Positions 1 through 64,000 of a stretch of 64,000 bases of DNA are shown here, one piece after another. Location: the NCBI RefSeq assembly GCF_030845995.1, contig NZ_CP132719.1, forward strand, positions 2,108,001 through 2,172,000, given 5' to 3'. Each line of letters opens with the position of its first letter. Position 1 is the first letter of the stretch. The position numbers and the translations under genes are program-made. The DNA is from Geothrix sp. 21YS21S-4. Its GTDB lineage: Bacteria; Acidobacteriota; Holophagae; Holophagales; Holophagaceae. A model generated the notes under the pieces. That model did not search any database and was not told where the DNA came from. It saw nothing but the letters and a program-made list of their open reading frames with translations.

Positions 1-400
1 CCAGCTCCACGCGGCAGAGGCCGCCCTGAAGGCCCTGGAGTTGGAGAACCTGGAGCTGGCCAGCCTCGCGAAGAAAGAGGAGCTGGTCTTCCGGCTGGGC
101 GCGGCGGAGCCCCTGCGGATCCCCAAGTCGTCCCCCGTCCTGCAACTGCTCCAGCGCATCCGCGACGAGGCCCACCGCTTCGCCATCACCTACCACCGCG
201 CCCTGCGCGCCAAGCGCACCCTGCAAACGGAATTGACGCAGATCCCCGGCATCGGGCCCACCACGGCGAAAAAGCTGCTTCAGGCCTTCGGCAGCGCCAC
301 CAAGGTGCGCGAGGCCGAGGAGGCCGCCCTGGTGGAAGCCGTGGGCCGCGCCGCCGCCGCCAAGGTCGCGGCCTGGCGGAACGGACCCCCTCCGGCCTAG
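1..400 (+). CDS. uvrC: UvrABC excinuclease subunit C, C-terminal part (partial)
   Basis: This is the 3' end of a gene whose start lies outside the window; the frame is open from base 2. The visible 132 residues match the end of UvrC, the nuclease subunit that makes both incisions around a DNA lesion in nucleotide excision repair. The signature stretch RIRDEAHRFAITYHR, which ends the C-terminal RNase H-like endonuclease domain, is followed by the helix-hairpin-helix DNA-binding motif IPGIGPTTAKKLLQAFGS and a short Pro/Ala tail. The hairpin motif fits the family well, so the call is firm. It converges on the minus-strand gene that ends 2 bp further on. Confidence 0.93.
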   Translation, partial: QLHAAEAALKALELENLELASLAKKEELVFRLGAAEPLRIPKSSPVLQLLQRIRDEAHRFAITYHRALRAKRTLQTELTQIPGIGPTTAKKLLQAFGSATKVREAEEAALVEAVGRAAAAKVAAWRNGPPPA

Positions 401-401
401 C

Positions 402-899
402 CTATTTCCGCACCCGCTCCAGCTTGGCGAGTTCGGTCTGGGCGGCTTCGCTGCCCCGCTCCGCGGCCTTCCGGTACCAGTAGAGGCCTTTCTCGGCGTC
501 CTGCGGCACGTTGAGCCCGTAGTAGTACATCACGCCGAGCATCCGCATGGCGTGCGCATCCCCGGCCTGGGCCTGGTCGAAATAGGCCTGGGCCCCGGGA
601 GGGACGGCCTCCGCGGGCGCCGCGGCCACCGACGGCGGCGTGCGGCCCGAGAACAGGAGGTAGGCGCCCAATCCCACCAGCGCCACCACGGCCAACCCGG
701 CGGGGACCTTCCATCCGCCGGGCGGGAGGGGCAAAGCGGACTGGGCCGACGGGGGTTCCGGCGGGGGCTCCGGCGGCTGGAGCACGGGAGGAACCAGCCT
801 CACCGTCTGGTCCGGCTGGGGCTGGATGAGCAGCTTCTGAGTGGCATAGGGATCCTCGCCCCGCGCGGGATCAGGTTCGGGCCGGTGGGACTCGGGCAT
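402..899 (-). CDS. Membrane-anchored Sel1-repeat protein
   Basis: A 165-residue protein of unknown specific role. The N-terminal half is low-complexity and rich in Pro, Gln and charged residues. One membrane segment follows (VPAGLAVVALVGLGAYLLF, near residue 85). The C-terminal half carries a Sel1/TPR-like repeat (GDAHAMRMLGVMYYYGLNVPQ, then EKGLYWYRKAAERGSEAAQ), a fold used for protein-protein contacts. The expected topology is cytoplasmic N-terminus and periplasmic Sel1 domain. The ATG start was chosen because upstream codons run into the neighbouring gene; no clear Shine-Dalgarno is visible. It is the third gene of the scpA-led minus-strand run. The function is inferred only as a scaffold. 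Confidence 0.7.
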   Translation of the reverse strand: MPESHRPEPDPARGEDPYATQKLLIQPQPDQTVRLVPPVLQPPEPPPEPPSAQSALPLPPGGWKVPAGLAVVALVGLGAYLLFSGRTPPSVAAAPAEAVPPGAQAYFDQAQAGDAHAMRMLGVMYYYGLNVPQDAEKGLYWYRKAAERGSEAAQTELAKLERVRK

Positions 900-931
900 G
901 GGGACCCCCGCGGACGCATGATCGTCGGCCG

Positions 932-1378
932 TCAGGATACCGCCCCTTCCCGCCATCGTCGGAGCGGGGGGAAGAACGCCAGGAACAGGAAGGGGGTGCA
1001 AAGCACGAATCCCCATGCGTGGCCCGCGGCATGGCGTCCCGTCAGCGCCCAGTAGACCAGCCCGTACATGCTGCTCAACTCGAACAGCGCCGCGTACAGC
1101 AGGGATTCGCGCAAGAGCACACCGGATTGCCGGGCTGGAGGCAGCTGTCCGAAATCCTTCAGGACCGTCCCTCTGCGCCACAGCACCCAAGCGGCGGACA
1201 GGAAGACCAGACCCGTGAACGCGTGTCCCACTTGGAGGAAGGGGCCTTCCGGAAGGTTCCGCCCCGCTGGGACGGCCCCGGACACCATCAGCAGCGCGAC
1301 CAGGACGGGGCCGCCTCCGCAGAGGGCCCATCCGACCGCGCGAGCCCGCCGGTGGGCCGCCGACAGGACCTCGCTCAC
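932..1378 (-). CDS. Hypothetical four-helix membrane protein
   Basis: I do not recognise the family. The 148-residue product has about four hydrophobic segments: WALCGGGPVLVALLMVSG, GHAFTGLVFLSAAWVLW, a weaker one around LLYAALFELSSMYGLVYW, and FVLCTPFLFLAFF. It ends with a basic tail. The start is GTG, sharing GTGA with the stop codon of scpA, a typical translational coupling, so it is very likely co-transcribed with scpA. The layout recalls small DUF-type integral proteins, but no catalytic motif is evident. Confidence 0.65.
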   Translation of the reverse strand: MSEVLSAAHRRARAVGWALCGGGPVLVALLMVSGAVPAGRNLPEGPFLQVGHAFTGLVFLSAAWVLWRRGTVLKDFGQLPPARQSGVLLRESLLYAALFELSSMYGLVYWALTGRHAAGHAWGFVLCTPFLFLAFFPPLRRWREGAVS

Positions 1379-2184
1379 GCGGCCTCGGCGGCCTTGATCC
1401 GGATCTCGCCGAAGGTCTCGCCCTGCACCAGGGCGATGCGGCCCGTGCGGACCAGCTCCAGGAGGGCCAGGAACGTCAGGACCAGCTCCTCGCGGGTGCG
1501 GACCTGCCCGAGGAGCCCCTGAAAGGGCTTCCACAGTCCGTCCTGCAGCTCGCGGAGCACCTCCACCACGCGCTGTTCCAGGGTCTTCGGCTGGGTGCGG
1601 ACCTCCACCGGAGGCGGCGGCAGCAGCCGCTTCAGGGCGTCGCGGTAGGCGCCCAGGAGGTCGAATAGCGTGGCGCGGATGGGCTCCTCCTCCACCCGCT
1701 TGTGGTCGTCCAGGTCGAGCCCGGGCGCGAAGGCGATCTTGCGCCAGTCCGCTTCCCGGTCCGACAGCATCGCCGCGGCGGCCTTGACCTGCTGATAGTC
1801 CAGCAGCCGCTGGATCAGTTCCTCGCGGGGATCCTCCTCGCCGGTCTCCTGCGGCGGTCGGGGGAGCATCAGGCGCGACTTGATCTGGAGAAGCTGGGCC
1901 GCCATGGCCACGAACTCCGCCGCGATCTCCAGGTTCAGCTCTTCCATCAGCTGGAGGTAATCCATGTACTGCCGGGTGACGTCCGCCATGGGCAGATCCA
2001 GGATGTCCAGCTTCTGGTCGTGGATCAGATGGAGCAGCAGGTCCAGCGGCCCTTCGAACGCCGACAGGTGCAGGGCCAACCCCCGGAACTTGGTCTCGAA
2101 ACCCTTGGGGGGCTCGAAGGTCTTCGAAGCCTCCGGCGCACGTTGGGCCAGGGATTCGGGGACTTCCGGAGGGGTGTCGGACAT
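1375..2184 (-). CDS. scpA: Segregation and condensation protein A
   Basis: ScpA is the kleisin subunit of the bacterial SMC condensin. It bridges the SMC head domains and is needed for chromosome segregation. The 269-residue product shows the typical N-terminal core (FEGPLDLLLHLIHDQKLDILDLPMADVTRQYMDYL is only partly quoted here: FEGPLDLLLHLI at about residue 43), then the EFVAMAAQLLQIKSRLMLPR stretch, and an acidic linker before the C-terminal winged helix that binds SMC. scpB, often adjacent, is not here; the next gene overlaps by 4 bp and encodes an unrelated membrane protein. No Shine-Dalgarno precedes the ATG; a TAGAAT box lies 6 nt upstream. Confidence 0.93.
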   Translation of the reverse strand: MSDTPPEVPESLAQRAPEASKTFEPPKGFETKFRGLALHLSAFEGPLDLLLHLIHDQKLDILDLPMADVTRQYMDYLQLMEELNLEIAAEFVAMAAQLLQIKSRLMLPRPPQETGEEDPREELIQRLLDYQQVKAAAAMLSDREADWRKIAFAPGLDLDDHKRVEEEPIRATLFDLLGAYRDALKRLLPPPPVEVRTQPKTLEQRVVEVLRELQDGLWKPFQGLLGQVRTREELVLTFLALLELVRTGRIALVQGETFGEIRIKAAEAA

Positions 2185-2190
2185 GGGCTC

Positions 2191-2196
2191 ATTCTA
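2191..2196 (-). promoter_or_regulatory. Candidate leaderless -10 box for scpA
   Basis: TAGAAT, read on the minus strand, ends 6 nt before the scpA ATG. There is no Shine-Dalgarno in the gap, so transcription starting about 7 nt downstream would begin at the start codon. The same spacing recurs before several other genes in the window. Confidence 0.5.
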
Positions 2197-2220
2197 TCCG
2201 AAGAGAAAGAAGGAATCGGC

Positions 2221-2312
2221 CCCGGATAAACACCGATAAACGCTGATTAAAAAAGACATGATCAAGACTTGGCCATCCCCCGTCCGCGTTCATCCGTGTT
2301 CATCCGTGGCCA
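2221..2312. repeat. Intergenic phased inverted repeat (R1)
   Basis: The left arm (CCCGGATAAACACCGATAAAC...) and the reverse complement of the right arm (GCGTTCATCCGTGTTCATCC...) agree over about 24 bp with three mismatches and one gap. Each arm repeats a GGATnAACAC-type word with a period of 10-11 bp, and an A-rich stretch follows the left arm. It occupies the divergent scpA-lipA gap. The same architecture, with different words, recurs near 53.6 and 59.1 kb. Confidence 0.75.
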
Positions 2313-2332
2313 ATCCCCCACAATGGGGGGCT

Positions 2333-3217
2333 ATGGCCCGTCCTCCCGTGCTTCCCGGCCCCCGCCCCGATTGGCTGAAGATCCGCGTTCCGGCGCCGGA
2401 GGTGGTGGCGGAGGTGGAGGAATTGATCCGGAGCCAGCGGCTCGTCACGGTCTGCGAGGAGGCCCGCTGCCCCAACCTCCACGAGTGCTGGGGCGTCCAC
2501 CGCACGGCGACGTTCATGCTGATGGGGGAGATCTGCACCCGCCACTGCGGGTTCTGCAACGTGGGCAAGGGGCGGCCAGGAGAGCTGGATCCCGGCGAGC
2601 CCCAGCGGGTGGCCGAAGCGGTGGCTCGCCTGGGCCTGCGGTTCGCCGTGGTCACGTCCGTGAACCGCGACGATCTGCCCGACGGAGGCTCCGTCCACTT
2701 CGCGGAGACCATCCAGTGGATCCGGACGCTGTCGCCCGGATGCGGCGTGGAGGTGCTGATCCCCGATTTCCGCGGAGACGAAACGGCGCTCCTGACCGTC
2801 CTGGAAGCCCGACCCGACGTGCTGAACCACAACGTGGAGACGGTGCCCCACCTCTACCGCCGCGTCCGGCCGGATGCCGACTACCGCCAGAGCCTGGAAC
2901 TCCTGCGCCGCGCGGCGGACTGGCGGGATCGCCACGCGCCGGCCATGCGAGTGAAGAGCGGGATCATGGTCGGCCTGGGCGAGACGCCGGACCAGGTCCT
3001 GGCGCTGATGGCGGACTGGCGGGCTTCCCGCGTGGACATCGCCACCATCGGCCAGTACCTTCCGCCGTCGGGACTGCACCTTCCCTTGGATCGGTTCGTG
3101 GAACCCGCGGAGTTCGATCTCTACCGGCGCGCAGGCCTGGCCATGGGCTTCCACCGGGTGGAATCCGCGCCCCTGGTGCGCTCCAGCTACCACGCCAAAG
3201 AGAGCGCCGGAGGCTGA
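2333..3217 (+). CDS. lipA: Lipoyl synthase
   Basis: This radical-SAM enzyme inserts two sulfurs into protein-bound octanoyl-lysine to make the lipoyl cofactor of 2-oxoacid dehydrogenases and glycine-cleavage H protein. The 294-residue product has both expected clusters: the auxiliary C-X4-C-X5-C set (Cys41, 46, 52) and the radical-SAM C-X3-C-X2-C set (Cys68, 72, 75). The RSSY motif with the conserved cluster-binding serine is near the end. The ATG at MARPPVLPGP was chosen because residues further upstream would be encoded by the intergenic repeat. No lipB is in the window. It converges on a gene for a lipoyl-site-deficient H-like domain. Confidence 0.95.
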   Translation: MARPPVLPGPRPDWLKIRVPAPEVVAEVEELIRSQRLVTVCEEARCPNLHECWGVHRTATFMLMGEICTRHCGFCNVGKGRPGELDPGEPQRVAEAVARLGLRFAVVTSVNRDDLPDGGSVHFAETIQWIRTLSPGCGVEVLIPDFRGDETALLTVLEARPDVLNHNVETVPHLYRRVRPDADYRQSLELLRRAADWRDRHAPAMRVKSGIMVGLGETPDQVLALMADWRASRVDIATIGQYLPPSGLHLPLDRFVEPAEFDLYRRAGLAMGFHRVESAPLVRSSYHAKESAGG

Positions 3218-3237
3218 AGCCCCCGGCGCTCTCTTTG
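3196..3237. terminator. Bidirectional terminator between lipA and the response-regulator gene
   Basis: A perfect 15-bp stem (CAAAGAGAGCGCCGG with its complement) encloses a 12-nt loop that contains the lipA stop codon. It lies between two convergent genes. The T tract is short (CTTTG), so termination strength is uncertain. Confidence 0.6.
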
Positions 3238-3246
3238 CGGAATCGC

Positions 3247-4374
3247 TCAGGCGTGGGTGGGCGCGCTCTGTCCCAGGAACTGCTGCTCGAAAGCGGACCA
3301 GTCGAGGGCGTCCGTTCCGACCGCCTGGGGCGCTTCCGTCATCCGCAGGCGGGCGATCTCCTCCTGGTACCAGTCGATGACGGGCTGGCCGATCTTGAGG
3401 TCGGACAGTTCACCGGCGAGGTCCTCGGGCGTCATCAGGCAGACCCAGCCGCGGTCGTAGGGGCTGCGCACCACTTCGCCCGGGTCCGTCAGCAGGCCCG
3501 CATTGTCGTGTTCGACGCGCCCGCTGAGCGGAGCGACGACCTGCACCGTGCCCGTCGCGCCCTTGAGGGTGAACAGGGGCTCGCCCCGCTTGACGGTCTT
3601 TCCGCGCTCGGGCAGCGTCACGGCCTTCACCGTGCCCAGGGCCTTGCGGACGAAATCGTCGATGCCCACCCGGATCTGGCCTTCGGGCTCGATCCGCACC
3701 CAGGCGTGGCCCGCGGACAGGAAGGCGCCACCGGGCACGCAGAACTCGCTGGCGGACACCACGTCGGCCATCTCGGGCGCCACCACCTTCACGCTGGGGC
3801 GGCGCTGGGATTCGATGCGCGCCTCGCGCTTGATGACGAGCTTCCGGGCGAACTCCGCCAGCTCGTCGGCGGTGAAGGGCTTCTGGACGTACTCGCAGGC
3901 GCCCTGCTGGAGCGTCTGGACGGCGGTCTCGATGCTGCCGTAGCCGGTCACCACCACCACGTCCATGTCGGGACGCAGGTGCTTGGCCCCCTTCACCACG
4001 TCCACGCCATCCATGTCCGGCATCTTGAGGTCGGTGAACAGGAAGTCGTAGTCGTTGCGCTGGATCAGTCCCAGGGCTTCGGCGCCGTGCTCGACGGTGT
4101 CCACGCTGTAGCCCTCCAGCACCAGGATCCGGCGGAAGGAATCCAGCACCACCGCCTCGTCGTCCACCGCGAGGATGCGGGCCTTGGGATTGGGCACGGC
4201 CACGCGCTTGAGGCTCTTGGCTTCGTGGGTGAAATCGAGGCGGATGGCGGTGTTCAGCACGGCTTCGCGGGCTTGGCGCTCCTGCTTTTCGCGCATCCGC
4301 CGAAGGGTGGTGCGCACCAGGAAGTCCGTGCCGACGAAGGCCAGGAACATGAAAAGGATCAGAACGGCGGTCAT
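3247..4374 (-). CDS. Membrane-anchored response regulator fused to a degenerate GcvH-like domain
   Basis: The order of parts in this 375-residue protein is unusual. An N-terminal membrane helix (about residues 3-20) is followed by a basic coiled linker. A CheY-type receiver follows, with the acidic pair Asp71/Asp72, phospho-acceptor Asp115 (FLFTDLKMPDMDG), Thr143 and Lys165. After a linker comes a domain that aligns without gaps to glycine-cleavage H protein (GHAWVR, VGIDDFVRKALG, TLPERGKTV, APLSGRV, SPYDRGWV). The position of the lipoylated lysine is Thr274, so it cannot be lipoylated there. No DNA-binding domain is present. A clear Shine-Dalgarno (AAGGAGG) lies 5 nt before the ATG. It is the last gene of a four-gene operon, 10 nt after the kinase, its probable partner. 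Output is unknown; a protein-interaction role at the membrane is inferred. Confidence 0.8.
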   Translation of the reverse strand: MTAVLILFMFLAFVGTDFLVRTTLRRMREKQERQAREAVLNTAIRLDFTHEAKSLKRVAVPNPKARILAVDDEAVVLDSFRRILVLEGYSVDTVEHGAEALGLIQRNDYDFLFTDLKMPDMDGVDVVKGAKHLRPDMDVVVVTGYGSIETAVQTLQQGACEYVQKPFTADELAEFARKLVIKREARIESQRRPSVKVVAPEMADVVSASEFCVPGGAFLSAGHAWVRIEPEGQIRVGIDDFVRKALGTVKAVTLPERGKTVKRGEPLFTLKGATGTVQVVAPLSGRVEHDNAGLLTDPGEVVRSPYDRGWVCLMTPEDLAGELSDLKIGQPVIDWYQEEIARLRMTEAPQAVGTDALDWSAFEQQFLGQSAPTHA

Positions 4375-4384
4375 GACTGCCTCC

Positions 4385-5917
4385 TTAGGATGGGGACGGA
4401 ATGGAAGGGGACGGGGAAAGGCCGGGCGCGTCGGGGGACGTGGGGAGGCGGAGGGTGAAGCGGGTGCCCTGCCCCTGCTCGCTCTGGACCTCCAGCGTTC
4501 CGCCGTGGGCCTCGACGATCCCCCAGCTGACGGCGAGCCCCAGGCCCGTGCCCTGGTTGCCTTTGGTGGTGAAGAAGGGTTCAAAGATTCTCGGCAGGTC
4601 CTCGGCGGGGATGCCCCGGCCGCTGTCCTCCAGCAGGAACTCGATGGAGCCCGCCGTCGCCGATTGCGTGATGGCGCGGATCCGTCCGCCGCCCCCGCCG
4701 ATGGCGTCCGCCGCGTTCAGCAGCAGGTTCACGACCACCTGCTGGATCTGGTTGGCGTCCGCGTGGACGGTGGGAAGGTCCTCGGCCAGGTCCAGGGACA
4801 GATCCACGTGGTTCAGGGAGAGCTGGACCATCACCACCGACACCGCCCGGCGGACCACCTCGTTGAGGTCCATGGTCTTCCGGGCCGGCGCCGCGGGCCG
4901 GGCGAAGTCGAGGAGATCCCGGATGATGCCGCGGCAGCGCACCGTCTCCCGCACGATGACGTCGAGGTCCTCGCAGGCGGAGGCGTCGTCGGTGAGCCGC
5001 TTGCGGAGGAGGGACGCATAGCTCAGGACGCCCGTGAGGGGGTTGTTGATCTCGTGGGCGACGCCCGCCGCCAGGCGTCCCACGGAGGCCAGCTTGTCGG
5101 CCTGGGTGAGCTGGCGCTGGGTCTCCGCCAGGCGCTGGGTCATGGCGTTGAAGGCTCCCGCGAGCTGGCCCAGCTCGTGGCGTCCGCTGACCGGGATCGT
5201 GGTGGCCAGATCGCCCTCACCCACCCGCTTGGTGCCGGCGACGAGCGCCTTCACAGGCCGCACCACGAGGCGGCGGTTGAGCCACCACAGGATGAAACTG
5301 CCGGCCAGAATCGCGAGGACGGCGGAACCCGCGATCACGGCGCGGCTGCGGGCGATCTCCTCATCCACTTCCGCGAGGGAGACGTTCACGTCCAGGACGC
5401 CGAGCAGGCTCTGCTTGGGGCTGTGGGCATGGCACGCCGCGGTGTAGCAGGAGGGCTCGTTCGGGATGGGGTTGATCAATCCCAGGACGCGGGTGCCGTC
5501 GGGGGCCCGGAACGTGCGGGCCCGCGCCTGGATCTCCAGCCGCTCAAGGGGCCGCCCCTCGGCGTGGCAGACGTAGCAGGCCTCGCCCTTGATATCCAGG
5601 CTGGTCCCGATCTCCTCGCCGGCGGAGGAGAACATGACGCGCCCCTCCTTGTTGAACACCCGCACCTTGCGGATGCCCTGCTCCTGCAGGCCGCCCACGG
5701 CGCGGATCTGCCGGTGCAGGTTCTCCCGGCGGTTCTCCATCATGTCGAAGTGCGTGCTGCTCTTGATCGTCTCGCTGAGCTGGTCCGCGCTGCGGGTGCG
5801 CTCGGCCATCAGCTGGGCGCCGTGGGTCCGGAGGACGGCCACGGCCATCCCCCCGATCACCAGGGCCGTCGCCAGCCCGGCGCCTAGAATCAAGCGGGTT
5901 CCGATCCGGGTCCGCAT
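4385..5917 (-). CDS. Sensor histidine kinase with periplasmic c-type heme motifs
   Basis: A 510-residue membrane sensor kinase. An N-terminal helix (about 8-28) and a second helix (about 196-213) bracket a periplasmic domain. That domain carries a canonical heme-attachment motif CYVCH (114-118) and a second motif CYTAACH (157-163), which is CX4CH, a rarer heme-binding spacing. HAMP (about 211-265), a dimerisation/phospho-acceptor region with His288 (VAHEINNPL), and a complete ATPase domain (NLLLNAADAI, DSGRGIPAEDLPRIFEPFFTT, GTGLGLAV) follow. A redox- or gas-sensing kinase is inferred. Translation is coupled to the receiver-H-domain gene 10 nt downstream, and an FeS/NrfD pair lies upstream, so it probably senses or controls that respiratory module. 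Heme attachment would need cytochrome-c maturation genes elsewhere. Confidence 0.88.
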   Translation of the reverse strand: MRTRIGTRLILGAGLATALVIGGMAVAVLRTHGAQLMAERTRSADQLSETIKSSTHFDMMENRRENLHRQIRAVGGLQEQGIRKVRVFNKEGRVMFSSAGEEIGTSLDIKGEACYVCHAEGRPLERLEIQARARTFRAPDGTRVLGLINPIPNEPSCYTAACHAHSPKQSLLGVLDVNVSLAEVDEEIARSRAVIAGSAVLAILAGSFILWWLNRRLVVRPVKALVAGTKRVGEGDLATTIPVSGRHELGQLAGAFNAMTQRLAETQRQLTQADKLASVGRLAAGVAHEINNPLTGVLSYASLLRKRLTDDASACEDLDVIVRETVRCRGIIRDLLDFARPAAPARKTMDLNEVVRRAVSVVMVQLSLNHVDLSLDLAEDLPTVHADANQIQQVVVNLLLNAADAIGGGGGRIRAITQSATAGSIEFLLEDSGRGIPAEDLPRIFEPFFTTKGNQGTGLGLAVSWGIVEAHGGTLEVQSEQGQGTRFTLRLPTSPDAPGLSPSPSIPSPS

Positions 5918-5942
5918 GGCTCGAATTCCTTATGGCAGACCG

Positions 5943-7073
5943 CTAGTGCGAAGCCGAAGAAGGTTCGGTCTCGAAGATGGGAAGGTGGCGGGCGGTCAGG
6001 GTGAAGGCGCTGAAGCCGATCGCCGCGATGCCCATGGTGATGAGGACTTCCATCAGGGAGGGGAAGTAGGTGCGGGTGGGCCAGTCTTCGAGGCCCGTGA
6101 TCGCCGTGTTCATCCGGTTAGCGGCGAAGCCGGCGAGGACCAGGAGCGCGGCGACGTAGAGGCCCCGCCGGGAGAAGCGCACGCGCTCGAACATCAGGAG
6201 GATCAGCGGAACGACGAACCCGATCAGGATCTCCGCCCAGAAGGCCAGGCTGTGGTAGCTCAGCGTCTTCATCTCGTGGAACACGCCGCGGGCGAGCATG
6301 TCCTGGAACCGCACCACCAGGTAGATCGCCAGGGCCACCGCGGTCATCTTCGCCAGGTTGGCGCGGAGCGCGGGGGAAAGGAGGGTCCGCCCGCTGCGGG
6401 ACAGGATCAGCGTCTCGACGATCACCATCGACAGGCCCGAGGCGATGCACGAGATGAAGAACAGGATGGGCAGGAGCGGCGTGTACCACAGGGCGTGGAG
6501 CCGATTCGGCACGATCAGGTAGAGCGATCCGAACGACGACTGGTGCAGGGTGGACAGCAGGACGCCCAGGATCATGAACGGCAGCGACACGTTGTGGATC
6601 CACTTGATCGGCGTGTGCATCTTGAACTTCTCGAGCACGATCGGCGCGAATTCCAGCGACAGGACGGTGGTGTAGAGGATCACGCACCAGGTGATCTCGA
6701 ACATCACGGAGTGGGGATTCCACATGACCAGCGGATGCCAGAAGTTCTCGGGTCGCCCCAGATCGATGACCAGCACCAGCACCACGAGGAGGTACCCGAT
6801 GAAGGCCGTGAGGATGGCCGGACGGACGATGGGCTCGTACTCCTTCGCGTGGAAGAGGTTGACCGTCGCCACGATGGTGAAGCCGGCGGCGGCGAGCCCG
6901 ATGCCCAGGAAGTCGAATCCGATCCACAGCCCCCAGGGGAACTGGTCGCTGAGGTTGGTGGTGGCGCCCAGCCCGAGGGTGAACCGGGCGATGGCCGCGC
7001 TCACGCCGGCGGCGATGAGGACGACGGCGATCACGCGCCAGACCGTGATGCGGGGGAAGGTGAAGGACCTCAT
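5943..7073 (-). CDS. NrfD/PsrC/HybB-family integral membrane quinone-interacting subunit
   Basis: A 376-residue polytopic protein with about ten membrane helices, matching the NrfD family (HybB of hydrogenase-2, PsrC of polysulfide reductase). These subunits exchange electrons and protons between the quinone pool and a partner iron-sulfur protein. Family-like stretches include QFPWGLWIGFDFLGIGLAAAGF near the N-terminus and LGRPENFWHP. The start codon shares ATGA with the stop of the upstream 4Fe-4S gene, so the two are translationally coupled. No molybdoenzyme, hydrogenase or cytochrome catalytic subunit is encoded nearby; instead a heme sensor kinase follows 25 nt downstream. Confidence 0.88.
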   Translation of the reverse strand: MRSFTFPRITVWRVIAVVLIAAGVSAAIARFTLGLGATTNLSDQFPWGLWIGFDFLGIGLAAAGFTIVATVNLFHAKEYEPIVRPAILTAFIGYLLVVLVLVIDLGRPENFWHPLVMWNPHSVMFEITWCVILYTTVLSLEFAPIVLEKFKMHTPIKWIHNVSLPFMILGVLLSTLHQSSFGSLYLIVPNRLHALWYTPLLPILFFISCIASGLSMVIVETLILSRSGRTLLSPALRANLAKMTAVALAIYLVVRFQDMLARGVFHEMKTLSYHSLAFWAEILIGFVVPLILLMFERVRFSRRGLYVAALLVLAGFAANRMNTAITGLEDWPTRTYFPSLMEVLITMGIAAIGFSAFTLTARHLPIFETEPSSASH

Positions 7074-7843
7074 GGCTTATCCTTGGTCTGAGGGCGGTTT
7101 TCCTGCTTCTGGGACGCTTCGTAGCGCTGGACGTCGGCGCGGCGGCTGGTGATCCACCAGATCCCCGCGAGCATCACGCTCCCGACGGTGACGACGTTCG
7201 GAATCTTCGACATGGCCCGGTTGGTGAGGACCGGCATGGGCGACTTCTCGAGCTGCGTGTCGAAGCCCAGCTTCTCGAAGGCCACGGGACTGATGTAGAG
7301 GATCGAGGTGCCGCCCACCTCGTCGGTGCCGTAGATCTTCGGCACGAACTTGGCGGGTTCCGCGCTGATCCGCTTGCGCGCTTCCTGCAGGAGTTCGTCC
7401 CGGTCGCCGAACAGCGTCGCGCCCGTGGGGCACGCTTCCGCGCAGGCGGGCTGGAGGCCCTTCGTGATGCGGGGCGCGCAGAAGATGCACTTCTGGATGC
7501 GGGGCTTGGTGCTGGCCCACTCGTAGCGCGGCACATGGAAGGGGCAGGCCTGCATGCAGTAGCGGCACCCGATGCACTTGCTGGCGTCGTAGAGGACGGG
7601 GCCCTCCGCCAGTTTCGTGAAGGCGGAGACGGGGCACACGGACACGCAGGTCGGCACGTCGCAGTGCTGGCAGAGGTGCCGGACGAAGACGCCGTCGTGC
7701 TCGCTGAGGGCCGTGTAGGCCGATGGCGACAGCCGCTTCTCCTCCCCCGGTTTCAGCTTGTTCTCCGTCTTGCATCCGTCCTGGCAGGCGTTGCAGCCTA
7801 TGCAGAGCGAGATGTCGATCAACATCGCCTTCTTTTGAGTCAT
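7070..7843 (-). CDS. 4Fe-4S ferredoxin-type electron transfer protein (HybA-like)
   Basis: This 257-residue electron carrier has sixteen cysteines arranged as four cubane clusters: CIGCNACQDGC, CQHCDVPTCVSVCP, CIGCRYCMQACP and CIFC...CAEACP. Near the C-terminus lies one membrane helix (about NVVTVGSVMLAGIWWI) followed by a basic tail. It resembles HybA/PsrB partners of NrfD proteins, but has no twin-arginine signal, so the clusters may face the cytoplasm. The ATG was preferred over an upstream TTG because GGAGAG sits just before it. It is the first gene of the operon with NrfD, heme kinase and receiver-H protein. Confidence 0.88.
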   Translation of the reverse strand: MTQKKAMLIDISLCIGCNACQDGCKTENKLKPGEEKRLSPSAYTALSEHDGVFVRHLCQHCDVPTCVSVCPVSAFTKLAEGPVLYDASKCIGCRYCMQACPFHVPRYEWASTKPRIQKCIFCAPRITKGLQPACAEACPTGATLFGDRDELLQEARKRISAEPAKFVPKIYGTDEVGGTSILYISPVAFEKLGFDTQLEKSPMPVLTNRAMSKIPNVVTVGSVMLAGIWWITSRRADVQRYEASQKQENRPQTKDKP

Positions 7844-8381
7844 CGGTCTCTCCAAGGGGAGCCGGCGGCCTTCCCCGGCGCCGCCGAACGGGGCGGTACC
7901 GTCCGGAGTCCGGCCGGGAGAACAGGGGCTGCGGAAGGGAACGGAAGAGAGACGCGATCAGCCGCCCGAAGATCGGCGTTGGCGCTTCGCGAACCATCCA
8001 TGTCCATGGATTTCCGTTCCTTCAATCGCTCGCGGGGGAAAGACCCGGAGGGATCCGGGAGAAAGATGCGCCGCGGCCCGACCATAGTCAACCCATTGGT
8101 AGCAATTAAAAATGACTCTATTGTCGTGTATAAGAATAAACCCCCACTAATTCACATCAACAGCCAGCCATGACGGGGCGTTAGGCTTAGATGTCCCGTC
8201 GCCGTCTCCATTCGTTTTTTTCGCCCGTCTCAATCGCCCCCAAGGTGGATTTTTTTCGTTTTGTGCGGCTATCAAGGGAGGCCTCGGTCCCTTTTGGAGA
8301 CATCCGCAGGTACAGAAAAAGGCCCCGCTCGCGCGGGGCCTTTCGTGGAGCGGCGCCGAAGGAGCCGCTGCCGGTAAGGGG
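7844..8381. other. Intergenic region upstream of the FeS-NrfD operon, non-coding
   Basis: About 540 bp separate the 4Fe-4S gene (reading left) from the 3' end of groEL. The stretch around 8095-8170 and 8205-8260 is clearly richer in A and T than its surroundings and is the likely promoter zone of the redox operon. The groEL terminator occupies the right end. I found no convincing gene, tRNA or palindromic operator here. On the minus strand TTGATG and TATACA are present, but 22 bp apart, too far for a standard promoter. Confidence 0.5.
8318..8343 (-). terminator. Rho-independent terminator of groES-groEL
   Basis: An 11-bp stem (AAAGGCCCCGC / GCGGGGCCTTT) has a 4-nt loop. On the minus strand it is followed by a run of T residues (TTTTTC). 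It sits about 40 bp after the groEL stop. Confidence 0.85.
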
Positions 8382-10326
<1,945 letters not shown>

Positions 10327-10370
10327 GGGATCTCCTCGAAAGGAAAAGGGGAAGGTATAGAGAGGAGCTG

Positions 10371-10397
10371 TTAGCACTCACCAACAGCGAGTGCTAA
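10371..10397. promoter_or_regulatory. CIRCE operator (HrcA binding site)
   Basis: TTAGCACTC and GAGTGCTAA are separated by exactly 9 nt, a perfect match to the consensus. It lies 45 nt upstream of the groES start. HrcA represses at this element and is released on heat stress; hrcA itself is not in the window. A TTGACG -35-like hexamer lies upstream (minus-strand reading, complement at 10423-10428), but the matching -10 is weak. Confidence 0.97.
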
Positions 10398-10529
10398 GAG
10401 ACTCGCATCGCCGCGCATCCACCGTCAAGTCGTATTTTTCAGAGATCCCTCACATCTTCGTCATTTGACTAATATTTTTTTATTTACTCAAATTCATATT
10501 CAAAGGCCCTCTGAAGTCAGTGCTGGGTG

Positions 10530-10535
10530 TAGCCT
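10530..10535 (+). promoter_or_regulatory. Candidate leaderless -10 box for the zinc-ribbon gene
   Basis: TAGCCT ends 7 nt before the ATG. No Shine-Dalgarno or TTG-type -35 hexamer is visible. It belongs to the recurrent TAnnnT-(6/7 nt)-ATG pattern of this window. Confidence 0.45.
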
Positions 10536-10542
10536 CAGACCC

Positions 10543-11241
10543 ATGGACCTGCTCCCCATCCTGCGCGATCTGCAAGCCACCCAGGACTACCTGGGCACCA
10601 TCCACCGCGACTTGGCCGCCCTTCCTCCGGATCTCGCCGCTCTGGAAGCCCGGATCAAGACCGCGGACAAGCAGATCGCCGACAAGACCAAGGCCCTCGA
10701 AACCGCCCGGACCCAGATCCAGACCAAATCCAAGGATCTGACCCTCGCCCAGAAGGAGGAGGATCGCGCCCGGGCCGCCCTCAAGACCGCCACCCAGAAG
10801 GTCCAATACACCGCCGCCATCCGCGACCTGGACGAGAAGGAGCGGCTGAAGGCCGCCATCGCCAAGCCCCTCAAGGCCCTGGAAAGCGAGGTTCAGACTC
10901 TGGGCCAAGCCCTGACGGACCTGGAGGCCGAGCGAACCGCCGCCAAGGCCCAATTCGACGAACTCCATGCCGTCTTCCTGGATGAGCACGCCAACCAGGT
11001 GGAGGGGCGGACCCTGTTGGAAGCCAAGCGGGCGGAGTTGGAGGCGAAGCTTCCGCCGCAGGAGGTCGCGCGCTTTCATCGCCTGGCCGGCGCCCGCCAG
11101 GGCAAGGCCGTGGTGCCCGTGGAAAACGGCACCTGCACCGGCTGCCGGGTGAAACTGCGCGGGCCTTTCCTCTTTCAGCTGAAGGAGGGCAAGACCCTCC
11201 TCGCCTGCGAATCCTGCCAGCGCATCCTGTTCCTCCCGTGA
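10543..11241 (+). CDS. Coiled-coil protein with C4 zinc ribbon (CT398/DUF164-like)
   Basis: A 232-residue cytoplasmic protein. Residues about 10-170 form a long Ala/Lys/Glu/Gln-rich antiparallel coiled coil. The C-terminus carries a zinc ribbon with two knuckles, CTGC and CESC, about 23 residues apart. This is the layout of the widespread CT398-like zinc-ribbon family, implicated in other bacteria in protein or RNA scaffolding; the precise role is unknown. The internal ATG was chosen over a longer frame because a TAGCCT box lies 7 nt before it and the upstream extension is AT-rich and non-conserved. Its stop overlaps the next start (GTGA). Confidence 0.8.
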   Translation: MDLLPILRDLQATQDYLGTIHRDLAALPPDLAALEARIKTADKQIADKTKALETARTQIQTKSKDLTLAQKEEDRARAALKTATQKVQYTAAIRDLDEKERLKAAIAKPLKALESEVQTLGQALTDLEAERTAAKAQFDELHAVFLDEHANQVEGRTLLEAKRAELEAKLPPQEVARFHRLAGARQGKAVVPVENGTCTGCRVKLRGPFLFQLKEGKTLLACESCQRILFLP

Positions 11242-11903
11242 ACCTGGTCGATCGCATCGCCGGACTGAAGCAGCGGCTCCGCTTGGCCTGCGAGGCGGCG
11301 GGGCGGGATCCGGAGCGCGTCGAACTGCTGCCGGTCTCCAAGCGGCAGCCGCTGACCCTGATCCGCGAGGCGGCGGCCCTGGGCTTCTCGCGCTTCGGCG
11401 AAAACTACGTCCAGGAAGGCGCAGACAAAGCCGCCGCCGAACCGGAATTGGCCTTTCTGCTGATCGGCCCGCTGCAGCGGAACAAGGCCAAGGCGGCCCT
11501 CCAGCACTTCCGCGAGATCCAGAGCCTCGACCGGCCCGAATTGGCGGAGCGCCTCCGCCGCCTCGCCGCGGAACTCCAGGTGGTGCGCCCGGTCTGGATC
11601 CAGGTGGACCTGTGGAATGAAGCCACCAAACTGGGTGGCTGTCCGGAAGCGGACCTGCCCGCGCTGCTGGCGGCCCTGGCGGGCGATCCGAACCTGCCGC
11701 TGCGCGGCCTGATGGCCATCCCTCCCCCGGAGGACGACGGCGCCTTCGCGCAACTCGCCGCGCTCCGGGATCGGCTCCAGCAGGATCTCGGCCACGCCCT
11801 CCTCCTCAGCATGGGAATGAGCTCCGACCTGGAAGCCGCCGTCCGCGCCGGCACCGACCAGGTCCGCATCGGCACGGCGTTCTTCGGCGAACGCGTCCAC
11901 TGA
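11238..11903 (+). CDS. PLP homeostasis protein, YggS family
   Basis: A pyridoxal-phosphate-binding protein of the alanine-racemase N-terminal fold (YggS/PROSC). It buffers PLP and affects amino-acid and vitamin B6 balance; no catalytic activity is established for the family. The 221-residue product shows the PLP lysine in LLPVSK (Lys35), GENYVQE, the LIGPLQRNK strand and the C-terminal SMGMSSDLEAAV...GTDQVRIGTAFFG phosphate-binding segment. The GTG start overlaps the preceding stop, which indicates coupling to the zinc-ribbon gene. Confidence 0.93.
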   Translation: MNLVDRIAGLKQRLRLACEAAGRDPERVELLPVSKRQPLTLIREAAALGFSRFGENYVQEGADKAAAEPELAFLLIGPLQRNKAKAALQHFREIQSLDRPELAERLRRLAAELQVVRPVWIQVDLWNEATKLGGCPEADLPALLAALAGDPNLPLRGLMAIPPPEDDGAFAQLAALRDRLQQDLGHALLLSMGMSSDLEAAVRAGTDQVRIGTAFFGERVH

Positions 11904-11972
11904 CTGCGGGGCATCTTTCCTTGGCGTCCCGGCGTCGGGCGGTGATCATTTCCGTTCAGCTCCGGAGCCCCC

Positions 11973-12401
11973 ATGACGACGATCAAGACCGACACCGCCT
12001 CGCTCCCCGTCTCCGCGGAGGCGCTGTACGCCTTCCTCTCCGACCTGTCGAAGCACCGGGCCTTCCTGGAGCCGGACGCCCAGAACTTCCAGGGTGAGCC
12101 CGATCGGCACAGCTACATCATCGAGGTCATGGGGATGAAGATGCCCCAGGAACTGGTGGTGAAGGAGCGCGTGCCCAATCAGAAGGTGGTCCTGGTTCCC
12201 GGCGGAAAGAAGCTCTTCGACCACGAACTGCGCTTCGAGATCGCCCCGGCCGGCGCGGGCAGCACCCTTCGCGTGGTGGACGAGGCCGACATCCCGATGA
12301 TGATGGCCATGATGGGCGCGGAGAAACTCCTGAAGGCCCAGCTGGACGCCGCCGTGGGGCGGATCCAGGGCCTGGCCGCGGCCGGCAAACTGGAAGGCTG
12401 A
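11973..12401 (+). CDS. SRPBCC (START-like) ligand-binding domain protein
   Basis: A 142-residue soluble protein whose opening, LPVSAEALYAFLSDLSKHRAFLEP, and single-domain size fit the SRPBCC/polyketide-cyclase-like helix-grip fold, which binds hydrophobic ligands in a deep cavity. The middle contains a Met-rich patch (IEVMGMKMPQ, DIPMMMAMMGAEK), consistent with a hydrophobic pocket. No catalytic residues can be assigned. It lies 70 bp after yggS and 21 bp before the DUF4139 gene. The ligand is unknown. Confidence 0.7.
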   Translation: MTTIKTDTASLPVSAEALYAFLSDLSKHRAFLEPDAQNFQGEPDRHSYIIEVMGMKMPQELVVKERVPNQKVVLVPGGKKLFDHELRFEIAPAGAGSTLRVVDEADIPMMMAMMGAEKLLKAQLDAAVGRIQGLAAAGKLEG

Positions 12402-12422
12402 ACCCCCTCGGACGGAGGTCCC

Positions 12423-13853
12423 ATGCGCGTCGCTCTGCTCGCCGCCCTTCCCGCCCTGCTCTCCGCCCAGGAGACGGCCACGACGCTGAAGGACCAGAAG
12501 GCCCTGGCGGTCACGATCTACAACGACAATCGGGCGCTGGTGAAGGACACCCGCGACGTGCGCCTGACGAAAGGCGAGACGCGGCTGGCGTTCCAGGACG
12601 TGGCCGCCCAGATCCGGCCGGAGACGGCGCTTCTGCGGAATCTCACGGCGCCGAAGGATTTCTGGGTGGCGGAGCAGAACTTCGACTTCGACCTGCTCAC
12701 GCCCCAGAAGCTGCTGGAGAAGTACGTCGGAGAGAAGGTCGTGGTGGTGCGGAGCGTCCAGAATGCGGACGGCGCCGGGGCGAAGGAGGTCCGCGAGGAG
12801 GCCACGGTCCTGGCCACCAACAGCGGCACCGTGCTCCAGTTCGCCGACCGCATCGAGACCACCGTGCCGGGGCGGATCGTCTTCCCCGGCGTGCCCGGCA
12901 ACCTCCGCGCCCGGCCCACCCTCGTCATCACCCTGCACAGCGGCATCGAGCGGGAACAGAAGCTGGAGCTGAGCTACCTCACCGGCGGCCTCTCCTGGCG
13001 CGCCGACTACGTGGCGAACCTCGCCACTGACGAGAAGACCCTCGACCTCAGCGGCTGGGTGACCCTCACCAACCAGGGCAGCGTCCCCTTTCCCAACGCC
13101 ACCCTCCAACTGGTGGCCGGGGATCTCAACCGGGCTCGGACACCTATGCCCGGTTCCGCGCCGGGGGGCATCGTGGGAAGCCTCATGAAGGCCGAGGCAG
13201 CTCCCCGCATGGCCGAAGAGAGCCTCTTCGAATACCACCTCTACACCCTCGACCGCCCCACTACGCTGGCGGCGAACCAGACGAAGCAGGTGGCCCTCCT
13301 GAGCGCGGCATCGGTGCCCGCGCGCAAGGAGTTCCTCCTGCAGGGACAGGACTACTACTACTCGGGAAGCTACGGGCTGGTGGAGGACAAGCGGAAGGTG
13401 GGCGTGTTCGTGGAGTTCGACAACAAGGAGGCGAGCCGCCTGGGGATGCCGCTGCCCAAGGGCGTCATCCGCGTCTACAAGCGCGACGGCGACGGCCGCG
13501 CCCAATTCGTGGGCGAGGACAATGTGGACCACACGCCGCAGAACGAGCGGGTGCGCCTCAAGCTGGGCGAAGCCTTCGACGTCACCGCCCGCCGCAAGCA
13601 GACGGACTACAAGAGCCTGGGAAAGCAGGGGAAGTTCGGTTCCGTCCACGAATCGGCCTTCGAAGTGGAGCTGAAGAACGCCAAGAAGGAACCCGTGACG
13701 GTGACGGTGCTGGAGCCCCTGCCGGGCGACTGGGAGGTGATCCAAAGCAGCCATCCCTGCACCAAATCCGCGGCCCACGAAGGGCGGTTCCAGGTGACGG
13801 TGCCCGCCGAGGGCCGTGCACTTCTCACCTACCGCGTGCGCGTGAAGTGGTGA
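12423..13853 (+). CDS. Secreted DUF4139 domain protein
   Basis: A 476-residue protein with a short signal peptide (MRVALLAALPALLSAQ). The body has the DUF4139 hallmark LSYLTGGLSWRADYVANL and a following beta-rich region (LDLSGWVTLTNQGSVPFPNATLQLVAGDLNR), ending in a C-terminal Ig-like segment (TVTVLEPLPGDWEVI). The family includes MuiA-like proteins and many uncharacterised periplasmic proteins; biochemical function is not known. A strong Shine-Dalgarno (GGAGG) precedes the ATG. Its stop overlaps the GTG of the frameshifted outer-membrane gene. Confidence 0.85.
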   Translation: MRVALLAALPALLSAQETATTLKDQKALAVTIYNDNRALVKDTRDVRLTKGETRLAFQDVAAQIRPETALLRNLTAPKDFWVAEQNFDFDLLTPQKLLEKYVGEKVVVVRSVQNADGAGAKEVREEATVLATNSGTVLQFADRIETTVPGRIVFPGVPGNLRARPTLVITLHSGIEREQKLELSYLTGGLSWRADYVANLATDEKTLDLSGWVTLTNQGSVPFPNATLQLVAGDLNRARTPMPGSAPGGIVGSLMKAEAAPRMAEESLFEYHLYTLDRPTTLAANQTKQVALLSAASVPARKEFLLQGQDYYYSGSYGLVEDKRKVGVFVEFDNKEASRLGMPLPKGVIRVYKRDGDGRAQFVGEDNVDHTPQNERVRLKLGEAFDVTARRKQTDYKSLGKQGKFGSVHESAFEVELKNAKKEPVTVTVLEPLPGDWEVIQSSHPCTKSAAHEGRFQVTVPAEGRALLTYRVRVKW

Positions 13854-14529
13854 ACCTCCGCTGCAGGAACAGGTTCCTTCTCGGCCTGCTCTGCCTGGCT
13901 CCGCTCGGATTGAGCGCCCAGGGAACCTCCGAGGTGATCGCGGGAGCGGCCCTGGCGGCGGTCGGGGAGTGGCATGTGGGAGTCACCCAGGCGCCCTCCG
14001 ACCTGCACGACTCCGTCACCGACGGGCGCAAGCGCGCCCTCGGTCTCGCCTTTCCATGCAAGCGGCCCCGGGGTGGCAGTTGCGTCCCCGCTACGACGAT
14101 GGCCTGTTCTCAAGGGCCCAGGTGGTTCAGAGCGCCTATGGCGCGGCTACGGTGAAAACGGCGATCAAGCAGCGCCACCTGGGGCTGGATGTGCTGTACG
14201 CCCCCGTGGCCGACCGCTTCGCCGCGAGCCGGCCCTTCGTCTATGGCGGGGCGGGGGTGGGGATCATGCGGACTTGGCATGAGCGCGTGCTCACCGGCTA
14301 TCTCAGGAGCCCCGGCCTTCCTGAACCGGCCCAAGAAGGGTCCTGGTCGGCGGCGGGGCGGATCGTCGCGGGAATCCAACTGCACCCGGCCCTGGGCGTC
14401 GAAGCCCAATTCCAATCCAGCAGCCACCACTTCGAGGAGCGCGACTACCGCGATACCTGCGTCACCTTGGGCGTGCGGATGTGGCCCGCCCTGCTGGTCA
14501 TCGGGAGGCCATTCAGCCGGGGCAATTGA
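13850..14529 (+). pseudogene. Outer-membrane beta-barrel-like protein, interrupted by a frameshift
   Basis: Reading from the GTG that overlaps the DUF4139 stop gives a signal peptide (FLLGLLCLAPLGLSAQ) and about 70 residues up to ALGLAF. At the TTT of 14051-14053 the frame breaks. One additional T would continue it into SMQAAPGWQLRPRYDDGLF and on to VYGGAGVGIMRTW...VTLGVRMWPALLV, which looks like a small opacity/OmpW-type porin barrel with alternating hydrophobic strands and GAGVG. Neither half is plausible alone. This is either a pseudogene, a sequencing or assembly error in a T homopolymer, or a slippery-site frameshift. The family is not firmly assigned. Confidence 0.7.
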
Positions 14530-14544
14530 TCCATACTGGCCCGC

Positions 14545-15309
14545 ATGCCTCTGCCCGCCCGTTTCCTCGCCCGCCTCCGGCGGCTGCCGCTGCGGTTGAG
14601 GGGAAGGCTGGGCGGCGGAACGGAAGGGACGCATCCTTCCACGTTCAAGGGCGCGGGGCTCACCTTCGTGGAGAACCGCCCTTACGTGCCGGGGGACGAC
14701 CCCCGCTTCATCAATTGGCCGCTGACGGCGCGGACGGGCGAACCCATCCTCAAGCGCTTCGAGAGCAGCCGGGATCTGGTGCTGTGGCTGGTGGTGGATC
14801 CGTCCCCCTCCATGTTCCTGGGCGATCCGGTATCGCCTCTGCGGTGGGCCCTGGAGCTGTGCGCCGCGGCCTGCGCCACCCTCCAGGCCACCGGGGATCG
14901 CATCGGGCTCGTAGTGCCCGGCGACGGCCGGACGCCCGCCCTCCGCCTCGTCCCCCGGCGAGGGCGGATCCACGGGCTCCGCATCCTGGAGACCCTCGCC
15001 GAGCGGGGGCCCTTCGTCCCCACGGAGGCCGCCTGGCGGGAGGCTCTGGGCCACTGGGGCGAGCACGGCAAGGGGCACCGCCTCTGGTTGTTCAGCAACG
15101 GCGCGGGGCTCCGCGGCCTGGCGCCGCTCCTCAAGCCCCTGGCCGCCCGGCATCGGCTGGTGTGGTTCGAACCCCGGGACCCCGAAAGCCGGAAAGCCGG
15201 GACTTGGCCGGATCCGGAATTCCCCCCCACCATCGAGCGGCAGCGATGGGACCTGCGGGAGGATCCCGTCGTGAAGCTGAACGCGTGGCTCCGGGCGGGA
15301 GGCGCATGA
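14545..15309 (+). CDS. DUF58 domain protein (Bat operon)
   Basis: DUF58 proteins are von Willebrand-A-like cytoplasmic proteins, normally encoded with a MoxR AAA+ ATPase and Bat VWA proteins. The 254-residue product has the conserved GGTEGTHPSTFKGAGLTFVE, YVPGDDPRFINW and RDLVLWLVVDPSPSM segments; the last resembles the metal-ion-dependent adhesion motif. No Shine-Dalgarno precedes the ATG; CATACT lies 7 nt upstream. It heads a four-gene operon with 4-bp overlaps. A moxR gene, usually immediately upstream, is absent. Confidence 0.88.
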   Translation: MPLPARFLARLRRLPLRLRGRLGGGTEGTHPSTFKGAGLTFVENRPYVPGDDPRFINWPLTARTGEPILKRFESSRDLVLWLVVDPSPSMFLGDPVSPLRWALELCAAACATLQATGDRIGLVVPGDGRTPALRLVPRRGRIHGLRILETLAERGPFVPTEAAWREALGHWGEHGKGHRLWLFSNGAGLRGLAPLLKPLAARHRLVWFEPRDPESRKAGTWPDPEFPPTIERQRWDLREDPVVKLNAWLRAGGA

Positions 15310-16079
15310 AAGCCGCCTTCCTCCTTCTCGCGGCGTGCGCGTCCCTCCCCGCCTCCCCCGCCTGGAAAGCGCCGGCCCAACTGAAGCTGGGAGACCTCCA
15401 GACCCTGGAACTGCGGGAGGAGGATCCGGCGAAGCCCGCCCTTCCCCGGCCCACCATGGAGGATCGCCTGGGGCCGCTGCGGGTTCGCGCAGTAGAACCC
15501 CTGGCCGACGGGCGGGGCTGGCGCTTTCGCGTCCAGGCCCTGGAGCCCGGCGTCGCGGTGGTCCCTCCCCTGGATCTGGGAAACGGCCAGCGGGCCCCCG
15601 GCTTGCGCCTTGAGGTTCCCCGCACGATCCCCTTCGGCGGGCCCTGGGTGGGATTCGGCGGGGGCAACGAGGATCTCCTCCCCGCCATCCCCTTTCCCTG
15701 GGCCTGGGCCTGTCTCGCGCTGGCGCCCCTCGTTCCCCTCGGGGCCTGGGGCTTCCATCGCTGGCGCCGGGCGTCCGCCGGACGCCGCCTGCACCGCGCC
15801 GTCCGGGCATTCCGCCGCCATTGGCCTCCTGAAAACCGGGATCGTCCGGCGCTGGACGCCGCCCACGACCTGGGCCGGGACCTGCTGTCTGCCCGGTTCG
15901 GGGAGGTCGCCCGCGCCTGGGGCCCGGCGGAATTCCAGGCCCGCAACCTGGGCCCCTGGGACCAGTGGGTCCGCAGCCTCGACGCGGCCCGGTTCGGGCG
16001 CACGGAGCCGCCCTTCCCTCCCGCCGACGCCCTGGCCGCGGCCCTGGACGCCCGGGGCGGGCGGGCGGACGCGCCATGA
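15306..16079 (+). CDS. Bat-operon membrane protein (DUF4381-like)
   Basis: A 257-residue protein with an N-terminal signal-like segment (MKAAFLLLAACASLPASPAW), a beta-rich periplasmic domain (residues about 20-110), one membrane helix (FPWAWACLALAPLVPLGAWGF) and a cytoplasmic helical C-terminal half rich in Arg/Ala. By position between DUF58 and BatA and by topology it resembles DUF4381-type proteins of Bat operons. The sequence match is weak, so the family label is tentative. Both ends overlap neighbours (ATGA), indicating coupling. Confidence 0.65.
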   Translation: MKAAFLLLAACASLPASPAWKAPAQLKLGDLQTLELREEDPAKPALPRPTMEDRLGPLRVRAVEPLADGRGWRFRVQALEPGVAVVPPLDLGNGQRAPGLRLEVPRTIPFGGPWVGFGGGNEDLLPAIPFPWAWACLALAPLVPLGAWGFHRWRRASAGRRLHRAVRAFRRHWPPENRDRPALDAAHDLGRDLLSARFGEVARAWGPAEFQARNLGPWDQWVRSLDAARFGRTEPPFPPADALAAALDARGGRADAP

Positions 16080-17032
16080 TCGGCCTCCGGTATCCCCTCC
16101 TCCTGCTGCTGGCAGTTCCCCTGGTGGGATGGGCCTGGCGCGCCGCCTACCGCTGGGGGATCCCCGCGTCGCGGCCCTCGGGCGCCTTGGCCCGACTCAC
16201 CGCCCACTGGCTCCCGCCGCTGGCGGCGCTGATTCTCGGGTTGGCCGCCGCGGGACCCGAATGGCGCCGCCCCATCCGGGGCGCGGCGCCCGTAGTGGAT
16301 TTCGCCGTGGTCCTCGACGGCAGCAGCAGCATGCGGATCCTGGACCGACCCGAGGAGAATCGCTGGACCGCGGCCCGGCGCCTGCTCGCGCAATTCGTCC
16401 GCCGCCGGCCCGACGACCGCTTCGCCCTCGTCCTGTTCAGCGCCCATCCGGTGACCCTGAGCCCCCTGACCGCGGACCACGCGCGCCTGCTCGGAACCCT
16501 CGCCCATTTGGACCTGGAGAGCCGGGACGACGGCACCGCCATCGGATCGGCCCTGATGACCGCCGTCCGCCGCCTGGAGGACAGCCCCGCCCGCAGCCGA
16601 GTGATCCTGCTGATCACCGACGGGGTGCAGAACCGCGGGCGGGTCACGCCGGGAGAGGCCGCGGAGGAGGCCCGCCGCAGCGGCATCCGCATCCACACCG
16701 TCGCCATCGGATCCACGGGCGAGAGCCTGGTTCCCCTGGAGGGCGGCGGTTTCGCCCGCCTGCGCGTGGAAGTGGACCACGCGGCCCTGGCTGAGGTCGC
16801 CCGCGCCACAGGCGGAGAATCCTTCAGCGCGGAGGACCCGGGCGGGCTGGCTCGCAGCCTGGCGGCGGTGGACCGCCTGGAGCGGACCCTCCTGCCCGTG
16901 GATCCGCCCACCGAGGGTCGCCCCCTGGCCCGCTGGTGCCTGGGGCTCGCCGCGCTCTTGATCGCGCCTCTGGCCGGCGACCTCGCCTTCAAGCGGGGCC
17001 GGCCGCGGCCCGCCTGGATGGAGGCGCCGTGA
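16076..17032 (+). CDS. batA: BatA-like VWA domain membrane protein
   Basis: A 318-residue protein with an N-terminal helix pair (YPLLLLLAVPLVGWAWR; WLPPLAALILGLAAAGP), a von Willebrand-A domain and a C-terminal helix (LGLAALLIAPLAGDLAF). The MIDAS metal site is present: DGSSSM, then the conserved Thr in DDGTAIGSAL and the Asp in LLITDGVQNRG. Bat proteins (Bacteroides aerotolerance) are thought to form membrane-associated complexes, possibly under MoxR control, that affect stress tolerance; mechanism is unsettled. It overlaps both neighbours by 4 bp. Confidence 0.88.
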   Translation: MIGLRYPLLLLLAVPLVGWAWRAAYRWGIPASRPSGALARLTAHWLPPLAALILGLAAAGPEWRRPIRGAAPVVDFAVVLDGSSSMRILDRPEENRWTAARRLLAQFVRRRPDDRFALVLFSAHPVTLSPLTADHARLLGTLAHLDLESRDDGTAIGSALMTAVRRLEDSPARSRVILLITDGVQNRGRVTPGEAAEEARRSGIRIHTVAIGSTGESLVPLEGGGFARLRVEVDHAALAEVARATGGESFSAEDPGGLARSLAAVDRLERTLLPVDPPTEGRPLARWCLGLAALLIAPLAGDLAFKRGRPRPAWMEAP

Positions 17033-18534
17033 GCCTTCCGTTCACCCACCCGTGGGCGCTGGCGCCCTTCGGAGCCGCGGCGCTCCTCGCGCTGGGACTC
17101 GCCCTCCGCGCCCATCTGCGCCCGGGCCTCGGCGTCCAGGTGGTGGGACAGCGTCCCCTGTGGCAGGGCCTGGGGATGGCGCTGGTCCTCGCGGGACTGG
17201 GCCTCGGACTGGCGGAACCCCGATGGGGCCTGCCGGACGCGCCGCGCTTGACGATCCACGTCGTGCTCGACGCCAGCCGGTCCATGGGCGCGACGGACGC
17301 GGAGGGGGGCGCCACTCGGTGGGACGCGGCCGTGGCCGCCCTCGAGCGACTGTGGTCGAAGCCCCAACCCGGCCAGCGCTGGAGCCTGGACCTGCTGACG
17401 GGCGATGCCATCCCCGTCCTGCCGCCGGGGGAGGACCGGACCCTGCTGCGGGAAAGCCTCCGTGCCGTCGCGCCCGGCGAAGTCGGGTCGCCGGGGACGA
17501 GCCTGGGCCGGGGCCTGCTCCAAGTGGCCAAGGAGGCGGATCGGGAAGGCCCGGCGGTGATCCTCCTCCTGAGCGACGGCGAAGAGACCTGGGAGGCCGC
17601 CGAGGACGCCCTCCAACGGGCCGCCGCCGGTCTCCGGAAAGCGCGCCTCCCCCTCTACGCCCTGGCCTTCGGCGACGGCCAGCCCCATCCCGTCCCTTCC
17701 CGGAACGACGCGGCCCCCCCCTCGCGGGAGCCCGCCATCAGCACCGCGCGACCCGACCTTCTCGTCCGCCTGGCGGAGGCTTCGGGCGGGCGCGTCTTCC
17801 CCAGCGCGGAGGCTGCCGAAGCGGGTCTGCAAGCCCTGGCCGCGGGGCAGGCGCCCCTTCCCGCGCGGCGGTCCCTCCAGCCCGCCCATCCCGAGGCCGG
17901 CGCCTGGCTCGCCCTGGCCGGCCTCGCCCTGTGGCTGGCCTTCGCGGGAAAGCCCATGGCCCGGTGGCGGCCCATCCTGCTGCTGATCCTCGCCTTCGGA
18001 CCCGCGGCCCGCGCCCAGGGCCCGCCCACGTGGGCTCCTCCCACCGTCAAGGCCTGGCTGGCCCAGCGCGCCCTGGAGGACGGCGATCTGCCCCGGGCGC
18101 GGCGCTGGCGCCCCTCCGACGGGCGGCCCACCCACCTCCTGCTCGCGGCCCAGATCGATCTCCAGGCCGGCCTTCCTGACGAGGCCCTTCGCACCCTGTC
18201 CCCCCTCCTTGGTCAGGGCGTGCCGCGGCCCCTGCCCGACTGGCGGGCCCCGGCGCTTCTCCTGGCGGCCCGCGCCCACCTCGGCGCCAGCCGGCCGGAG
18301 GAGGCCCGCGCCCTCCTGGAGCGCCTGCTTCTGGAGCAGCCGGGCCAACGGGAGGCCGTCCACGACCTCCAGACCCTGGTGAAGGACGCCGTCCCCCCGC
18401 CCCCGGATCCCAAGAAACCTCCCCCGCCGCCTCCGCCCCGCCCCAGCCAGGGGGCCCAGGAGGACGAGCTGGAAGGCCTCAAGCAACGCCTCCCGAGGCC
18501 CAACAAGGCGCCGGGAGGCGTGAAGGACATCTAA
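17029..18534 (+). CDS. batB: BatB-like VWA protein fused to a BatC-like TPR/Pro-rich tail
   Basis: A 501-residue fusion. Two N-terminal helices precede a VWA domain with MIDAS residues DASRSM, GTSLGRGL and LLSDGEE. A further membrane helix (GAWLALAGLALWLAFAG) and a signal-like hydrophobic segment (PILLLILAFGPAARAQG) lead into a periplasmic TPR-like region (about 345-455; repeats such as LLLAAQIDLQAGLPDEALRT and LLAARAHLGASRPEEARALL). A polyproline linker and a basic tail end the protein. Separate BatB and BatC genes are usual, so this appears to be a fusion. GTG start, overlapping batA. No batD follows; the next gene converges. Confidence 0.83.
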   Translation: MSLPFTHPWALAPFGAAALLALGLALRAHLRPGLGVQVVGQRPLWQGLGMALVLAGLGLGLAEPRWGLPDAPRLTIHVVLDASRSMGATDAEGGATRWDAAVAALERLWSKPQPGQRWSLDLLTGDAIPVLPPGEDRTLLRESLRAVAPGEVGSPGTSLGRGLLQVAKEADREGPAVILLLSDGEETWEAAEDALQRAAAGLRKARLPLYALAFGDGQPHPVPSRNDAAPPSREPAISTARPDLLVRLAEASGGRVFPSAEAAEAGLQALAAGQAPLPARRSLQPAHPEAGAWLALAGLALWLAFAGKPMARWRPILLLILAFGPAARAQGPPTWAPPTVKAWLAQRALEDGDLPRARRWRPSDGRPTHLLLAAQIDLQAGLPDEALRTLSPLLGQGVPRPLPDWRAPALLLAARAHLGASRPEEARALLERLLLEQPGQREAVHDLQTLVKDAVPPPPDPKKPPPPPPPRPSQGAQEDELEGLKQRLPRPNKAPGGVKDI

Positions 18535-18549
18535 AAATCGGAACTGCGG

Positions 18550-18957
18550 CTACTTGGAGCCCAGCCACGCCGCGAACTCGGTTCCGGTCCGGAACGCGCC
18601 CACCTGCCGGCGGATCTCCTTGCCGTTCTCGTCCAGGATCACCAGGGTGGGATAGGCGCTCAGCTTGAAGGTGTCGGCCAGCTTGGTGCCTTCGGGCAGG
18701 GGGGTGCCGTCCCGCTTCTGCACCAGGGAGGAGAAGGGCACCACCTTGGCGAGGGCGGCCTGGCCTTCGGCGCTGGGGAAGACGCTCTTCTGCAGGTACT
18801 GGCAGGGGCCGCACCACTCGGCCCACAGGTCCATGAAGATCACCTTCTTCTCGGCCTTGGCGCGCTTGAGGGCGGCCTGGTAGTCGTGCTCCCACTTCAC
18901 GGGGCCCTGGGCCGCCAGGGGCGCGACGATGAGCAGAAGGGCGGCGAGGGCTTTCAT
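18550..18957 (-). CDS. Periplasmic thioredoxin-like protein
   Basis: A 135-residue exported thioredoxin-fold protein. A signal peptide (MKALAALLLIVAPLAAQG) precedes the domain with the redox motif WCGPC (Cys49, Cys52) inside FMDLWAEWCGPC, and the cis-Pro loop AYPTLVILDENG. The sequence resembles DsbD C-terminal or thioredoxin_7-type domains, suggesting periplasmic thiol-disulfide exchange. It stands alone, converging on the Bat operon; partner proteins are not evident. GGAG lies 7 nt before the ATG. Confidence 0.88.
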   Translation of the reverse strand: MKALAALLLIVAPLAAQGPVKWEHDYQAALKRAKAEKKVIFMDLWAEWCGPCQYLQKSVFPSAEGQAALAKVVPFSSLVQKRDGTPLPEGTKLADTFKLSAYPTLVILDENGKEIRRQVGAFRTGTEFAAWLGSK

Positions 18958-19118
18958 GCTGGCTCCGGAAAGGGGCGGACGATCCGCAGGGGTTGGATGG
19001 AAAGGGCAGGAAAACCGTTCCCGGCTCCAGGATACTCCCCGCTAATCCCCGCCGCCGCCGGGCCGTAATCCCATTCGACGGCAAGCCAAGCCCGTCCCCT
19101 TTCCCAGGAGGCCGCCCC

Positions 19119-19466
19119 ATGCGCGCCATCATGATCCCGCTGGCCCTGGCGGCCGGCCTCAGTCTTCCCCTGTCCGCGCAGACCGCGCGGTTCATCAAGG
19201 TGGACATCGTCTCCAAGTCCATGCACGAGCACGCCATGAAGAAGGGCGTCGACGGCCCCACCGAGGTGCACGTCCGCATGCCCATCAGCCTGGCCAAGGG
19301 CGTCCTCGACCTGGCCGGCGACAGCGAAATCAAGGTGAACGGAGAGACCAAAAAGGGCATGAAGCCCGATCAGCTCCAGAAGCTGCTGTCCGACGCCAAG
19401 CCGGGCGACCTGCTGCTGGAACTCACCACGGACAAGGGCGATCACATCCGCGTGGCCGTCGAGTAG
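19119..19466 (+). CDS. Small exported protein of unknown function
   Basis: A 115-residue protein with a clear signal peptide (MRAIMIPLALAAGLSLPLSAQ). The mature part is lysine- and aspartate-rich, with no recognised motif (HVRMPISLAKGVLDLAG; MKPDQLQKLLSDAKPGDLLLELTTDKGDHIRVAVE). The last part recalls bacterial proteins that sense or bind anionic polymers, but no family can be named. AGGAGG lies 8 nt before the ATG, and a strong terminator follows the stop, so it is probably a single-gene unit. Confidence 0.7.
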   Translation: MRAIMIPLALAAGLSLPLSAQTARFIKVDIVSKSMHEHAMKKGVDGPTEVHVRMPISLAKGVLDLAGDSEIKVNGETKKGMKPDQLQKLLSDAKPGDLLLELTTDKGDHIRVAVE

Positions 19467-19490
19467 CCGGGAGCCCGGTCCGTGTCAGCC

Positions 19491-19516
19491 AAGGCCCCGC
19501 TCCGGCGGGGCTTCTT
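19491..19516 (+). terminator. Rho-independent terminator after the small exported protein
   Basis: A GC-rich stem (GCCCCGC / GCGGGGC) with a 4-nt loop is followed by TTCTTGTGT. It lies just upstream of ybgC, whose -10 box begins 4 bp further on. Confidence 0.75.
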
Positions 19517-19519
19517 GTG

Positions 19520-19525
19520 TACGCT
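19520..19525 (+). promoter_or_regulatory. Candidate leaderless -10 box for ybgC
   Basis: TACGCT is followed by exactly 6 nt (GGAGCC) and then ATG. It lies right after a terminator, so a promoter for ybgC is required here. Confidence 0.5.
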
Positions 19526-19531
19526 GGAGCC

Positions 19532-19924
19532 ATGGAATCCACGACCGAACTCCGAGTGCGCTACGCCGAGACGGATGCGATGGGCATCGTTCATCACGCC
19601 ACGTATCCCGTTTGGATGGAGCTGGGCCGCAGCGACTTCCTGCGGGAGCTGGGGCAGAGCTACGCCGAATGGGAGGCCCGGGGGGTGCGGCTGGTGGTCA
19701 ATGAGATCCGGGTGCGCTTCCGGTCCCCGGCCCGCTACGACGAGCTGGTGCAGGTCCGGACCCACCTCCAGGAAGCGGGGCGCCGCCGGATCGTCTTCGG
19801 CTACCGCATCGAACGGGACGGCGTGCTGCTGGCCGAGGGCGAAAGCGTCCACCTGGTGGCGGGCTCCGACAACCGGGCCCGGGTCCTCCCCGACGACCTG
19901 CTCGCCCTGGTGCAGGCGCGTTGA
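19532..19924 (+). CDS. ybgC: Acyl-CoA thioesterase, YbgC/4HBT family
   Basis: A 130-residue hot-dog-fold thioesterase. The N-terminal catalytic signature RYAETDAMGIVHHATYPVWME contains the Asp/His pair of the 4-hydroxybenzoyl-CoA thioesterase family; YbgC acts on short- or medium-chain acyl-CoA or acyl-ACP. In proteobacteria it heads the tol-pal operon; here it stands apart from the tol genes at 62.7 kb. The downstream ATG was preferred to an upstream in-frame start that lies in the terminator/promoter zone. Confidence 0.9.
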   Translation: MESTTELRVRYAETDAMGIVHHATYPVWMELGRSDFLRELGQSYAEWEARGVRLVVNEIRVRFRSPARYDELVQVRTHLQEAGRRRIVFGYRIERDGVLLAEGESVHLVAGSDNRARVLPDDLLALVQAR

Positions 19925-19963
19925 CCGCTTGGGGAGCCGCCCCAAAGATGGTTTCCTAGACGG

Positions 19964-21409
19964 ATGCGGATGCGTCCCATCTCCCTGTTCAACACCCTGA
20001 CCCGGAAGGTCGAGCCGGTGGTCCCGGTGGCCCCGGGCAGCGTGTCGCTGTACACCTGCGGGCCCACGGTCTACAACTACGCCCACATCGGGAACCTGCG
20101 GACCTTTCTGTTCCAGGACCTGCTGAAACGGACGTTCCGGGGCGCGGGCTACGAGGTCCGCCACTGCATGAACATCACGGACGTGGAGGACAAGATCATC
20201 CGCGATTCCCAGGGGGATCTCCCGGCGGATGCCCCCAACGAGGCCCGGCACGCGGCCATGGGCGCCCTCACCGACCGCTTCACCACCATCTTCATCGAGG
20301 ATCTGGAAACGCTCCGGATCCAGCGGGCGGACTTCCTGCCCCGGGCCACGGCCTACATCCCCCAGATGATCCGCCTCGTCCAGGACCTGGAAGCGCGGGG
20401 CCTGGCCTACGCCCGCGAGGGCAGCGTCTACTACCGGATCGCCGGCCTGCCCCAGTACGGCTGCCTGGCCCACCTGGACCGGGAGGGGATGCAGGCGGGA
20501 GCCTCCGTGGACGCGGACGAATACGAGCGCGACTCGGTCACCGACTTCGTCCTGTGGAAGGCCGCCAAGCCCGGCGAGCCCTGGTGGGACAGCCCCTGGG
20601 GCCCCGGGCGTCCCGGCTGGCACATCGAGTGCTCCGCCATGGGAATGGAACTGCTGGGCGAGCGGGTGGACATCCACAGCGGCGGGGTGGATCTGATCTT
20701 CCCCCACCACGAGAACGAGATCGCCCAGAGCGAAGGCTGCCTCGGCCACAAGTGGGTGAACCACTGGGTGCATGGCGAATTCCTGATGGTCGAAGGCCAG
20801 AAGATGGCCAAGAGCCTGGGGAATTTCTTCACCCTGCGTGACTTGGTCGCCAAGGGCATCGACCCCATCTCCCTGCGCTACGCCATCCAGAGCAACCACT
20901 ACCGGAAGGTCCTCAACTTCAGCTTCGAGGGGCTGCGCGCCGCCGACAACTCCCTGAAGCGGATCCGCGCCTTCCGCAAGCGGATGGAGGGCGAGGGCCA
21001 GGCCGGCGGCGGCCCCTGGAAGGAAGCGGTCGATCCCGCGGCGCGCCTCACCGAGGCCCGGGAGGCTTTCTGGAACGCCCTGGCGGACGACCTCAATACG
21101 CCCGAGGCCCTGGCCGCGATCTTCACCCTCATCAGCGACCTCAACGCCCAGGATGACCACGCGGCCCTCACCCGGGACGAGCGGGACGCCGTCCTGGCCT
21201 TCCTCGACGAGGCGGATGGAGTCTTCGCGGCCTGGCCCCACGAGAAGGCCAGCCTGGACGCCGAGGTGGAGGCCCTCGTGGAGGCCCGCCGTGCCGCCAA
21301 AGCCGCCAAGGATTGGCCCGCCGCGGACCGCGTCCGCGACGAACTGAAGGCCATGGGCATCGTCCTCGAGGACCGGAAGGACGGCACCGTGGGCTGGCGC
21401 CGCGCCTGA
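19964..21409 (+). CDS. cysS: Cysteinyl-tRNA synthetase
   Basis: A class I aminoacyl-tRNA synthetase charging tRNA-Cys. The 481-residue product has the family motifs CGPTVYNYAHIGN (HIGH signature and a zinc-ligand Cys), GWHIECSAMG and HPPHHENEIAQSE-like zinc residues, and KMAKSLGNF (KMSKS). The C-terminal DALR helical domain (DDLNTPEALAAIF) follows. Two in-frame ATGs lie 6 nt apart; either may be used. It converges on the phosphate-binding-like gene, with one base between stop codons. Confidence 0.97.
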   Translation: MRMRPISLFNTLTRKVEPVVPVAPGSVSLYTCGPTVYNYAHIGNLRTFLFQDLLKRTFRGAGYEVRHCMNITDVEDKIIRDSQGDLPADAPNEARHAAMGALTDRFTTIFIEDLETLRIQRADFLPRATAYIPQMIRLVQDLEARGLAYAREGSVYYRIAGLPQYGCLAHLDREGMQAGASVDADEYERDSVTDFVLWKAAKPGEPWWDSPWGPGRPGWHIECSAMGMELLGERVDIHSGGVDLIFPHHENEIAQSEGCLGHKWVNHWVHGEFLMVEGQKMAKSLGNFFTLRDLVAKGIDPISLRYAIQSNHYRKVLNFSFEGLRAADNSLKRIRAFRKRMEGEGQAGGGPWKEAVDPAARLTEAREAFWNALADDLNTPEALAAIFTLISDLNAQDDHAALTRDERDAVLAFLDEADGVFAAWPHEKASLDAEVEALVEARRAAKAAKDWPAADRVRDELKAMGIVLEDRKDGTVGWRRA

Positions 21410-21410
21410 C

Positions 21411-22403
21411 CTAGCGGCTGAGCCGCTTCAGGGCGATGGCGAGGAACTCGGGAGGCCCGGGGAGGAGGCCCGCGTCCGCGACGGCGTTCTGGCCTTCCTG
21501 CGTCAGAAGGAAGTGGGCCACCTCGTTGACGGCCGGGGGAAGCGGCTCGCCCGGCGTCCGGTTCAGGTAGGCGTAGAACAGCCGCGGCATGGGGTACTTG
21601 CTGGTGGTCACGGCCTCCTGGCTGGGAAAGCGCGCGTCCTCGCCGTGGTGGGGAACCACCGGAATCACCTTGTTGGCGAAGTACCAGGACGCCATGGTCC
21701 CGAAGGCGATGCCCGCCCGGTCGGTCATCACCGCTTCGGCCAGGGACGAGGGATCGTCCCGCACGAGAATGCCGGGCCGGTACTCGCCCTTGAGTAGGGC
21801 CTTCTCCGCGAAGGAAGCGCGGGTTGCGTTCCCCTCGCCCCGGGCGTAGGCGTTGATGGGCAGCTTGGCCCACTCGCCCTTCAGCCCCAGGTCGCCCCAC
21901 ACCGCGGCGGGGGTCTTGGCTCCGCCGAGCCGGCCCTTCGAATAGATGGCGTCCAGCTGTTCCATGGTGATGGAGGTGAGGGGATTGGTCTTGTGGACGA
22001 AGACGATGTTCGCGTCCAGGCACACGGGGATGCGCATGGGCAGGTAGCCGAACTTGCCCTGGAAGGCCTTCGCTTCGTCGGCGGTCAGCTCCCGGTCCGC
22101 CAGGACCAGCAGGGCCGAGCCCTCCGTGAACGCCTTCACCAGGCTGTCCATCGGCTTCGATCGGTACACCAGCTTGGCGTCGGGGTGGATCTTCCGGAAC
22201 GCGGACACCCATTCCTCGCCGAGGTCGCCCAGCTCGTCCGTCCCCAGCAGCTCGAAGGGCCCCTTCACCGCCGCGGCGGCCTGGTAGCGGGGCACGGAAG
22301 CGGGGACCTTGGCCCGCACCTGTGCCGTCTGCGCCTGCAGCAGGCCGGAGCAGGACGCACCCGCCGCCAGGATCAGTCCGGGGAGCAGTCGGTTCATGCG
22401 CAT
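21411..22403 (-). CDS. PstS-like periplasmic substrate-binding protein
   Basis: A 330-residue exported protein of the phosphate-binding-like (PBP2) superfamily. A signal peptide (LLPGLILAAGASCSGLLQAQ) is followed by the two-lobed domain with LVLADRELTADEAKAF, KTNPLTSITMEQLDAIYSKGR and ADAGLLP near the C-terminus, as in PstS-type proteins. No pstCAB genes are adjacent, so it may serve as an orphan binding or sensory protein. AAGGA lies about 7 nt before the chosen ATG. A CRP-like palindrome sits about 95 bp upstream. Confidence 0.8.
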   Translation of the reverse strand: MRMNRLLPGLILAAGASCSGLLQAQTAQVRAKVPASVPRYQAAAAVKGPFELLGTDELGDLGEEWVSAFRKIHPDAKLVYRSKPMDSLVKAFTEGSALLVLADRELTADEAKAFQGKFGYLPMRIPVCLDANIVFVHKTNPLTSITMEQLDAIYSKGRLGGAKTPAAVWGDLGLKGEWAKLPINAYARGEGNATRASFAEKALLKGEYRPGILVRDDPSSLAEAVMTDRAGIAFGTMASWYFANKVIPVVPHHGEDARFPSQEAVTTSKYPMPRLFYAYLNRTPGEPLPPAVNEVAHFLLTQEGQNAVADAGLLPGPPEFLAIALKRLSR

Positions 22404-22494
22404 GGGAATCCTTTTCCGCGGCGGGACACCATACATGCCCTATGGGTAAAGATCGCACGCCGCCCGGGGAAGCGCCCTTCCGCAGCCCTCCCTT

Positions 22495-22510
22495 CGTGAT
22501 TCAAATCACG
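22495..22510. promoter_or_regulatory. CRP/FNR-family-like operator (site 1)
   Basis: CGTGATTCAAATCACG contains the perfect half-sites GTGAT and ATCAC with a 4-nt spacer. It lies between a minus-strand glycosyltransferase stop and the minus-strand PstS-like gene, about 95 bp upstream of the latter's start. Confidence 0.55.
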
Positions 22511-22530
22511 CGGCCATCCTCAGAGGCGCC

Positions 22531-23511
22531 TTAGCCCAGGAGCGCTTCCGCCACGGCTTCCACGCCCAGGTCCTCCAGGCATTGCCGCCGCTGGCAGGCC
22601 CGCTCCCGGCAGGGCGAACACGGAATGCCCGTCCGCAGGATCCGACCCGCACCGTCGGGCAGACCCGCCACCACGGGATCGCTGGAACCGTAGAGCCCGA
22701 GGGCCGGCACGCCCAGGACCACGGCGAGGTGCAGCAGCCCCGTATCCGGCGCCACCACGCGGTCCGCCTGGCGCAGCGCCGCCGCCAGTTCCCAGAAGCG
22801 GAGCCGGGGAAGGGCGGCGACGCCCGTGGCCTTCGGCAGCCACTCCCGCAGATCCTCTTCCTCCGGTCCCAGCGACCAGCGGAGATCGCAGCGGTCCTTC
22901 AGCTTGCCCGCCAGGGTCACCCAATGGCGGAGGGGCCACCGCTTGATGGCGCCGCGGCGGGAAGCGCCCGGCACCAGCACCATCCGGGGCTTTCCCTGAA
23001 CCGACCAGATCGGGCCGGGATCCGGAAGCGGAACCTCCCCCAGGACCGGCCGGAAGCGCCCCAGCCCTTCGACGCCACGGCTCCGGCCGAAGGCCTCCGC
23101 CAATCCCAGGGCCTGGGCGTAGCGGGTCTGGTGACGGAAGGGCAGCGGATGGGTCTGGAGCGCGCCGGCGAATTCCTTGGTGACGCCGTCGCCCCAGCGC
23201 TCCGAGATCCCCGCCAGCCGCGGAATGAGCGCCGCCTTGAGGATGCCGTGGAAATCCAGGCTGGTCTCGGCGCCGCGGATGAGCCCCGCGGCCCGCTGGA
23301 GTTCCGCCCAGGCTGAAACGGGGTTGGACAGCCGCTTCCGCCGCACCAGGACGGGCTCCAGCCACGGCAGGGGCTCCAGCAGGAAGGCGTGGCGATCCTC
23401 CACCACCGCCCGGAAGCGGGCGTGGGGAAAAGCCTCGTGAAGGTTGGCCCACGCGGGCAGAACGCGCAGGATGTCCCCGAGCGCGGACAGGCGGAGGAGG
23501 ATGAGATCCAT
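22531..23511 (-). CDS. Glycosyltransferase family 9 (heptosyltransferase-like)
   Basis: A 326-residue GT-B glycosyltransferase of the ADP-heptose:LPS heptosyltransferase family, acting at the inner membrane in lipopolysaccharide core assembly. Signature segments are LILLRLSALGDIL at the N-terminus, VLVPGASRRGAIKRWP, and the nucleotide-sugar region VVAPDTGLLHLAVVLGVPALGLYGSSDP. A C-terminal cysteine cluster (CSPCRERACQRRQC) is typical of some GT9 proteins. The ATG at 23511 was chosen because TAGCAT lies 7 nt upstream; another ATG lies 9 nt earlier. Divergent from the next gene. Confidence 0.9.
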   Translation of the reverse strand: MDLILLRLSALGDILRVLPAWANLHEAFPHARFRAVVEDRHAFLLEPLPWLEPVLVRRKRLSNPVSAWAELQRAAGLIRGAETSLDFHGILKAALIPRLAGISERWGDGVTKEFAGALQTHPLPFRHQTRYAQALGLAEAFGRSRGVEGLGRFRPVLGEVPLPDPGPIWSVQGKPRMVLVPGASRRGAIKRWPLRHWVTLAGKLKDRCDLRWSLGPEEEDLREWLPKATGVAALPRLRFWELAAALRQADRVVAPDTGLLHLAVVLGVPALGLYGSSDPVVAGLPDGAGRILRTGIPCSPCRERACQRRQCLEDLGVEAVAEALLG

Positions 23512-23518
23512 GTCCTCC

Positions 23519-23524
23519 ATGCTA
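23519..23524 (-). promoter_or_regulatory. Candidate leaderless -10 box for the GT9 gene
   Basis: TAGCAT (minus-strand reading) is followed by 7 nt and the ATG. It is back-to-back with the box for the divergent acyltransferase gene only 6 bp away. Confidence 0.45.
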
Positions 23525-23529
23525 TTCGC

Positions 23530-23535
23530 TAGGCT
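23530..23535 (+). promoter_or_regulatory. Candidate leaderless -10 box for the hexapeptide transferase gene
   Basis: TAGGCT is followed by exactly 6 nt (GGGGGC) and ATG. No Shine-Dalgarno of usual form is present. Confidence 0.45.
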
Positions 23536-23541
23536 GGGGGC

Positions 23542-24363
23542 ATGAAGGCCTTCGCCCACGACCAGTCCAAGAACCCCCCGCCCAAAAACTGGCTGGACCA
23601 GCTGCTGCGGCGGTTCTCGCGGGTGGCCTACGGCACGGCGGTCCTGGTGATGTACGCCCTGGCCTCCACGGCCTTCGGGCTCGCGCTGGCGCCCGCGCTG
23701 TGGACCTGGTCCGCGGTCCACCACTGGTCCGCGCATCTCCCGGGGGCCTTCCCCTGGATCCTGTCGGGCGTCGCCCTGGCGCTGTGCTTCTTCCTGTTCG
23801 GCCTGGGCCTGCTGGTGGTAATCCCCGTCTACAACTGGATCCTCCCGACCCGCATCAAGCCCTTCAAGGGCGGCTACTACACCATCCACGCCCTGCCCTG
23901 GTTCCTGCACAACGGCTTGTTCTACCTCGTTCGGTTCACGTTCCTCCCCTTCGTGACGCTGACGCCCTTCGGGATCTGGTTCCTGAAGGCCATGGGCATG
24001 AAGATCGGCCGCCACGCCTTCATCAACACTGAGTACATCAGCGATCCCCAGCTCATCACGGTGGGCGACGACGCCGCCCTGGGCGGCAGCGTGCGGATCT
24101 TCGCCCACTACGGCGGCGGCGGGAACCTCACCATCGCGCCCGTGGTGGTGGGCAAGCGCGCCACCCTGGGCCTCGCCTGCTGCGTGATGGGGGACGTGGT
24201 CATCGGGGACGACGCCACCATCCTGCCGGAAAGCGTCGTCCTCCCCGGCAGCCGCGTGGGAGCCGGGGAGACCTGGGGCGGGGTTCCCGCCCGGCGGATC
24301 CAGCGGGAGGAAATGGACCGCATCAAGGCGGAGATCCGCGGCATGGCGGAAGCGGCGGGCTAG
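23542..24363 (+). CDS. Membrane-bound left-handed beta-helix (hexapeptide repeat) transferase-like protein
   Basis: A 273-residue protein with an N-terminal membrane part of about three helices (AVLVMYALASTAFGLALAPALW; ILSGVALALCFFLFGLGLLVV; LVRFTFLPFVTLTPFGIWF). The soluble C-terminal domain has hexapeptide repeats (IGRHAFINTEYISDPQLITVGDDAALGG, partly quoted: IGRHAFINTEYISD; VVVGKRATLG; VVIGDDATILPESVVLPGSRVG), ending GGVPARRI as in LbH acyltransferases. The domain resembles the C-terminal unit of Pls/NRPS-tail-type proteins; acyl or acetyl transfer to a surface polymer is an inference. Divergent from a glycosyltransferase, which supports an envelope role. Confidence 0.8.
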   Translation: MKAFAHDQSKNPPPKNWLDQLLRRFSRVAYGTAVLVMYALASTAFGLALAPALWTWSAVHHWSAHLPGAFPWILSGVALALCFFLFGLGLLVVIPVYNWILPTRIKPFKGGYYTIHALPWFLHNGLFYLVRFTFLPFVTLTPFGIWFLKAMGMKIGRHAFINTEYISDPQLITVGDDAALGGSVRIFAHYGGGGNLTIAPVVVGKRATLGLACCVMGDVVIGDDATILPESVVLPGSRVGAGETWGGVPARRIQREEMDRIKAEIRGMAEAAG

Positions 24364-24468
24364 GCGCCGGGCCCTTCGGAGACAGGCCCTAGCCACCATC
24401 CGCAAATCCCGGGAGAATAGGCGTTTCCCCCTCGGGGTCGATCCCCTCCTCCTATTCGGATCCCGCTG

Positions 24469-25353
24469 ATGCGCACACTCGCCCTCCTCCCCACCCTTCT
24501 CGTTCCCGCAGCCCTGGTCGCCCAGGCGCCGGCTCCCGCCGCCTCCCTCGGAGATCGCGTGAAGGCCGAGCGCCCGATCGTGGAAAAGCTCATGGCCGAC
24601 CTGAAGTACCCCGAGGCCCAGAAGCGGGCCGAGGCGCTGCTGCCGGCGGAAAAGCCCGTCTTCGACAAGAAGGACAACCAGACCATGGTCCAGAGCGCCG
24701 GGCTCTTCATGGACCTCGGCCAGGCCTACCGCCTCGCGGTGGAGACCGCCGACGCCGCCGGCGCCTGGGAGAAGGCGCTCGAATACGCCAAGGCCGCCAA
24801 GGCGATCAGCGCCGAGAGCTACACCTCCATCAAGGAGCCCTTCACCAAGACGGTGGCCTACTACACCCAGTCCGGCGCCCGGGCCAAGCAGGTGCTCGAC
24901 GAGAACGCCGACCGCATCAAGGAGCTGAAGGCCAAGACCAACCTGGATCCCGGCGAGCGCCAGGAGCTGGACCTCGCCCTGGGCGTGGAGAAGGAAGTGG
25001 TCGAAAGCGCCAAGTGGGTGAAGTTCTTCCAGACCTACATCGACGTCACCCAGCGCGAGACCGAAGCCTACGATCCCCTCGTGAAGGTGATGGAAGAGAA
25101 GCTCAAGTCCGAAGCCGACCAGGTGGAGGAATACAAGGCCGGAAAGGGCGACAAGCTCAAGTGGGTGGAGGCCGTGGTGTCCACCCCCGCCTACCTGGAA
25201 GCCCAGGGCGACAAGGCGGGCAAGGTCCGCTGGCTGTATCGCCTGTCGGTGCTGGATCCCGAGAACAAGAAGGTCCAGAAGCAGCTCGACCTCCAGATCA
25301 GCGGCAAGCCCGCGGCCGCCCCCGCCAAGCCGGCCAAGGGAAAGAAGGGCTGA
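24469..25353 (+). CDS. Exported helical protein, TPR-like, unknown function
   Basis: A 294-residue protein with a signal peptide (MRTLALLPTLLVPAALVAQA). The rest is almost entirely charged alpha-helical sequence, with repeats resembling TPR units (LMADLKYPEAQKRAEALL; AGAWEKALEYAKAAKAI; KVRWLYRLSVLDPENKKVQK) and a Pro/Ala/Lys tail. It is probably periplasmic. No enzyme motif is visible. There is no clear Shine-Dalgarno before the ATG. It precedes rnr by about 36 bp but probably has its own transcription unit, because rnr carries its own -10 box. Confidence 0.7.
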   Translation: MRTLALLPTLLVPAALVAQAPAPAASLGDRVKAERPIVEKLMADLKYPEAQKRAEALLPAEKPVFDKKDNQTMVQSAGLFMDLGQAYRLAVETADAAGAWEKALEYAKAAKAISAESYTSIKEPFTKTVAYYTQSGARAKQVLDENADRIKELKAKTNLDPGERQELDLALGVEKEVVESAKWVKFFQTYIDVTQRETEAYDPLVKVMEEKLKSEADQVEEYKAGKGDKLKWVEAVVSTPAYLEAQGDKAGKVRWLYRLSVLDPENKKVQKQLDLQISGKPAAAPAKPAKGKKG

Positions 25354-25377
25354 TCGGGGCAGCGCCGCGGATGGCTG

Positions 25378-25383
25378 TACTCT
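25378..25383 (+). promoter_or_regulatory. Candidate leaderless -10 box for rnr
   Basis: TACTCT is followed by exactly 6 nt (GAGGAC) and ATG. Confidence 0.45.
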
Positions 25384-25389
25384 GAGGAC

Positions 25390-27663
25390 ATGCCGCGCCG
25401 CGCCCCTTCCCGCACCTCCGTCCGCCGCCCGTCCCGGACCCCCGACCGGCGCGAATCCTCCCGAGCCCCGAGATCCCAAGCCGCCGGCGGGGGGATTTCG
25501 GGGCTCCGGCCGTACGAGACCTTCGAGGGCACGTTCATCGGCCATCCGGAGGGCACCGGCGGATTCCTGAAGCCCCTGGGGCCGCGGGTCAGCCAGGATC
25601 TGCTGGTGGACTGGCGGGACGCCCACGGCGCCATCCACGGGGACCGCGTGGTGGCCGAGGTGAGCGGCGAGGGCTGGGACGGCCGCCTTCGCGCCCGGAT
25701 CCTGGAAGTCAAAGGGCGGGGGGAACTCCCCCTTCCCGGCACCCTTCAGAAGCAGCCCTGGGGCTGGCGCGTGGTGCCCCTCGAACCCCGCCTGTCCCAA
25801 CTCATCACCGTGCCTCCTACGGACCTCGCCGAGGACGGCGAATTGGTCAGTGTGCGACTGGATCCCGATCCCACCGTTCAGCAGCTGCGGGGAACGGTGG
25901 TGGCGCGGCTGGGAAAGAAGACCGATCTCAAGATCGAGAACAAGCTGACCGCGGCCCTCTTCAACCTGCGGATCGCGTTTCCCGACGCGGTCATGCGGGA
26001 ACTGGCGCCCTTCCCCACGACGATCCCTGAAGACTGGCTCCAGGGGCGGGAGGATCTACGGGAGGTGCTGACCTGCACCGTGGATCCGCCCACGGCCAAG
26101 GACTTCGACGACGCCATCAGCCTGGAAGTGCTGCCCCCTTCGGAAGGCGGCGGCTGGCTGCTGGGCGTCCACATCGCGGACGTGAGCCACTACGTCGCCG
26201 AGGGCGGCCCCCTGGACGAGGAGGCCCGGCTGCGCGGCACGTCGGTCTACTTCCCGGACGAGGCGATCCCCATGATCCCCGAGCGCCTCAGCGGGGACCT
26301 GTGCAGCCTCCGGGAGGGCGTGGACCGGCTCACCATGACGGCCTGGATGACGCTCTCTCCGGATCTGGACGTGGTGGAGACGCGGCTGTCCGAGAGTGTC
26401 ATCCGCAGCGCCAAGCGCCTCACCTACGACGAGGTGAAGGAGGCCTGCATCGACCTCTCCGCTCGCAAGCGCGCCGAAGTGGGGGAACCTCTCTGCGCCC
26501 TTCTGGACGAGGCCCTGGTGATCTCCCGCCGGCTGACCCAGGCCCGCCTGGGCCGCGGGGCCATGAACCTCGACACCGAGGAGGCCGAGTTCATCTTCAA
26601 CGAGGAGGGCCGTCCCGTGGACGCCCGGCGCTATCCGCGCCACGACGCCCACCGCATGATCGAGGAGTTCATGCTCCTGGCGAACGAAGCGGTGGCGCGG
26701 TTCTTCACCCGCCGGAAGCTCCCTTCCATCTACCGCATCCACGACGAGCCGGATCCGCTGAAGCTGGAGGTCTTCGCGGAGGTGGCCCGCAGCTTCGGAC
26801 TGCTGAAGCCCAAGGAGACGCCCACGCCGGACCACCTCAACGCCATGCTGGACAAGATCCGCGGCGGGCCCTTGGAGGCCATGATCAACAACCTCCTCCT
26901 CCGCAGCCTCAAGAAGGCCGAATACAGCGCGGAGAACATCGGCCATTCGGGCCTCGCTCTCCAGGACTACCTGCACTTCACCAGCCCGATCCGGCGCTAT
27001 CCCGATCTCATCGTCCACCGTGTGCTGCGCAAGGTGCTGCGCGGGGAGCGGCTGCCCGAGGGGCTTCAGAGCCACCTGGCGGTGCTGGCCAAGGGCGCCA
27101 GCGACGCCGAGCAGAAGGCCACCCAGGCCGAGCGCGAGAACGACCGCTGGAAGGCCTGCCTGCTGATGAAGGACCGCGTGGGCCAGCGCTTCCGGGGCCG
27201 CCTCCAGGGGTTCTCCGCCAAGGTGGCCTTCGTCACCCTGGACGCCCCCTTCGTGGACGTGGGCGTGCCGCTGGCGGCCCTCGGCGGCAACTTCTGGGTG
27301 GACGAGCACCGCACCAAGGCCACGGGCCTCCGGGGAACGGTGGTCCTGTCCATCGGGGACGCCGTGGAGGTGGAGATCACCGCCGTGGACGAGGACCTGC
27401 GCCGCATCAGCGCCTGGCTGACGGAAGCCAGGGCCCAGGACGCCCATGGGAAGGCCTTCGCCTTCGCCCCCACGCTCGCGGCGCCGGCGACCCTACGGGA
27501 AGGGGATTTCGAGAAGCCGAAGGGGTCGCGCGCTCCCAAGACAGGCGGAGAACGCGGCCGGAGAGAGGCTCCCTCCAAGGGCCGTCCGCCGAAGAAGGCC
27601 CGCGAGGCCAAGCCCAAACCGCCCAAGGGCAGCGTCCGCGGCGGCAAACGGAAGGCCCGGTGA
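25390..27663 (+). CDS. rnr: Ribonuclease R (RNB-family 3'-5' exoribonuclease)
   Basis: A processive exoribonuclease that degrades structured RNA. The 757-residue product has an Arg/Ser-rich N-terminal tail, cold-shock OB domains (about 40-190), the RNB catalytic domain with TCTVDPPTAKDFDDAISLE (magnesium-binding aspartates) and HYTSPIRRYPDL-type motif HFTSPIRRYPDLIVHR, then an S1 domain. A very basic Lys/Arg/Gly/Pro C-terminal tail (after about residue 690) probably aids RNA or ribosome binding. The stop overlaps the GTG of ruvC. Confidence 0.95.
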   Translation: MPRRAPSRTSVRRPSRTPDRRESSRAPRSQAAGGGISGLRPYETFEGTFIGHPEGTGGFLKPLGPRVSQDLLVDWRDAHGAIHGDRVVAEVSGEGWDGRLRARILEVKGRGELPLPGTLQKQPWGWRVVPLEPRLSQLITVPPTDLAEDGELVSVRLDPDPTVQQLRGTVVARLGKKTDLKIENKLTAALFNLRIAFPDAVMRELAPFPTTIPEDWLQGREDLREVLTCTVDPPTAKDFDDAISLEVLPPSEGGGWLLGVHIADVSHYVAEGGPLDEEARLRGTSVYFPDEAIPMIPERLSGDLCSLREGVDRLTMTAWMTLSPDLDVVETRLSESVIRSAKRLTYDEVKEACIDLSARKRAEVGEPLCALLDEALVISRRLTQARLGRGAMNLDTEEAEFIFNEEGRPVDARRYPRHDAHRMIEEFMLLANEAVARFFTRRKLPSIYRIHDEPDPLKLEVFAEVARSFGLLKPKETPTPDHLNAMLDKIRGGPLEAMINNLLLRSLKKAEYSAENIGHSGLALQDYLHFTSPIRRYPDLIVHRVLRKVLRGERLPEGLQSHLAVLAKGASDAEQKATQAERENDRWKACLLMKDRVGQRFRGRLQGFSAKVAFVTLDAPFVDVGVPLAALGGNFWVDEHRTKATGLRGTVVLSIGDAVEVEITAVDEDLRRISAWLTEARAQDAHGKAFAFAPTLAAPATLREGDFEKPKGSRAPKTGGERGRREAPSKGRPPKKAREAKPKPPKGSVRGGKRKAR

Positions 27664-28154
27664 TCGTCCCACCGGCCCCCGTCCGGTGCCTGGGCGTAGA
27701 TCCCGGGTCCCTGGCCTGCGGCTGGGCGGTGGTGGAGCGCTTCGGGTCGCGACTGGCCCTGCTGGAAGCGGGCGTCGTCCGTAACCCCCGGGGCGCCGAT
27801 TTCGATCAGCGGGCGCTCCGCATCCACGAGCGGCTCACAGAGGCCATCGCCACTCACGCCCCCGGCTTCATGGCCGTGGAATCCCCCTTCGTGGAGAAGA
27901 ACGCCGCCACGGCCCTCAAGCTGGGCCAGATCCGGGGGGGCATCCTGCTCACGGCGGCGCTCCACCGCCTCCCGGTGGGCGACTACAACCCCATGCAGGT
28001 GAAGAAGGCCGTCAGCGGCTACGGCTGGGCGGCCAAGGAGCAGGTGGGAAAGATGGTGATGACCCTCCTGAACCTGAAGGATCCCCTGCCCGCCGACGCG
28101 GCCGACGCGGCCGCCGTGGCCATCGGCCATTTGCTAGCTTCCAGGCGCGCGTGA
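27660..28154 (+). CDS. ruvC: Crossover junction endodeoxyribonuclease RuvC
   Basis: The Holliday-junction resolvase, which acts with RuvAB in recombinational repair. The 164-residue product is typical in size. Catalytic acidic residues are visible: Asp14 (GVDPGSLACGWAV), Glu74 (MAVESPFVEKNAATALKLGQ), and the C-terminal aspartates in PADAADAAAVAIGH. The GTG start overlaps the rnr stop by 4 bp, so translation is coupled. ruvA and ruvB are not in this window. Confidence 0.95.
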   Translation: MIVPPAPVRCLGVDPGSLACGWAVVERFGSRLALLEAGVVRNPRGADFDQRALRIHERLTEAIATHAPGFMAVESPFVEKNAATALKLGQIRGGILLTAALHRLPVGDYNPMQVKKAVSGYGWAAKEQVGKMVMTLLNLKDPLPADAADAAAVAIGHLLASRRA

Positions 28155-28247
28155 AGGGCATGGAAGACATGGATGTCATGTTTTTCAAAGACCTTCCGAT
28201 TTGTCACGCAGGCCATGACAAAAAACCTCGTAACTCGTGACATTTCT

Positions 28248-28263
28248 TGTGATGTCGATCACT
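28248..28263. promoter_or_regulatory. CRP/FNR-family-like operator (site 2)
   Basis: TGTGATGTCGATCACT contains the perfect half-sites GTGAT and ATCAC with a 4-nt spacer. It is about 55 bp upstream of the small gene. A second dyad, TTGTCA-N9-TGACAA, lies just upstream at 28201-28221. Confidence 0.6.
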
Positions 28264-28318
28264 AGCATGGGGAATCGTCAAAGGCGATGATGATGTCCAG
28301 CAAGTGAGCGAGGCGGTC

Positions 28319-28519
28319 ATGCACATGGATACCAGCGTTCGGCAGCACAACCCGGCTTTCTGGACCACCGCGGAGCGGCTGCACGAAGTGTTCAGCCAGC
28401 TGGAGCGCCAGATGAGCAGCTCCCCGCGCGGCCTTGCCGTCCTGCGCCAGGTCCAGGCCCTCGAGGCCGAGCTGGAAGCCGAAGTGGTGCACCACAGCCG
28501 CCGCGTCGCCGTCGTCTAG
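28319..28519 (+). CDS. Small protein of unknown function in its own transcription unit
   Basis: A 66-residue product. It has no signal peptide or membrane segment and is predicted mainly helical, with a possible coiled coil (RLHEVFSQLERQMSS; VLRQVQALEAELEAEVVHHSRR). GAGG lies about 6 nt before the chosen ATG; a GTG 15 nt upstream is an alternative. A palindromic CRP-like site lies upstream and a strong bidirectional terminator follows 17 bp after the stop. That complete unit argues for a real gene. I do not recognise the family. Confidence 0.6.
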   Translation: MHMDTSVRQHNPAFWTTAERLHEVFSQLERQMSSSPRGLAVLRQVQALEAELEAEVVHHSRRVAVV

Positions 28520-28536
28520 GAACCATCGCTCTTCCG

Positions 28537-28565
28537 AAAGGCCCGGCGCACACGCCGGGCCTTTT
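28537..28565. terminator. Bidirectional rho-independent terminator
   Basis: A 12-bp stem AAAGGCCCGGCG / CGCCGGGCCTTT with loop CACA is flanked by T on the plus side and serves the small gene. A second hairpin (GGGCACCC / GGGTGCCC, 28580-28601) may end the opposing malic enzyme transcript. Confidence 0.85.
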
Positions 28566-28760
28566 CGCGTACAGACAAAGGGCACCCGCGAAGGGGTGCC
28601 CGGAGTCTCGACCTGCGGGATTAAGCCCGGGGCCGGAAGGGGCTGGCGAAAACGGTCGCCCCGTGGGAGGAAAGAGGATCTCTTCCCGTGCCTTCAAACC
28701 TAGGCCGAGCGCCCGCCCCCTCAAGCGGAAAAACGGCGAAGAGGGGGCGGGAAAAGCGCC

Positions 28761-30488
28761 TTAGCCCTGGACGGGCGTCCCGGGGCGGTAGGCGGCGTAG
28801 GCCGGCTTCCACTGGGCCTTGAGGACGATGGCTTCCAGCTGGTCGTCGTCGAGGAGGCGGCCCAGGCCGGCGTTGCGCGCTTCCATGCCTACGGCCTTGG
28901 CCACGGCGGCGGAGACCTTCCGGATGTCCTTCATTTCCGGCAGCAGCAGGCCGGTGGCTTCCTGGGACGGCGTCACGTAGGCGCTGATGGCCCGGCTGGC
29001 GGCCAGGAACATCCCGTCGGTGACGCGGGACGCCTTGCAGACGAGGGCGCCGAGGCCCATGCCCGGGAACACGTACATGTTGTTGCACTGGGAGGCCTGG
29101 AGCCGCTGCCCGTTCCATTCCATGGGCGCGAAGGGGCTGCCGGTGGCCACGAGGCCCTTCCCGTTCGTGGCTTTCCACACCGCCTCGGGCGAGCATTCGC
29201 ACTTGTGGGTGGGGTTCGACAGGGCGAGGACGATGGGGCGCTCGGAGTGGCGCGCGGTCTCCGCCAGGATGGCCTCGCTGAACAGCCCGGGCTGGGCGGT
29301 GACGCCGATCAGGACGGTGGGATGGGCGTTGCGCACCACGTCCTCCAGCCCGATGCGGGAAGGATCGTCCAGCTTCCAGCCCTCGACGACCGTACGGCGC
29401 TGGGCGAGGGGTTCCTGGGGGCCTTCCAGCTGGGGATCGTCGTCGATGAGGAGGCCCTGCATGTCCACGGCGAAGATGCGCTGGCGCGCCTCCTCGTCGG
29501 ACAGCCCCTCTTCCTTCAGGGCGGCGCGGATGTTCATGGCGATGCCGGTGCCGGCCTGGCCCATCCCGACGATGACGTAGCGCTCATCCTGGAAGCGGCT
29601 CTTCTTGATCCGCATGGCGGTCATCAGCGCGGCCAGGGCGGTGGCGCCGGTGCCCTGGATGTCGTCGTTGAAGGAGAGGATCCGCTCGCGGTAGCGATCG
29701 AGGTTCTTGAAGGCCGTCTGCTTGGCGAAGTCCTCCCACTGGAGCAGCGCGCCGGGGAAGTTCCGCTTCACGCCCAGGATGAACTTCTCCACCACTTCCT
29801 CGTACTCCGCGCCGCGGAGCCGGGGCTTGCGGATGCCGAGGTAGAGCGGATCCTCCAGCAGGCGGGGATTGTTGGTGCCCACGTCCAGGCAGATGGGGAG
29901 GCACACGGCGGGATGCACGCCGCCGGCGGCCACGTAGAGGCTGACCTTGCCCACGGGAATGCCCATGCCGTCGGAGCCCAGGTCGCCCAGACCGAGGATG
30001 CGCTCGCCGTCCGTCACCACGATCAGGTTCACCTGGGGCTGGGACAGGCCCTGGAAGATCTGGTCGATGTTGCCGATGTTCTCGGGGGTGATGTAGATCC
30101 CGCGGGTGCGCCGCTGGATGTGGCTCATCTGGAGGCAGGCCAGACCCACGGTCGGGGTGTAGACGATGGGCACCATCTCTTCGAGGTGCTCTTCAAGGAG
30201 ACGGTAGAAGAGGGGCTCGTTGCGGTCCTGGAGGCCGGACAGGTAGATGTAGCGCTCCATGTCGTCGTGCTTGCGTTGGTAGGCCTCGTAGGTCCGGTCC
30301 AGCTGGGATTCAAGGGCCGAGATCCCCGGGCGGAGCATTCCGTCCAGACCCAGGCTGAGCCGCTCCTCCTTGGTGAACGCCGAAGCCTTGTTCAGATGCG
30401 CATCGTTGAGGAGCTGGCGGCCTCGAAGGTAGACCTCGTAGTATTCCTCCCCCGTCAGGGGATCGATCTTGAACGCGAAGGTCTTCAT
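28761..30488 (-). CDS. NAD-dependent malic enzyme
   Basis: This enzyme oxidatively decarboxylates malate to pyruvate, linking the TCA cycle to gluconeogenesis and anapleurosis. The 575-residue product matches the large (SfcA/MaeA-type) family. It has the YTPTVGLACLQMSHI substrate region, DGERILGLGDLGSDGMGIPVGK (partly quoted: ILGLGDLGSDGMGIPVGK), FNDDIQGTGATALAAL, and a second Rossmann motif IVGMGQAGTGIA. ALSNPTHKCEC is also present. AAGGAG lies 5 nt before the ATG. It is a single-gene unit with terminators downstream. Confidence 0.95.
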   Translation of the reverse strand: MKTFAFKIDPLTGEEYYEVYLRGRQLLNDAHLNKASAFTKEERLSLGLDGMLRPGISALESQLDRTYEAYQRKHDDMERYIYLSGLQDRNEPLFYRLLEEHLEEMVPIVYTPTVGLACLQMSHIQRRTRGIYITPENIGNIDQIFQGLSQPQVNLIVVTDGERILGLGDLGSDGMGIPVGKVSLYVAAGGVHPAVCLPICLDVGTNNPRLLEDPLYLGIRKPRLRGAEYEEVVEKFILGVKRNFPGALLQWEDFAKQTAFKNLDRYRERILSFNDDIQGTGATALAALMTAMRIKKSRFQDERYVIVGMGQAGTGIAMNIRAALKEEGLSDEEARQRIFAVDMQGLLIDDDPQLEGPQEPLAQRRTVVEGWKLDDPSRIGLEDVVRNAHPTVLIGVTAQPGLFSEAILAETARHSERPIVLALSNPTHKCECSPEAVWKATNGKGLVATGSPFAPMEWNGQRLQASQCNNMYVFPGMGLGALVCKASRVTDGMFLAASRAISAYVTPSQEATGLLLPEMKDIRKVSAAVAKAVGMEARNAGLGRLLDDDQLEAIVLKAQWKPAYAAYRPGTPVQG

Positions 30489-30596
30489 GGCCGCTCCTTT
30501 GGATGGCCGCGCCCCGCGCGCCCCGCGCCGCCAGGGCGCCGGACCGCGGATGGTGCCGCGACAGGCAAGTGTAGCCACCCGTCCGGCGGAGCCGGA

Positions 30597-32591
30597 TCAC
30601 ATCAAGAGACCCGCGAGGGCATTGGGCGTGGAAACCGGCGGGGCGCAGGTCCGGCCCCGGCACACGAAGGCCACGGCTCCCCCTCGCGGCCCGCCCCGGC
30701 CCTCGTGGAGCGGCAGCAGCTGGTCCGCGGAGGCCGACACCACCCGGCCCGGCAGATGGCGGCGATGGATTTCGGCCAGGAGAAGGCGCGCGGGCTCGCT
30801 GGCGGGATCGCCGGAGACGGCCACCTCCAGCGGCTCCCGGAGCGCCAGGTCCAGGACGCCCAGGAGACCGGGGAAAGCCCGGGGTGCCCGGGCCATCGAC
30901 GGCCCGAAACAGCGCAGCACGCCCTCCGCCGCCTGGTGGAAGTCCTCCCGCTGGAGGTGGCGGGAAAGCCGCAGGAGAGCGCGGGCGGCCAGGGTGTTCC
31001 CGCTCGGCAGGGCCCCGTCAAAGGCCGGCTTCTGGCGGAAGAGGAGATCCGCCCGGCCCGCTTCGGCGCTGAAGAAGCCGTCGCCGTCCGGATCCCGGAA
31101 CCGCGCCAGCATGCCGGTCCCCAGGGCTTCCCCCCACCGCAGCCAGCCCTCGTCGAAATCCGCCTCGAACAGGTCCAGCAGGCCTTCCGCCACCGCGGCG
31201 CTGTCCTCCAGGAATCCCGGCGTGTGGGCCTCTCCTCCCCGCCACACCCGCAGCAGGTGGTCCTCCCGGCCGAGGGCCGTCCGCAGAAAGGCGGCGCAGG
31301 CCTGGGCCGCGGCGAGGTACCGCGGGTCGCCCAGCACCTGGAATCCCCGGGCGAAGGCGGAGAGGGCGAGGCCGTTCCAGGCCGCCACCACCTTGTCGTC
31401 CTTCCCGGGGCGCACGCGGCGATCCCGCCAGATCCGCAGCCGGTGCCGCAGGGCGCGGTCGTCCTCCTCCGCCAGGCGCGCTTCCCGCGGGCAGGAAAAG
31501 CGGTGGACCACGCTGCGGCCGTGCTCGAAATTACCGCCTTCGGTGATCCCGAAGGCGGCGCAGAACCTCGCCCCGTCCGCATCTCCGAGCGCCTCCCTCA
31601 CCTCCGCGGGAGTGAAGGCGTAGAAGCGGCCCTCTTCGCCTTCGCTGTCGGCGTCCTCGCTGGCGTGGAAGCCCCCGGCGGGATCCAGCAGGTCGCGCAG
31701 CAGGTAATCCAGCGTCTCCCGTGCCACCTGGGCGTAGCGCGCGTCGCCCGAGGCCTGGAAGGCCGACAGGTAGCAGGCGGCGAGCTGGGCGTTGTCGTAG
31801 AGCATCTTCTCGAAGTGGGGAATCAGCCACTGCCCGTCCACGCTGTAGCGGGCGAAGCCCCCACCCAGGTGGTCGTACATCCCGCCTTCCCACATGGCAT
31901 CCAGGGTGCGGAAGGCCATGGCCCGATCCTCCGCGTCGCCGCGCGCCAGCAGCAGTTCCAGCACCATCGAGGGCGGGAACTTGGGCGCCGGGCCGAACCC
32001 GCCCCACCGCGGGTCGTAGGCCCGTCGGAAGTGGGCGGTCGCAGCCGCCAGCACGCTTTCGCCCGGCAGGGCCGCGCCGGGATCCACCTCCGCCTGCCGC
32101 CGCAGCTCCGCGGCGAGGCCCGCCGCCTGGGCCGCGATCCCGCCGGGATCCTCGCGCCACACCTCAGCGATGCGCCGGAGGAGCGGCAGAAACCCCGGCA
32201 TCCCGCCCCGGGATTCGGGCGGAAAATAAGTACCGCCATAGAAAGGCTCCAGGTCCGGGGTGAGCCACACGCTCATGGGCCAGCCCCCGCGGCCGGTCAG
32301 CGTCTGGACGGCGCCCATGTAGAGGTCGTCCAGGTCGGGGCGCTCCTCCCGGTCCACCTTGATACTCACGAAATGGGCATTCAGCGCCTCCGCCACCGCG
32401 GGGTTCTCGAAGCTCTCCCGCTCCATGACGTGGCACCAGTGGCAGGCGCTGTAGCCGATGCTGAGGAAGATGGGCTTCCCCTCCTCCTTCGCCTTGGTCA
32501 GGGCCTCGTCTCCCCAGGGAAACCAGTCCACGGGGTTGTGGGCGTGCTGGAGCAGGTAGGGGCTGAGGCTGCCGGCGAGGCGGTTGGACAT
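30597..32591 (-). CDS. DUF255 thioredoxin-domain protein (YyaL/SPATA20 family)
   Basis: A 664-residue cytoplasmic protein. The N-terminal DUF255 domain is thioredoxin-like, with the signature [18 protein letters not shown] and the redox-type motif [10 protein letters not shown] long (alpha/alpha)6-barrel-like region resembling N-acylglucosamine 2-epimerase follows ([25 protein letters not shown] and [18 protein letters not shown] are typical). The family is widespread but its activity is undefined. GGAG lies 6 nt before the ATG. It is next to, and in the same direction as, malic enzyme, separated by about 108 bp. Confidence 0.9.
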
Positions 32592-32693
32592 ATCCGACTC
32601 CGAAGGCCAGGATTATGCCCCAGGATTCCTTTCCTGACAGGGAAAAGCCCCCCGGGCCCGGTACAATGGGCGTTTGGTCCTTGCCGAGGTCCC

Positions 32694-34052
32694 ATGTTCG
32701 ACAGCCTCACCCAGAAGCTCAGCCAGGCGATGAAGGCCCTCCGGGGGCAGTCGAAGCTGACGGAAGCCAACCTCGAAGCCGTCCTGCGCGAAGTCCGCAT
32801 GGCTCTCCTGGAGGCCGACGTCCACGTGAGCGTGGCGCGCACCTTCCTCCAGCGGGTGAAGGAGAAGGCCCTGGGCGTCGAGGTCATGCAGGGGCTCAAT
32901 CCCGCCCAGGCCTTCATCGACATCGTCCACCGGGAGCTGGTGGAGATCATGGGCGGCCAGGCGCCCGAACACCCCATCGCCTTCTCCGCCAAGCCGCCCA
33001 CCGTGGTGATGATGGTGGGCCTCCAGGGCGCCGGAAAGACCACCACCTGCGGCAAGCTGGCCGTCTTCCTCAAGAAGCTGGGGCGATCGCCCCTGCTCGT
33101 GCCCGCGGACGTCTACCGCCCGGCGGCCATCGAGCAGCTCCACGTGGTGGCGAAGGACGCGGGCGTGCCCTCGTTCCGCACGGAGGAGAAGGAACCCGTG
33201 GCCATCTGCGCCGCGGCCCTGGCGGAAGCGAAGCTGAAGGGCTGGGATACGGTCATCCTCGACACCGCCGGCCGCCTGCACCTGGACGAAGCCCTGATGG
33301 AGGAGCTGGCCCGGATCAAGGCCGCCACGTCCCCCGACGAGATCCTGTTCGTGGCCGACGCCATGACCGGCCAGGACGCCGTCCGCAGCGCCACCGCCTT
33401 CCACGAGAAGCTGGGCATCACGGGCGTGGTCCTCACCAAGGCCGACGGCGACACCCGCGGCGGCGCGGCCTTCAGCATCAAGCAGGCCACGGGCCAGCCC
33501 CTGAAGTTCGTGGGCGAGGGCGAGAAGCTGGAGGACTTCCAACGCTTCCATCCCGACCGCATGGCCCAGCGCATCCTGGGGATGGGCGACGTCCTCAGCC
33601 TCATCGAGCACGCCAAGGACAAGCTGGATGAAAAAGAGGCGGAGGGCCTCGCCAAGCGCCTGGCCAAGAACCAGTTCACCCTTGAGGACATGCGCAAGCA
33701 GTTCCAGCAGGTGCAGAAGCTGGGGTCCATGAACAAGATCCTGGGGATGCTGCCCGGGCTCGGCCAGATGAAGGATCAGCTCGCCCAGGTGGCCACGGAC
33801 AAGCGGATCAAGCACCTGGAGGCGATCCTCAACTCCATGACGGTCGCCGAGCGCGCCAACCACAACCTGCTGGACGGCAAGCGCAAGCGCCGGATCGCCG
33901 CGGGCTGCGGCCGTCCCGTCAGCGAGATCAACCAGCTCCTCAAGCAGTTCGCCGAGACCAAGAAGATGATGGGCCAGATGAACGACCCCCGCTTCATGGC
34001 CCGGATGCAGCGCATGGCCAAGATGGGCGGCGGCCCCAACCTGCCCTTCTAG
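32694..34052 (+). CDS. ffh: Signal recognition particle protein Ffh
   Basis: The SRP GTPase that binds 4.5S RNA and signal sequences of nascent membrane proteins and delivers them to FtsY. The 452-residue product has the N domain (residues 1-90), G1 GLQGAGKTTTCGKLA, the G2-adjacent DVYRPAA motif, DTAGRLH, TKADGD and the methionine-rich M domain with LGMLPGLGQMKD. A TACAAT -10-like hexamer lies 26 nt upstream of the start, and GAGGT precedes the ATG. It heads the S16 cluster. Confidence 0.97.
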   Translation: MFDSLTQKLSQAMKALRGQSKLTEANLEAVLREVRMALLEADVHVSVARTFLQRVKEKALGVEVMQGLNPAQAFIDIVHRELVEIMGGQAPEHPIAFSAKPPTVVMMVGLQGAGKTTTCGKLAVFLKKLGRSPLLVPADVYRPAAIEQLHVVAKDAGVPSFRTEEKEPVAICAAALAEAKLKGWDTVILDTAGRLHLDEALMEELARIKAATSPDEILFVADAMTGQDAVRSATAFHEKLGITGVVLTKADGDTRGGAAFSIKQATGQPLKFVGEGEKLEDFQRFHPDRMAQRILGMGDVLSLIEHAKDKLDEKEAEGLAKRLAKNQFTLEDMRKQFQQVQKLGSMNKILGMLPGLGQMKDQLAQVATDKRIKHLEAILNSMTVAERANHNLLDGKRKRRIAAGCGRPVSEINQLLKQFAETKKMMGQMNDPRFMARMQRMAKMGGGPNLPF

Positions 34053-34111
34053 CAATTACCGCTTGGGCGGAGGGCGTTTCCGCGATACACTCTCCTGCTC
34101 AGGGAGTGCCC

Positions 34112-34354
34112 ATGCTGTCGATCCGTCTTGCTCGCAATGGTGCCAAGAAGCGCCCGTTCTACCACATCGTCGTCTCCGAGAACGACCGCATTCCCACCGG
34201 CCGCGCCGTGGAAGTGCTGGGCTTCGTGAACCCCATCGCCGGCTCCGGCGAAGCGGTGCGCATCGACGTCGAGAAGGCCAAGTCCTGGCTCCAGAAGGGC
34301 GCCCAGCCCTCGAAGACCGTCCTCGATCTGTTCAAGAAGAACCAGATCCTGTAG
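34112..34354 (+). CDS. rpsP: 30S ribosomal protein S16
   Basis: An 80-residue small-subunit protein of typical length, beginning MLSIRLARNGAKKRPFYHIV with the classic VSENDRIPTGRAVEVLGFVNP stretch (partly quoted: RIPTGRAVEVLGFVNP). Start: ATG with AGGGAG 5 nt before it; a GTG two codons upstream was rejected. It lies 59 bp after ffh. A TACACT hexamer 21 nt upstream could provide a separate promoter. Confidence 0.97.
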   Translation: MLSIRLARNGAKKRPFYHIVVSENDRIPTGRAVEVLGFVNPIAGSGEAVRIDVEKAKSWLQKGAQPSKTVLDLFKKNQIL

Positions 34355-34371
34355 CCGGTTTCCGTCCTTTC

Positions 34372-34403
34372 GAAAGCCGGGCGCAGGTCCGGCTTTCTTT
34401 GTT
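34372..34403 (+). terminator. Terminator/attenuator between rpsP and khpA
   Basis: A 9-bp stem GAAAGCCGG / CCGGCTTTC with an 8-nt loop is followed by TTTGTT. Its location inside the S16 cluster suggests partial termination, so distal genes would be less expressed than rpsP. Confidence 0.65.
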
Positions 34404-34415
34404 CGTGGAGCGACC

Positions 34416-34670
34416 ATGGACCTCGACGCCTTCCTGCGCGACGTGCTCACGCCCCTGCTGGACCATCCGGAGGCCCTCCGGATCGAAGTGGGCGGCGAGG
34501 GGAAGAAGCGGGACGTGCTCCTCTTCGCCAATCCCGAAGACCGGGGCCGGATCATCGGCAAGCACGGGCGGATGATCTCCGCCCTGCGGACGCTCTGCCG
34601 GACCGCCGGCGACAAGGCCGGCCTGGCCGTCACCCTGGAGTTGGACGACCGGGACGAGCAGGAGGCTTAG
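34416..34670 (+). CDS. khpA: KH domain RNA-binding protein (KhpA-like)
   Basis: An 84-residue single KH-domain protein. The GxxG nucleic-acid loop is intact (GRIIGKHGRMISALRTL). KhpA homologues bind many RNAs and, with KhpB, affect cell division in Gram-positives. The ancestral stop codon was probably TAA directly abutting the rimM ATG; it now reads TAG from the inserted element. A Shine-Dalgarno-like GGAG precedes the ATG. Confidence 0.92.
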   Translation: MDLDAFLRDVLTPLLDHPEALRIEVGGEGKKRDVLLFANPEDRGRIIGKHGRMISALRTLCRTAGDKAGLAVTLELDDRDEQEA

Positions 34671-34940
34671 GAGCGCGTCCAATTAATCGATAGGGGCTGC
34701 ATTGATGGCAAAGGGCGTTCAGGCAAGGAAGCGGGCGCAGGGCGGTGGGGAGCCACCGTTCAAGACCGATGACGCAGCATGGATGCCCTTTGCCATCAAC
34801 CCTTCGGGCAGAGGCGACAGCCGTCGGGATGCTGCGTCAAGCTCCTCGTCGATAGTCCCGCTATCGCCTTCGTCGCTTTCCTTGCCTCCCTCGGCTGGCA
34901 CCTCTGTGCAGCCCCCACCCATTACTTGGAGGCGCTCCTA
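34668..34940. mobile_element. MITE-like structured element with terminal inverted repeats and TA target duplication
   Basis: The ends form 34-bp terminal inverted repeats (34668-34701 and 34907-34940) that match at 29 positions: TAGGAGCGC-TCCAA-TAAT...GGGGCTGCA. TA flanks both ends, as with IS630/Tc1-mariner-type transposition. Inside are further nested palindromes: a perfect 15-bp pair TTGATGGCAAAGGGC / GCCCTTTGCCATCAA (34702-34716, 34785-34799) and a 10-bp pair GACGCAGCAT / ATGCTGCGTC (34771-34780, 34829-34838). No transposase is encoded, so it would need one in trans. Removing the element and one TA rebuilds khpA-TAA-ATG-rimM with AGGAGG 5 nt before the ATG. Confidence 0.75.
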
Positions 34941-34941
34941 A

Positions 34942-35493
34942 ATGCTTCTGGCGGGTCATCTCGCGAAGGTGCAGGGCCTCAAGGGCGAGTTCCTTTTCCA
35001 CGCGGTCATGGACAATCCCGAGCGCCTGGAGGGGCTGAAGGATCTGATCCTGGCTCCGCCGCACATGGACCTGGACCGCAACGAATCCATCCCTCCGGCC
35101 CGGCCGGCGGCGCTGCGGAGCTTCCGGTGGCACCAGGAGCGTCCCTGCCTCGCTTTCGAAGGCGTCCCCGACCGCACCGCCGCGGAGGCCCTGAAGGGCT
35201 GGGCGCTGTGGATGCCCGAATCCGCGGCCTCCCTGGAGGAAGGCGAGAGCTTCCGCCACCAGTGGATCGGCTGCGAAGTCTTCATGGGCGGGCGCAAAGT
35301 CGGTGAGGTGCTGCGCCTCGACCCCGGCCCCGCCGGCTACGACATGGTGGTGATGCGGGACCTCCGCCCGGGCCGGACGGGCCAGCGGGACATCCCCTAT
35401 ATCAAGGCCTGGTGGACCCTCGACCTCCCCCATCGCCGGCTGGATGTGGATCCCCCCGAGGGGCTGCTGGACGTCAACCAGATCGGCGGCTGA
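34942..35493 (+). CDS. rimM: Ribosome maturation factor RimM
   Basis: RimM binds S19 and helps mature the 30S head domain. The 183-residue product begins LLAGHLAKVQGLKGEFLF (the RimM GxI.kaHGlkGe pattern) and carries the C-terminal PRC-barrel region (GCEVFMGGRKVGEVLRLDPGPAGYDMVV partly quoted: GRKVGEVLRLDPGPAGYDMVV region). The Shine-Dalgarno GGAGG, 9 nt before the ATG, lies entirely in the right terminal repeat of the preceding insertion. trmD and rplS, normally next, are not found downstream. Confidence 0.9.
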   Translation: MLLAGHLAKVQGLKGEFLFHAVMDNPERLEGLKDLILAPPHMDLDRNESIPPARPAALRSFRWHQERPCLAFEGVPDRTAAEALKGWALWMPESAASLEEGESFRHQWIGCEVFMGGRKVGEVLRLDPGPAGYDMVVMRDLRPGRTGQRDIPYIKAWWTLDLPHRRLDVDPPEGLLDVNQIGG

Positions 35494-35502
35494 CAATCGG
35501 GG

Positions 35503-35988
35503 ATGTCCTCCCGATTCGAGCGCCTGAAACAGACCTTCGGCATGCGCCTGTTCGGGTGGTTGAAGATCCCGCTACTGGCCGCCGTCCGCCCCAGCGTCGT
35601 GGAGCTGGGCGAAACGCGGTGCGTGGTGCGGATCCCCCTCCGCCGGCGGACGAGGAACCACCTGGGCTCCATGTACTTCGGCGCCCTCGCCATCGGCGCC
35701 GACTGTGCCGGCGGGCTTCTCGCCATGGACCAGATCAAGCGTTCGGGCGGCAACGTGTCGCTGGTGTTCAAGGCGTTCCAGGCCACCTTCCTCAAGCGCC
35801 CGGAATCCGACGTCTACTTCATCTGCGACGAGGGCGAGGCCATCCGCGACCAGGTGCGCCGCGCTCGGGCCTCCGAGGAGCGGATCACCGAGCCCATGCG
35901 CATCCGCGCCGCGGTCCGGCTGCCCGACGGCACCTTCGATCCCGTCGCCGAGTTTACGCTGGAGCTCAGCCTGAAGCGGCGGAGCTGA
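35503..35988 (+). CDS. DUF4442 hot-dog-fold protein (copy 1)
   Basis: A 161-residue protein fitting DUF4442, a thioesterase-like hot-dog family. The core stretch TRNHLGSMYFGALAIGADCAGG corresponds to the helix-start region where thioesterases place catalytic residues. A later strand is AFQATFLKRPESDVYF. The substrate is unknown. It sits 9 nt after rimM and may be co-transcribed. A paralogue with the same TRN(H/Y)xGxxxFG core occurs at 43.4 kb. Confidence 0.75.
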   Translation: MSSRFERLKQTFGMRLFGWLKIPLLAAVRPSVVELGETRCVVRIPLRRRTRNHLGSMYFGALAIGADCAGGLLAMDQIKRSGGNVSLVFKAFQATFLKRPESDVYFICDEGEAIRDQVRRARASEERITEPMRIRAAVRLPDGTFDPVAEFTLELSLKRRS

Positions 35989-35989
35989 A

Positions 35990-36571
35990 TCAGCCCCGGG
36001 CGAGGACGCCTTCGATCTCCCGCAAGCAGCGGGCGGTGATGGTCTCCATCCCTTCGATCTCGTGCACGCTCTCGGACAGCACCGTCAGGATGGCGTCCAG
36101 GCGCGCCGGATCCATCCGCTTGGCGATCTCGGGATCCGCGGCGGCCTGGATCAGCCGCTGTCGCTGCCCATCCAGGTGCTGGCGGACGAACAGCCACCAC
36201 TGGGCGACCCGCCGCACCCGGCGCGCGGCCTTGGCGGGGAACTGGTAGTCCAGCGGCTCCTTCGCCAGGTTCGTCTCCACGTCCTTCATCAGGGCTTCCA
36301 CCCCGTCGGGGAAATCCTGGCCGAGGGGCGTGCCCTCCTCGAAAGCCGTGCGGCCGAAGGCGCGCCGCAGCATCTCGATGTCGTCCCGGGACAGGGCGCC
36401 GAGGGACGATCGCTCCGCCGCCTCCCGGCACTCGGTGCTCATCCGCTGGACGAGCTGCTGGACGCGCCGCGCCTGGCGGAGTTCCCGCGACTCGCAGCCG
36501 ACCGACAGCAGGACGGGAAGGACCAGCAGCGGAAGGCCCCACCCTTCCATGCACCGCGCCTTACCCGCCAT
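35990..36571 (-). CDS. Lipoprotein of unknown function
   Basis: A 193-residue predicted lipoprotein. The signal sequence ends in a lipobox (LLSVGC), after a basic n-region (MAGKARCMEGW) and a hydrophobic core. The mature part is helical, rich in Arg/Glu/Ala (SRELRQARRVQQLVQRMSTECREAAER). AAGGAGG lies 8 nt before the chosen ATG, deciding it over the internal ATG. No motif identifies its role. It is a minus-strand gene downstream of marC; spacing is about 58 nt, so co-transcription is possible. Confidence 0.75.
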   Translation of the reverse strand: MAGKARCMEGWGLPLLVLPVLLSVGCESRELRQARRVQQLVQRMSTECREAAERSSLGALSRDDIEMLRRAFGRTAFEEGTPLGQDFPDGVEALMKDVETNLAKEPLDYQFPAKAARRVRRVAQWWLFVRQHLDGQRQRLIQAAADPEIAKRMDPARLDAILTVLSESVHEIEGMETITARCLREIEGVLARG

Positions 36572-36628
36572 CGAGTCCGCCTCCTTCCCCCGCATCGTCG
36601 GGAGCCGGAGGCGCCTTGAACGACGCGG

Positions 36629-37243
36629 TTAAATGCCAGCGGCGCTGAGCTGGCGGACAAACTTCTCGATGCCCCCCAGCAGCATCTCGATGGCGATGGC
36701 GGTGAGCACCAATCCCATCAGCCGCTCGAAGGCCATGGTCACCTGCTCGCCCAGGAAATCGGCGATCTTCTCTGCGAATCCCAGCACCACCGCGGAGACC
36801 GCCATAGCCACCGATAGCGCCCCCAGCCACTCCCACAGGCGGTGCGGCTCCCGGCTCACCAGCAGCAACACCGTGGCGATGGCCGAAGGTCCCGCGATGA
36901 AGGGAATGGCCAGCGGCACCAGGAAGGGCTCCCCGTGGATCCGGTGGCCCGACCGGCCCTCGGGATGGGGGAAGACCATCTTCAGGGCGATGAGGAACAG
37001 GATCACCCCGCCCGCGATTCCCAGGGACGTGTCCGTGAGGTGCATCAGCTTCAGGACCCGCTGGCCGAAGAGGGCGAAGAACAGCAGGATCGCGAACGCG
37101 AACAGCACCTCGCGGATGATGATCCGCTGCCGCCGGGCGGGGTCCACCTGGCGGAGCAACCCGATGAACAGCGGGATGTTCCCCAGGGGATCCGTGACCA
37201 GAACGAGCAGGATGATGGCCGAGACGAACGAGGATGAATCCAT
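36629..37243 (-). CDS. MarC/UPF0056 family integral membrane protein
   Basis: A 204-residue protein with six membrane helices. The family hallmark DPLGNIPLFIGLL is near the N-terminus and PFLVPLAIPFIAGPSAIATVLLL in the middle. The role of MarC is unresolved, despite the historical multiple-antibiotic-resistance name. It begins 3 nt after the sppA stop, so it is the second gene of a sppA-marC operon. It is the usual family size. Confidence 0.9.
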   Translation of the reverse strand: MDSSSFVSAIILLVLVTDPLGNIPLFIGLLRQVDPARRQRIIIREVLFAFAILLFFALFGQRVLKLMHLTDTSLGIAGGVILFLIALKMVFPHPEGRSGHRIHGEPFLVPLAIPFIAGPSAIATVLLLVSREPHRLWEWLGALSVAMAVSAVVLGFAEKIADFLGEQVTMAFERLMGLVLTAIAIEMLLGGIEKFVRQLSAAGI

Positions 37244-37246
37244 GCG

Positions 37247-39019
37247 CTACTTCAGTTCCAGATCGAAGGGCAGCCGGGCGTAGACCCCGCGCGGATCGTT
37301 GAGGGAGGTCAGCATCTCCGCCTGGCGGAACAGCCCACCGGCCAGCACGTCCACCGGACCGGGCTTGGCCAGTTTCCGGGGCTTCCCGCCGAAGCTCTTG
37401 AGCAGTTCCTTAAGGGTGTCCGGCTCGCGCTCGGGGCCCACCAGGAAGTAGTCGTCGCCGGCCTTCGCGAGGGTGGCGGCGTGCTTCACCGCCGCCTCCA
37501 GCCCGCCCAATTCATCGACCAGCCCCAGCTTGAGGGCCTCCTGGCCGGACCACACGCGCCCCTGGGCGATCTCGTGGACCGCTTCCTTGGACATCTTCCG
37601 GCTGTCGGCGACCTTCGCGAGGAACTGGTCGTAGATGTGATCCACCAGGCCCTGGATGCGGGTCAGCTCCACCTCGTTCTTCGGCCGGGTGAGGGTCATG
37701 GGATTGGCCAGCTTGGCGGTCTGGACGCTGTCCCAGGTGATGCCGTGCTCGTTGGCGAGCTTCTTGACGTTGGGCAGGAGGCCAAAGACGCCGATGGACC
37801 CGGTGATGGTGCTGGGCTCCGCAAAGATGCGGTTCCCGTAGGTGCTGATCCAGTAGCCGCCGGAGGCCGCCAGGTGGCCCATGGAGACCACCACGGGCTT
37901 GGTCTTCTTCGTGAGGATCACTTCCCGCTGGATCAGCTCCGAGGCCGAGGCGCTGCCGCCGGGGCTGTTCACGCGCAGGACCACGGCCTTCACGCGCTCG
38001 TCCAGCCGCAGGCGACGCAGCTCGCGGCTGAGGCGCTCGCCGCCCACCTGCGCGGCCTTGCCTTCGCCGTCCACGATCTCGCCTTCCGCGACCACCACCG
38101 CGATCCGGGTCTTGCCGGACTTGCCGTCGCCAGGGATGCCCGCGTAGGTGGCCAGGGTGATCTGGGGGAAATCCTTGTCCTTGGCTTCCTTGCCGGCCAG
38201 CTTCTTGAGCTCGTCCAGCACCTCGTCGTAGGGCGCGACGCGATCCACCAGGCCCAGCTTCTTCGCCTCGTCGGCTTCCACCAGCCCCCGCTCGTCGGCG
38301 ATGGCCTGGAGATCCGCAGGCGCCTTCTTCCGGTCCTTGGCGACCGTGTCCTTCCACTCGCCCCAAATGTCATCCAGCAGCTTCTGGATCTGCTCGCGGT
38401 TGGGCTCGCTCATCCGGTCCAGGACGTAGGGCTCGACGGCGCTCTTGTACTTCCCAACGCGGGTGACCTGCACTTCCACGCCGTATTTCTTGAAGGCCTC
38501 CCCGAAGAACATCGGCTCGCTGGCCAGGCCGTTCAGCTCGATCTCGCCGAAGGGGTTCACGAAGAGCGTGGTGGCGCCGCCGGCCAGGTAGTAGTCGCGC
38601 TTCGTCCAGCCCATGTTGTAGGCGAGGACGGGCTTCTTGGCCTTGAACCGCTGGATGGCCTCCCGCAGCTCGCGGAGCTGCGCGGGACCCGCCGCCTGGA
38701 GGTTTCCCGTGATGAACAGAGCCGTGATGCGGCTGTCGGAGGCGGCCCGGTCCAGGGCGTCGATCGCCGCGGGAAGGGACTGGGCGCGGCCCCCGCCGCC
38801 TCCCAGGGCCTCGCTGAGCGCTTCGCTGGGCTCCGGATCGCGCTCCCCGTCGGTGAGGCTGGTGTCCAGGTCGAACACGAGGACGGCCTTCCCCGGCACC
38901 GTGGGCTTGCCGGAGGAACTCAGGACCGCCAGGGCGCCGAAGAACAGCACCACGACGGCGCCTCCGGCCACCATCAGGGCCAGGAGGGCGGCGAAGAAGC
39001 TCTTGAAGAAGTCCTTCAT
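37247..39019 (-). CDS. sppA: Signal peptide peptidase SppA, 67K type
   Basis: A membrane serine protease that digests cleaved signal peptides. The 590-residue product has one N-terminal helix and the tandem-duplicated form typical of the 67K type. Catalytic residues by comparison with Escherichia coli SppA are Lys192 (GKYKSAVEPY) in the first half and Ser386 (HLAASGGYW) in the second. NSPGGSASASE and a TGSIGVFG motif are present. A Shine-Dalgarno GGAG precedes the ATG. marC follows immediately. Confidence 0.95.
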   Translation of the reverse strand: MKDFFKSFFAALLALMVAGGAVVVLFFGALAVLSSSGKPTVPGKAVLVFDLDTSLTDGERDPEPSEALSEALGGGGGRAQSLPAAIDALDRAASDSRITALFITGNLQAAGPAQLRELREAIQRFKAKKPVLAYNMGWTKRDYYLAGGATTLFVNPFGEIELNGLASEPMFFGEAFKKYGVEVQVTRVGKYKSAVEPYVLDRMSEPNREQIQKLLDDIWGEWKDTVAKDRKKAPADLQAIADERGLVEADEAKKLGLVDRVAPYDEVLDELKKLAGKEAKDKDFPQITLATYAGIPGDGKSGKTRIAVVVAEGEIVDGEGKAAQVGGERLSRELRRLRLDERVKAVVLRVNSPGGSASASELIQREVILTKKTKPVVVSMGHLAASGGYWISTYGNRIFAEPSTITGSIGVFGLLPNVKKLANEHGITWDSVQTAKLANPMTLTRPKNEVELTRIQGLVDHIYDQFLAKVADSRKMSKEAVHEIAQGRVWSGQEALKLGLVDELGGLEAAVKHAATLAKAGDDYFLVGPEREPDTLKELLKSFGGKPRKLAKPGPVDVLAGGLFRQAEMLTSLNDPRGVYARLPFDLELK

Positions 39020-39058
39020 GGCGGCTCCAGAAAGGTTTTCAGGATCGCATGAACAGAC

Positions 39059-39607
39059 TCAGGCTCCGGGCCGGAGGCGCGCCGCCAGGGACAGGAATCC
39101 TTCCACGGCCTTCCCTACCGCCGCCTCGGCGCGGGCCTCCACGGGCTTTCCGGCTTCGTCCAGGTGGCGATCCGCCTGGGGCACCGTGATCGCTTCGGGC
39201 AGGGCGACCGCGCCCATGTTGGCCAGGGCGGCGCGCCAAGCCAGCAGGCCCCGAGCGCCGCCGAAGGCCCCCGGGCTCGCCGCGGCCAGCAGCACCGGCA
39301 GTCCGGTCCAGGGACTGGGCTTCAGCGTGCTCAGCCAATCCACCGCGTTCTTGAGGTGCCCCGGGATTCCCGCGTTGTATTCCGGCGAGACGATCACCAC
39401 CCCCTGCGCCGCCAGCAGGGCCTGCTGGAGCGCCACCACCGCGGGGGAGGGCGCGAGCCCCTCCTCGAAGAGCGCGAAGCGGAGCGCGGGACCGGCGAAA
39501 GCCGTGATCCTGTGGCCACGGGCTTCCAGTTCGCCGGCGAGGTGGCCGAGCAGGCGCGTGTTCAGGGACGCGGGACGAAGACTCCCGCCCATCAGGACCA
39601 GATCCAT
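39059..39607 (-). CDS. NADPH-dependent FMN reductase family protein
   Basis: A 182-residue flavodoxin-like reductase (SsuE/ChrR/azoreductase group). The N-terminal phosphate-binding pattern GGSLRPASLNTRLL is followed by SPEYNAGIPGHLKNAVDWLS, the flavin-binding signature of the family. It reduces FMN or quinone-like acceptors using NAD(P)H. AGGAGG lies about 5 nt before the ATG. It diverges from the bacilliredoxin gene; a CRP-like palindrome lies between them. Confidence 0.9.
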   Translation of the reverse strand: MDLVLMGGSLRPASLNTRLLGHLAGELEARGHRITAFAGPALRFALFEEGLAPSPAVVALQQALLAAQGVVIVSPEYNAGIPGHLKNAVDWLSTLKPSPWTGLPVLLAAASPGAFGGARGLLAWRAALANMGAVALPEAITVPQADRHLDEAGKPVEARAEAAVGKAVEGFLSLAARLRPGA

Positions 39608-39627
39608 TGGGGCCTCCTGCGAGCAAG

Positions 39628-39643
39628 TGTGATCTAGATCAAA
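39628..39643. promoter_or_regulatory. CRP/FNR-family-like operator (site 3)
   Basis: TGTGATCTAGATCAAA differs from the ideal CRP core TGTGATCTAGATCACA at one position. It lies in the divergent gap between the FMN reductase and bacilliredoxin genes. A TAAACT -10-like hexamer for the bacilliredoxin gene begins 15 bp downstream. Confidence 0.65.
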
Positions 39644-39684
39644 CCCGACCGGATCGGTAAACTTTAGAGTCCAAGGAGGATTCC

Positions 39685-40107
39685 GTGTCGAACTATCCCG
39701 AATCCATGGTGGCGCCCATGCGCGAAGAACTGATCGACGCCGGCTTTCAGCAGCTCCTGACCCCCGACCAGGTGGATGCCGCCCTCCAACAGCCCGGCAC
39801 CACCCTCCTCGTGGTCAACAGCGTCTGCGGGTGCGCGGCGGCGGGCGCCCGGCCCGGCGTGACCGAGGCCCTGCGGCGCGGCGAGCTGCGGTTCGATCGC
39901 CTCGTCACCGTCTTCGCCGGGATGGAAAAGGAAGCCACCGCCCAGGCCCGGGAGTACTTCGAAGGCGCCCAGCCCACCAGCCCCCAGGCGGCGATCCTGA
40001 AGGACGGCCAACTGGTCCACCTCATGCAGCGCCCGGATTTCCTGAACCACGCGCCGGAGGAGATCGCCGCGTCCCTCACGGCCGCCTACCGCCGAACCCT
40101 GGGCTGA
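39685..40107 (+). CDS. Bacilliredoxin, BrxA/BrxB (YphP) family
   Basis: A 140-residue thioredoxin-fold protein with the family's unusual CGC active site (Cys48-Gly-Cys50 in VNSVCGCAAAGARPG). Bacilliredoxins remove bacillithiol from S-bacillithiolated proteins in oxidative stress. AGGAGG lies 5 nt before the GTG start. Its presence implies bacillithiol or a related thiol in this organism, but bshA-C are not in the window. The divergent FMN reductase and a shared CRP-like site suggest joint redox control. Confidence 0.9.
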   Translation: MSNYPESMVAPMREELIDAGFQQLLTPDQVDAALQQPGTTLLVVNSVCGCAAAGARPGVTEALRRGELRFDRLVTVFAGMEKEATAQAREYFEGAQPTSPQAAILKDGQLVHLMQRPDFLNHAPEEIAASLTAAYRRTLG

Positions 40108-40164
40108 TCGTCCCCGGGCCGCGAGCCCAGCCCTAGATCAAGTAGGCTGGGGGTGGAGATCGCG

Positions 40165-41280
40165 ATGCCCAAGCCCCTTTCCCACCTGAGGATCGTGGAC
40201 CTGTCCTGCGTGCTCGCGGGGCCCTTCTCCACGCAGCTCCTGGCGGATCTCGGCGCCGAGGTCCAGAAGCTGGAACCGCCGGGCGGCGATCCCTCCCGCG
40301 GCTGGGGGCCGCCCTTCGAGGAGGGTCCCTCGGGTGAAAGCGCCTACTTCCGCTCCGCCAACCGGGGGAAGAAGACCCGCACCATCGACCTCCACACGGA
40401 CGCGGGCCGGGCGGATCTCTTCGAGCTGCTGAAGGACGCGGACGTCCTGGTGGAAAACTTCCGCGCGGACTCCGCCGACCGGCTGGGCCTGGGCTGGAAG
40501 CGGCTCCACGCCAAGTTCCCCAAGCTGATCGTGGCGTCCATCCGGGGCTTCGCCTCGGACGTCACCGCCTCGCGCCGGGCCGGCTACGACTTCATCATCC
40601 AGGCCGAGAGCGGCTGGATGGCCATCACGGGCGAGCCGGGCGGGCGGCCCATGAAGGTGGGCGTGCCCCTGGTGGACGTGCTGGCGGGGCTCTACTGCGC
40701 CAACGGGATCCAGGCCGCCCTGCTCCACCGCGAGCGGACGGGGGAGGCCATCCACATCGAAGTTCCCCTGATGGAAGCCGCCCTGGCGGGCATGGTGAAC
40801 GTGGCTGCGGGCTCCCTGATGACGGGCACGGCGCCCCACCGGTGGGGCAATGCCCATCCCCAGATCGTCCCCTACCAGTCCTTCCGGTGCGCCGACGGCG
40901 AAGTGGCCATCGGCGTGGGCAGCGACCGCCAGTTCGAGGTGCTCGCCATGTGGCTGGGCCTCGACCTGGAGGCCCGCCCCGAGTGGAAGCGGAATCCCGG
41001 GCGGGTGCAGGACCGCGAAGAGCTGGTCGCCCTCATCGAGGCCCGCACCAGCGCTGGCACCGCCGACGAGGTCCTGGCCTTCTGCGAGGCCAACGCCATT
41101 CCCGCCAGCCGCGTGCGGAGCGTGGACGACGTACTCTTCCGCAAGGGCGGCGAGCTGCACAACCTGCTCCAGCCCCTCTTCGAGGAGGAGAGCAACGCCA
41201 TGATCCCCACCCTGGCCGCGCCGCTCCTCCTCAACGGCGAGCGGGCCTGCGCCTCCCTTCCGCCCCCGCGCCGCCCGTGA
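40165..41280 (+). CDS. CaiB/BaiF-family CoA-transferase
   Basis: A class III CoA-transferase of 371 residues. Family motifs: LRIVDLSCVLAGPFSTQLLADLGAEV at the N-terminus (partly quoted: LAGPFSTQLLADLGAEV), the GYDFIIQAESGWM stretch with the catalytic-aspartate region nearby, and EVPLMEAAL. Substrate acids cannot be predicted. GGAG lies 7 nt upstream of the chosen ATG; a GTG four codons earlier was rejected. The stop overlaps the GTG of the next gene. Confidence 0.9.
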   Translation: MPKPLSHLRIVDLSCVLAGPFSTQLLADLGAEVQKLEPPGGDPSRGWGPPFEEGPSGESAYFRSANRGKKTRTIDLHTDAGRADLFELLKDADVLVENFRADSADRLGLGWKRLHAKFPKLIVASIRGFASDVTASRRAGYDFIIQAESGWMAITGEPGGRPMKVGVPLVDVLAGLYCANGIQAALLHRERTGEAIHIEVPLMEAALAGMVNVAAGSLMTGTAPHRWGNAHPQIVPYQSFRCADGEVAIGVGSDRQFEVLAMWLGLDLEARPEWKRNPGRVQDREELVALIEARTSAGTADEVLAFCEANAIPASRVRSVDDVLFRKGGELHNLLQPLFEEESNAMIPTLAAPLLLNGERACASLPPPRRP

Positions 41281-41699
41281 AGCCCGCGCCCCGCCATTCC
41301 AGCCGCCGCACCCCGCCCCGGCTCCTGCCTTTGGGCGCCCGGGAGCCCGACCGCCGGGCCGAGGCGCGCCTGCGCCAGGCCTGGGGCTTCGTGGTGGGCC
41401 CCGCCCTGGCGGATCGGACGCGGCCCCTGCGGGTGGAGCGCAATGTCCTCGTCATGGGCTGCTGGGAATTGACCTGCATCGCGCCGTTGCGGGAAGCCGC
41501 CGCCGCCGTCTGGCCCCAGATCCGCGATCGCATCCGCCGCGCCCTCGGCCTCGCGCTCACGGACCTCCAGATCGTCCCCTGCGATCCTCCGCCCGCGGTC
41601 GCGCCCATCCCGCGCGATCCGGATCCCCTCCGCGCCGCCCTCCACCTGCTGGAGGTCCGCCGCCAGGAGCGCATCCGCCTGGGCCTCGAGGCCGACTAG
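41277..41699 (+). CDS. DUF721/DciA-like protein
   Basis: A 140-residue protein with a basic Pro/Arg N-terminus and a DUF721-type domain (LRQAWGFVVGPALADRTRPLRVERNVLVMGC, partly quoted: LRQAWGFVVGPALADRTRPL). DUF721 includes DciA, the ancestral DnaB helicase loader. The C-terminal part is divergent and proline-rich, so the assignment to helicase loading is tentative. GTG start coupled to the CaiB-type gene. Confidence 0.65.
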   Translation: MKPAPRHSSRRTPPRLLPLGAREPDRRAEARLRQAWGFVVGPALADRTRPLRVERNVLVMGCWELTCIAPLREAAAAVWPQIRDRIRRALGLALTDLQIVPCDPPPAVAPIPRDPDPLRAALHLLEVRRQERIRLGLEAD

Positions 41700-41706
41700 C
41701 CGCCGC

Positions 41707-41735
41707 TGGACGCCACCTCGCGATTCGAGTACAGT
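41707..41735 (+). promoter_or_regulatory. Probable promoter of tRNA-Pro
   Basis: TGGACG (-35-like) and TACAGT (-10-like) are separated by 17 bp. The predicted start lies about 5 nt before the mature tRNA. Confidence 0.5.
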
Positions 41736-41745
41736 CGAACCTTCG

Positions 41746-41823
<78 letters not shown>

Positions 41824-41830
41824 GATCATG

Positions 41831-41861
41831 AAAAGGGCGCGCTTCCGAGCGCGCCCTTTTT
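41831..41861 (+). terminator. Rho-independent terminator of tRNA-Pro
   Basis: A perfect 12-bp stem AAAAGGGCGCGC / GCGCGCCCTTTT with loop TTCCGA is followed by T. Confidence 0.9.
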
Positions 41862-42036
41862 CGCGTGGGAGGGAAGCTGCGGAGGAGGCCTTCGTGCGCC
41901 CCAGGCCGCGGAAAAAGCCACGCGGCCAGGCAGCGCTCCAATCAACCCTCGCGCTGGTCGCGGTTTCGTGATCCTCGGCTCGCGGGGTCCCGGGATACAA
42001 TGGCGGGTTCCGCCCGTCGGGCGGGGAGCCCACGCG

Positions 42037-42363
42037 ATGAGCGATGCCTGCATGATCCTGACCACCTGTGGCAGCGAAGAGACCGCCCTCACCATCGCGG
42101 CCGCCCTGGTGGACCAGGCGTACGCGGCGTGCGTCAACATCGTTCCCAGCATCAAGAGCTACTACTACTTCAAGGGCGAGACGCACCTCGACGAAGAGGT
42201 GATGCTCGTCATCAAGACCACCCAGGAGTTCTTCCCCCAGGTGTCCGAGGTCATCTCCGACCTGCACACCTACGAGGTGCCGGAAATCCTGATGTTTCCC
42301 GTGGAGGCGGGCTCGGACCCCTTCCTCGAATGGATCCGCCAAAGCGTGAATCGCCTGGCCTGA
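42037..42363 (+). CDS. cutA: Divalent-cation tolerance protein CutA
   Basis: A 108-residue trimeric ferredoxin-like protein of the CutA1 family. Typical segments: [39 protein letters not shown] and [13 protein letters not shown]. The physiological role is debated (copper binding or signalling). GGGGAG lies upstream of the chosen ATG, which gives the usual family start. A TACAAT hexamer lies 35 nt before it. Confidence 0.95.
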
Positions 42364-42407
42364 ACGGGCTCCGTCCCGACCTTACCGCCTTCCCCGGGAG
42401 CGCCCCC

Positions 42408-43388
42408 ATGGAACAGACCCTGTCCCTCGAATTCCTGCGCGTGGTCGAACGGGCCGCCGTCGCCTGCGCCGCCTCCATCGGCCACGGCCGCCGCAAGCAC
42501 AGCGACCAGCTGGCCGTCGAAGCCATGCGGAAGGCCATGGAGACGGTGCGGATGGACGGGACCATCGTCATCGGCGAAGGCGAGCGGGACGAGGCGCCCA
42601 TGCTCTACATCGGCGAGAAGGTGGGCATGGGCGCCGGCCCCGACGGGATCCACCCCGCCGTGGACATCGCCGTGGACCCCCTGGAAGGGACCAACCTCTG
42701 CGCTACCGGCGCCGCCAACGCCATCGCGGTGCTGGCCGCCACGGAAAAGGGCGGGCTGCTGCACGCCCCGGACCTCTACATGGAGAAGCTGGTGGTGGGC
42801 CCCTCCGCCAAGGGGAAGGTGAGCCTGGACGCGCCGGTTCAGGAGAACCTCGACATCATCGCCAAGTCCCTGGACCGCCGCGTCTCCGAGATCACGGTCA
42901 GCGTCCTGGACCGCGAGCGCCACGCGCAGCTCATCGCCGACATCCGGAAGGCGGGGGCCCGCATCCAGCTCATCGGCGACGGCGACTTGAGCGCCGCCAT
43001 CAGCGCGGCCGTGAGCGGAACCGGCATCCACGCGGTCATGGGGACCGGCGGCGCCCCGGAAGGCGTGCTGTCCGCCGCCGCGCTGAAGTGCCTCAACGGG
43101 GAGATCCAGGGCCGCCTCAAGGTGGACACCAACACCGCCAGCCGCGAGAAGGCGGAGGCCATGGGCGTGGATTTCGGCCGGATCTACCTCACCGACGACC
43201 TCTGCCCGGGCAAGGAAGTGGTGTTCGCCGCCTGCGGCGTCACCGACGGCAACCTCCTCCAGGGCGTGCGCCACTTCGGCCACGGCGTGCGGACCTCCAG
43301 CCTGATCCTCACCTACGGCGCCCACCAGGTGCGCTTCATCGACACGGTCCACATCAAGGACGGCGAGACGGTGACTGTCCGGTTCTAG
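42408..43388 (+). CDS. glpX: Class II fructose-1,6-bisphosphatase (GlpX)
   Basis: This enzyme hydrolyses fructose-1,6-bisphosphate in gluconeogenesis. The 326-residue product shows family motifs [35 protein letters not shown] (lithium-sensitive phosphatase metal site), and DGDLSAAI. The [15 protein letters not shown] segment binds the phosphate. GGGAG precedes the ATG. It lies 45 bp after cutA and 10 bp before a DUF4442 gene, likely one transcript. Confidence 0.96.
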
Positions 43389-43398
43389 CGAACCTTCC

Positions 43399-43860
43399 GT
43401 GGGCGAATCCCTCCGCACCCGCCTGTTCCGCTGGGCCTTCAACTTGTGGCCCTGCTTCCGGGGCACGGGCGCGCGGGTGACGTCCATCGCCGCGGACTGG
43501 TCGGAGATCCGCCTGCGGCTTCCCCTCTCCTGGCGGACCCGGAACTACGTGGGGACCATCTTCGGCGGCAGCCTCTACGCCGCCGTGGACCCCTTCTACA
43601 TGCTGATGCTGATCCACCGGCTGGGGCCCGAATTCGTGGTGTGGGACAAGGCCGCCGCCATCCGGTTCCGCCGGCCGGGCCGCACCACCCTCTTCGCGGC
43701 GTTCCGCCTGGAGGAAGCCGAAGTCGACGAGATCCGCCGCCTGCTGCAGGAGCAGCCGAAAGTGGACCGGACCTACACCGTGGAACTGCGAGATGCGGAA
43801 GGCGTCGTTCACGCGGAAATACAGAAAGTGATCCACATATCCCACCAAATGACTTCCTGA
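43399..43860 (+). CDS. DUF4442 hot-dog-fold protein (copy 2)
   Basis: A 153-residue paralogue of the 35.5-kb gene. The shared core is TRNYVGTIFGGSLYAAVDP. A tryptophan-rich N-terminus (FRWAFNLWPCF) and a terminal strand TYTVELRDAEGVVHAEIQK complete a single hot-dog domain. A thioesterase-like fold is likely; substrate unknown. GTG start, 10 nt after glpX. Confidence 0.75.
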   Translation: MGESLRTRLFRWAFNLWPCFRGTGARVTSIAADWSEIRLRLPLSWRTRNYVGTIFGGSLYAAVDPFYMLMLIHRLGPEFVVWDKAAAIRFRRPGRTTLFAAFRLEEAEVDEIRRLLQEQPKVDRTYTVELRDAEGVVHAEIQKVIHISHQMTS

Positions 43861-43892
43861 TAGGCTTTTACCCTCAACTTACGAGGTCATCC

Positions 43893-45917
43893 ATGGCTGT
43901 TTCTCTCCGCGCCTCCCTGTGCTTGGGGCTGGGCCTGGCCGCCCTGTCGGTGGGAGCCCAGTCCAAGCCCGGGATCGACCCCGTCAACCTGGATACCGCC
44001 GTCCGGCCCTGCGACGACTTCTACGCCTTTGCCAACGGGGGCTGGCTGAAGACCCACGCCCTGCCCGCGGACAAGTCCCGCTACGGAACCATGGAGGAGC
44101 TGAGCGAGGGGAACCGGGCCATCCTCAAGCGGATCCTGGAGGAGACCAGCGCGAAGCGGGACTGGGCCAAGGGGAGCGTGCAGCAGAAGGTGGGTGATTT
44201 CTACGCCGCCGGCATGGACGAGGCCGCCATCGAGAGGCGGGGGCTGGCTCCCCTCAAGCCGATCCTCGCGTCCATCGAGGGCCTGAAGGACGTGCAGCGC
44301 TTGCCCGGGCTGCTGGCGGACCTCCACGCGCAGGGCCTGCCCGGAGGCTTCGCCTTCTTCGTCCGCCAGGACGCCAAGGCCTCCACGCGGTACTTGGGCT
44401 ATCTGAATCAGGGCGGAACGGGGCTCCCCGACCGCGACTACTACCTGAAGGACGATGTCCGCAGCCGGGAGATCCGCGCGAAGTACGAGGCCCACGTGGC
44501 GAAGGTCCTGACGCTGGCGGGCGACGCGCCGGACCTGGCGCGGGCCAGGGCGCGCGTGGTGCTCGACCTGGAGACCCGCCTGGCCGAGGCCCAGTGGACC
44601 CGCGTGGAGATGCGGAATCCCCAGAAGACCTACAACAAGCGCACCCTCGCCCAAGTGGCTGACGAAGCTCCGGGCTTCGACTGGAAGGCCTACTTCCGGG
44701 CCCGGGGCGTGAAGCTGGAGGAGCTGAACCTCACCCAGCCCTCCTTCTTCCGGGCCTTCGGCAAGGTGGTTTCGGAAGTCCCCGCGCCCCAGTGGCGCAC
44801 CTACCTCCGCTGGCAGGCCCTCAATGCCACGGCGCACCAGCTGCCGAAGGCCTTCGGCGACGAGTCCTTCGCCTTCCACGGCCGGATCCTCAACGGCACG
44901 CCCGAGCAGGAACCCCGGGCCAAGCGCGTCGAAGCCGCCACGGACGGCACCCTGGGCGAGGCCCTGGGCCAGCTCTACGTGAAGGTGGCCTTCCCGCCCG
45001 AATCCAAGAAGAAGGTGCTGGAGCTGGTGGAGAACCTCCGCGGGGCCCTGCGCGAACGGATCGAAGGGCTGGGCTGGATGAGCGCGGAGACCAAGGTCCA
45101 GGCCCTGCGGAAGCTGCAGGCCTTCGGCGTGAAGATCGGCTATCCCGACACCTGGAAGACCTACGCCTTCGACGTGAGGCGGGACGACTACTTCGGCAAC
45201 GTGAGGCGGGGCGCGGCGTTCCGCATCCGCGAGAACCTGGCCAAATTAGGCAAGCCCATCGACCGCGGGGAGTGGAGCATGACGCCTCCCACCGTGAACG
45301 CCTACTACAGCTCCACCATGAACGAGATCGTGTTTCCGGCGGGGATCCTCCAGCCGCCCTTCTTCGATCCCAAGGCCGATGACGCCGTGAACTACGGCGC
45401 CCTGGGTTTCGTCATCGGCCACGAGATGACGCACGGGTTCGACGACAGCGGCAGCCAGTTCGACGCCGACGGCAACCTCCAGAACTGGTGGACCGACGCC
45501 GACCGCAAGGCCTACGAGGCCCGGACCGACCTGGTGGTGAAGCAGTACGACGCCTACGAGCCGCTGAAGGGCGAGCACGTGAACGGCAAGCTGACCCTCG
45601 GCGAGAACATCGCCGACATCGGCGGGCTCAAGATCGCCTTCGCCGCCTACCGGAACCGCCTGAAGGGCAAACCCGAGCCCGCCTCCATCGACGGGTTCAC
45701 CGGCCCCCAGCGGTTCTTCCTCGGCGCCGCCACGGTCTGGCGCAACCACATCCGCGAGGCGGCGCTGTCCGTCCGCCTCAAGACCGATCCCCACAGTCCC
45801 GGCCGCCAGCGGGTGAACGGGCCCCTGTCCAACCTCCCCGAATTCTACGAAGCCTTCGGCTGCGCCGACGGCGAGGCCATGAAGCGCGACGCGAAGGTCC
45901 GCCCGGCCATCTGGTGA
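43893..45917 (+). CDS. M13 family zinc metallopeptidase (neprilysin-like), copy 1
   Basis: An exported 674-residue endopeptidase that cuts oligopeptides. The signal peptide ends near GAQS. Zinc ligands are in HEMTH (His510, His514), with the third ligand Glu571 in ENIADIGG. The substrate-binding NAYY motif (VNAYYSSTMNEIVFPAGIL) and the C-terminal VNGPLSNLPEFYEAFGC are present. GAGGT precedes the ATG. A second M13 gene follows after 29 bp. Confidence 0.95.
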   Translation: MAVSLRASLCLGLGLAALSVGAQSKPGIDPVNLDTAVRPCDDFYAFANGGWLKTHALPADKSRYGTMEELSEGNRAILKRILEETSAKRDWAKGSVQQKVGDFYAAGMDEAAIERRGLAPLKPILASIEGLKDVQRLPGLLADLHAQGLPGGFAFFVRQDAKASTRYLGYLNQGGTGLPDRDYYLKDDVRSREIRAKYEAHVAKVLTLAGDAPDLARARARVVLDLETRLAEAQWTRVEMRNPQKTYNKRTLAQVADEAPGFDWKAYFRARGVKLEELNLTQPSFFRAFGKVVSEVPAPQWRTYLRWQALNATAHQLPKAFGDESFAFHGRILNGTPEQEPRAKRVEAATDGTLGEALGQLYVKVAFPPESKKKVLELVENLRGALRERIEGLGWMSAETKVQALRKLQAFGVKIGYPDTWKTYAFDVRRDDYFGNVRRGAAFRIRENLAKLGKPIDRGEWSMTPPTVNAYYSSTMNEIVFPAGILQPPFFDPKADDAVNYGALGFVIGHEMTHGFDDSGSQFDADGNLQNWWTDADRKAYEARTDLVVKQYDAYEPLKGEHVNGKLTLGENIADIGGLKIAFAAYRNRLKGKPEPASIDGFTGPQRFFLGAATVWRNHIREAALSVRLKTDPHSPGRQRVNGPLSNLPEFYEAFGCADGEAMKRDAKVRPAIW

Positions 45918-45946
45918 TCTCCGCGCTCCGGAGAAAGGAAACGATC

Positions 45947-47953
45947 TTGAAGACCCGACCCGCCCTCCTTGCCGTGGCGCTGCTGGCGCCCCTTTCCGCC
46001 CAGACGGCCTATCACGGGTTCAACCCCGCGAACATGGACCTCTCGGTCAAGCCCACCCAGGACTTCTTCCAGTACGCCGTGGGCGGCTGGGCCAAGCGCA
46101 CCCCCATCCCCGCGGAGTACGACCGCTACGGCGTGGACCAGGAGATCGACGCCCGCACCCACCGGATCCTGAAGGAGATCCTGGAAGCCGCCGCCGTCGC
46201 CAAGGGCGCACCGGGCTCGGAAACCCAGAAGGCCGGCGATTTCTACTCCAGCGGAATGGACGAGGCCGGCATCGAGGCGCAGGGCATCGCGCCCCTCAAG
46301 CCATGCTTCGCGCGCATCGACGGGGTGAAGGACGCCGCGTCCTTGGCTCCCGTCCTGGCGGACCTCCACCGGATCGGCGCCTACGCCGGGTTCTACTTCG
46401 GCGTCGAACAGGACGACAAGGAGAGCAGCCGCTACTCCATGGTGCTGGGCCAGGGCGGGCTGGGCCTGCCGGACCGCGACTACTACCTGAAGGACGATCC
46501 CAAATCGAAGGAGCTGCTGGCCGCCTACCGCGCCCACGTGGCGAAGATCCTGGGCCTGGCGGGCTGCGATCCCAAGGACGCCGACCGCGTCCTGGCCCTG
46601 GAAACCCGCCTCGCCAAGGCCAGCATGAGCCGCGTCGAGCAGCGCGATCCCAACGCCGTCTACCACGCCCTGACGCCGGCGCAGCTGAAGGCCGCGGCTC
46701 CGGGCTTCCCCATCGACGCCTACCTCAAGGCCCTGGGCACCGCCGCGCCGGATCGCTTCGTGGTCCGCCAACCGGCCTTCCTGGCCGAACTGGGGAAGGC
46801 CATGCAGGAGGTTCCCGCGGACCAGTGGCGCGTCTACCTGCGCTGGACCCTCCTCCGCAGCGCCGCCCCGGCGCTGCCCAAGGCCTTCGAGCAGGAGGCC
46901 TTCGCCTTCTACGGCACGCGGCTCCAGGGCACCACCGCCCAGCACCCGCGGTGGAAGCGCGTGATGTTCGCGGCGGACCGCGGGCTGGGCGAGGCTCTGG
47001 GTAAGCTCTACGTCCAGCAGGCCTTCCCCGCCGCCAGCAAGGCCAAGGTTCTGGAGATGGTGGAGAACCTCCGCGCCGCCCTGAAGGTCCGCATCGAGGG
47101 CCTGGCCTGGATGAGCGCCCCCACCAAGGCCAAGGCCCAGCAGAAGCTCGCGGCCATGCGGGTGAAGATCGGCTATCCCGACGTCTGGCGCGACTACGCC
47201 AAGCTCGACCTCAAGCGCCAGCCCTACGTCCTGAACGTGCTGGAGACGCGGCGCTTCGAGTTCCAGCGGCGGCTGGCGAACCTCGGCCGGCCCATCGACC
47301 GCAACGAGTGGGAGATGACGCCCCAGACCAACAACGCCTACTACAGCCCCACCATGAACGAGATCGTGTTCCCCGCGGGCATCCTCCAGCCGCCCTACTT
47401 CGATCCCGCCTCGGACGACGCCGTGAACTACGGCAACATCGGCGCCACGATCGGGCACGAGATGACGCACGGGTTCGACGACGAGGGCCGCCAGTTCGAT
47501 GCCGACGGCAACCTCAAGAGCTGGTGGACCGCCGAGGACGAGAAGGCCTACAACGTCCGCGCGGAACTGGTGGTGAAGCAGTTCGACGCCTTCGAGCCCC
47601 TGCCCGGCCTCAAGCTCAACGGCCGCCTCACCCTGGGCGAGAACATCGCCGACCTCGGCGGGCTCAAGCTGGCGTGGGACGCGTGGAAGCTCAGCCAGAA
47701 GGGCAAGCCTCCCGTCGGCAAGATCGAGGGCTTCACGCCGGAGCAGCGGTTCTTCCTGGGCTACGCCGAGACCTGGCGCACCCTCACCCGCGAGGAGGCC
47801 GCCCGCCTGCGCGTCGTCACCGATCCCCACAGCCCCGCCAAGTTCCGCGTCAACGGGCCCCTGGCCAACCTGCCGGAGTTCTACGGCGCCTTCGGCTGCC
47901 AGGACGGCGATCCCATGAAGCGGCCCGAGAAGGACCGCCCGGCCATCTGGTAG
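45947..47953 (+). CDS. M13 family zinc metallopeptidase, copy 2
   Basis: A 668-residue paralogue of the preceding gene, collinear along its whole length. Zinc site HEMTH (His504, His508) and ENIADLGG (Glu565) are intact, as is NNAYYSPTMNEIVFPAGIL. The start is TTG, supported by AAAGGA 6 nt upstream and by the signal peptide it opens (KTRPALLAVALLAPLSAQ); no ATG gives that signal. The pair is likely a tandem duplication with diverged specificity. Confidence 0.93.
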   Translation: MKTRPALLAVALLAPLSAQTAYHGFNPANMDLSVKPTQDFFQYAVGGWAKRTPIPAEYDRYGVDQEIDARTHRILKEILEAAAVAKGAPGSETQKAGDFYSSGMDEAGIEAQGIAPLKPCFARIDGVKDAASLAPVLADLHRIGAYAGFYFGVEQDDKESSRYSMVLGQGGLGLPDRDYYLKDDPKSKELLAAYRAHVAKILGLAGCDPKDADRVLALETRLAKASMSRVEQRDPNAVYHALTPAQLKAAAPGFPIDAYLKALGTAAPDRFVVRQPAFLAELGKAMQEVPADQWRVYLRWTLLRSAAPALPKAFEQEAFAFYGTRLQGTTAQHPRWKRVMFAADRGLGEALGKLYVQQAFPAASKAKVLEMVENLRAALKVRIEGLAWMSAPTKAKAQQKLAAMRVKIGYPDVWRDYAKLDLKRQPYVLNVLETRRFEFQRRLANLGRPIDRNEWEMTPQTNNAYYSPTMNEIVFPAGILQPPYFDPASDDAVNYGNIGATIGHEMTHGFDDEGRQFDADGNLKSWWTAEDEKAYNVRAELVVKQFDAFEPLPGLKLNGRLTLGENIADLGGLKLAWDAWKLSQKGKPPVGKIEGFTPEQRFFLGYAETWRTLTREEAARLRVVTDPHSPAKFRVNGPLANLPEFYGAFGCQDGDPMKRPEKDRPAIW

Positions 47954-47988
47954 CCTCCTCCCTGCACTCCGTAGCCACAAGGATTCCC

Positions 47989-49638
47989 ATGCGATTCAGA
48001 CCCCTCGTCCTCCTCGGGACCCTCCTCGCCGCCGGCGCGGCCCTGGAGGCCTGCACCAACCTGCTCGTGACCAAGGGCGCGAGCAAGGACGGCTCCACCA
48101 TGATCACCTACGCCGCCGACAGCCATACGCTCTACGGCGAGCTGTACTTCAAGCGCGGCGGGCGCCACCTCGCCGGCGAGCTGCGCGACATCCGCGAGTG
48201 GGACAGCGGCTTCACCTTCGACACCGGCAAGCTGCTGGGCCGTATCCCCGAGGCCGCCGTCACCTACACCCGCGTGGGCAACATGAACGAGCACCAGCTC
48301 ACCATCGCCGAGACCACTTTCGGCGGGCGGAAGGAGCTGGCGGGCCCCAGCGGGATCATCGACTACGGCAGCCTGATCTACATCGCCCTCGAGCGCGCCA
48401 AGACCGCCCGTGAAGCCATCGACGTGATGACGCAGCTGACGGAGGAATTCGGCTACGCCAGCACCGGCGAGAGCTTCTCCATCGCCGATCCCAACGAGGT
48501 GTGGATCCTCGAAATGGTCGGCCGCGGCAAGGGCCAGAAGGGCTCCCTGTGGGTGGCGTACAAGCTCCCCGACGGGACCATCAGCGCCCACGCCAACCAG
48601 GCCCGCATCCGCCAGTTCCCGCTGAACGACGCCAAGACCGCGATCTACAGCAAGGACCTCATCTCCTTCGCCCGCGACAAGGGCTGGCACAAGGGCGGAG
48701 ACGCGGCCTTCAGCTTCGCCGACGCCTACGCGCCCCTCACCTTTGGCGCCCTCCGCGCCTGCGAGGCCCGGGTGTGGAGCATCTTCAACCGCGCCGCCAA
48801 GAGCCAGAAGATCCCCATGGATTTCGTGAAGGCGGAAAAGGGCGCCAAGCCCATGCCGCTGTTCGTCAAGCCCGACCAGAAGCTGGACGTGCGCGACGCC
48901 ATGGAGCTGATGCGCGACCACTATGAAGGCACAGATTTCGACATGACCAAGGACGTGGGCGCCGGCCCCTACAAGCTGCCCTACCGGTGGCGGCCCATGG
49001 GCTTCAAGATCGACGGCCAGGATTACGTCCACGAGCGCGCCATCAGCACCCAGCAGACCGGCTTCTCCTTCGTGAGCCAGGCCCGGAGCTGGATGCCCGA
49101 TCCCGTCGGCGGCGTCCTGTGGTTCGGCGTGGACGACACCTACACCACGGTCTACGTCCCCATCTCCTGCGGAATCAAGGAAGCGCCCCGGGCCTTCGCC
49201 ATGGGCACCGGCAACTTCGATTCATTCAGCTGGGACAGCGCCTTCTGGACCTTCAACTTCGTGAGCAACTACACCTACACGCGCTGGAGCGACATGATCG
49301 TCGACGTCCAGAAGGTGCAGCGCGAGTTCGAGGGCCGCTACGCCGCCGACCAGGCGGAAGTGGACCGCACCGCCCTGGAGCTGTACAAGCAGAACCCCGC
49401 CGCCGCCCGCGACTACCTCACCCAGTACGCCGCCCGGGAGACCGACGAACTGATGGGCCGCTGGAAGAAGCTGGGCGAATTCCTGATCTGGAAATACCTG
49501 GATGGCAACGTCCGCAACGAGAAGGGCGAAGTCACCCACCCCAAGGCTCCCGAGGACTGGCTGCGCTGCATCGTCAAGGACCACGGCGACGCCATCAAGG
49601 TCAAGAAGGTGGAAGGGCTCGCGCCCGACGAGGAATGA
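47989..49638 (+). CDS. Peptidase C69 family dipeptidase
   Basis: An Ntn-fold dipeptidase (PepD/DipA-type) of 549 residues. Cys22, right after a signal-like leader (LVLLGTLLAAGAALEAC), is the expected N-terminal nucleophile after processing. Family-like stretches include GSTMITYAADSH, NEHQLTIAETTFGGRKEL and NEVWILEMVG. AAGGA lies 7 nt before the ATG. It lies 35 bp after the M13 pair in a co-oriented peptide-degradation run. A terminator follows. Confidence 0.93.
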   Translation: MRFRPLVLLGTLLAAGAALEACTNLLVTKGASKDGSTMITYAADSHTLYGELYFKRGGRHLAGELRDIREWDSGFTFDTGKLLGRIPEAAVTYTRVGNMNEHQLTIAETTFGGRKELAGPSGIIDYGSLIYIALERAKTAREAIDVMTQLTEEFGYASTGESFSIADPNEVWILEMVGRGKGQKGSLWVAYKLPDGTISAHANQARIRQFPLNDAKTAIYSKDLISFARDKGWHKGGDAAFSFADAYAPLTFGALRACEARVWSIFNRAAKSQKIPMDFVKAEKGAKPMPLFVKPDQKLDVRDAMELMRDHYEGTDFDMTKDVGAGPYKLPYRWRPMGFKIDGQDYVHERAISTQQTGFSFVSQARSWMPDPVGGVLWFGVDDTYTTVYVPISCGIKEAPRAFAMGTGNFDSFSWDSAFWTFNFVSNYTYTRWSDMIVDVQKVQREFEGRYAADQAEVDRTALELYKQNPAAARDYLTQYAARETDELMGRWKKLGEFLIWKYLDGNVRNEKGEVTHPKAPEDWLRCIVKDHGDAIKVKKVEGLAPDEE

Positions 49639-49665
49639 CCCGGGCCAAAGCCCCTCGATTCCAGG

Positions 49666-49692
49666 AAAGGCCCCGCGATGCGGGGCCTTTCC
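49666..49692 (+). terminator. Rho-independent terminator after the C69 gene
   Basis: Stem AAAGGCCCCG / CGGGGCCTTT with a 5-nt loop, followed by TCC. Separates the M13-C69 transcript from the M1 gene. Confidence 0.8.
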
Positions 49693-49758
49693 GCATCCAC
49701 TTGTGACCTCCGGCCGTTCGCTCCCCGTGGGATGATGGCGGGTTTTCCCGAGGTCTCC

Positions 49759-51537
49759 ATGCGCCGTCCCGATCCGCATTCCTACTACGATTCCACGCAG
49801 CCGAAGACCCGGCGCCTCCGCCTGAAGCTGGGGGTGGATTTCGCCGAGAAGCGGATCGACGGCGAGGCGATCCTCGAATTCGGCCGACCCGGCTCCGGCT
49901 CCCTGGACCTCGACACCAAGGGATTGGAGATCCGGAGCGTCCATGTCCCGGGCCAGGGCCCCATCCCCTGGGAACTGGGGGAGGCCGATCCCATCCTCGG
50001 CAACCGCCTCCGCATCCAACTGCCGCCGGATGCCCAGGAAGTGGCCATCGCCTACCGCACGGCCCCGGACGCCATGGCCCTCCAGTGGCTGGAGCCGGAG
50101 CAGACCGAAGGGAAGGTCGCGCCCTACCTGTTCAGCCAGTGCCAGCAGATCCACGCGCGGACCATGGTCCCCTGCCAGGACACGCCCACGGTGCGGGTGT
50201 CCTACCAGGCCGAGGTGACCGTCCCTGACGGCCTCACCGCCGTGATGTCCGCCGGCCCGACCGGGGACGAGCGCACCCGCGACGGCCGCCGCGTGTTCCG
50301 CTTCGCCATGCCCCAGCCCATCCCGTCCTACCTCCTGGCCCTGGCCGTGGGACGGCTGGAATCCCGCGACCTCAGTCCCCGCGCGCGGGTGTGGGCCGAG
50401 CCGGAAACGGTGGAGGCCGCCGCCTGGGAATTCGCGGGCGTGGAGGACATGATCCTCAAGGCGGAGGGCCTGTTCGGACCCTATCCCTGGGACCGCTACG
50501 ACATGCTGGTCCTGCCCCCCTCCTTCCCCTACGGCGGGATGGAAAACCCCCGCATGACCTTCCTCACGCCCACCCTGCTGGCCGGGGACCGCAGCCTGGT
50601 GGACGTGGTCGCCCACGAGCTGGCCCACAGCTGGACCGGCAACCTCGTGACCAACGCCGGGATGGAGCACTTCTGGCTGAACGAGGGCTTCACCGTGTGG
50701 GCCGAGCGCCGGATCCTGCGCATCCTCCACGGGGAGGACGCCGCCGCCCTGGGCTGGGCCACGGGCCAGAAGGCCCTGGAGGAGAGCCTCGCGCGATTCA
50801 AGGACCAGCCGCAGCTCACGGTCCTGCGGATGCACCTGGACGGCGTGGATCCCGACGACGCCTTCTCCAGCATCCCGTATGAAAAGGGCGCCCGCCTGGT
50901 GGCGGCCCTGGAGCGGGAGGTCGGCGAGGAGCGCTTCCTCCGCTTCCTCCGCGAATACATGGACGCCTTCCGCTTCACCTCGATCACCACCGAGCAGTTC
51001 TGCACCTTCGCGGCGGCCAAGCTGCCCGGCGCGCTGGAGGCCGTGGACGCCCGCGCCTACCTCGACCGCCCCGGCATGCCCGCCACCGCGCCCGAGTTCC
51101 GCAGCGTCCAGCTCGACACCCTCACGGTGCTGGCGGAGAGCTGGAAGGACGGCGGCCGGCCCAGCCTCCATCAGATCGCCAGCTGGAAGCCCTCGGAACT
51201 GCTGGTCTACCTCCAGAAGCTGCCCCGCGACCTGTCCGTCGCCGACTGCGCGTGGCTGGACGAGCACTTCCACCTGATGGGCCGCGGCAACCACGAGATC
51301 CTGGTGGAGTGGCTCACCCTGGCCGCCGCCGCCGACTACGAGCCCGCCTTCTCCAAGATCCGCGAGGTCCTCACCCGCGTGGGCCGGATGAAATACCTGC
51401 GCCCCCTCTACGGCGCCCTGGGCCGCCACGCCCGCACCCGCACCCTGGCGCGCGAGATCTTCGCCGCCGCCAGCCCCGGCTACCACGGCCTCTCCCGGCG
51501 CGTCGTGCAGTCCGTGCTCGAAGCCTACGCCGCCTAG
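49759..51537 (+). CDS. M1 family aminopeptidase (leukotriene A4 hydrolase-like)
   Basis: A 592-residue zinc aminopeptidase. GGMEN (259-263) binds the substrate N-terminus; HELAH (His286, Glu287, His290) with Glu309 in WLNEG forms the zinc site. The C-terminal helical domain resembles LTA4 hydrolase (HEILVEWLTLAAAADYEPAFSKIREVL partly quoted: EWLTLAAAADYEPAFSKI). No signal peptide: cytoplasmic. GAGGT precedes the chosen ATG; longer in-frame starts were rejected. OPT transporter follows after 15 bp. Confidence 0.95.
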   Translation: MRRPDPHSYYDSTQPKTRRLRLKLGVDFAEKRIDGEAILEFGRPGSGSLDLDTKGLEIRSVHVPGQGPIPWELGEADPILGNRLRIQLPPDAQEVAIAYRTAPDAMALQWLEPEQTEGKVAPYLFSQCQQIHARTMVPCQDTPTVRVSYQAEVTVPDGLTAVMSAGPTGDERTRDGRRVFRFAMPQPIPSYLLALAVGRLESRDLSPRARVWAEPETVEAAAWEFAGVEDMILKAEGLFGPYPWDRYDMLVLPPSFPYGGMENPRMTFLTPTLLAGDRSLVDVVAHELAHSWTGNLVTNAGMEHFWLNEGFTVWAERRILRILHGEDAAALGWATGQKALEESLARFKDQPQLTVLRMHLDGVDPDDAFSSIPYEKGARLVAALEREVGEERFLRFLREYMDAFRFTSITTEQFCTFAAAKLPGALEAVDARAYLDRPGMPATAPEFRSVQLDTLTVLAESWKDGGRPSLHQIASWKPSELLVYLQKLPRDLSVADCAWLDEHFHLMGRGNHEILVEWLTLAAAADYEPAFSKIREVLTRVGRMKYLRPLYGALGRHARTRTLAREIFAAASPGYHGLSRRVVQSVLEAYAA

Positions 51538-51552
51538 CGCCCAGGAGCCCCC

Positions 51553-53595
51553 ATGTCCCACGGATCCGATCCCCAGGAAATCAAGGGCCTGCCCGCCAAT
51601 GCGCGGCGGGAGCTGGCGCCCGGCGAGAGCTACGTCCCCCTGGTGCCCCAGGACGGGATGCCCGAAGTCACGCCCCGCGCCATCACGATGGGCCTCATCT
51701 TCTGCGCCATCTTCAGCATGGCGGCGGCCTACCTCGCCCTGAAGCTGGGCCAGGGGATCGAAGCCGCCATCCCCATCGCCATCCTCGCCGTGGGCCTCAG
51801 CCGGTTCTTCCCGCGGAAGAACACGATCCTGGAGAACGTGATCGTCCAGAGCATCGGCGCCAACAGCAGCCATGTGGTGAGCGGCGCCGCCTTCACCATC
51901 CCCGCCCTCTACATCCTGGCCCAGACGCCCGGCAGCGGCGTGCCCACGCCCACCCTGTGGCAGGTGGTCCTGGTGAGCTTCCTGGGCGGGTGCATCGGGA
52001 TCCTGTTCCTGGTCCCCCTGCGCCACCACTTCATGGTGGAGAACCACGGGATCTTCCCCTGGCCCGAAGCCACCGCCACCGCGGAGATCCTGGTGACCGG
52101 CGAGAAGGCCGGCAACCAGGCCAAGGAACTCGCCATCGCCGCCTTCATCGGCGCCGCCTACGACGGCATCACCTCGATCTTCCGCGGCATGGGCGAGTAC
52201 CTGCGCCTGGAGCACGTGTGGGTGGGCCGGGCGCTGCGCGAGAAGTTCATGTCCTTCAACTTCCTGAACAGCGCGGCCACGCTGGGCATCGGCTACATCA
52301 TCGGGCTGAAGTACTCCGCCGTGATCGCCGCCGGCTCCTTCTTCAGCATGTTCGTCCTCGTGCCCCTCTTCCACGCCATCGGCCAGTACGTGCCCATGGT
52401 GGTGGCGCCGGGCACGAAGCTCATCGCCGACATGACGCCGGAGCAGGTGTTCTTCGCCTACATCCGGATCGTCGGCGTGGGCGCCATCGCGGGCGCGGGC
52501 GTCATGGGCGTGCTGGCCTCCATGCCCAACATGATCCGCAGCATCATCAGCAACCTCAAGGCGCTGAAGAACCGCGACGCGGCGGCCGAATCCGCCACCG
52601 CGGCCCGCACCGACCGCAGCCTCGGCGGATCCATGGTCGCCGTGGGGCTCGTCACCTGCACCGTGGGGACCCTCGCCTTCCTCAGCTTCGGGCTGGGGAT
52701 CAAGCAGGCGTTGATGCCCGCGCTGGTGGCCACCCTGGTGGTGATGATCATCGCCTTCTTCTTCGCGCCCGTCGCGGCGCGGGCCATCGCCACCATCGGC
52801 ACCAACCCCATCAGCGGCATGACCATGCTGACCCTCGTCATCACCGGCGTCCTGATGCTCAAGCTGCACTTCACCGGCGGCTACGGGATGTTCCTCACCA
52901 TGATGGTGGGCGGCATCGTGTGCACGGCCCTGGCCGCCTCCGGCGCCTTCAGCACCGACCTCAAGATCGGCCACTGGATCGGCGCCACCCCGGCCCGCCA
53001 GATCGCCTGGAAGTTCGTGGGCACCTTCGTGGCGGCCCTGTTCACGGGCATCGCCATGTGGCTGATGGCCAAGCAGGTGAACCTCGACGGCACCATGGCC
53101 CTGGGCACCTCCATCCCCGCTCCCCAGGCCAGCGCCATGAAGGCCATCCTCGAAGGCATCTTCGGCACCGCGTCCATGCCCCTCCGCTGGTACGCCTTCG
53201 GCCTGGGCGTCATGCTGTCCATCGTCCTGCGGATGGTGGAACTGCCCGCCCTGGGCTTCGCCCTGGGGATGTACCTCCCCATCGAGCTGAACACGCCCCT
53301 CTTCCTCGGCGGCCTCCTGGCCCACTGGGTGAACCGGCCCAAGGCGGGCACCTCCGAAGCGGACGCCAAGGCCCGGGAGAACCGCGGCGTCCTGATCGCC
53401 AGCGGCCTCATGGCCGGCGGCGCCATCATGGGCGTGGTCGCCAGCTTCATCAAACTGAAGTGGACTGAAGGCTTCCCCCTGCTCAGCGCCCACCAGGCCG
53501 AAGGCGCCCTCGGCGAATGGATCGGCGTCCTGGCCCTCGTGGCCCTCTGCCTCTACGTGGTCGTCTACAGCCGGCAGGCGAAGGGCGAGGCGTAG
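51553..53595 (+). CDS. OPT-family oligopeptide transporter
   Basis: A 680-residue polytopic membrane protein with about 14-16 helices. OPT carriers import small peptides or metal chelates by proton symport. Typical stretches are ITMGLIFCAIFSMAAAYLALKLG near the N-terminus, NHGIFPWPEATATAEIL, and GFALGMYLPIELNTPLFLGGLL. AGGAG precedes the ATG. Immediately downstream of the M1 aminopeptidase; imported peptides would be trimmed by that enzyme. Confidence 0.93.
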   Translation: MSHGSDPQEIKGLPANARRELAPGESYVPLVPQDGMPEVTPRAITMGLIFCAIFSMAAAYLALKLGQGIEAAIPIAILAVGLSRFFPRKNTILENVIVQSIGANSSHVVSGAAFTIPALYILAQTPGSGVPTPTLWQVVLVSFLGGCIGILFLVPLRHHFMVENHGIFPWPEATATAEILVTGEKAGNQAKELAIAAFIGAAYDGITSIFRGMGEYLRLEHVWVGRALREKFMSFNFLNSAATLGIGYIIGLKYSAVIAAGSFFSMFVLVPLFHAIGQYVPMVVAPGTKLIADMTPEQVFFAYIRIVGVGAIAGAGVMGVLASMPNMIRSIISNLKALKNRDAAAESATAARTDRSLGGSMVAVGLVTCTVGTLAFLSFGLGIKQALMPALVATLVVMIIAFFFAPVAARAIATIGTNPISGMTMLTLVITGVLMLKLHFTGGYGMFLTMMVGGIVCTALAASGAFSTDLKIGHWIGATPARQIAWKFVGTFVAALFTGIAMWLMAKQVNLDGTMALGTSIPAPQASAMKAILEGIFGTASMPLRWYAFGLGVMLSIVLRMVELPALGFALGMYLPIELNTPLFLGGLLAHWVNRPKAGTSEADAKARENRGVLIASGLMAGGAIMGVVASFIKLKWTEGFPLLSAHQAEGALGEWIGVLALVALCLYVVVYSRQAKGEA

Positions 53596-53612
53596 GAAAG
53601 CGAAGGACTATC

Positions 53613-53681
53613 AACCGCAGATAACGCAGATAGGCGCAGATGAAAAGCCGCAATCGGGCTTGATCTGCGTCATCTGCGGTT
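53613..53681. repeat. Intergenic phased inverted repeat (R2)
   Basis: Left arm AACCGCAGATAACGCAGAT and right-arm complement AACCGCAGATGACGCAGAT differ at one of 19 positions. The word CGCAGAT recurs three times on the left with a 9-10 bp period, followed by GAAAA. It lies between two convergent genes (OPT and IMPase) and may also act as a terminator. Confidence 0.85.
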
Positions 53682-53689
53682 CCTAGAAA

Positions 53690-54466
53690 TCACTTGACCA
53701 GTTCGGCCACCAATTCCGACTGCACGCCCCGCGGGCCCACGGCCAGATTCCCGCTGTCGAACCACCCCTGCCCGCCCTCCCAGTCAGTCAGCGCGCCGCC
53801 GGCCTCCCGCACCAACAGGACGCCGGCGGCGAGGTCCCAGGGTTTGAGGCCCAGCTCGAAGTAGCCGTCGTAGATCCCGCAGGCGACGTGGGCCAAATCC
53901 AGGGCGGCGCTGCCGGCGCGGCGGATGCCCTTGGCGCGGGGGAACACGCGGTTCAGGGCGGCGTTGAACCTCGGCCAACGGTCCCCCAATTGATAGGCGA
54001 AGCCGGTGGCGAGGAAGGCGCCGTCCAGGCCCGCCTGTTGGGAAACGCGCATGGGGCGGCCGTTCCAGGTGGCGCCCCCACCGCGCACCGCCGTGAAGCA
54101 ATCCTCTCGCAGGGGATCGAGGACGCAGCCGACGACGGCACCTTCGGCATCCCACAGGGCCACGGAGACGCACCAGTGGGGGAAGCCCTGGACGAAGTTC
54201 AGCGTCCCGTCCAGGGGATCGACGATCCAGCGGATCTCCTCGTTCCCGGAGCCGCCGCCCTCTTCGCCGAGGAAGCCGTACTGGGGAAAGCGGAAGCCCA
54301 GCTCGGCGCGGATGGCCGCTTCGGAGGCCCGGTCCGCCTCGCTCACGACGTCGTTCTTGGTCTTTTCCTCGATAGTGGCGGGATCCAGCTTCCGGAAATA
54401 GGAGAGCAGCACCTTCCCGCCGGCCTGGGCCGCGGCCTCGCAGGCCTCGCGTTGAGCATCGAACAT
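53690..54466 (-). CDS. Inositol monophosphatase family protein
   Basis: A 258-residue magnesium-dependent phosphatase. Metal-site motifs are FLGEEGG, VDPLDGTLNF (two aspartates) and the C-terminal KPWDLAAGVLLVREAGG. Members act on inositol phosphate, histidinol phosphate or PAP; specificity is not predictable. The ATG was chosen over a GTG two codons earlier, because AGGA gives better spacing. Downstream of and co-oriented with the DUF71 gene (38 nt). Confidence 0.92.
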   Translation of the reverse strand: MFDAQREACEAAAQAGGKVLLSYFRKLDPATIEEKTKNDVVSEADRASEAAIRAELGFRFPQYGFLGEEGGGSGNEEIRWIVDPLDGTLNFVQGFPHWCVSVALWDAEGAVVGCVLDPLREDCFTAVRGGGATWNGRPMRVSQQAGLDGAFLATGFAYQLGDRWPRFNAALNRVFPRAKGIRRAGSAALDLAHVACGIYDGYFELGLKPWDLAAGVLLVREAGGALTDWEGGQGWFDSGNLAVGPRGVQSELVAELVK

Positions 54467-54504
54467 GGTCACCGTCCTGGGGCGATTCTCCCATGGGCGG
54501 AGCG

Positions 54505-55173
54505 TCAGGCCGGCAGCAGGTCCGTGAAGACGAAGCCGTCCCGCAGCACCGTCTCGCCCTTCCGGAGCGCCACGGGCCCCCGGAACATGGGGCCGTCCCA
54601 GGCGAAGGTGTGGAACTCGCCCCGCTCGCCGCAGGGATCCACCTCCGGCGGCAGGTCGGCCAGCAATTGGGCGTCGAATTCCCGGCCCGCGAACGCCGGA
54701 TCCAGGGCGCGGGGATCGACGCAGGCGAGGGTGGCTTTCAGTCCACCACCGACCATCTCCCGGGCGAGCGCCGCCGTGTCCCGTCCCCAGAGGGGGAAGA
54801 TGGGCCGGAGTCCGGTGCCCTCCAGTTTCTGCATCCGATAGGCCCGAACGTCCTCCAGGAAGAGATCCCCAAAGGCCATCACCTCGAAGCCCTCGTTTCC
54901 CGCCCGCCGGCAGACTTCAGCCATCAGCGCTTCATAGACTTCGTTGGAGCAGGGCCAGGGGAGCGGCACCTTCCACAGCGGCAATCCAGCCGCCTCCGCC
55001 TGGGCTTCCAGAAGGGCCTCGCGCACCCCGTGCATGGCCACCCGCTCGAAGGCGGCGTTGGTGGTGGTGAGCAGGGCCGCCACATCCACCTCGCCCCTTT
55101 CGCGAAGCACATGGAGGGCCCAAGCGGCGTCCTTGCCGCTGGACCAGCTCAGGAGGGCCTTGGGTCGGGTCAT
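54505..55173 (-). CDS. DUF71/Dph6-like adenine nucleotide alpha-hydrolase
   Basis: A 222-residue ATP-pyrophosphatase-fold protein. The PP-loop SWSSGKDAAWAL lies at the N-terminus; LTTTNAAFERVAMHGVR and FGDLFLEDVRAYR are characteristic of the diphthine-ammonia ligase-like (DUF71) family, and CGERGEFHTFAWDGPMF is the conserved C-terminal motif. Bacteria lack diphthamide, so the substrate is unknown. TATCCT 6 nt upstream of the ATG decides this start. Confidence 0.9.
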   Translation of the reverse strand: MTRPKALLSWSSGKDAAWALHVLRERGEVDVAALLTTTNAAFERVAMHGVREALLEAQAEAAGLPLWKVPLPWPCSNEVYEALMAEVCRRAGNEGFEVMAFGDLFLEDVRAYRMQKLEGTGLRPIFPLWGRDTAALAREMVGGGLKATLACVDPRALDPAFAGREFDAQLLADLPPEVDPCGERGEFHTFAWDGPMFRGPVALRKGETVLRDGFVFTDLLPA

Positions 55174-55179
55174 CTCCTC

Positions 55180-55185
55180 AGGATA
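55180..55185 (-). promoter_or_regulatory. Candidate leaderless -10 box for the DUF71 gene
   Basis: TATCCT (minus strand) is followed by exactly 6 nt (GAGGAG) and ATG. The GAGGAG abuts the ATG, too close to serve as a normal Shine-Dalgarno. Confidence 0.5.
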
Positions 55186-55246
55186 GGGGCCCTGAATCCG
55201 AGTCGAAAATCCTGACGAATTTGGTAAACTTTGTAGGGAGCCTGCC

Positions 55247-55792
55247 ATGCCCAAGGTCATCAACATCGAACCCACGCCCAATCCCGACGCCCTGAAGTTC
55301 CTGGTGCATCCGGCCATCCTGCGGGCGGGCTCGCGGTCCTTCAAGGACTTCGGCGCTGCCGTGGGCGACCCCCTCGGCTCCAGCCTGTTCGGCCTGGGTA
55401 AGGTCACGTCCGTCTTCTACATGGATCGGTTCGTGACGGTGAACAAGGAGCCCTCCGCCGAGTGGAGCGACCTCATCGACCCCATCTGCGAGGCCATCGA
55501 GGACCTGAGGTTGCCGGAGAGCGACACCGGCGATCTGGCCGCCAAGACGACCGGCGGGGACGCCGACGCGACCCTGGAGCGGATCAACCACCTACTCGAT
55601 ACCCGGATCCGCCCCGGCCTGGCCGGCGACGGCGGCGGCCTGGAGGTGATCTCCTTCGACGGCCAGACCCTCCAGATCAGCTACCACGGGGCCTGCGGCT
55701 CCTGCCCCTCCTCCACCAGCGGGACGCTCCGGTACATCGAGGGCCTCCTCCAGGAGGAGATCAGTCCCAGCCTCCGCGTCGTGAGCTGGTAG
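55247..55792 (+). CDS. NifU-like Fe-S scaffold/carrier protein (Nfu N + NifU C)
   Basis: A 181-residue protein with an Nfu N-terminal domain (IEPTPNPDALKFLVHPAIL) and a NifU C-terminal domain containing the cluster motif CGSCPSS. Proteins of this type carry 4Fe-4S clusters to target apoproteins, which may include lipA in this window. TAGGGAG lies 8 nt before the ATG. TAAACT 16 nt upstream is a possible -10. Confidence 0.93.
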   Translation: MPKVINIEPTPNPDALKFLVHPAILRAGSRSFKDFGAAVGDPLGSSLFGLGKVTSVFYMDRFVTVNKEPSAEWSDLIDPICEAIEDLRLPESDTGDLAAKTTGGDADATLERINHLLDTRIRPGLAGDGGGLEVISFDGQTLQISYHGACGSCPSSTSGTLRYIEGLLQEEISPSLRVVSW

Positions 55793-55862
55793 CCGAAAGC
55801 GTCCCGAACCCTTGCGCCGCGGGAAAAGCTCACCACTCTAGAAGGGACCCTCGGAGTCCAGC

Positions 55863-56864
55863 GTGAGTTCAGGCAAGGCGGCCAAACGGCCGGGGAGCGA
55901 GATTGGTTCTCTCGCGGCCCTGGCGGACCTGTTGGAGGAGAGCCATGCCGATCCCTGCCGGCTGTTCGAGCAGGGGCTGGCCCTCCTCGTGGCCCGCCTC
56001 GGCGTGGATCGGGCGCTCCTGACGCGGGTGACGGGCCTGGGCTACGAGGTCTTCTGGTGGGCTGTGGCGCCCGGGATCTCCATGGAGTGCGTGTTCAGCG
56101 CGCCGGAAAAGGGACTCTGTCCCACGGTCCTGGCCCACCCCGACCTGCCCCTCGTCGTCTCCGACACCGCCACCGATCCCCAGTGGCGCCATCGGCCGGA
56201 GCTGTCGGATCTGGGCATCCGCGCCTACGCGGGCCTCGCCCTGATGAGCGGCACCACGGCGATCGGGACCCTCTGCCTCCAGCACCGGACGCCGCGGACC
56301 TTCGATGCGGACGACGTGGCCCTCCTCCGCACGCTGGGCCAGCTCATGGGCCGCACCCTGGATGCGGAGAACCGGAAGCAGGAGCTGCGCGGTGCCCTCG
56401 ACGCCCTCGACCTCAGCAGCGCCATCGTGGAGGACAGCGCCCTCCAGGGGCCCCGGACGGGCCTTCCCAACCGGCGCTACCTCGACGTGTGGCTGCGCGC
56501 GTCGCTGTTCATGGCCCGCCGGCGGGACGAGCCCATCGCGGTGGCGCTGTGGTCGCAGCCCATGGCCGCGGGGACCCGCACCCTACTCACGGGGGCGGCG
56601 GCCCATCTGCGGGGAGAGGATCTCCTCATCGAGCTGTCCACGGACCAGTACCTCCTGGTCATGCCCCACACGGACAGGGAGGGCGCGGAAGTCCTGCTGG
56701 CGCGGCTCCGCAAGTCCCTGGGCCTCCACCCCACCGGCGCCGCGGTGTGGCTCCCCGAGGGCGATGACATGACCTTCAGATCCGCATTGACGCGCGTCGG
56801 CCGGGCCTTCACCGAGGCCGTGCGCCAGGGCGTTTCCGTGGTCTGGGCGCCGGCGGGGAATTGA
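55863..56864 (+). CDS. GAF domain protein with degenerate GGDEF domain
   Basis: A 333-residue cytoplasmic signalling protein. A GAF sensor domain (about 30-170; GLCPTVLAHPDLPLVVSDTATDP, partly quoted: LVVSDTATDP; GTLCLQHRTPRTFDADDVALL) precedes a GGDEF-like fold (TGLPNRRYLDVWLR start; YLLVMPHTDREGAEVLLARLR). The active-site GG(D/E)EF is replaced by STDQY, so diguanylate cyclase activity is not expected. It may bind GTP or a ligand. GTG start with GGAG upstream. Confidence 0.8.
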   Translation: MSSGKAAKRPGSEIGSLAALADLLEESHADPCRLFEQGLALLVARLGVDRALLTRVTGLGYEVFWWAVAPGISMECVFSAPEKGLCPTVLAHPDLPLVVSDTATDPQWRHRPELSDLGIRAYAGLALMSGTTAIGTLCLQHRTPRTFDADDVALLRTLGQLMGRTLDAENRKQELRGALDALDLSSAIVEDSALQGPRTGLPNRRYLDVWLRASLFMARRRDEPIAVALWSQPMAAGTRTLLTGAAAHLRGEDLLIELSTDQYLLVMPHTDREGAEVLLARLRKSLGLHPTGAAVWLPEGDDMTFRSALTRVGRAFTEAVRQGVSVVWAPAGN

Positions 56865-56955
56865 CCTGAAGCCGCACCGCTGGCTCCTCCGGCGGGTCCG
56901 TGGGAAGATGGGAGGCTCTGGCACCGCCGGGAAAAACCCGGTCCCATGGAGGTGG

Positions 56956-59019
56956 ATGTTGGATACTCCGGCCCTGGTGAAGGCGGCCTCGAACGCCCCG
57001 GACGATCATGCAAGCCCCAGCCACGAGGATCTCTGTCGCTGGTACGAGCTGATGCACCTGGGGCGCCTGCTGGACGACAAGGCGCCGAACTACCTGAAAC
57101 AGGCCATCGGGTGGTCCTATCACGCCCCCTGCGCGGGCCACGACGGGATCCAGCTGGCCCTGGGCCTCGCGTTCCGCCCCGGGAAGGACTTCCTGTTTCC
57201 CTACTACCGCGACCTGATGACGTGCCTGGCCGCGGGGCTGACGGCGGAGGAGATCATCCTCAACGGGATCTCCAAGGCCACGGATGTGGCGGGCGGCGGC
57301 CGCCACATGAGCAACCACTTCGCCAAGCCGTCCATCGGGATCCAGAACGTCTCCAGCCTCACGGGCAACCACACCCAGCACGCCGTGGGCCTGGCCCGCG
57401 CCGTCCAGCGCTACGAACGCGACGCCGTCGTGTTCTGCAGCCAGGGCGAGTCCTCCTTGTCCGAGGGCTACTGCTCCGAGAGCGTCAACGGCGCCGACCG
57501 CGAGAAGCTGCCCGTGGTCTTCGTGGTGCAGGACAACGGCTACGGGATCTCCGTGCCCAAGCGGGACCAGAGCGCCAACGAGCACCTGTGCGACAACTTC
57601 AGCGGCTACCCCAACCTGAAGATCATCAAGTGCGACGGGTTGGACGTCCCGGATTCCATGCGCGCCCTGGATGAGGCCGTCGCCTACGCCCGCTCCGGCC
57701 GCGGCCCCGCCATGGTCTACGCCCTGTGCGTCCGCATCGGCAGCCATTCCAACTCCGATCGCCACGAGCTGTACCGCGACGAGGCCGAGCTGAAGGCCGC
57801 CAAGGCCCAGGATCCGGTTCCCCGCTTCCGCGCCTACTGCCTGGAACACGGGCTGACCGAGGACGAGCTGAAGGCCATCGAGACGGAGAATCAGGCCCGC
57901 TACCTGGCCGCGCACGACAAGGCCATGGCCGCGCCCAATCCCGATCCCGCCACGATCCACGACTTCGTCCTCCCCGAAGGCTGGGTGTCCGAGGCCTATC
58001 CCGACGGGCTGCATCAGGCGGAAGGATCCCCCATCAGCCTGATCACCGCCCTGAACCAGACCCTCAAGGAGGAGTTCCGCCAGAACCCCGACACCTTCAT
58101 CTGGGGCCAGGACATGGCCAACCGGGACAAGGGCGGGATCTTCAACGTGTCGAAGGGGATGCAGCAGGAGTTCGGCGAAAAGCGGGTGTTCAACGCCCCC
58201 ATCGCCGAGGACTTCATCGTCGGCACCGCCAACGGCTTCTCGCGCCTCGACGACAGGATCCGCGTGGTGGTGGAGGGTGCCGAATTCGCCGACTACGTGT
58301 GGCCTGCCGCGGAACAGATCGTGGAGTGCAGCCACGACTACTGGCGCACCAACGGCCAGTTCTCGCCCAACATCACCCTGCGCCTGGCCTCCGGCGGCTA
58401 CATCGGCGGCGGGCTGTACCACTCGCAGAACGTCGAGGGCTGGCTCACCACCCTGCCGGGAATCCGCGTGGTGGTGCCCGCCTTCGCCGATGATGCGGCG
58501 GGCCTGCTCCGCACCGCCCTCCGCAGCCGGGGAATGACCCTCTACCTGGAGCCGAAGTTCCTCTACAACGCGAAGATGGCCCACGCCGTGGTGCCGCCGG
58601 ATTTCGCGGTGCCCTTCGGCAAGGCCCGGGTCCGCCGCGAAGGCACGGATCTTACCATCCTGGCCTACGGCACGCCCGTCCACTTCGCGCTGGAAGCCGC
58701 GGCGAAGCTGGAGAAGGACGGCCACTCCGCAGAGGTGATCGACCTCCGCAGCCTCAGCCCCCTGGATACCGACGCCATCGTCGCGTCCGTGAAGAAGACC
58801 CACCGCGTGCTGATCGCGCACGAGGACAAGGTCTTCGGCGGCTTCGGCGGAGAGCTGGCGGCCATCTGCGCCTCCGAGTGCTTCCCCTGGCTGGACGCCC
58901 CCGTCGAGCGCGTGGGCTCCGAGTTCACCCCCGTGGGCTTCAACCGCATCCTCGAACGCGCCACCCTCCCCAACGCCGACAAGGTCCTGGCCGCGGCGCG
59001 GAAGGTCCTGGCGTTTTGA
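56956..59019 (+). CDS. Fused alpha-beta 2-oxoacid dehydrogenase E1 component
   Basis: A 687-residue thiamine-diphosphate enzyme with both E1 chains in one polypeptide. The alpha half (1-350) includes a ThDP-like region with GGGRHMSNHF, QGESSLSEG and VVQDNGYGISVP; the beta half (365-687) has QDMANRDKGGIFNVSKGM, NAPIAEDFIVGTANG, and a transketolase C-terminal domain. It is closest in type to branched-chain 2-oxoacid or pyruvate dehydrogenase E1. E2 and E3 genes are not adjacent. GGAGG lies 3 nt before the ATG. Confidence 0.93.
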   Translation: MLDTPALVKAASNAPDDHASPSHEDLCRWYELMHLGRLLDDKAPNYLKQAIGWSYHAPCAGHDGIQLALGLAFRPGKDFLFPYYRDLMTCLAAGLTAEEIILNGISKATDVAGGGRHMSNHFAKPSIGIQNVSSLTGNHTQHAVGLARAVQRYERDAVVFCSQGESSLSEGYCSESVNGADREKLPVVFVVQDNGYGISVPKRDQSANEHLCDNFSGYPNLKIIKCDGLDVPDSMRALDEAVAYARSGRGPAMVYALCVRIGSHSNSDRHELYRDEAELKAAKAQDPVPRFRAYCLEHGLTEDELKAIETENQARYLAAHDKAMAAPNPDPATIHDFVLPEGWVSEAYPDGLHQAEGSPISLITALNQTLKEEFRQNPDTFIWGQDMANRDKGGIFNVSKGMQQEFGEKRVFNAPIAEDFIVGTANGFSRLDDRIRVVVEGAEFADYVWPAAEQIVECSHDYWRTNGQFSPNITLRLASGGYIGGGLYHSQNVEGWLTTLPGIRVVVPAFADDAAGLLRTALRSRGMTLYLEPKFLYNAKMAHAVVPPDFAVPFGKARVRREGTDLTILAYGTPVHFALEAAAKLEKDGHSAEVIDLRSLSPLDTDAIVASVKKTHRVLIAHEDKVFGGFGGELAAICASECFPWLDAPVERVGSEFTPVGFNRILERATLPNADKVLAAARKVLAF

Positions 59020-59023
59020 AGAG

Positions 59024-59113
59024 GACCCGCGAAAGGCGCGAATCGCCCTTCGGGCGCGCGAAAGAAAAGATATCTGCTCTTTTTTTCGCGTCGGTTCGCG
59101 CCTTTCACGGGTC
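59024..59113. repeat. Intergenic phased inverted repeat (R3)
   Basis: Left arm GACCCGCGAAAGGCGCGAA and right-arm complement GACCCGTGAAAGGCGCGAA differ at one of 19 positions. GCGAAA-type words recur, followed by an A-rich centre (GAAAGAAAAGA). It separates the E1 gene from the MBL gene. Confidence 0.85.
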
Positions 59114-59138
59114 CGGTTTTTTTCGATAGGAGGCGCCC

Positions 59139-59996
59139 ATGCAATTCGGCCCGTGGGACGTGCAGATCGTGAGCGGCGGGACATTCCGCCTGGACGGCGG
59201 GGCCATGTTCGGGACGGTGCCGAAGGTGGTCTGGAACAAGCTCTATCCGGCGGACGAGGACAATCAGATCCCCATGGCCACCAACTGCCTGCTGATCCGC
59301 GGTGAAGTGGACGGGAAGCGGCACGTGATCCTCGTGGACAACGGGAACGGCGACAAGGAGAGCGACGACTTCATGGCCCGCTTCAAGTTCGAAGGGCGCG
59401 GCGTGCTGGACGCGAACCTCGCCCGCCACGGCGTGAAGCCCCAGGACGTCACCCTCTGCATCCTCACCCACCTGCACTTCGATCACGCCGGCGGCAGCAC
59501 GCGGCTGGACTCCGAAGGGAAGGTGGTTCCCAGCTTTCCCAATGCGCGCTACGTCGTGCAGGCAAAGGACCTCGCCGACGCGAAGCATCCCCACCTGCGG
59601 GTGAAGGCCAGCTACCTTCCCCAGAACTGGGAGCCTCTGGAAGCCGCGGGCGTCCTGGACACCGTGGACGGCGAGACGGAACTCCTCCCGGGGATTTCCG
59701 TGCGGCCCGCGCCGGGACACATCGAGGGCCTCCAGAACGTCGTCGTCGAAGGCGGGGGAAGGCGCCTCGTCTACCTCGCCGACCTGATCCCCACCGCCCG
59801 CCACATCCAGCCGGCCTGGGTGATGGGCTACGACCTGGACGTGGTGACCTGCGTGGACGAACGGCAGAAGGTGCTCGACGAGGTGGCCGGCACCGGCACC
59901 GTCTGCGTGTTCGAGCACGATCCGGAAATCCCCGCCGGGACAGTGGCCCGCGACGCCAAAGGGAAGTATCGTGTGGAGGCGCTCGGCGCCTTCTGA
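59139..59996 (+). CDS. MBL-fold metallo-hydrolase
   Basis: A 285-residue cytoplasmic hydrolase of the metallo-beta-lactamase superfamily. The dinuclear metal motif THLHFDHAGG (His111, His113, Asp115, His116) is intact. A second His lies in PGHIEG and an Asp in YLADLIP. Substrate unknown (lactonase- or hydroxyacyl-thioester-like). AGGAGG lies 7 nt before the ATG. Confidence 0.9.
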   Translation: MQFGPWDVQIVSGGTFRLDGGAMFGTVPKVVWNKLYPADEDNQIPMATNCLLIRGEVDGKRHVILVDNGNGDKESDDFMARFKFEGRGVLDANLARHGVKPQDVTLCILTHLHFDHAGGSTRLDSEGKVVPSFPNARYVVQAKDLADAKHPHLRVKASYLPQNWEPLEAAGVLDTVDGETELLPGISVRPAPGHIEGLQNVVVEGGGRRLVYLADLIPTARHIQPAWVMGYDLDVVTCVDERQKVLDEVAGTGTVCVFEHDPEIPAGTVARDAKGKYRVEALGAF

Positions 59997-60051
59997 TCAC
60001 ATGGAATAAATCGACACCAAGAAGGATCCCAGGAGCGCTGCAGGAGAGTGC

Positions 60052-61182
60052 ATGCGCGTCCGAAATTCAGCCCCCTTTGCGTTGAGTCTCGCTTTGCTCG
60101 TGAGTTGCGGCCACGGAAGCAACGATGCGCCGCCGCCCTCCTCTCCCACCCCGCCGGCCGGCGGCACTTTCGCCCGCGCCACGGTGGCCACGGGGCTCGC
60201 CAATCCCACGGCCATGGTCCTGGCTCCCGACGGACGCATCCTGGTCTGCGAGCAGGGCGGCAGCCTACGGGTGGTGAAAGGGGGCCAGCTCCTGGCATCT
60301 CCCGTGCTCACCGTTGCCGTGGATGCCAGCGGAGAGCGGGGCCTGATCGGCGTGACGGTCGATCCGGCCTTCGGGACCAACGGCTTCGTGTACGTCTACT
60401 ACACGAGCCCCACGCCGGCTCCGCACAATCGCATCAGCCGTTTCACCGTGGCGGGAGACGCCGCGGTGGCGGGGAGCGAGGTCGTCCTCCTCGACCTGGA
60501 CAACCTGAGCGCCGCCACCAACCACAACGGCGGAGCGCTGCACTTCGGGCCCGACGGCAAGCTCTACGCGGGCGTGGGGGAGAACGCCCTGGGTGGCAAC
60601 GCCCAGAACCTCTCGAACATCCTGGGCAAGCTGCTTCGGCTCAACCCCGACGGCAGCGTGCCCACGGACAATCCCTTGCTGGCCCAGACCTCCGGAAAGA
60701 ACCGCCTCATCTGGGCGCTGGGGCTGCGGAACCCGTTCACCTTCGCCTTCCAGCCCAGAACCGGGCGGCTGTTCATCAACGATGTGGGCCAGGACACGTG
60801 GGAGGAGGTGGACGAGGGACGGGCCGGCGCCAACTACGGCTGGCCGGCCACCGAGGGAGCCACAACCAATCCGGCCTATGCCAGCCCCCTGTACGCCTAC
60901 CCTCACAGCGGCGGCTCCGTGACCGGCTGCGGCATCGTGGGGGCCGCCTTCTACGATCCGGCGACGGCGGCCTTTCCCGCGGCCTTCCTCCACAAATATC
61001 TCTTCATGGACCTGTGCGGCGGCTGGATCCGTACCCTGGATCCCGCCACCGGCGCGGTGGGCGACTGGCTGACGGGCTTCTCCACTCCCGTGGACCTGCG
61101 GGTGGCCGCGGACGGCTCGGTGCTCGTCCTCTCCCGAGGCGGTGGAGGAACGCTCCAGCGCGTCACCTACACAGCGCCCTAG
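60052..61182 (+). CDS. PQQ-dependent sugar (aldose) dehydrogenase-like lipoprotein
   Basis: A 376-residue exported beta-propeller of the soluble glucose/sorbosone dehydrogenase family. The signal ends in a lipobox (LALLVSC). A Pro/Ser-rich spacer leads to the propeller with the family pattern NHNGGALHFGPDGKLYAGVGE, WALGLRNPFTFAF, and NDVGQDTWEEV. PQQ biosynthesis genes are not in the window. GGAG precedes the ATG. Confidence 0.92.
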   Translation: MRVRNSAPFALSLALLVSCGHGSNDAPPPSSPTPPAGGTFARATVATGLANPTAMVLAPDGRILVCEQGGSLRVVKGGQLLASPVLTVAVDASGERGLIGVTVDPAFGTNGFVYVYYTSPTPAPHNRISRFTVAGDAAVAGSEVVLLDLDNLSAATNHNGGALHFGPDGKLYAGVGENALGGNAQNLSNILGKLLRLNPDGSVPTDNPLLAQTSGKNRLIWALGLRNPFTFAFQPRTGRLFINDVGQDTWEEVDEGRAGANYGWPATEGATTNPAYASPLYAYPHSGGSVTGCGIVGAAFYDPATAAFPAAFLHKYLFMDLCGGWIRTLDPATGAVGDWLTGFSTPVDLRVAADGSVLVLSRGGGGTLQRVTYTAP

Positions 61183-61190
61183 AGGCCCCC

Positions 61191-61601
61191 TTACGTGGAA
61201 AGGCGCGCGGGCGTGGGAAGGGCGTCCGCGAGGCCACGGCGCAGGTTCATGATGTCGAAGGGCTTTTCCAGGCAGCCCACCTCGGGATGCTGCCGAAGGA
61301 TCGGAGCCATCGCCTCCCGCGTGCGCCCCGTGGCCACCAGCACCGGCAGATCCGGCCGCAGGGCCCGCAGCCGCGGCAGGGTCCCCGCCCCGCCCAGTCC
61401 CGGCATGTCCATGTCGAGGATGACCAGCGCGGGCTCCAGGCCCGCCGCCAGCATCTCCAGAGCCTCCTCCCCGGTGTAGGCCGACAGCGAGGACCGCCCC
61501 AGGTGGTCCAGCATGGCTCCGAGAATCTGGTGGATCAGCGGTTCGTCGTCCACGAGCAGGACGACCGTCCGCGCGGGAACGCTGGAGGCGGGGGAAGTCA
61601 T
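61191..61601 (-). CDS. Stand-alone response regulator receiver
   Basis: A 136-residue single receiver domain: acidic pair in LLVDDEP, phospho-acceptor Asp in LVILDMDMPGLGG, Thr in LVATG, and Lys in CLEKPFD. No output domain; it would act through a partner protein. The start is uncertain; an upstream in-frame ATG would add a hydrophobic segment. A TCGACA-N16-TAGACT promoter-like pair lies upstream at 61694-61721 (minus strand). It converges with the dehydrogenase gene. Confidence 0.85.
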   Translation of the reverse strand: MTSPASSVPARTVVLLVDDEPLIHQILGAMLDHLGRSSLSAYTGEEALEMLAAGLEPALVILDMDMPGLGGAGTLPRLRALRPDLPVLVATGRTREAMAPILRQHPEVGCLEKPFDIMNLRRGLADALPTPARLST

Positions 61602-61831
61602 GGCATCCGGAATGGGTTTCGGCTTTCTCTCAGACCCGCCATACGCGCTGATGAAGGACAGGACCAGAAAAAATCCAATTTGGAAGTAAAGCCAGTCTAC
61701 AGCACCGTTGTGAAGTGTCGATTCCATCAAAAGGGAGCGCTTTAATCAAAACGTATCAATTAGTTAAAAAACAGCATGGCGGGGGCGTTCCATAAATCCG
61801 GCCCTCTTGCCGTCGTAAGGTGTTCGGCGAT

Positions 61832-62605
61832 ATGCATGAGCGGATCGCCTTCCTGCGCGGCCTGGAGCCGCGGCGTGCAGGGATGGCGTCCTATCACGCC
61901 ATCCTGGAGGCGGCGGCGGGGCTGTTCCAACAGTTTCCGTCGAACGCCATCGCCCTCCGCGACATCCTGTCGCTCTCCGGCGTCAGCAATCAGACGCTGT
62001 ACAACTACTTTCCCGCCGGCCGGAACGACGTGGCCCTGGTGCTGCACGACCGGTTCCGGCGGTCGGTGGTGGCGGATTTCTCGCGCCATTGCCGCGCCCT
62101 GGACTGGTCAGCGCTCTCCGACAGCCAGGACACGACGCACGCCCTCAGCGCCTCGCTCGCCCAGACCGCCTTCAGCTGCCTGTCCCAGGACTTTTGCCTC
62201 CAGTCGGCGCTGTTCCACTACCTGCTGGCGCATCGGCTGGTGGCGCCGGCCTCGCATTTCCGGGAATTGGAGGAAGTCCTCGCGCAGCAGATCGTCCTTC
62301 GGTACGGCGAGCGGTTCCAGAAGCAGCAGTTGGCCCTGACGACGAGCCTGAGCGTGGCCTGCCTGGTGTGCACCGTGGAGGTCGCGCTGGGAAACCCCGA
62401 GTTCCCTCTGGACACCCTGGAATCCAGCGCCCGCAAGCTCGTGCAGACCCTCCTGCTATCGGGAATCCACGAAAACGGCTCCAGCGGCGGAAGCCACCCC
62501 GCCCTGCTCTATCCTCCCTCCGTCGCCGTGGTGGGCGCGCCCATCAGCCCCCTCAAAAGACAGGTTCTCCTGGCCCGGATGTTCAAGCGGAAGCGGCTGC
62601 CCTGA
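61832..62605 (+). CDS. TetR-family transcriptional regulator
   Basis: A 257-residue protein with an N-terminal TetR helix-turn-helix: ILEAAAGLFQQFPSNAIALRDILSLSGVSNQTLYNYFP is typical in spacing (partly quoted: LRDILSLSGVSNQTLYNYFP). The C-terminal ligand domain is unclassified. The tail is unusually long. A GTG 12 nt upstream is an alternative start. It directly precedes tolR, 73 bp away, where tolQ would be expected. Confidence 0.87.
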   Translation: MHERIAFLRGLEPRRAGMASYHAILEAAAGLFQQFPSNAIALRDILSLSGVSNQTLYNYFPAGRNDVALVLHDRFRRSVVADFSRHCRALDWSALSDSQDTTHALSASLAQTAFSCLSQDFCLQSALFHYLLAHRLVAPASHFRELEEVLAQQIVLRYGERFQKQQLALTTSLSVACLVCTVEVALGNPEFPLDTLESSARKLVQTLLLSGIHENGSSGGSHPALLYPPSVAVVGAPISPLKRQVLLARMFKRKRLP

Positions 62606-62678
62606 AGCGATCGAACGCAGCCGCGCCGCAGCCCGCTCCGCCCCGCGCTAGACTGGAACTCTTTCGTTCGAGGTGCCC

Positions 62679-63107
62679 GTGGCGTTCACTCCAGGCAGCA
62701 GGCGCGGCGCGATGGCCGACATCAACATGACGCCGCTCATCGACGTGATGCTGGTGCTGCTGATCATCTTCATGATCGCGGCCCCCATGATGACCACCGG
62801 CGTGGACGTGAAGCTGCCCGAGAGCCGCACAGGGCGGAACCTGGAGAGCGAGGCGCTGACCGTCACGGTCACCTTCGACGGGCGGCTCCAGTTCGACAAG
62901 GCCTTCGTGGCCCTCCCCGTGCTCGCCAACCAGCTGAAGGCCCGCGCCCAGAGCGGCGGCAAGCGGCCGGTCCTGGTCCGTGCCGACCACAACGTCCCCT
63001 ACGGCCGCGTCATCCAGGTGGTGGATGCCATCCGGGACGCGGGCTTCACCCAGGTGGGCTTCGTCACCGCGGCGGCCCCCGCCGTTCCCATCGCCGACGC
63101 CAAATGA
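62679..63107 (+). CDS. TolR/ExbD biopolymer transport protein
   Basis: A 142-residue inner-membrane protein with one N-terminal helix containing the proton-path aspartate ([15 protein letters not shown], Asp22) and a periplasmic domain. It works with a TolQ/ExbB motor to couple proton flow to TonB or TolA. A GTG start with GAGG upstream was chosen. No tolQ/exbB gene is present upstream. Overlaps the next gene by ATGA. Confidence 0.93.
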
Positions 63108-63919
63108 GCCAGGACCTCCAGGCCTACCTCCGCAGCCGCGCCCACCTGGGCGAACTGCGCTGGGGCGCCGGGCTGGGACTGAGCCTTGGGCTGCACCTGG
63201 CCGTGGGCCTGGCCTTCTTCTGGCCCCGCGGCGGTGGCGCGGACAAGGTCGAGGAAGCCAAGGTCACCTGGGTGAACCTGCCGGCGGCCATGGCCGGCGC
63301 CTCCGGGGGCTCCGAAGCCATGGAAGTGGGCAAGACCGGCGAGCGCCTGCGGCGGGTGGAGGAAGTGGCCCCCGTCCGCGAAACGACCCCTTCCGCGACG
63401 GCGCCCGATCCGTTCGCCGCCAAGACCACCAAAGCCGCGGCCAAGGGCGACAGCAAGGACACGGCCAGCCAGGGGACGGGAACCACCGCCGCCAAGGGCA
63501 AGACCGCGGCTCCCAACCCCGTGGCGGGGGCCGTGGGATCCGGGAACGGCGCCGCGTTCGGGGCGGGCAGCGGCATTCCCGGACTCAACCCCAGCTCCGG
63601 CGTCCAGGGCGGCGTGGGGCTGGTGGGCGGAGTCGACGGCGATTTCCCGTTCGTGTGGTATCTCCAGCAGGTCCAGGCCCGGATCACGTCCAACTGGAAC
63701 CGCGTCTCCAGCACCCAGGGCCGCGTCCAGATCTACTTCCGCATCGGCCGGGACGGCACCGTGGACCGCGTCCGGATCGAGGTCCCCAGCGGGAACGCCG
63801 CCATGGACGAGAGCGCCCGGATGGCCGTCCTCCGCGCCGCCCCGCTCCAGCGCCTGCCGGAGGGCTACGAGGGGGCCTACCTCGGCGTCCGCTTCTGGTT
63901 CACGTACCTGGGCAACTGA
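63104..63919 (+). CDS. TonB/TolA-like energy-transducing protein
   Basis: A 271-residue protein with one N-terminal helix ([17 protein letters not shown], with the histidine typical of TonB/TolA anchors), a long Ala/Thr/Lys/Gly/Pro-rich periplasmic spacer, and a C-terminal TonB-like domain ([44 protein letters not shown]). Coupled to the TolR gene by a 4-bp overlap. TolA rather than TonB is favoured by the following gene. Confidence 0.88.
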
Positions 63920-63923
63920 ACGG

Positions 63924-63929
63924 TACACT
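63924..63929 (+). promoter_or_regulatory. Candidate leaderless -10 box before the last gene
   Basis: TACACT is followed by exactly 6 nt (TCAGGG) and ATG. Confidence 0.35.
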
Positions 63930-63935
63930 TCAGGG

Positions 63936-64000
63936 ATGCTTCCTCTTCTGCCCTTGGTTGCCGCCCTCGTCCAGGTCCAGACGGCGCCTCCGTGCACCGT
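63936..64000 (+). CDS. Exported protein, start only (possible TolB)
   Basis: Only 21 residues are visible: a signal-peptide-like leader LLPLVAALVQVQTAPPCT. Position after tolR and a TolA/TonB-like gene makes TolB plausible, but the sequence cannot confirm it. Confidence 0.45.
   Translation, partial: MLPLLPLVAALVQVQTAPPCT

Follow-up and report, generated by a model that had tools for sequence, protein, structure and literature searches.

A MITE with IS1182-type ends at the khpA-rimM junction of Geothrix and the enrichment of Shine-Dalgarno-like ends beside start codons

How can a gene be translated after a mobile element has separated it from its ribosome-binding site? This question is raised by khpA and rimM in the window, namely the whole stretch of 64,000 nucleotides analysed here, where an element lies between the two genes and the native AGGAGG in the 3' end of khpA is now about 275 nt away from rimM (Table 1). 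The S16 gene upstream of khpA scored well over the cut-off of its model, and rimM was found in 44 of 47 genomes of the genus. It is well established that transposon ends can donate promoters and terminators; the signal considered here is a Shine-Dalgarno (SD) sequence.

In a preliminary description, an element was placed between the SD and the start codon of rimM at 34660-34944. The element is present, but these limits were a few bases too wide on each side (34668-34940), and the inserted DNA between the two TAs is 34670-34938. The inverted ends, given as 34 bp before, comprise 35 nt (34667-34701 and 34907-34941) with 86% complementarity, and the described TA at both borders was found at 34668-34669 and 34939-34940. 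The right border reads CTCCTA, followed by a single A and the rimM ATG. The nested palindromes are also present, with a single-strand fold of -86.4 kcal/mol (z -6.7) that was equalled by none of 100 shuffles. The Rfam covariance-model search of the element returned chance-level matches only (E 2.9 or worse) and the search of the window at gathering score returned only a tRNA, so a known structured RNA was rejected as its identity. By ORF inspection, the window copy has no transposase-sized frame. The element is short, without transposase and present in dispersed copies, with inverted ends, a target duplication and ends shared with insertion sequences (IS), and is a MITE.

Table 1. Coordinates of the features at the khpA-rimM junction (positions in the window)
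Feature	Position	Strand	Basis
khpA (KH-domain RNA-binding protein), stop TAG	34416..34670	+	NCBIfam KH-domain/RNA-binding models, below curated cut-off
Displaced native SD AGGAGG, in khpA 3' end	34660..34665	+	Anti-SD pairing -10.3 kcal/mol; directly before rimM in empty relatives
MITE with A-type ends, 273 bp with both TAs counted	34668..34940	+	Inverted ends, repeat copies
Left TA (target duplication), within former khpA TAA stop	34668..34669	.	Sequence, empty relatives
Left terminal inverted repeat, GGAGCGCGTCCAATTAATCG...	34670..34701	+	Matches ends of IS1182-family IS in L260/L273
First internal palindromic arm (TTGATGGCAAAGGGC...GCCCTTTGCCATCAA)	34702..34799	+	Repeat and fold analysis
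Second internal palindromic arm; core in common with B-type elements	34806..34906	+	Fold, core comparison
Right terminal inverted repeat, ending CTTGGAGGCGCTCC	34907..34938	+	Inverted-repeat analysis
Candidate replacement SD GGAGG, 9 nt ahead of ATG	34928..34932	+	Anti-SD pairing; genus-wide enrichment
Right TA (target duplication)	34939..34940	.	Sequence
rimM, ribosome maturation factor	34942..35493	+	TIGR02273 64.4 bits, just below cut-off 66.2

The ends of the window element match those of complete IS1182-family elements in two genomes of the same genus at 18 of 20 bases. The first, of 1541 bp (G051, L260), has the ends TAGGAGCCTGTCCAAGTAAA and TAGGAGCCTGTCCAAGTAAC flanking a 445-aa transposase, while the second, of 1478 bp (G054, L273), has nearly the same ends and also a 445-aa transposase. 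The L260 transposase scored 382.7 bits with the NCBIfam IS1182 model NF033551 (cut-off 270) and contains the domains DUF772, DDE_Tnp_1 and DDE_Tnp_1_6. Because of this match the window element was assigned as an IS1182-type MITE, a non-autonomous transposon with ends of the kind recognised by IS1182-type transposases, and its mobilisation by such an enzyme is putative. Like IS1182-family ISs and MITEs, it has terminal repeats TAGGAGC[C/G]TGTCCAAGTAA and a TA/CTAG target, and a complete IS with a DUF772 and DDE_Tnp_1 transposase exists in the same genus. Unlike those ISs, it has no transposase, its inner 200+ bp are unmatched inside the complete ISs, and most of its core is in common with elements having IS5-type ends. 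The core as an IS remnant was rejected, since no match was found inside IS loci. In the own genome no match was obtained to PF13340, PF13358 or PF01609, the three transposase models searched, so the copies there look immobile now. The other type of end seen in the genus (B, TAGGGYCTGTTTTCAAARTGG) agrees with that of an IS5-family element of 865 bp, of which G020 has about ten copies.

Removal of the insert in silico with one TA kept gave GCAGGAGGCT-TAA-ATG with AGGAGG 5 nt before the ATG, as had been proposed, and exactly this empty junction (GACGAGCAGGAGGCT-TAA-ATG) is carried by a relative (G010, L108). The present 3' end of khpA is GAG-GCT-TAG (34668-34670), in which TA comes from the old stop and G is the first base of the element, confirming the element-derived TAG; since the element begins with G, insertion in either TAA or TAG leaves TAG. 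Toward rimM, the GGAGG attributed to the right end of the element was found where it had been described, with pairing energies to the anti-SD of -9.3 kcal/mol for this GGAGG, -10.3 for the old AGGAGG of khpA and -3.0 for the family consensus end, which has GGACACG at this position. The left end of the window copy matches the SD change incompletely. The expected empty junctions were seen in 40 of the 44 genomes with a readable rimM, where rimM follows at once or a few bases after the khpA stop; the locus is therefore not the same in all relatives. Besides the window, insertions were found in three genomes (G015, G042 and G054). A related element of B type, with GAAGG in its rimM-side end, is common to G015 and G042 (sister copies of 256 and 273 bp; L102, L118), and G054 has 165 nt between khpA and rimM, ending GAAGGCAGGTCCTGA-ATG, which look like a decayed B-type copy. 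This junction therefore received two or more separate insertions, of differing element types.

Additional copies lie in the single 3.08-Mb contig of the own genome, one at 88105-88377 (91%) and another, split in two by an internal insert, at 1429489-1429821 (95% over both parts), together with more diverged ones. Matches were found in 20 of 41 genomes of the relatives set, own genome included, every one of the same genus, while 16 genomes of other genera in the class had none; a genus-wide search gave matches in 36 of 47 genomes. The exact end of 20 bases was found in records of Geothrix, Holophagaceae or Acidobacteria genomes. In this survey, the repeat family is confined to one genus (Geothrix/Holophagaceae), within which the copies predicted elsewhere in the genome and in relatives are many. 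A and B types together made 132 unique insertions, commonly 273 bp, and have a common core (74% over about 210 bp) with ends from different IS families. When three MITE types were compared, two with IS1182-like ends and one with IS5 ends (window:34702-34906, L143:1501-1774, L073:1501-1775), a core of 200+ bp showed 66-74% identity. A palindromic insert of about 40-80 bp, resembling a nested repeat, lies inside the core in both end types (L063:1501-1815, L228, L240, L056, L009). At L226, L075, L096, L172 and L086 only an end-to-end palindrome of 57-62 bp was observed, in which the two terminal repeats are almost directly joined. A 166-bp element with these ends is present in an IMG/VR viral contig (L251:4408-4573) and is a possible vehicle between hosts.

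Sites occupied in more than one genome were compared with a test in which the match of either flank sufficed. Same-family element pairs at shared sites were 89-97% identical and their flanks 82-96%, values that constraint, gene conversion or repeated insertion could each explain. The shared-site pairs L342/L350 and L322/L323 are not mutual nearest relatives in the tree. One site (L071/L044), not called as start-abutting, was hit in two species by different element subtypes.

As a measure of SD strength, the energy of pairing between the anti-SD and every element end was calculated. A neighbouring gene start was accepted where a frame was open over 70 or more codons and had coding-type GC by codon position, a criterion independent of the SD, of annotation and of expression data. 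An end was regarded as abutting when an ATG lay 0-8 nt from the TA, and as SD-like at a duplex energy of -4.5 kcal/mol or lower, a cut-off picked after the data were seen and not used in the rank tests. When each set of orthologous sites was given a single count, 13 of 24 independent ATG-abutting ends were SD-like, against 13 of 208 in elements abutting no start (odds ratio 18, p 2e-8). The threshold-free Mann-Whitney comparison of abutting with other ends gave p 0.004 for A ends and p 8e-7 for B ends; the enrichment is thus seen in both end types, which belong to different IS families. The excess was confined to start distances of 0-5 nt, and no comparable excess was observed at 6-12, 13-30 or 31-120 nt. 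The A-end changes are from TTGGACACG to TTGGAGGCG, TTGGAGGCA, TTGGAGACA or TTGGAGAGC, and the B-end changes from TTGAAAACAG to TTGAAGGCAG or TTGAAGGGAG. The genes downstream of abutting ends include rimM, ftsW/rodA-like, nusB, lipA, hisG, asparagine synthase, fmt, DedA/UptA-like and others. The old SD is often still visible in the flank upstream of abutting elements (mean -5.8 vs -3.8 elsewhere, p 0.002). In the own genome, the A-type copy at C1:1429489-1429821 (L009) exactly fills the junction of a glmM-like with an ftsW/rodA-like gene and repeats the TTGGAGG-9 nt-ATG arrangement seen before rimM. That the MITE separates the native SD from rimM and supplies a replacement was the central claim of the preliminary description, and the replacement, as a predicted signal, is supported statistically over many independent insertions. 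An SD at usable distance from a start and enriched over other copies supports an exapted translation signal, for which use by ribosomes is predicted. Across the genus, reuse as a ribosome-binding site appears statistically well supported; at rimM it is plausible.

Overall, we consider it probable that a MITE with IS1182-type ends displaced the rimM SD and that selection provided a new one. The TA of the TAA that ended khpA would have served as the target of the element, with khpA keeping an in-frame TAG through the first element base, G. The insertion would have shifted the SD in the last khpA codons by about 270 nt from rimM, and this displacement would have been the trigger for selection on rimM translation to keep or create GGAGG in the right terminal repeat. 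A repair of the same kind would recur in the genus, where start-adjacent terminal repeats have SDs and others generally do not. In its broadest form, the proposal is that MITEs with two unrelated end types repeatedly enter stop-start junctions, often the stop codon, and cut off the ribosome-binding site of the downstream gene, whereupon a terminal repeat is converted to a new one, often with the partner repeat in step, which would keep the two transposon ends matched, in a recurrent and convergent manner; this generalisation could equally turn out right or wrong.

The strongest competitor, which we regard as possible though less probable, holds that GGAGG arose incidentally as an end variant in a mobile subfamily and that insertions which happened to bring an SD survived, by filtering of arrivals instead of evolution in place. 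The window and ftsW-side copies share GGAGG and are sisters in the tree (support 0.87), so they may share one GGAGG origin, and most SD-type elements have the matching change at both ends. Both ends scored the same for SD in 23 of 32 comparable elements, and an SD-like score was also obtained for 12 of the 28 ends lying opposite in abutting elements; SD formation is therefore not confined to the useful end, and since both ends usually score alike, it is in most cases the inverted repeat as a whole that has changed. Such a paired change could come from an old end variant surviving where useful, from arm-from-arm correction of the palindrome or from fold selection. Against the filtering of arrivals, SD-type ends are very rare in elements abutting no start, as counted above, and several variants (GAAGGGAGG, GAAGGCAGG and GGAGAC) occur at different loci on separate tree branches.

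Long-range translational coupling, in which the fold would join the khpA stop and the rimM start at the hairpin base and a terminating ribosome would open the stem and free the SD, seems unlikely. The very stable fold does have stop and start at its base; when it is unconstrained, the SD is paired to the left repeat, and the matching changes keep the stem. However, G-U did not exceed A-C on the sense strand, either in the terminal stem of abutting elements (42 vs 48 cells) or in the shared family structure (47 vs 59); since an excess of G-U is expected if the fold is selected, RNA-level selection on the hairpin was not supported and was rejected. Concerted variation is seen at 35 of 61 base pairs of the shared structure, each of which shows at least two Watson-Crick types; this agrees with maintenance of the structure as DNA. 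In B-type elements across the genus, at fixed element orientation, one strand folds better (mean -182.9 vs -178.3 kcal/mol, p 2e-5), but no G-U/A-C asymmetry accompanies this. In the folding model the new SD is paired inside the terminal-repeat stem and most of its bases remain paired with the left arm blocked. Opening of the stem by the ribosome was not upheld as a coupling route, as static folding did not cleanly free the SD, and for this reason a link to termination on khpA is no more than possible.

It is similarly doubtful that the MITE is inert, with rimM translated by re-initiation, by leaderless initiation or at a low level and GGAGG present by chance; about half of the ATG-abutting ends have no clear or strong SD, which speaks for it, but the enrichment beside starts is strong in two unrelated end types. 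The TA target duplication would also suit the IS630/Tc1-type MITE expected at first, a highly improbable origin which was rejected because transposases of the IS630 type (DDE_3) were found in only a few genomes of the genus, in no case with these ends, and gave no match in the own genome, and because the ends (TAGGAGCGTGTCCAAGTAAT) match the IS1182-family element instead.

TA was present at both borders in 88 of the 132 unique insertions, with CTAG as the commonest target context (56 of these 88) and TTAA the next. An in-frame gene ends at the TAG of the element in 72 of 129 usable insertions, and genes end there from both sides in 12. The pooled control CTAG sites were at an in-frame stop in 28 of 134 (2 from both sides; p 7e-9 against the insertions), while the window alone gave 11 of 23. 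Because of the latter value, the stop-codon excess may mostly follow from the CTAG preference and the loss of intragenic or damaging insertions, and stop-codon targeting beyond site preference was not upheld.

Among known systems, the pneumococcal RUP (107 bp) likewise is a short, TA-inserting MITE with inverted ends shared with the IS proposed as its mobiliser; unlike the window element, it is linked to IS630-Spn1, and no supply of an SD is described in the available part of the source (PMC2229807). BOX elements of pneumococcus resemble the window element in encoding the stop codon at gene 3' ends, in 36 cases, whereas the tested BOX-encoded frames were without good SD candidates and recurrent SD formation is not among the findings in the accessible sections of that report (PMC3049150). 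The MITE-like ERIC/RU-1 elements of enterobacteria are cotranscribed between genes and affect the flanking mRNA; the reported effect is on transcript stability, in contrast to the supply of a ribosome-binding site proposed for the window element (PMC2229807). A review of prokaryotic MITEs contains no mention of Shine-Dalgarno, ribosome or stop codon (PMC10969869). In the open-access literature (subscription papers being outside the scope), no precedent was found for recurrent SD formation in MITE ends.

In conclusion, with the TA of a stop codon as target and a G as the first element base, termination of the upstream gene is preserved, and the cost falls on the downstream gene. The sequences suggest how this cost was repaired, and about a dozen further insertions of related bacteria apparently underwent the same repair. 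The family would thus offer about two dozen independent natural replicates of the rebuilding of a ribosome-binding site inside core-gene operons.
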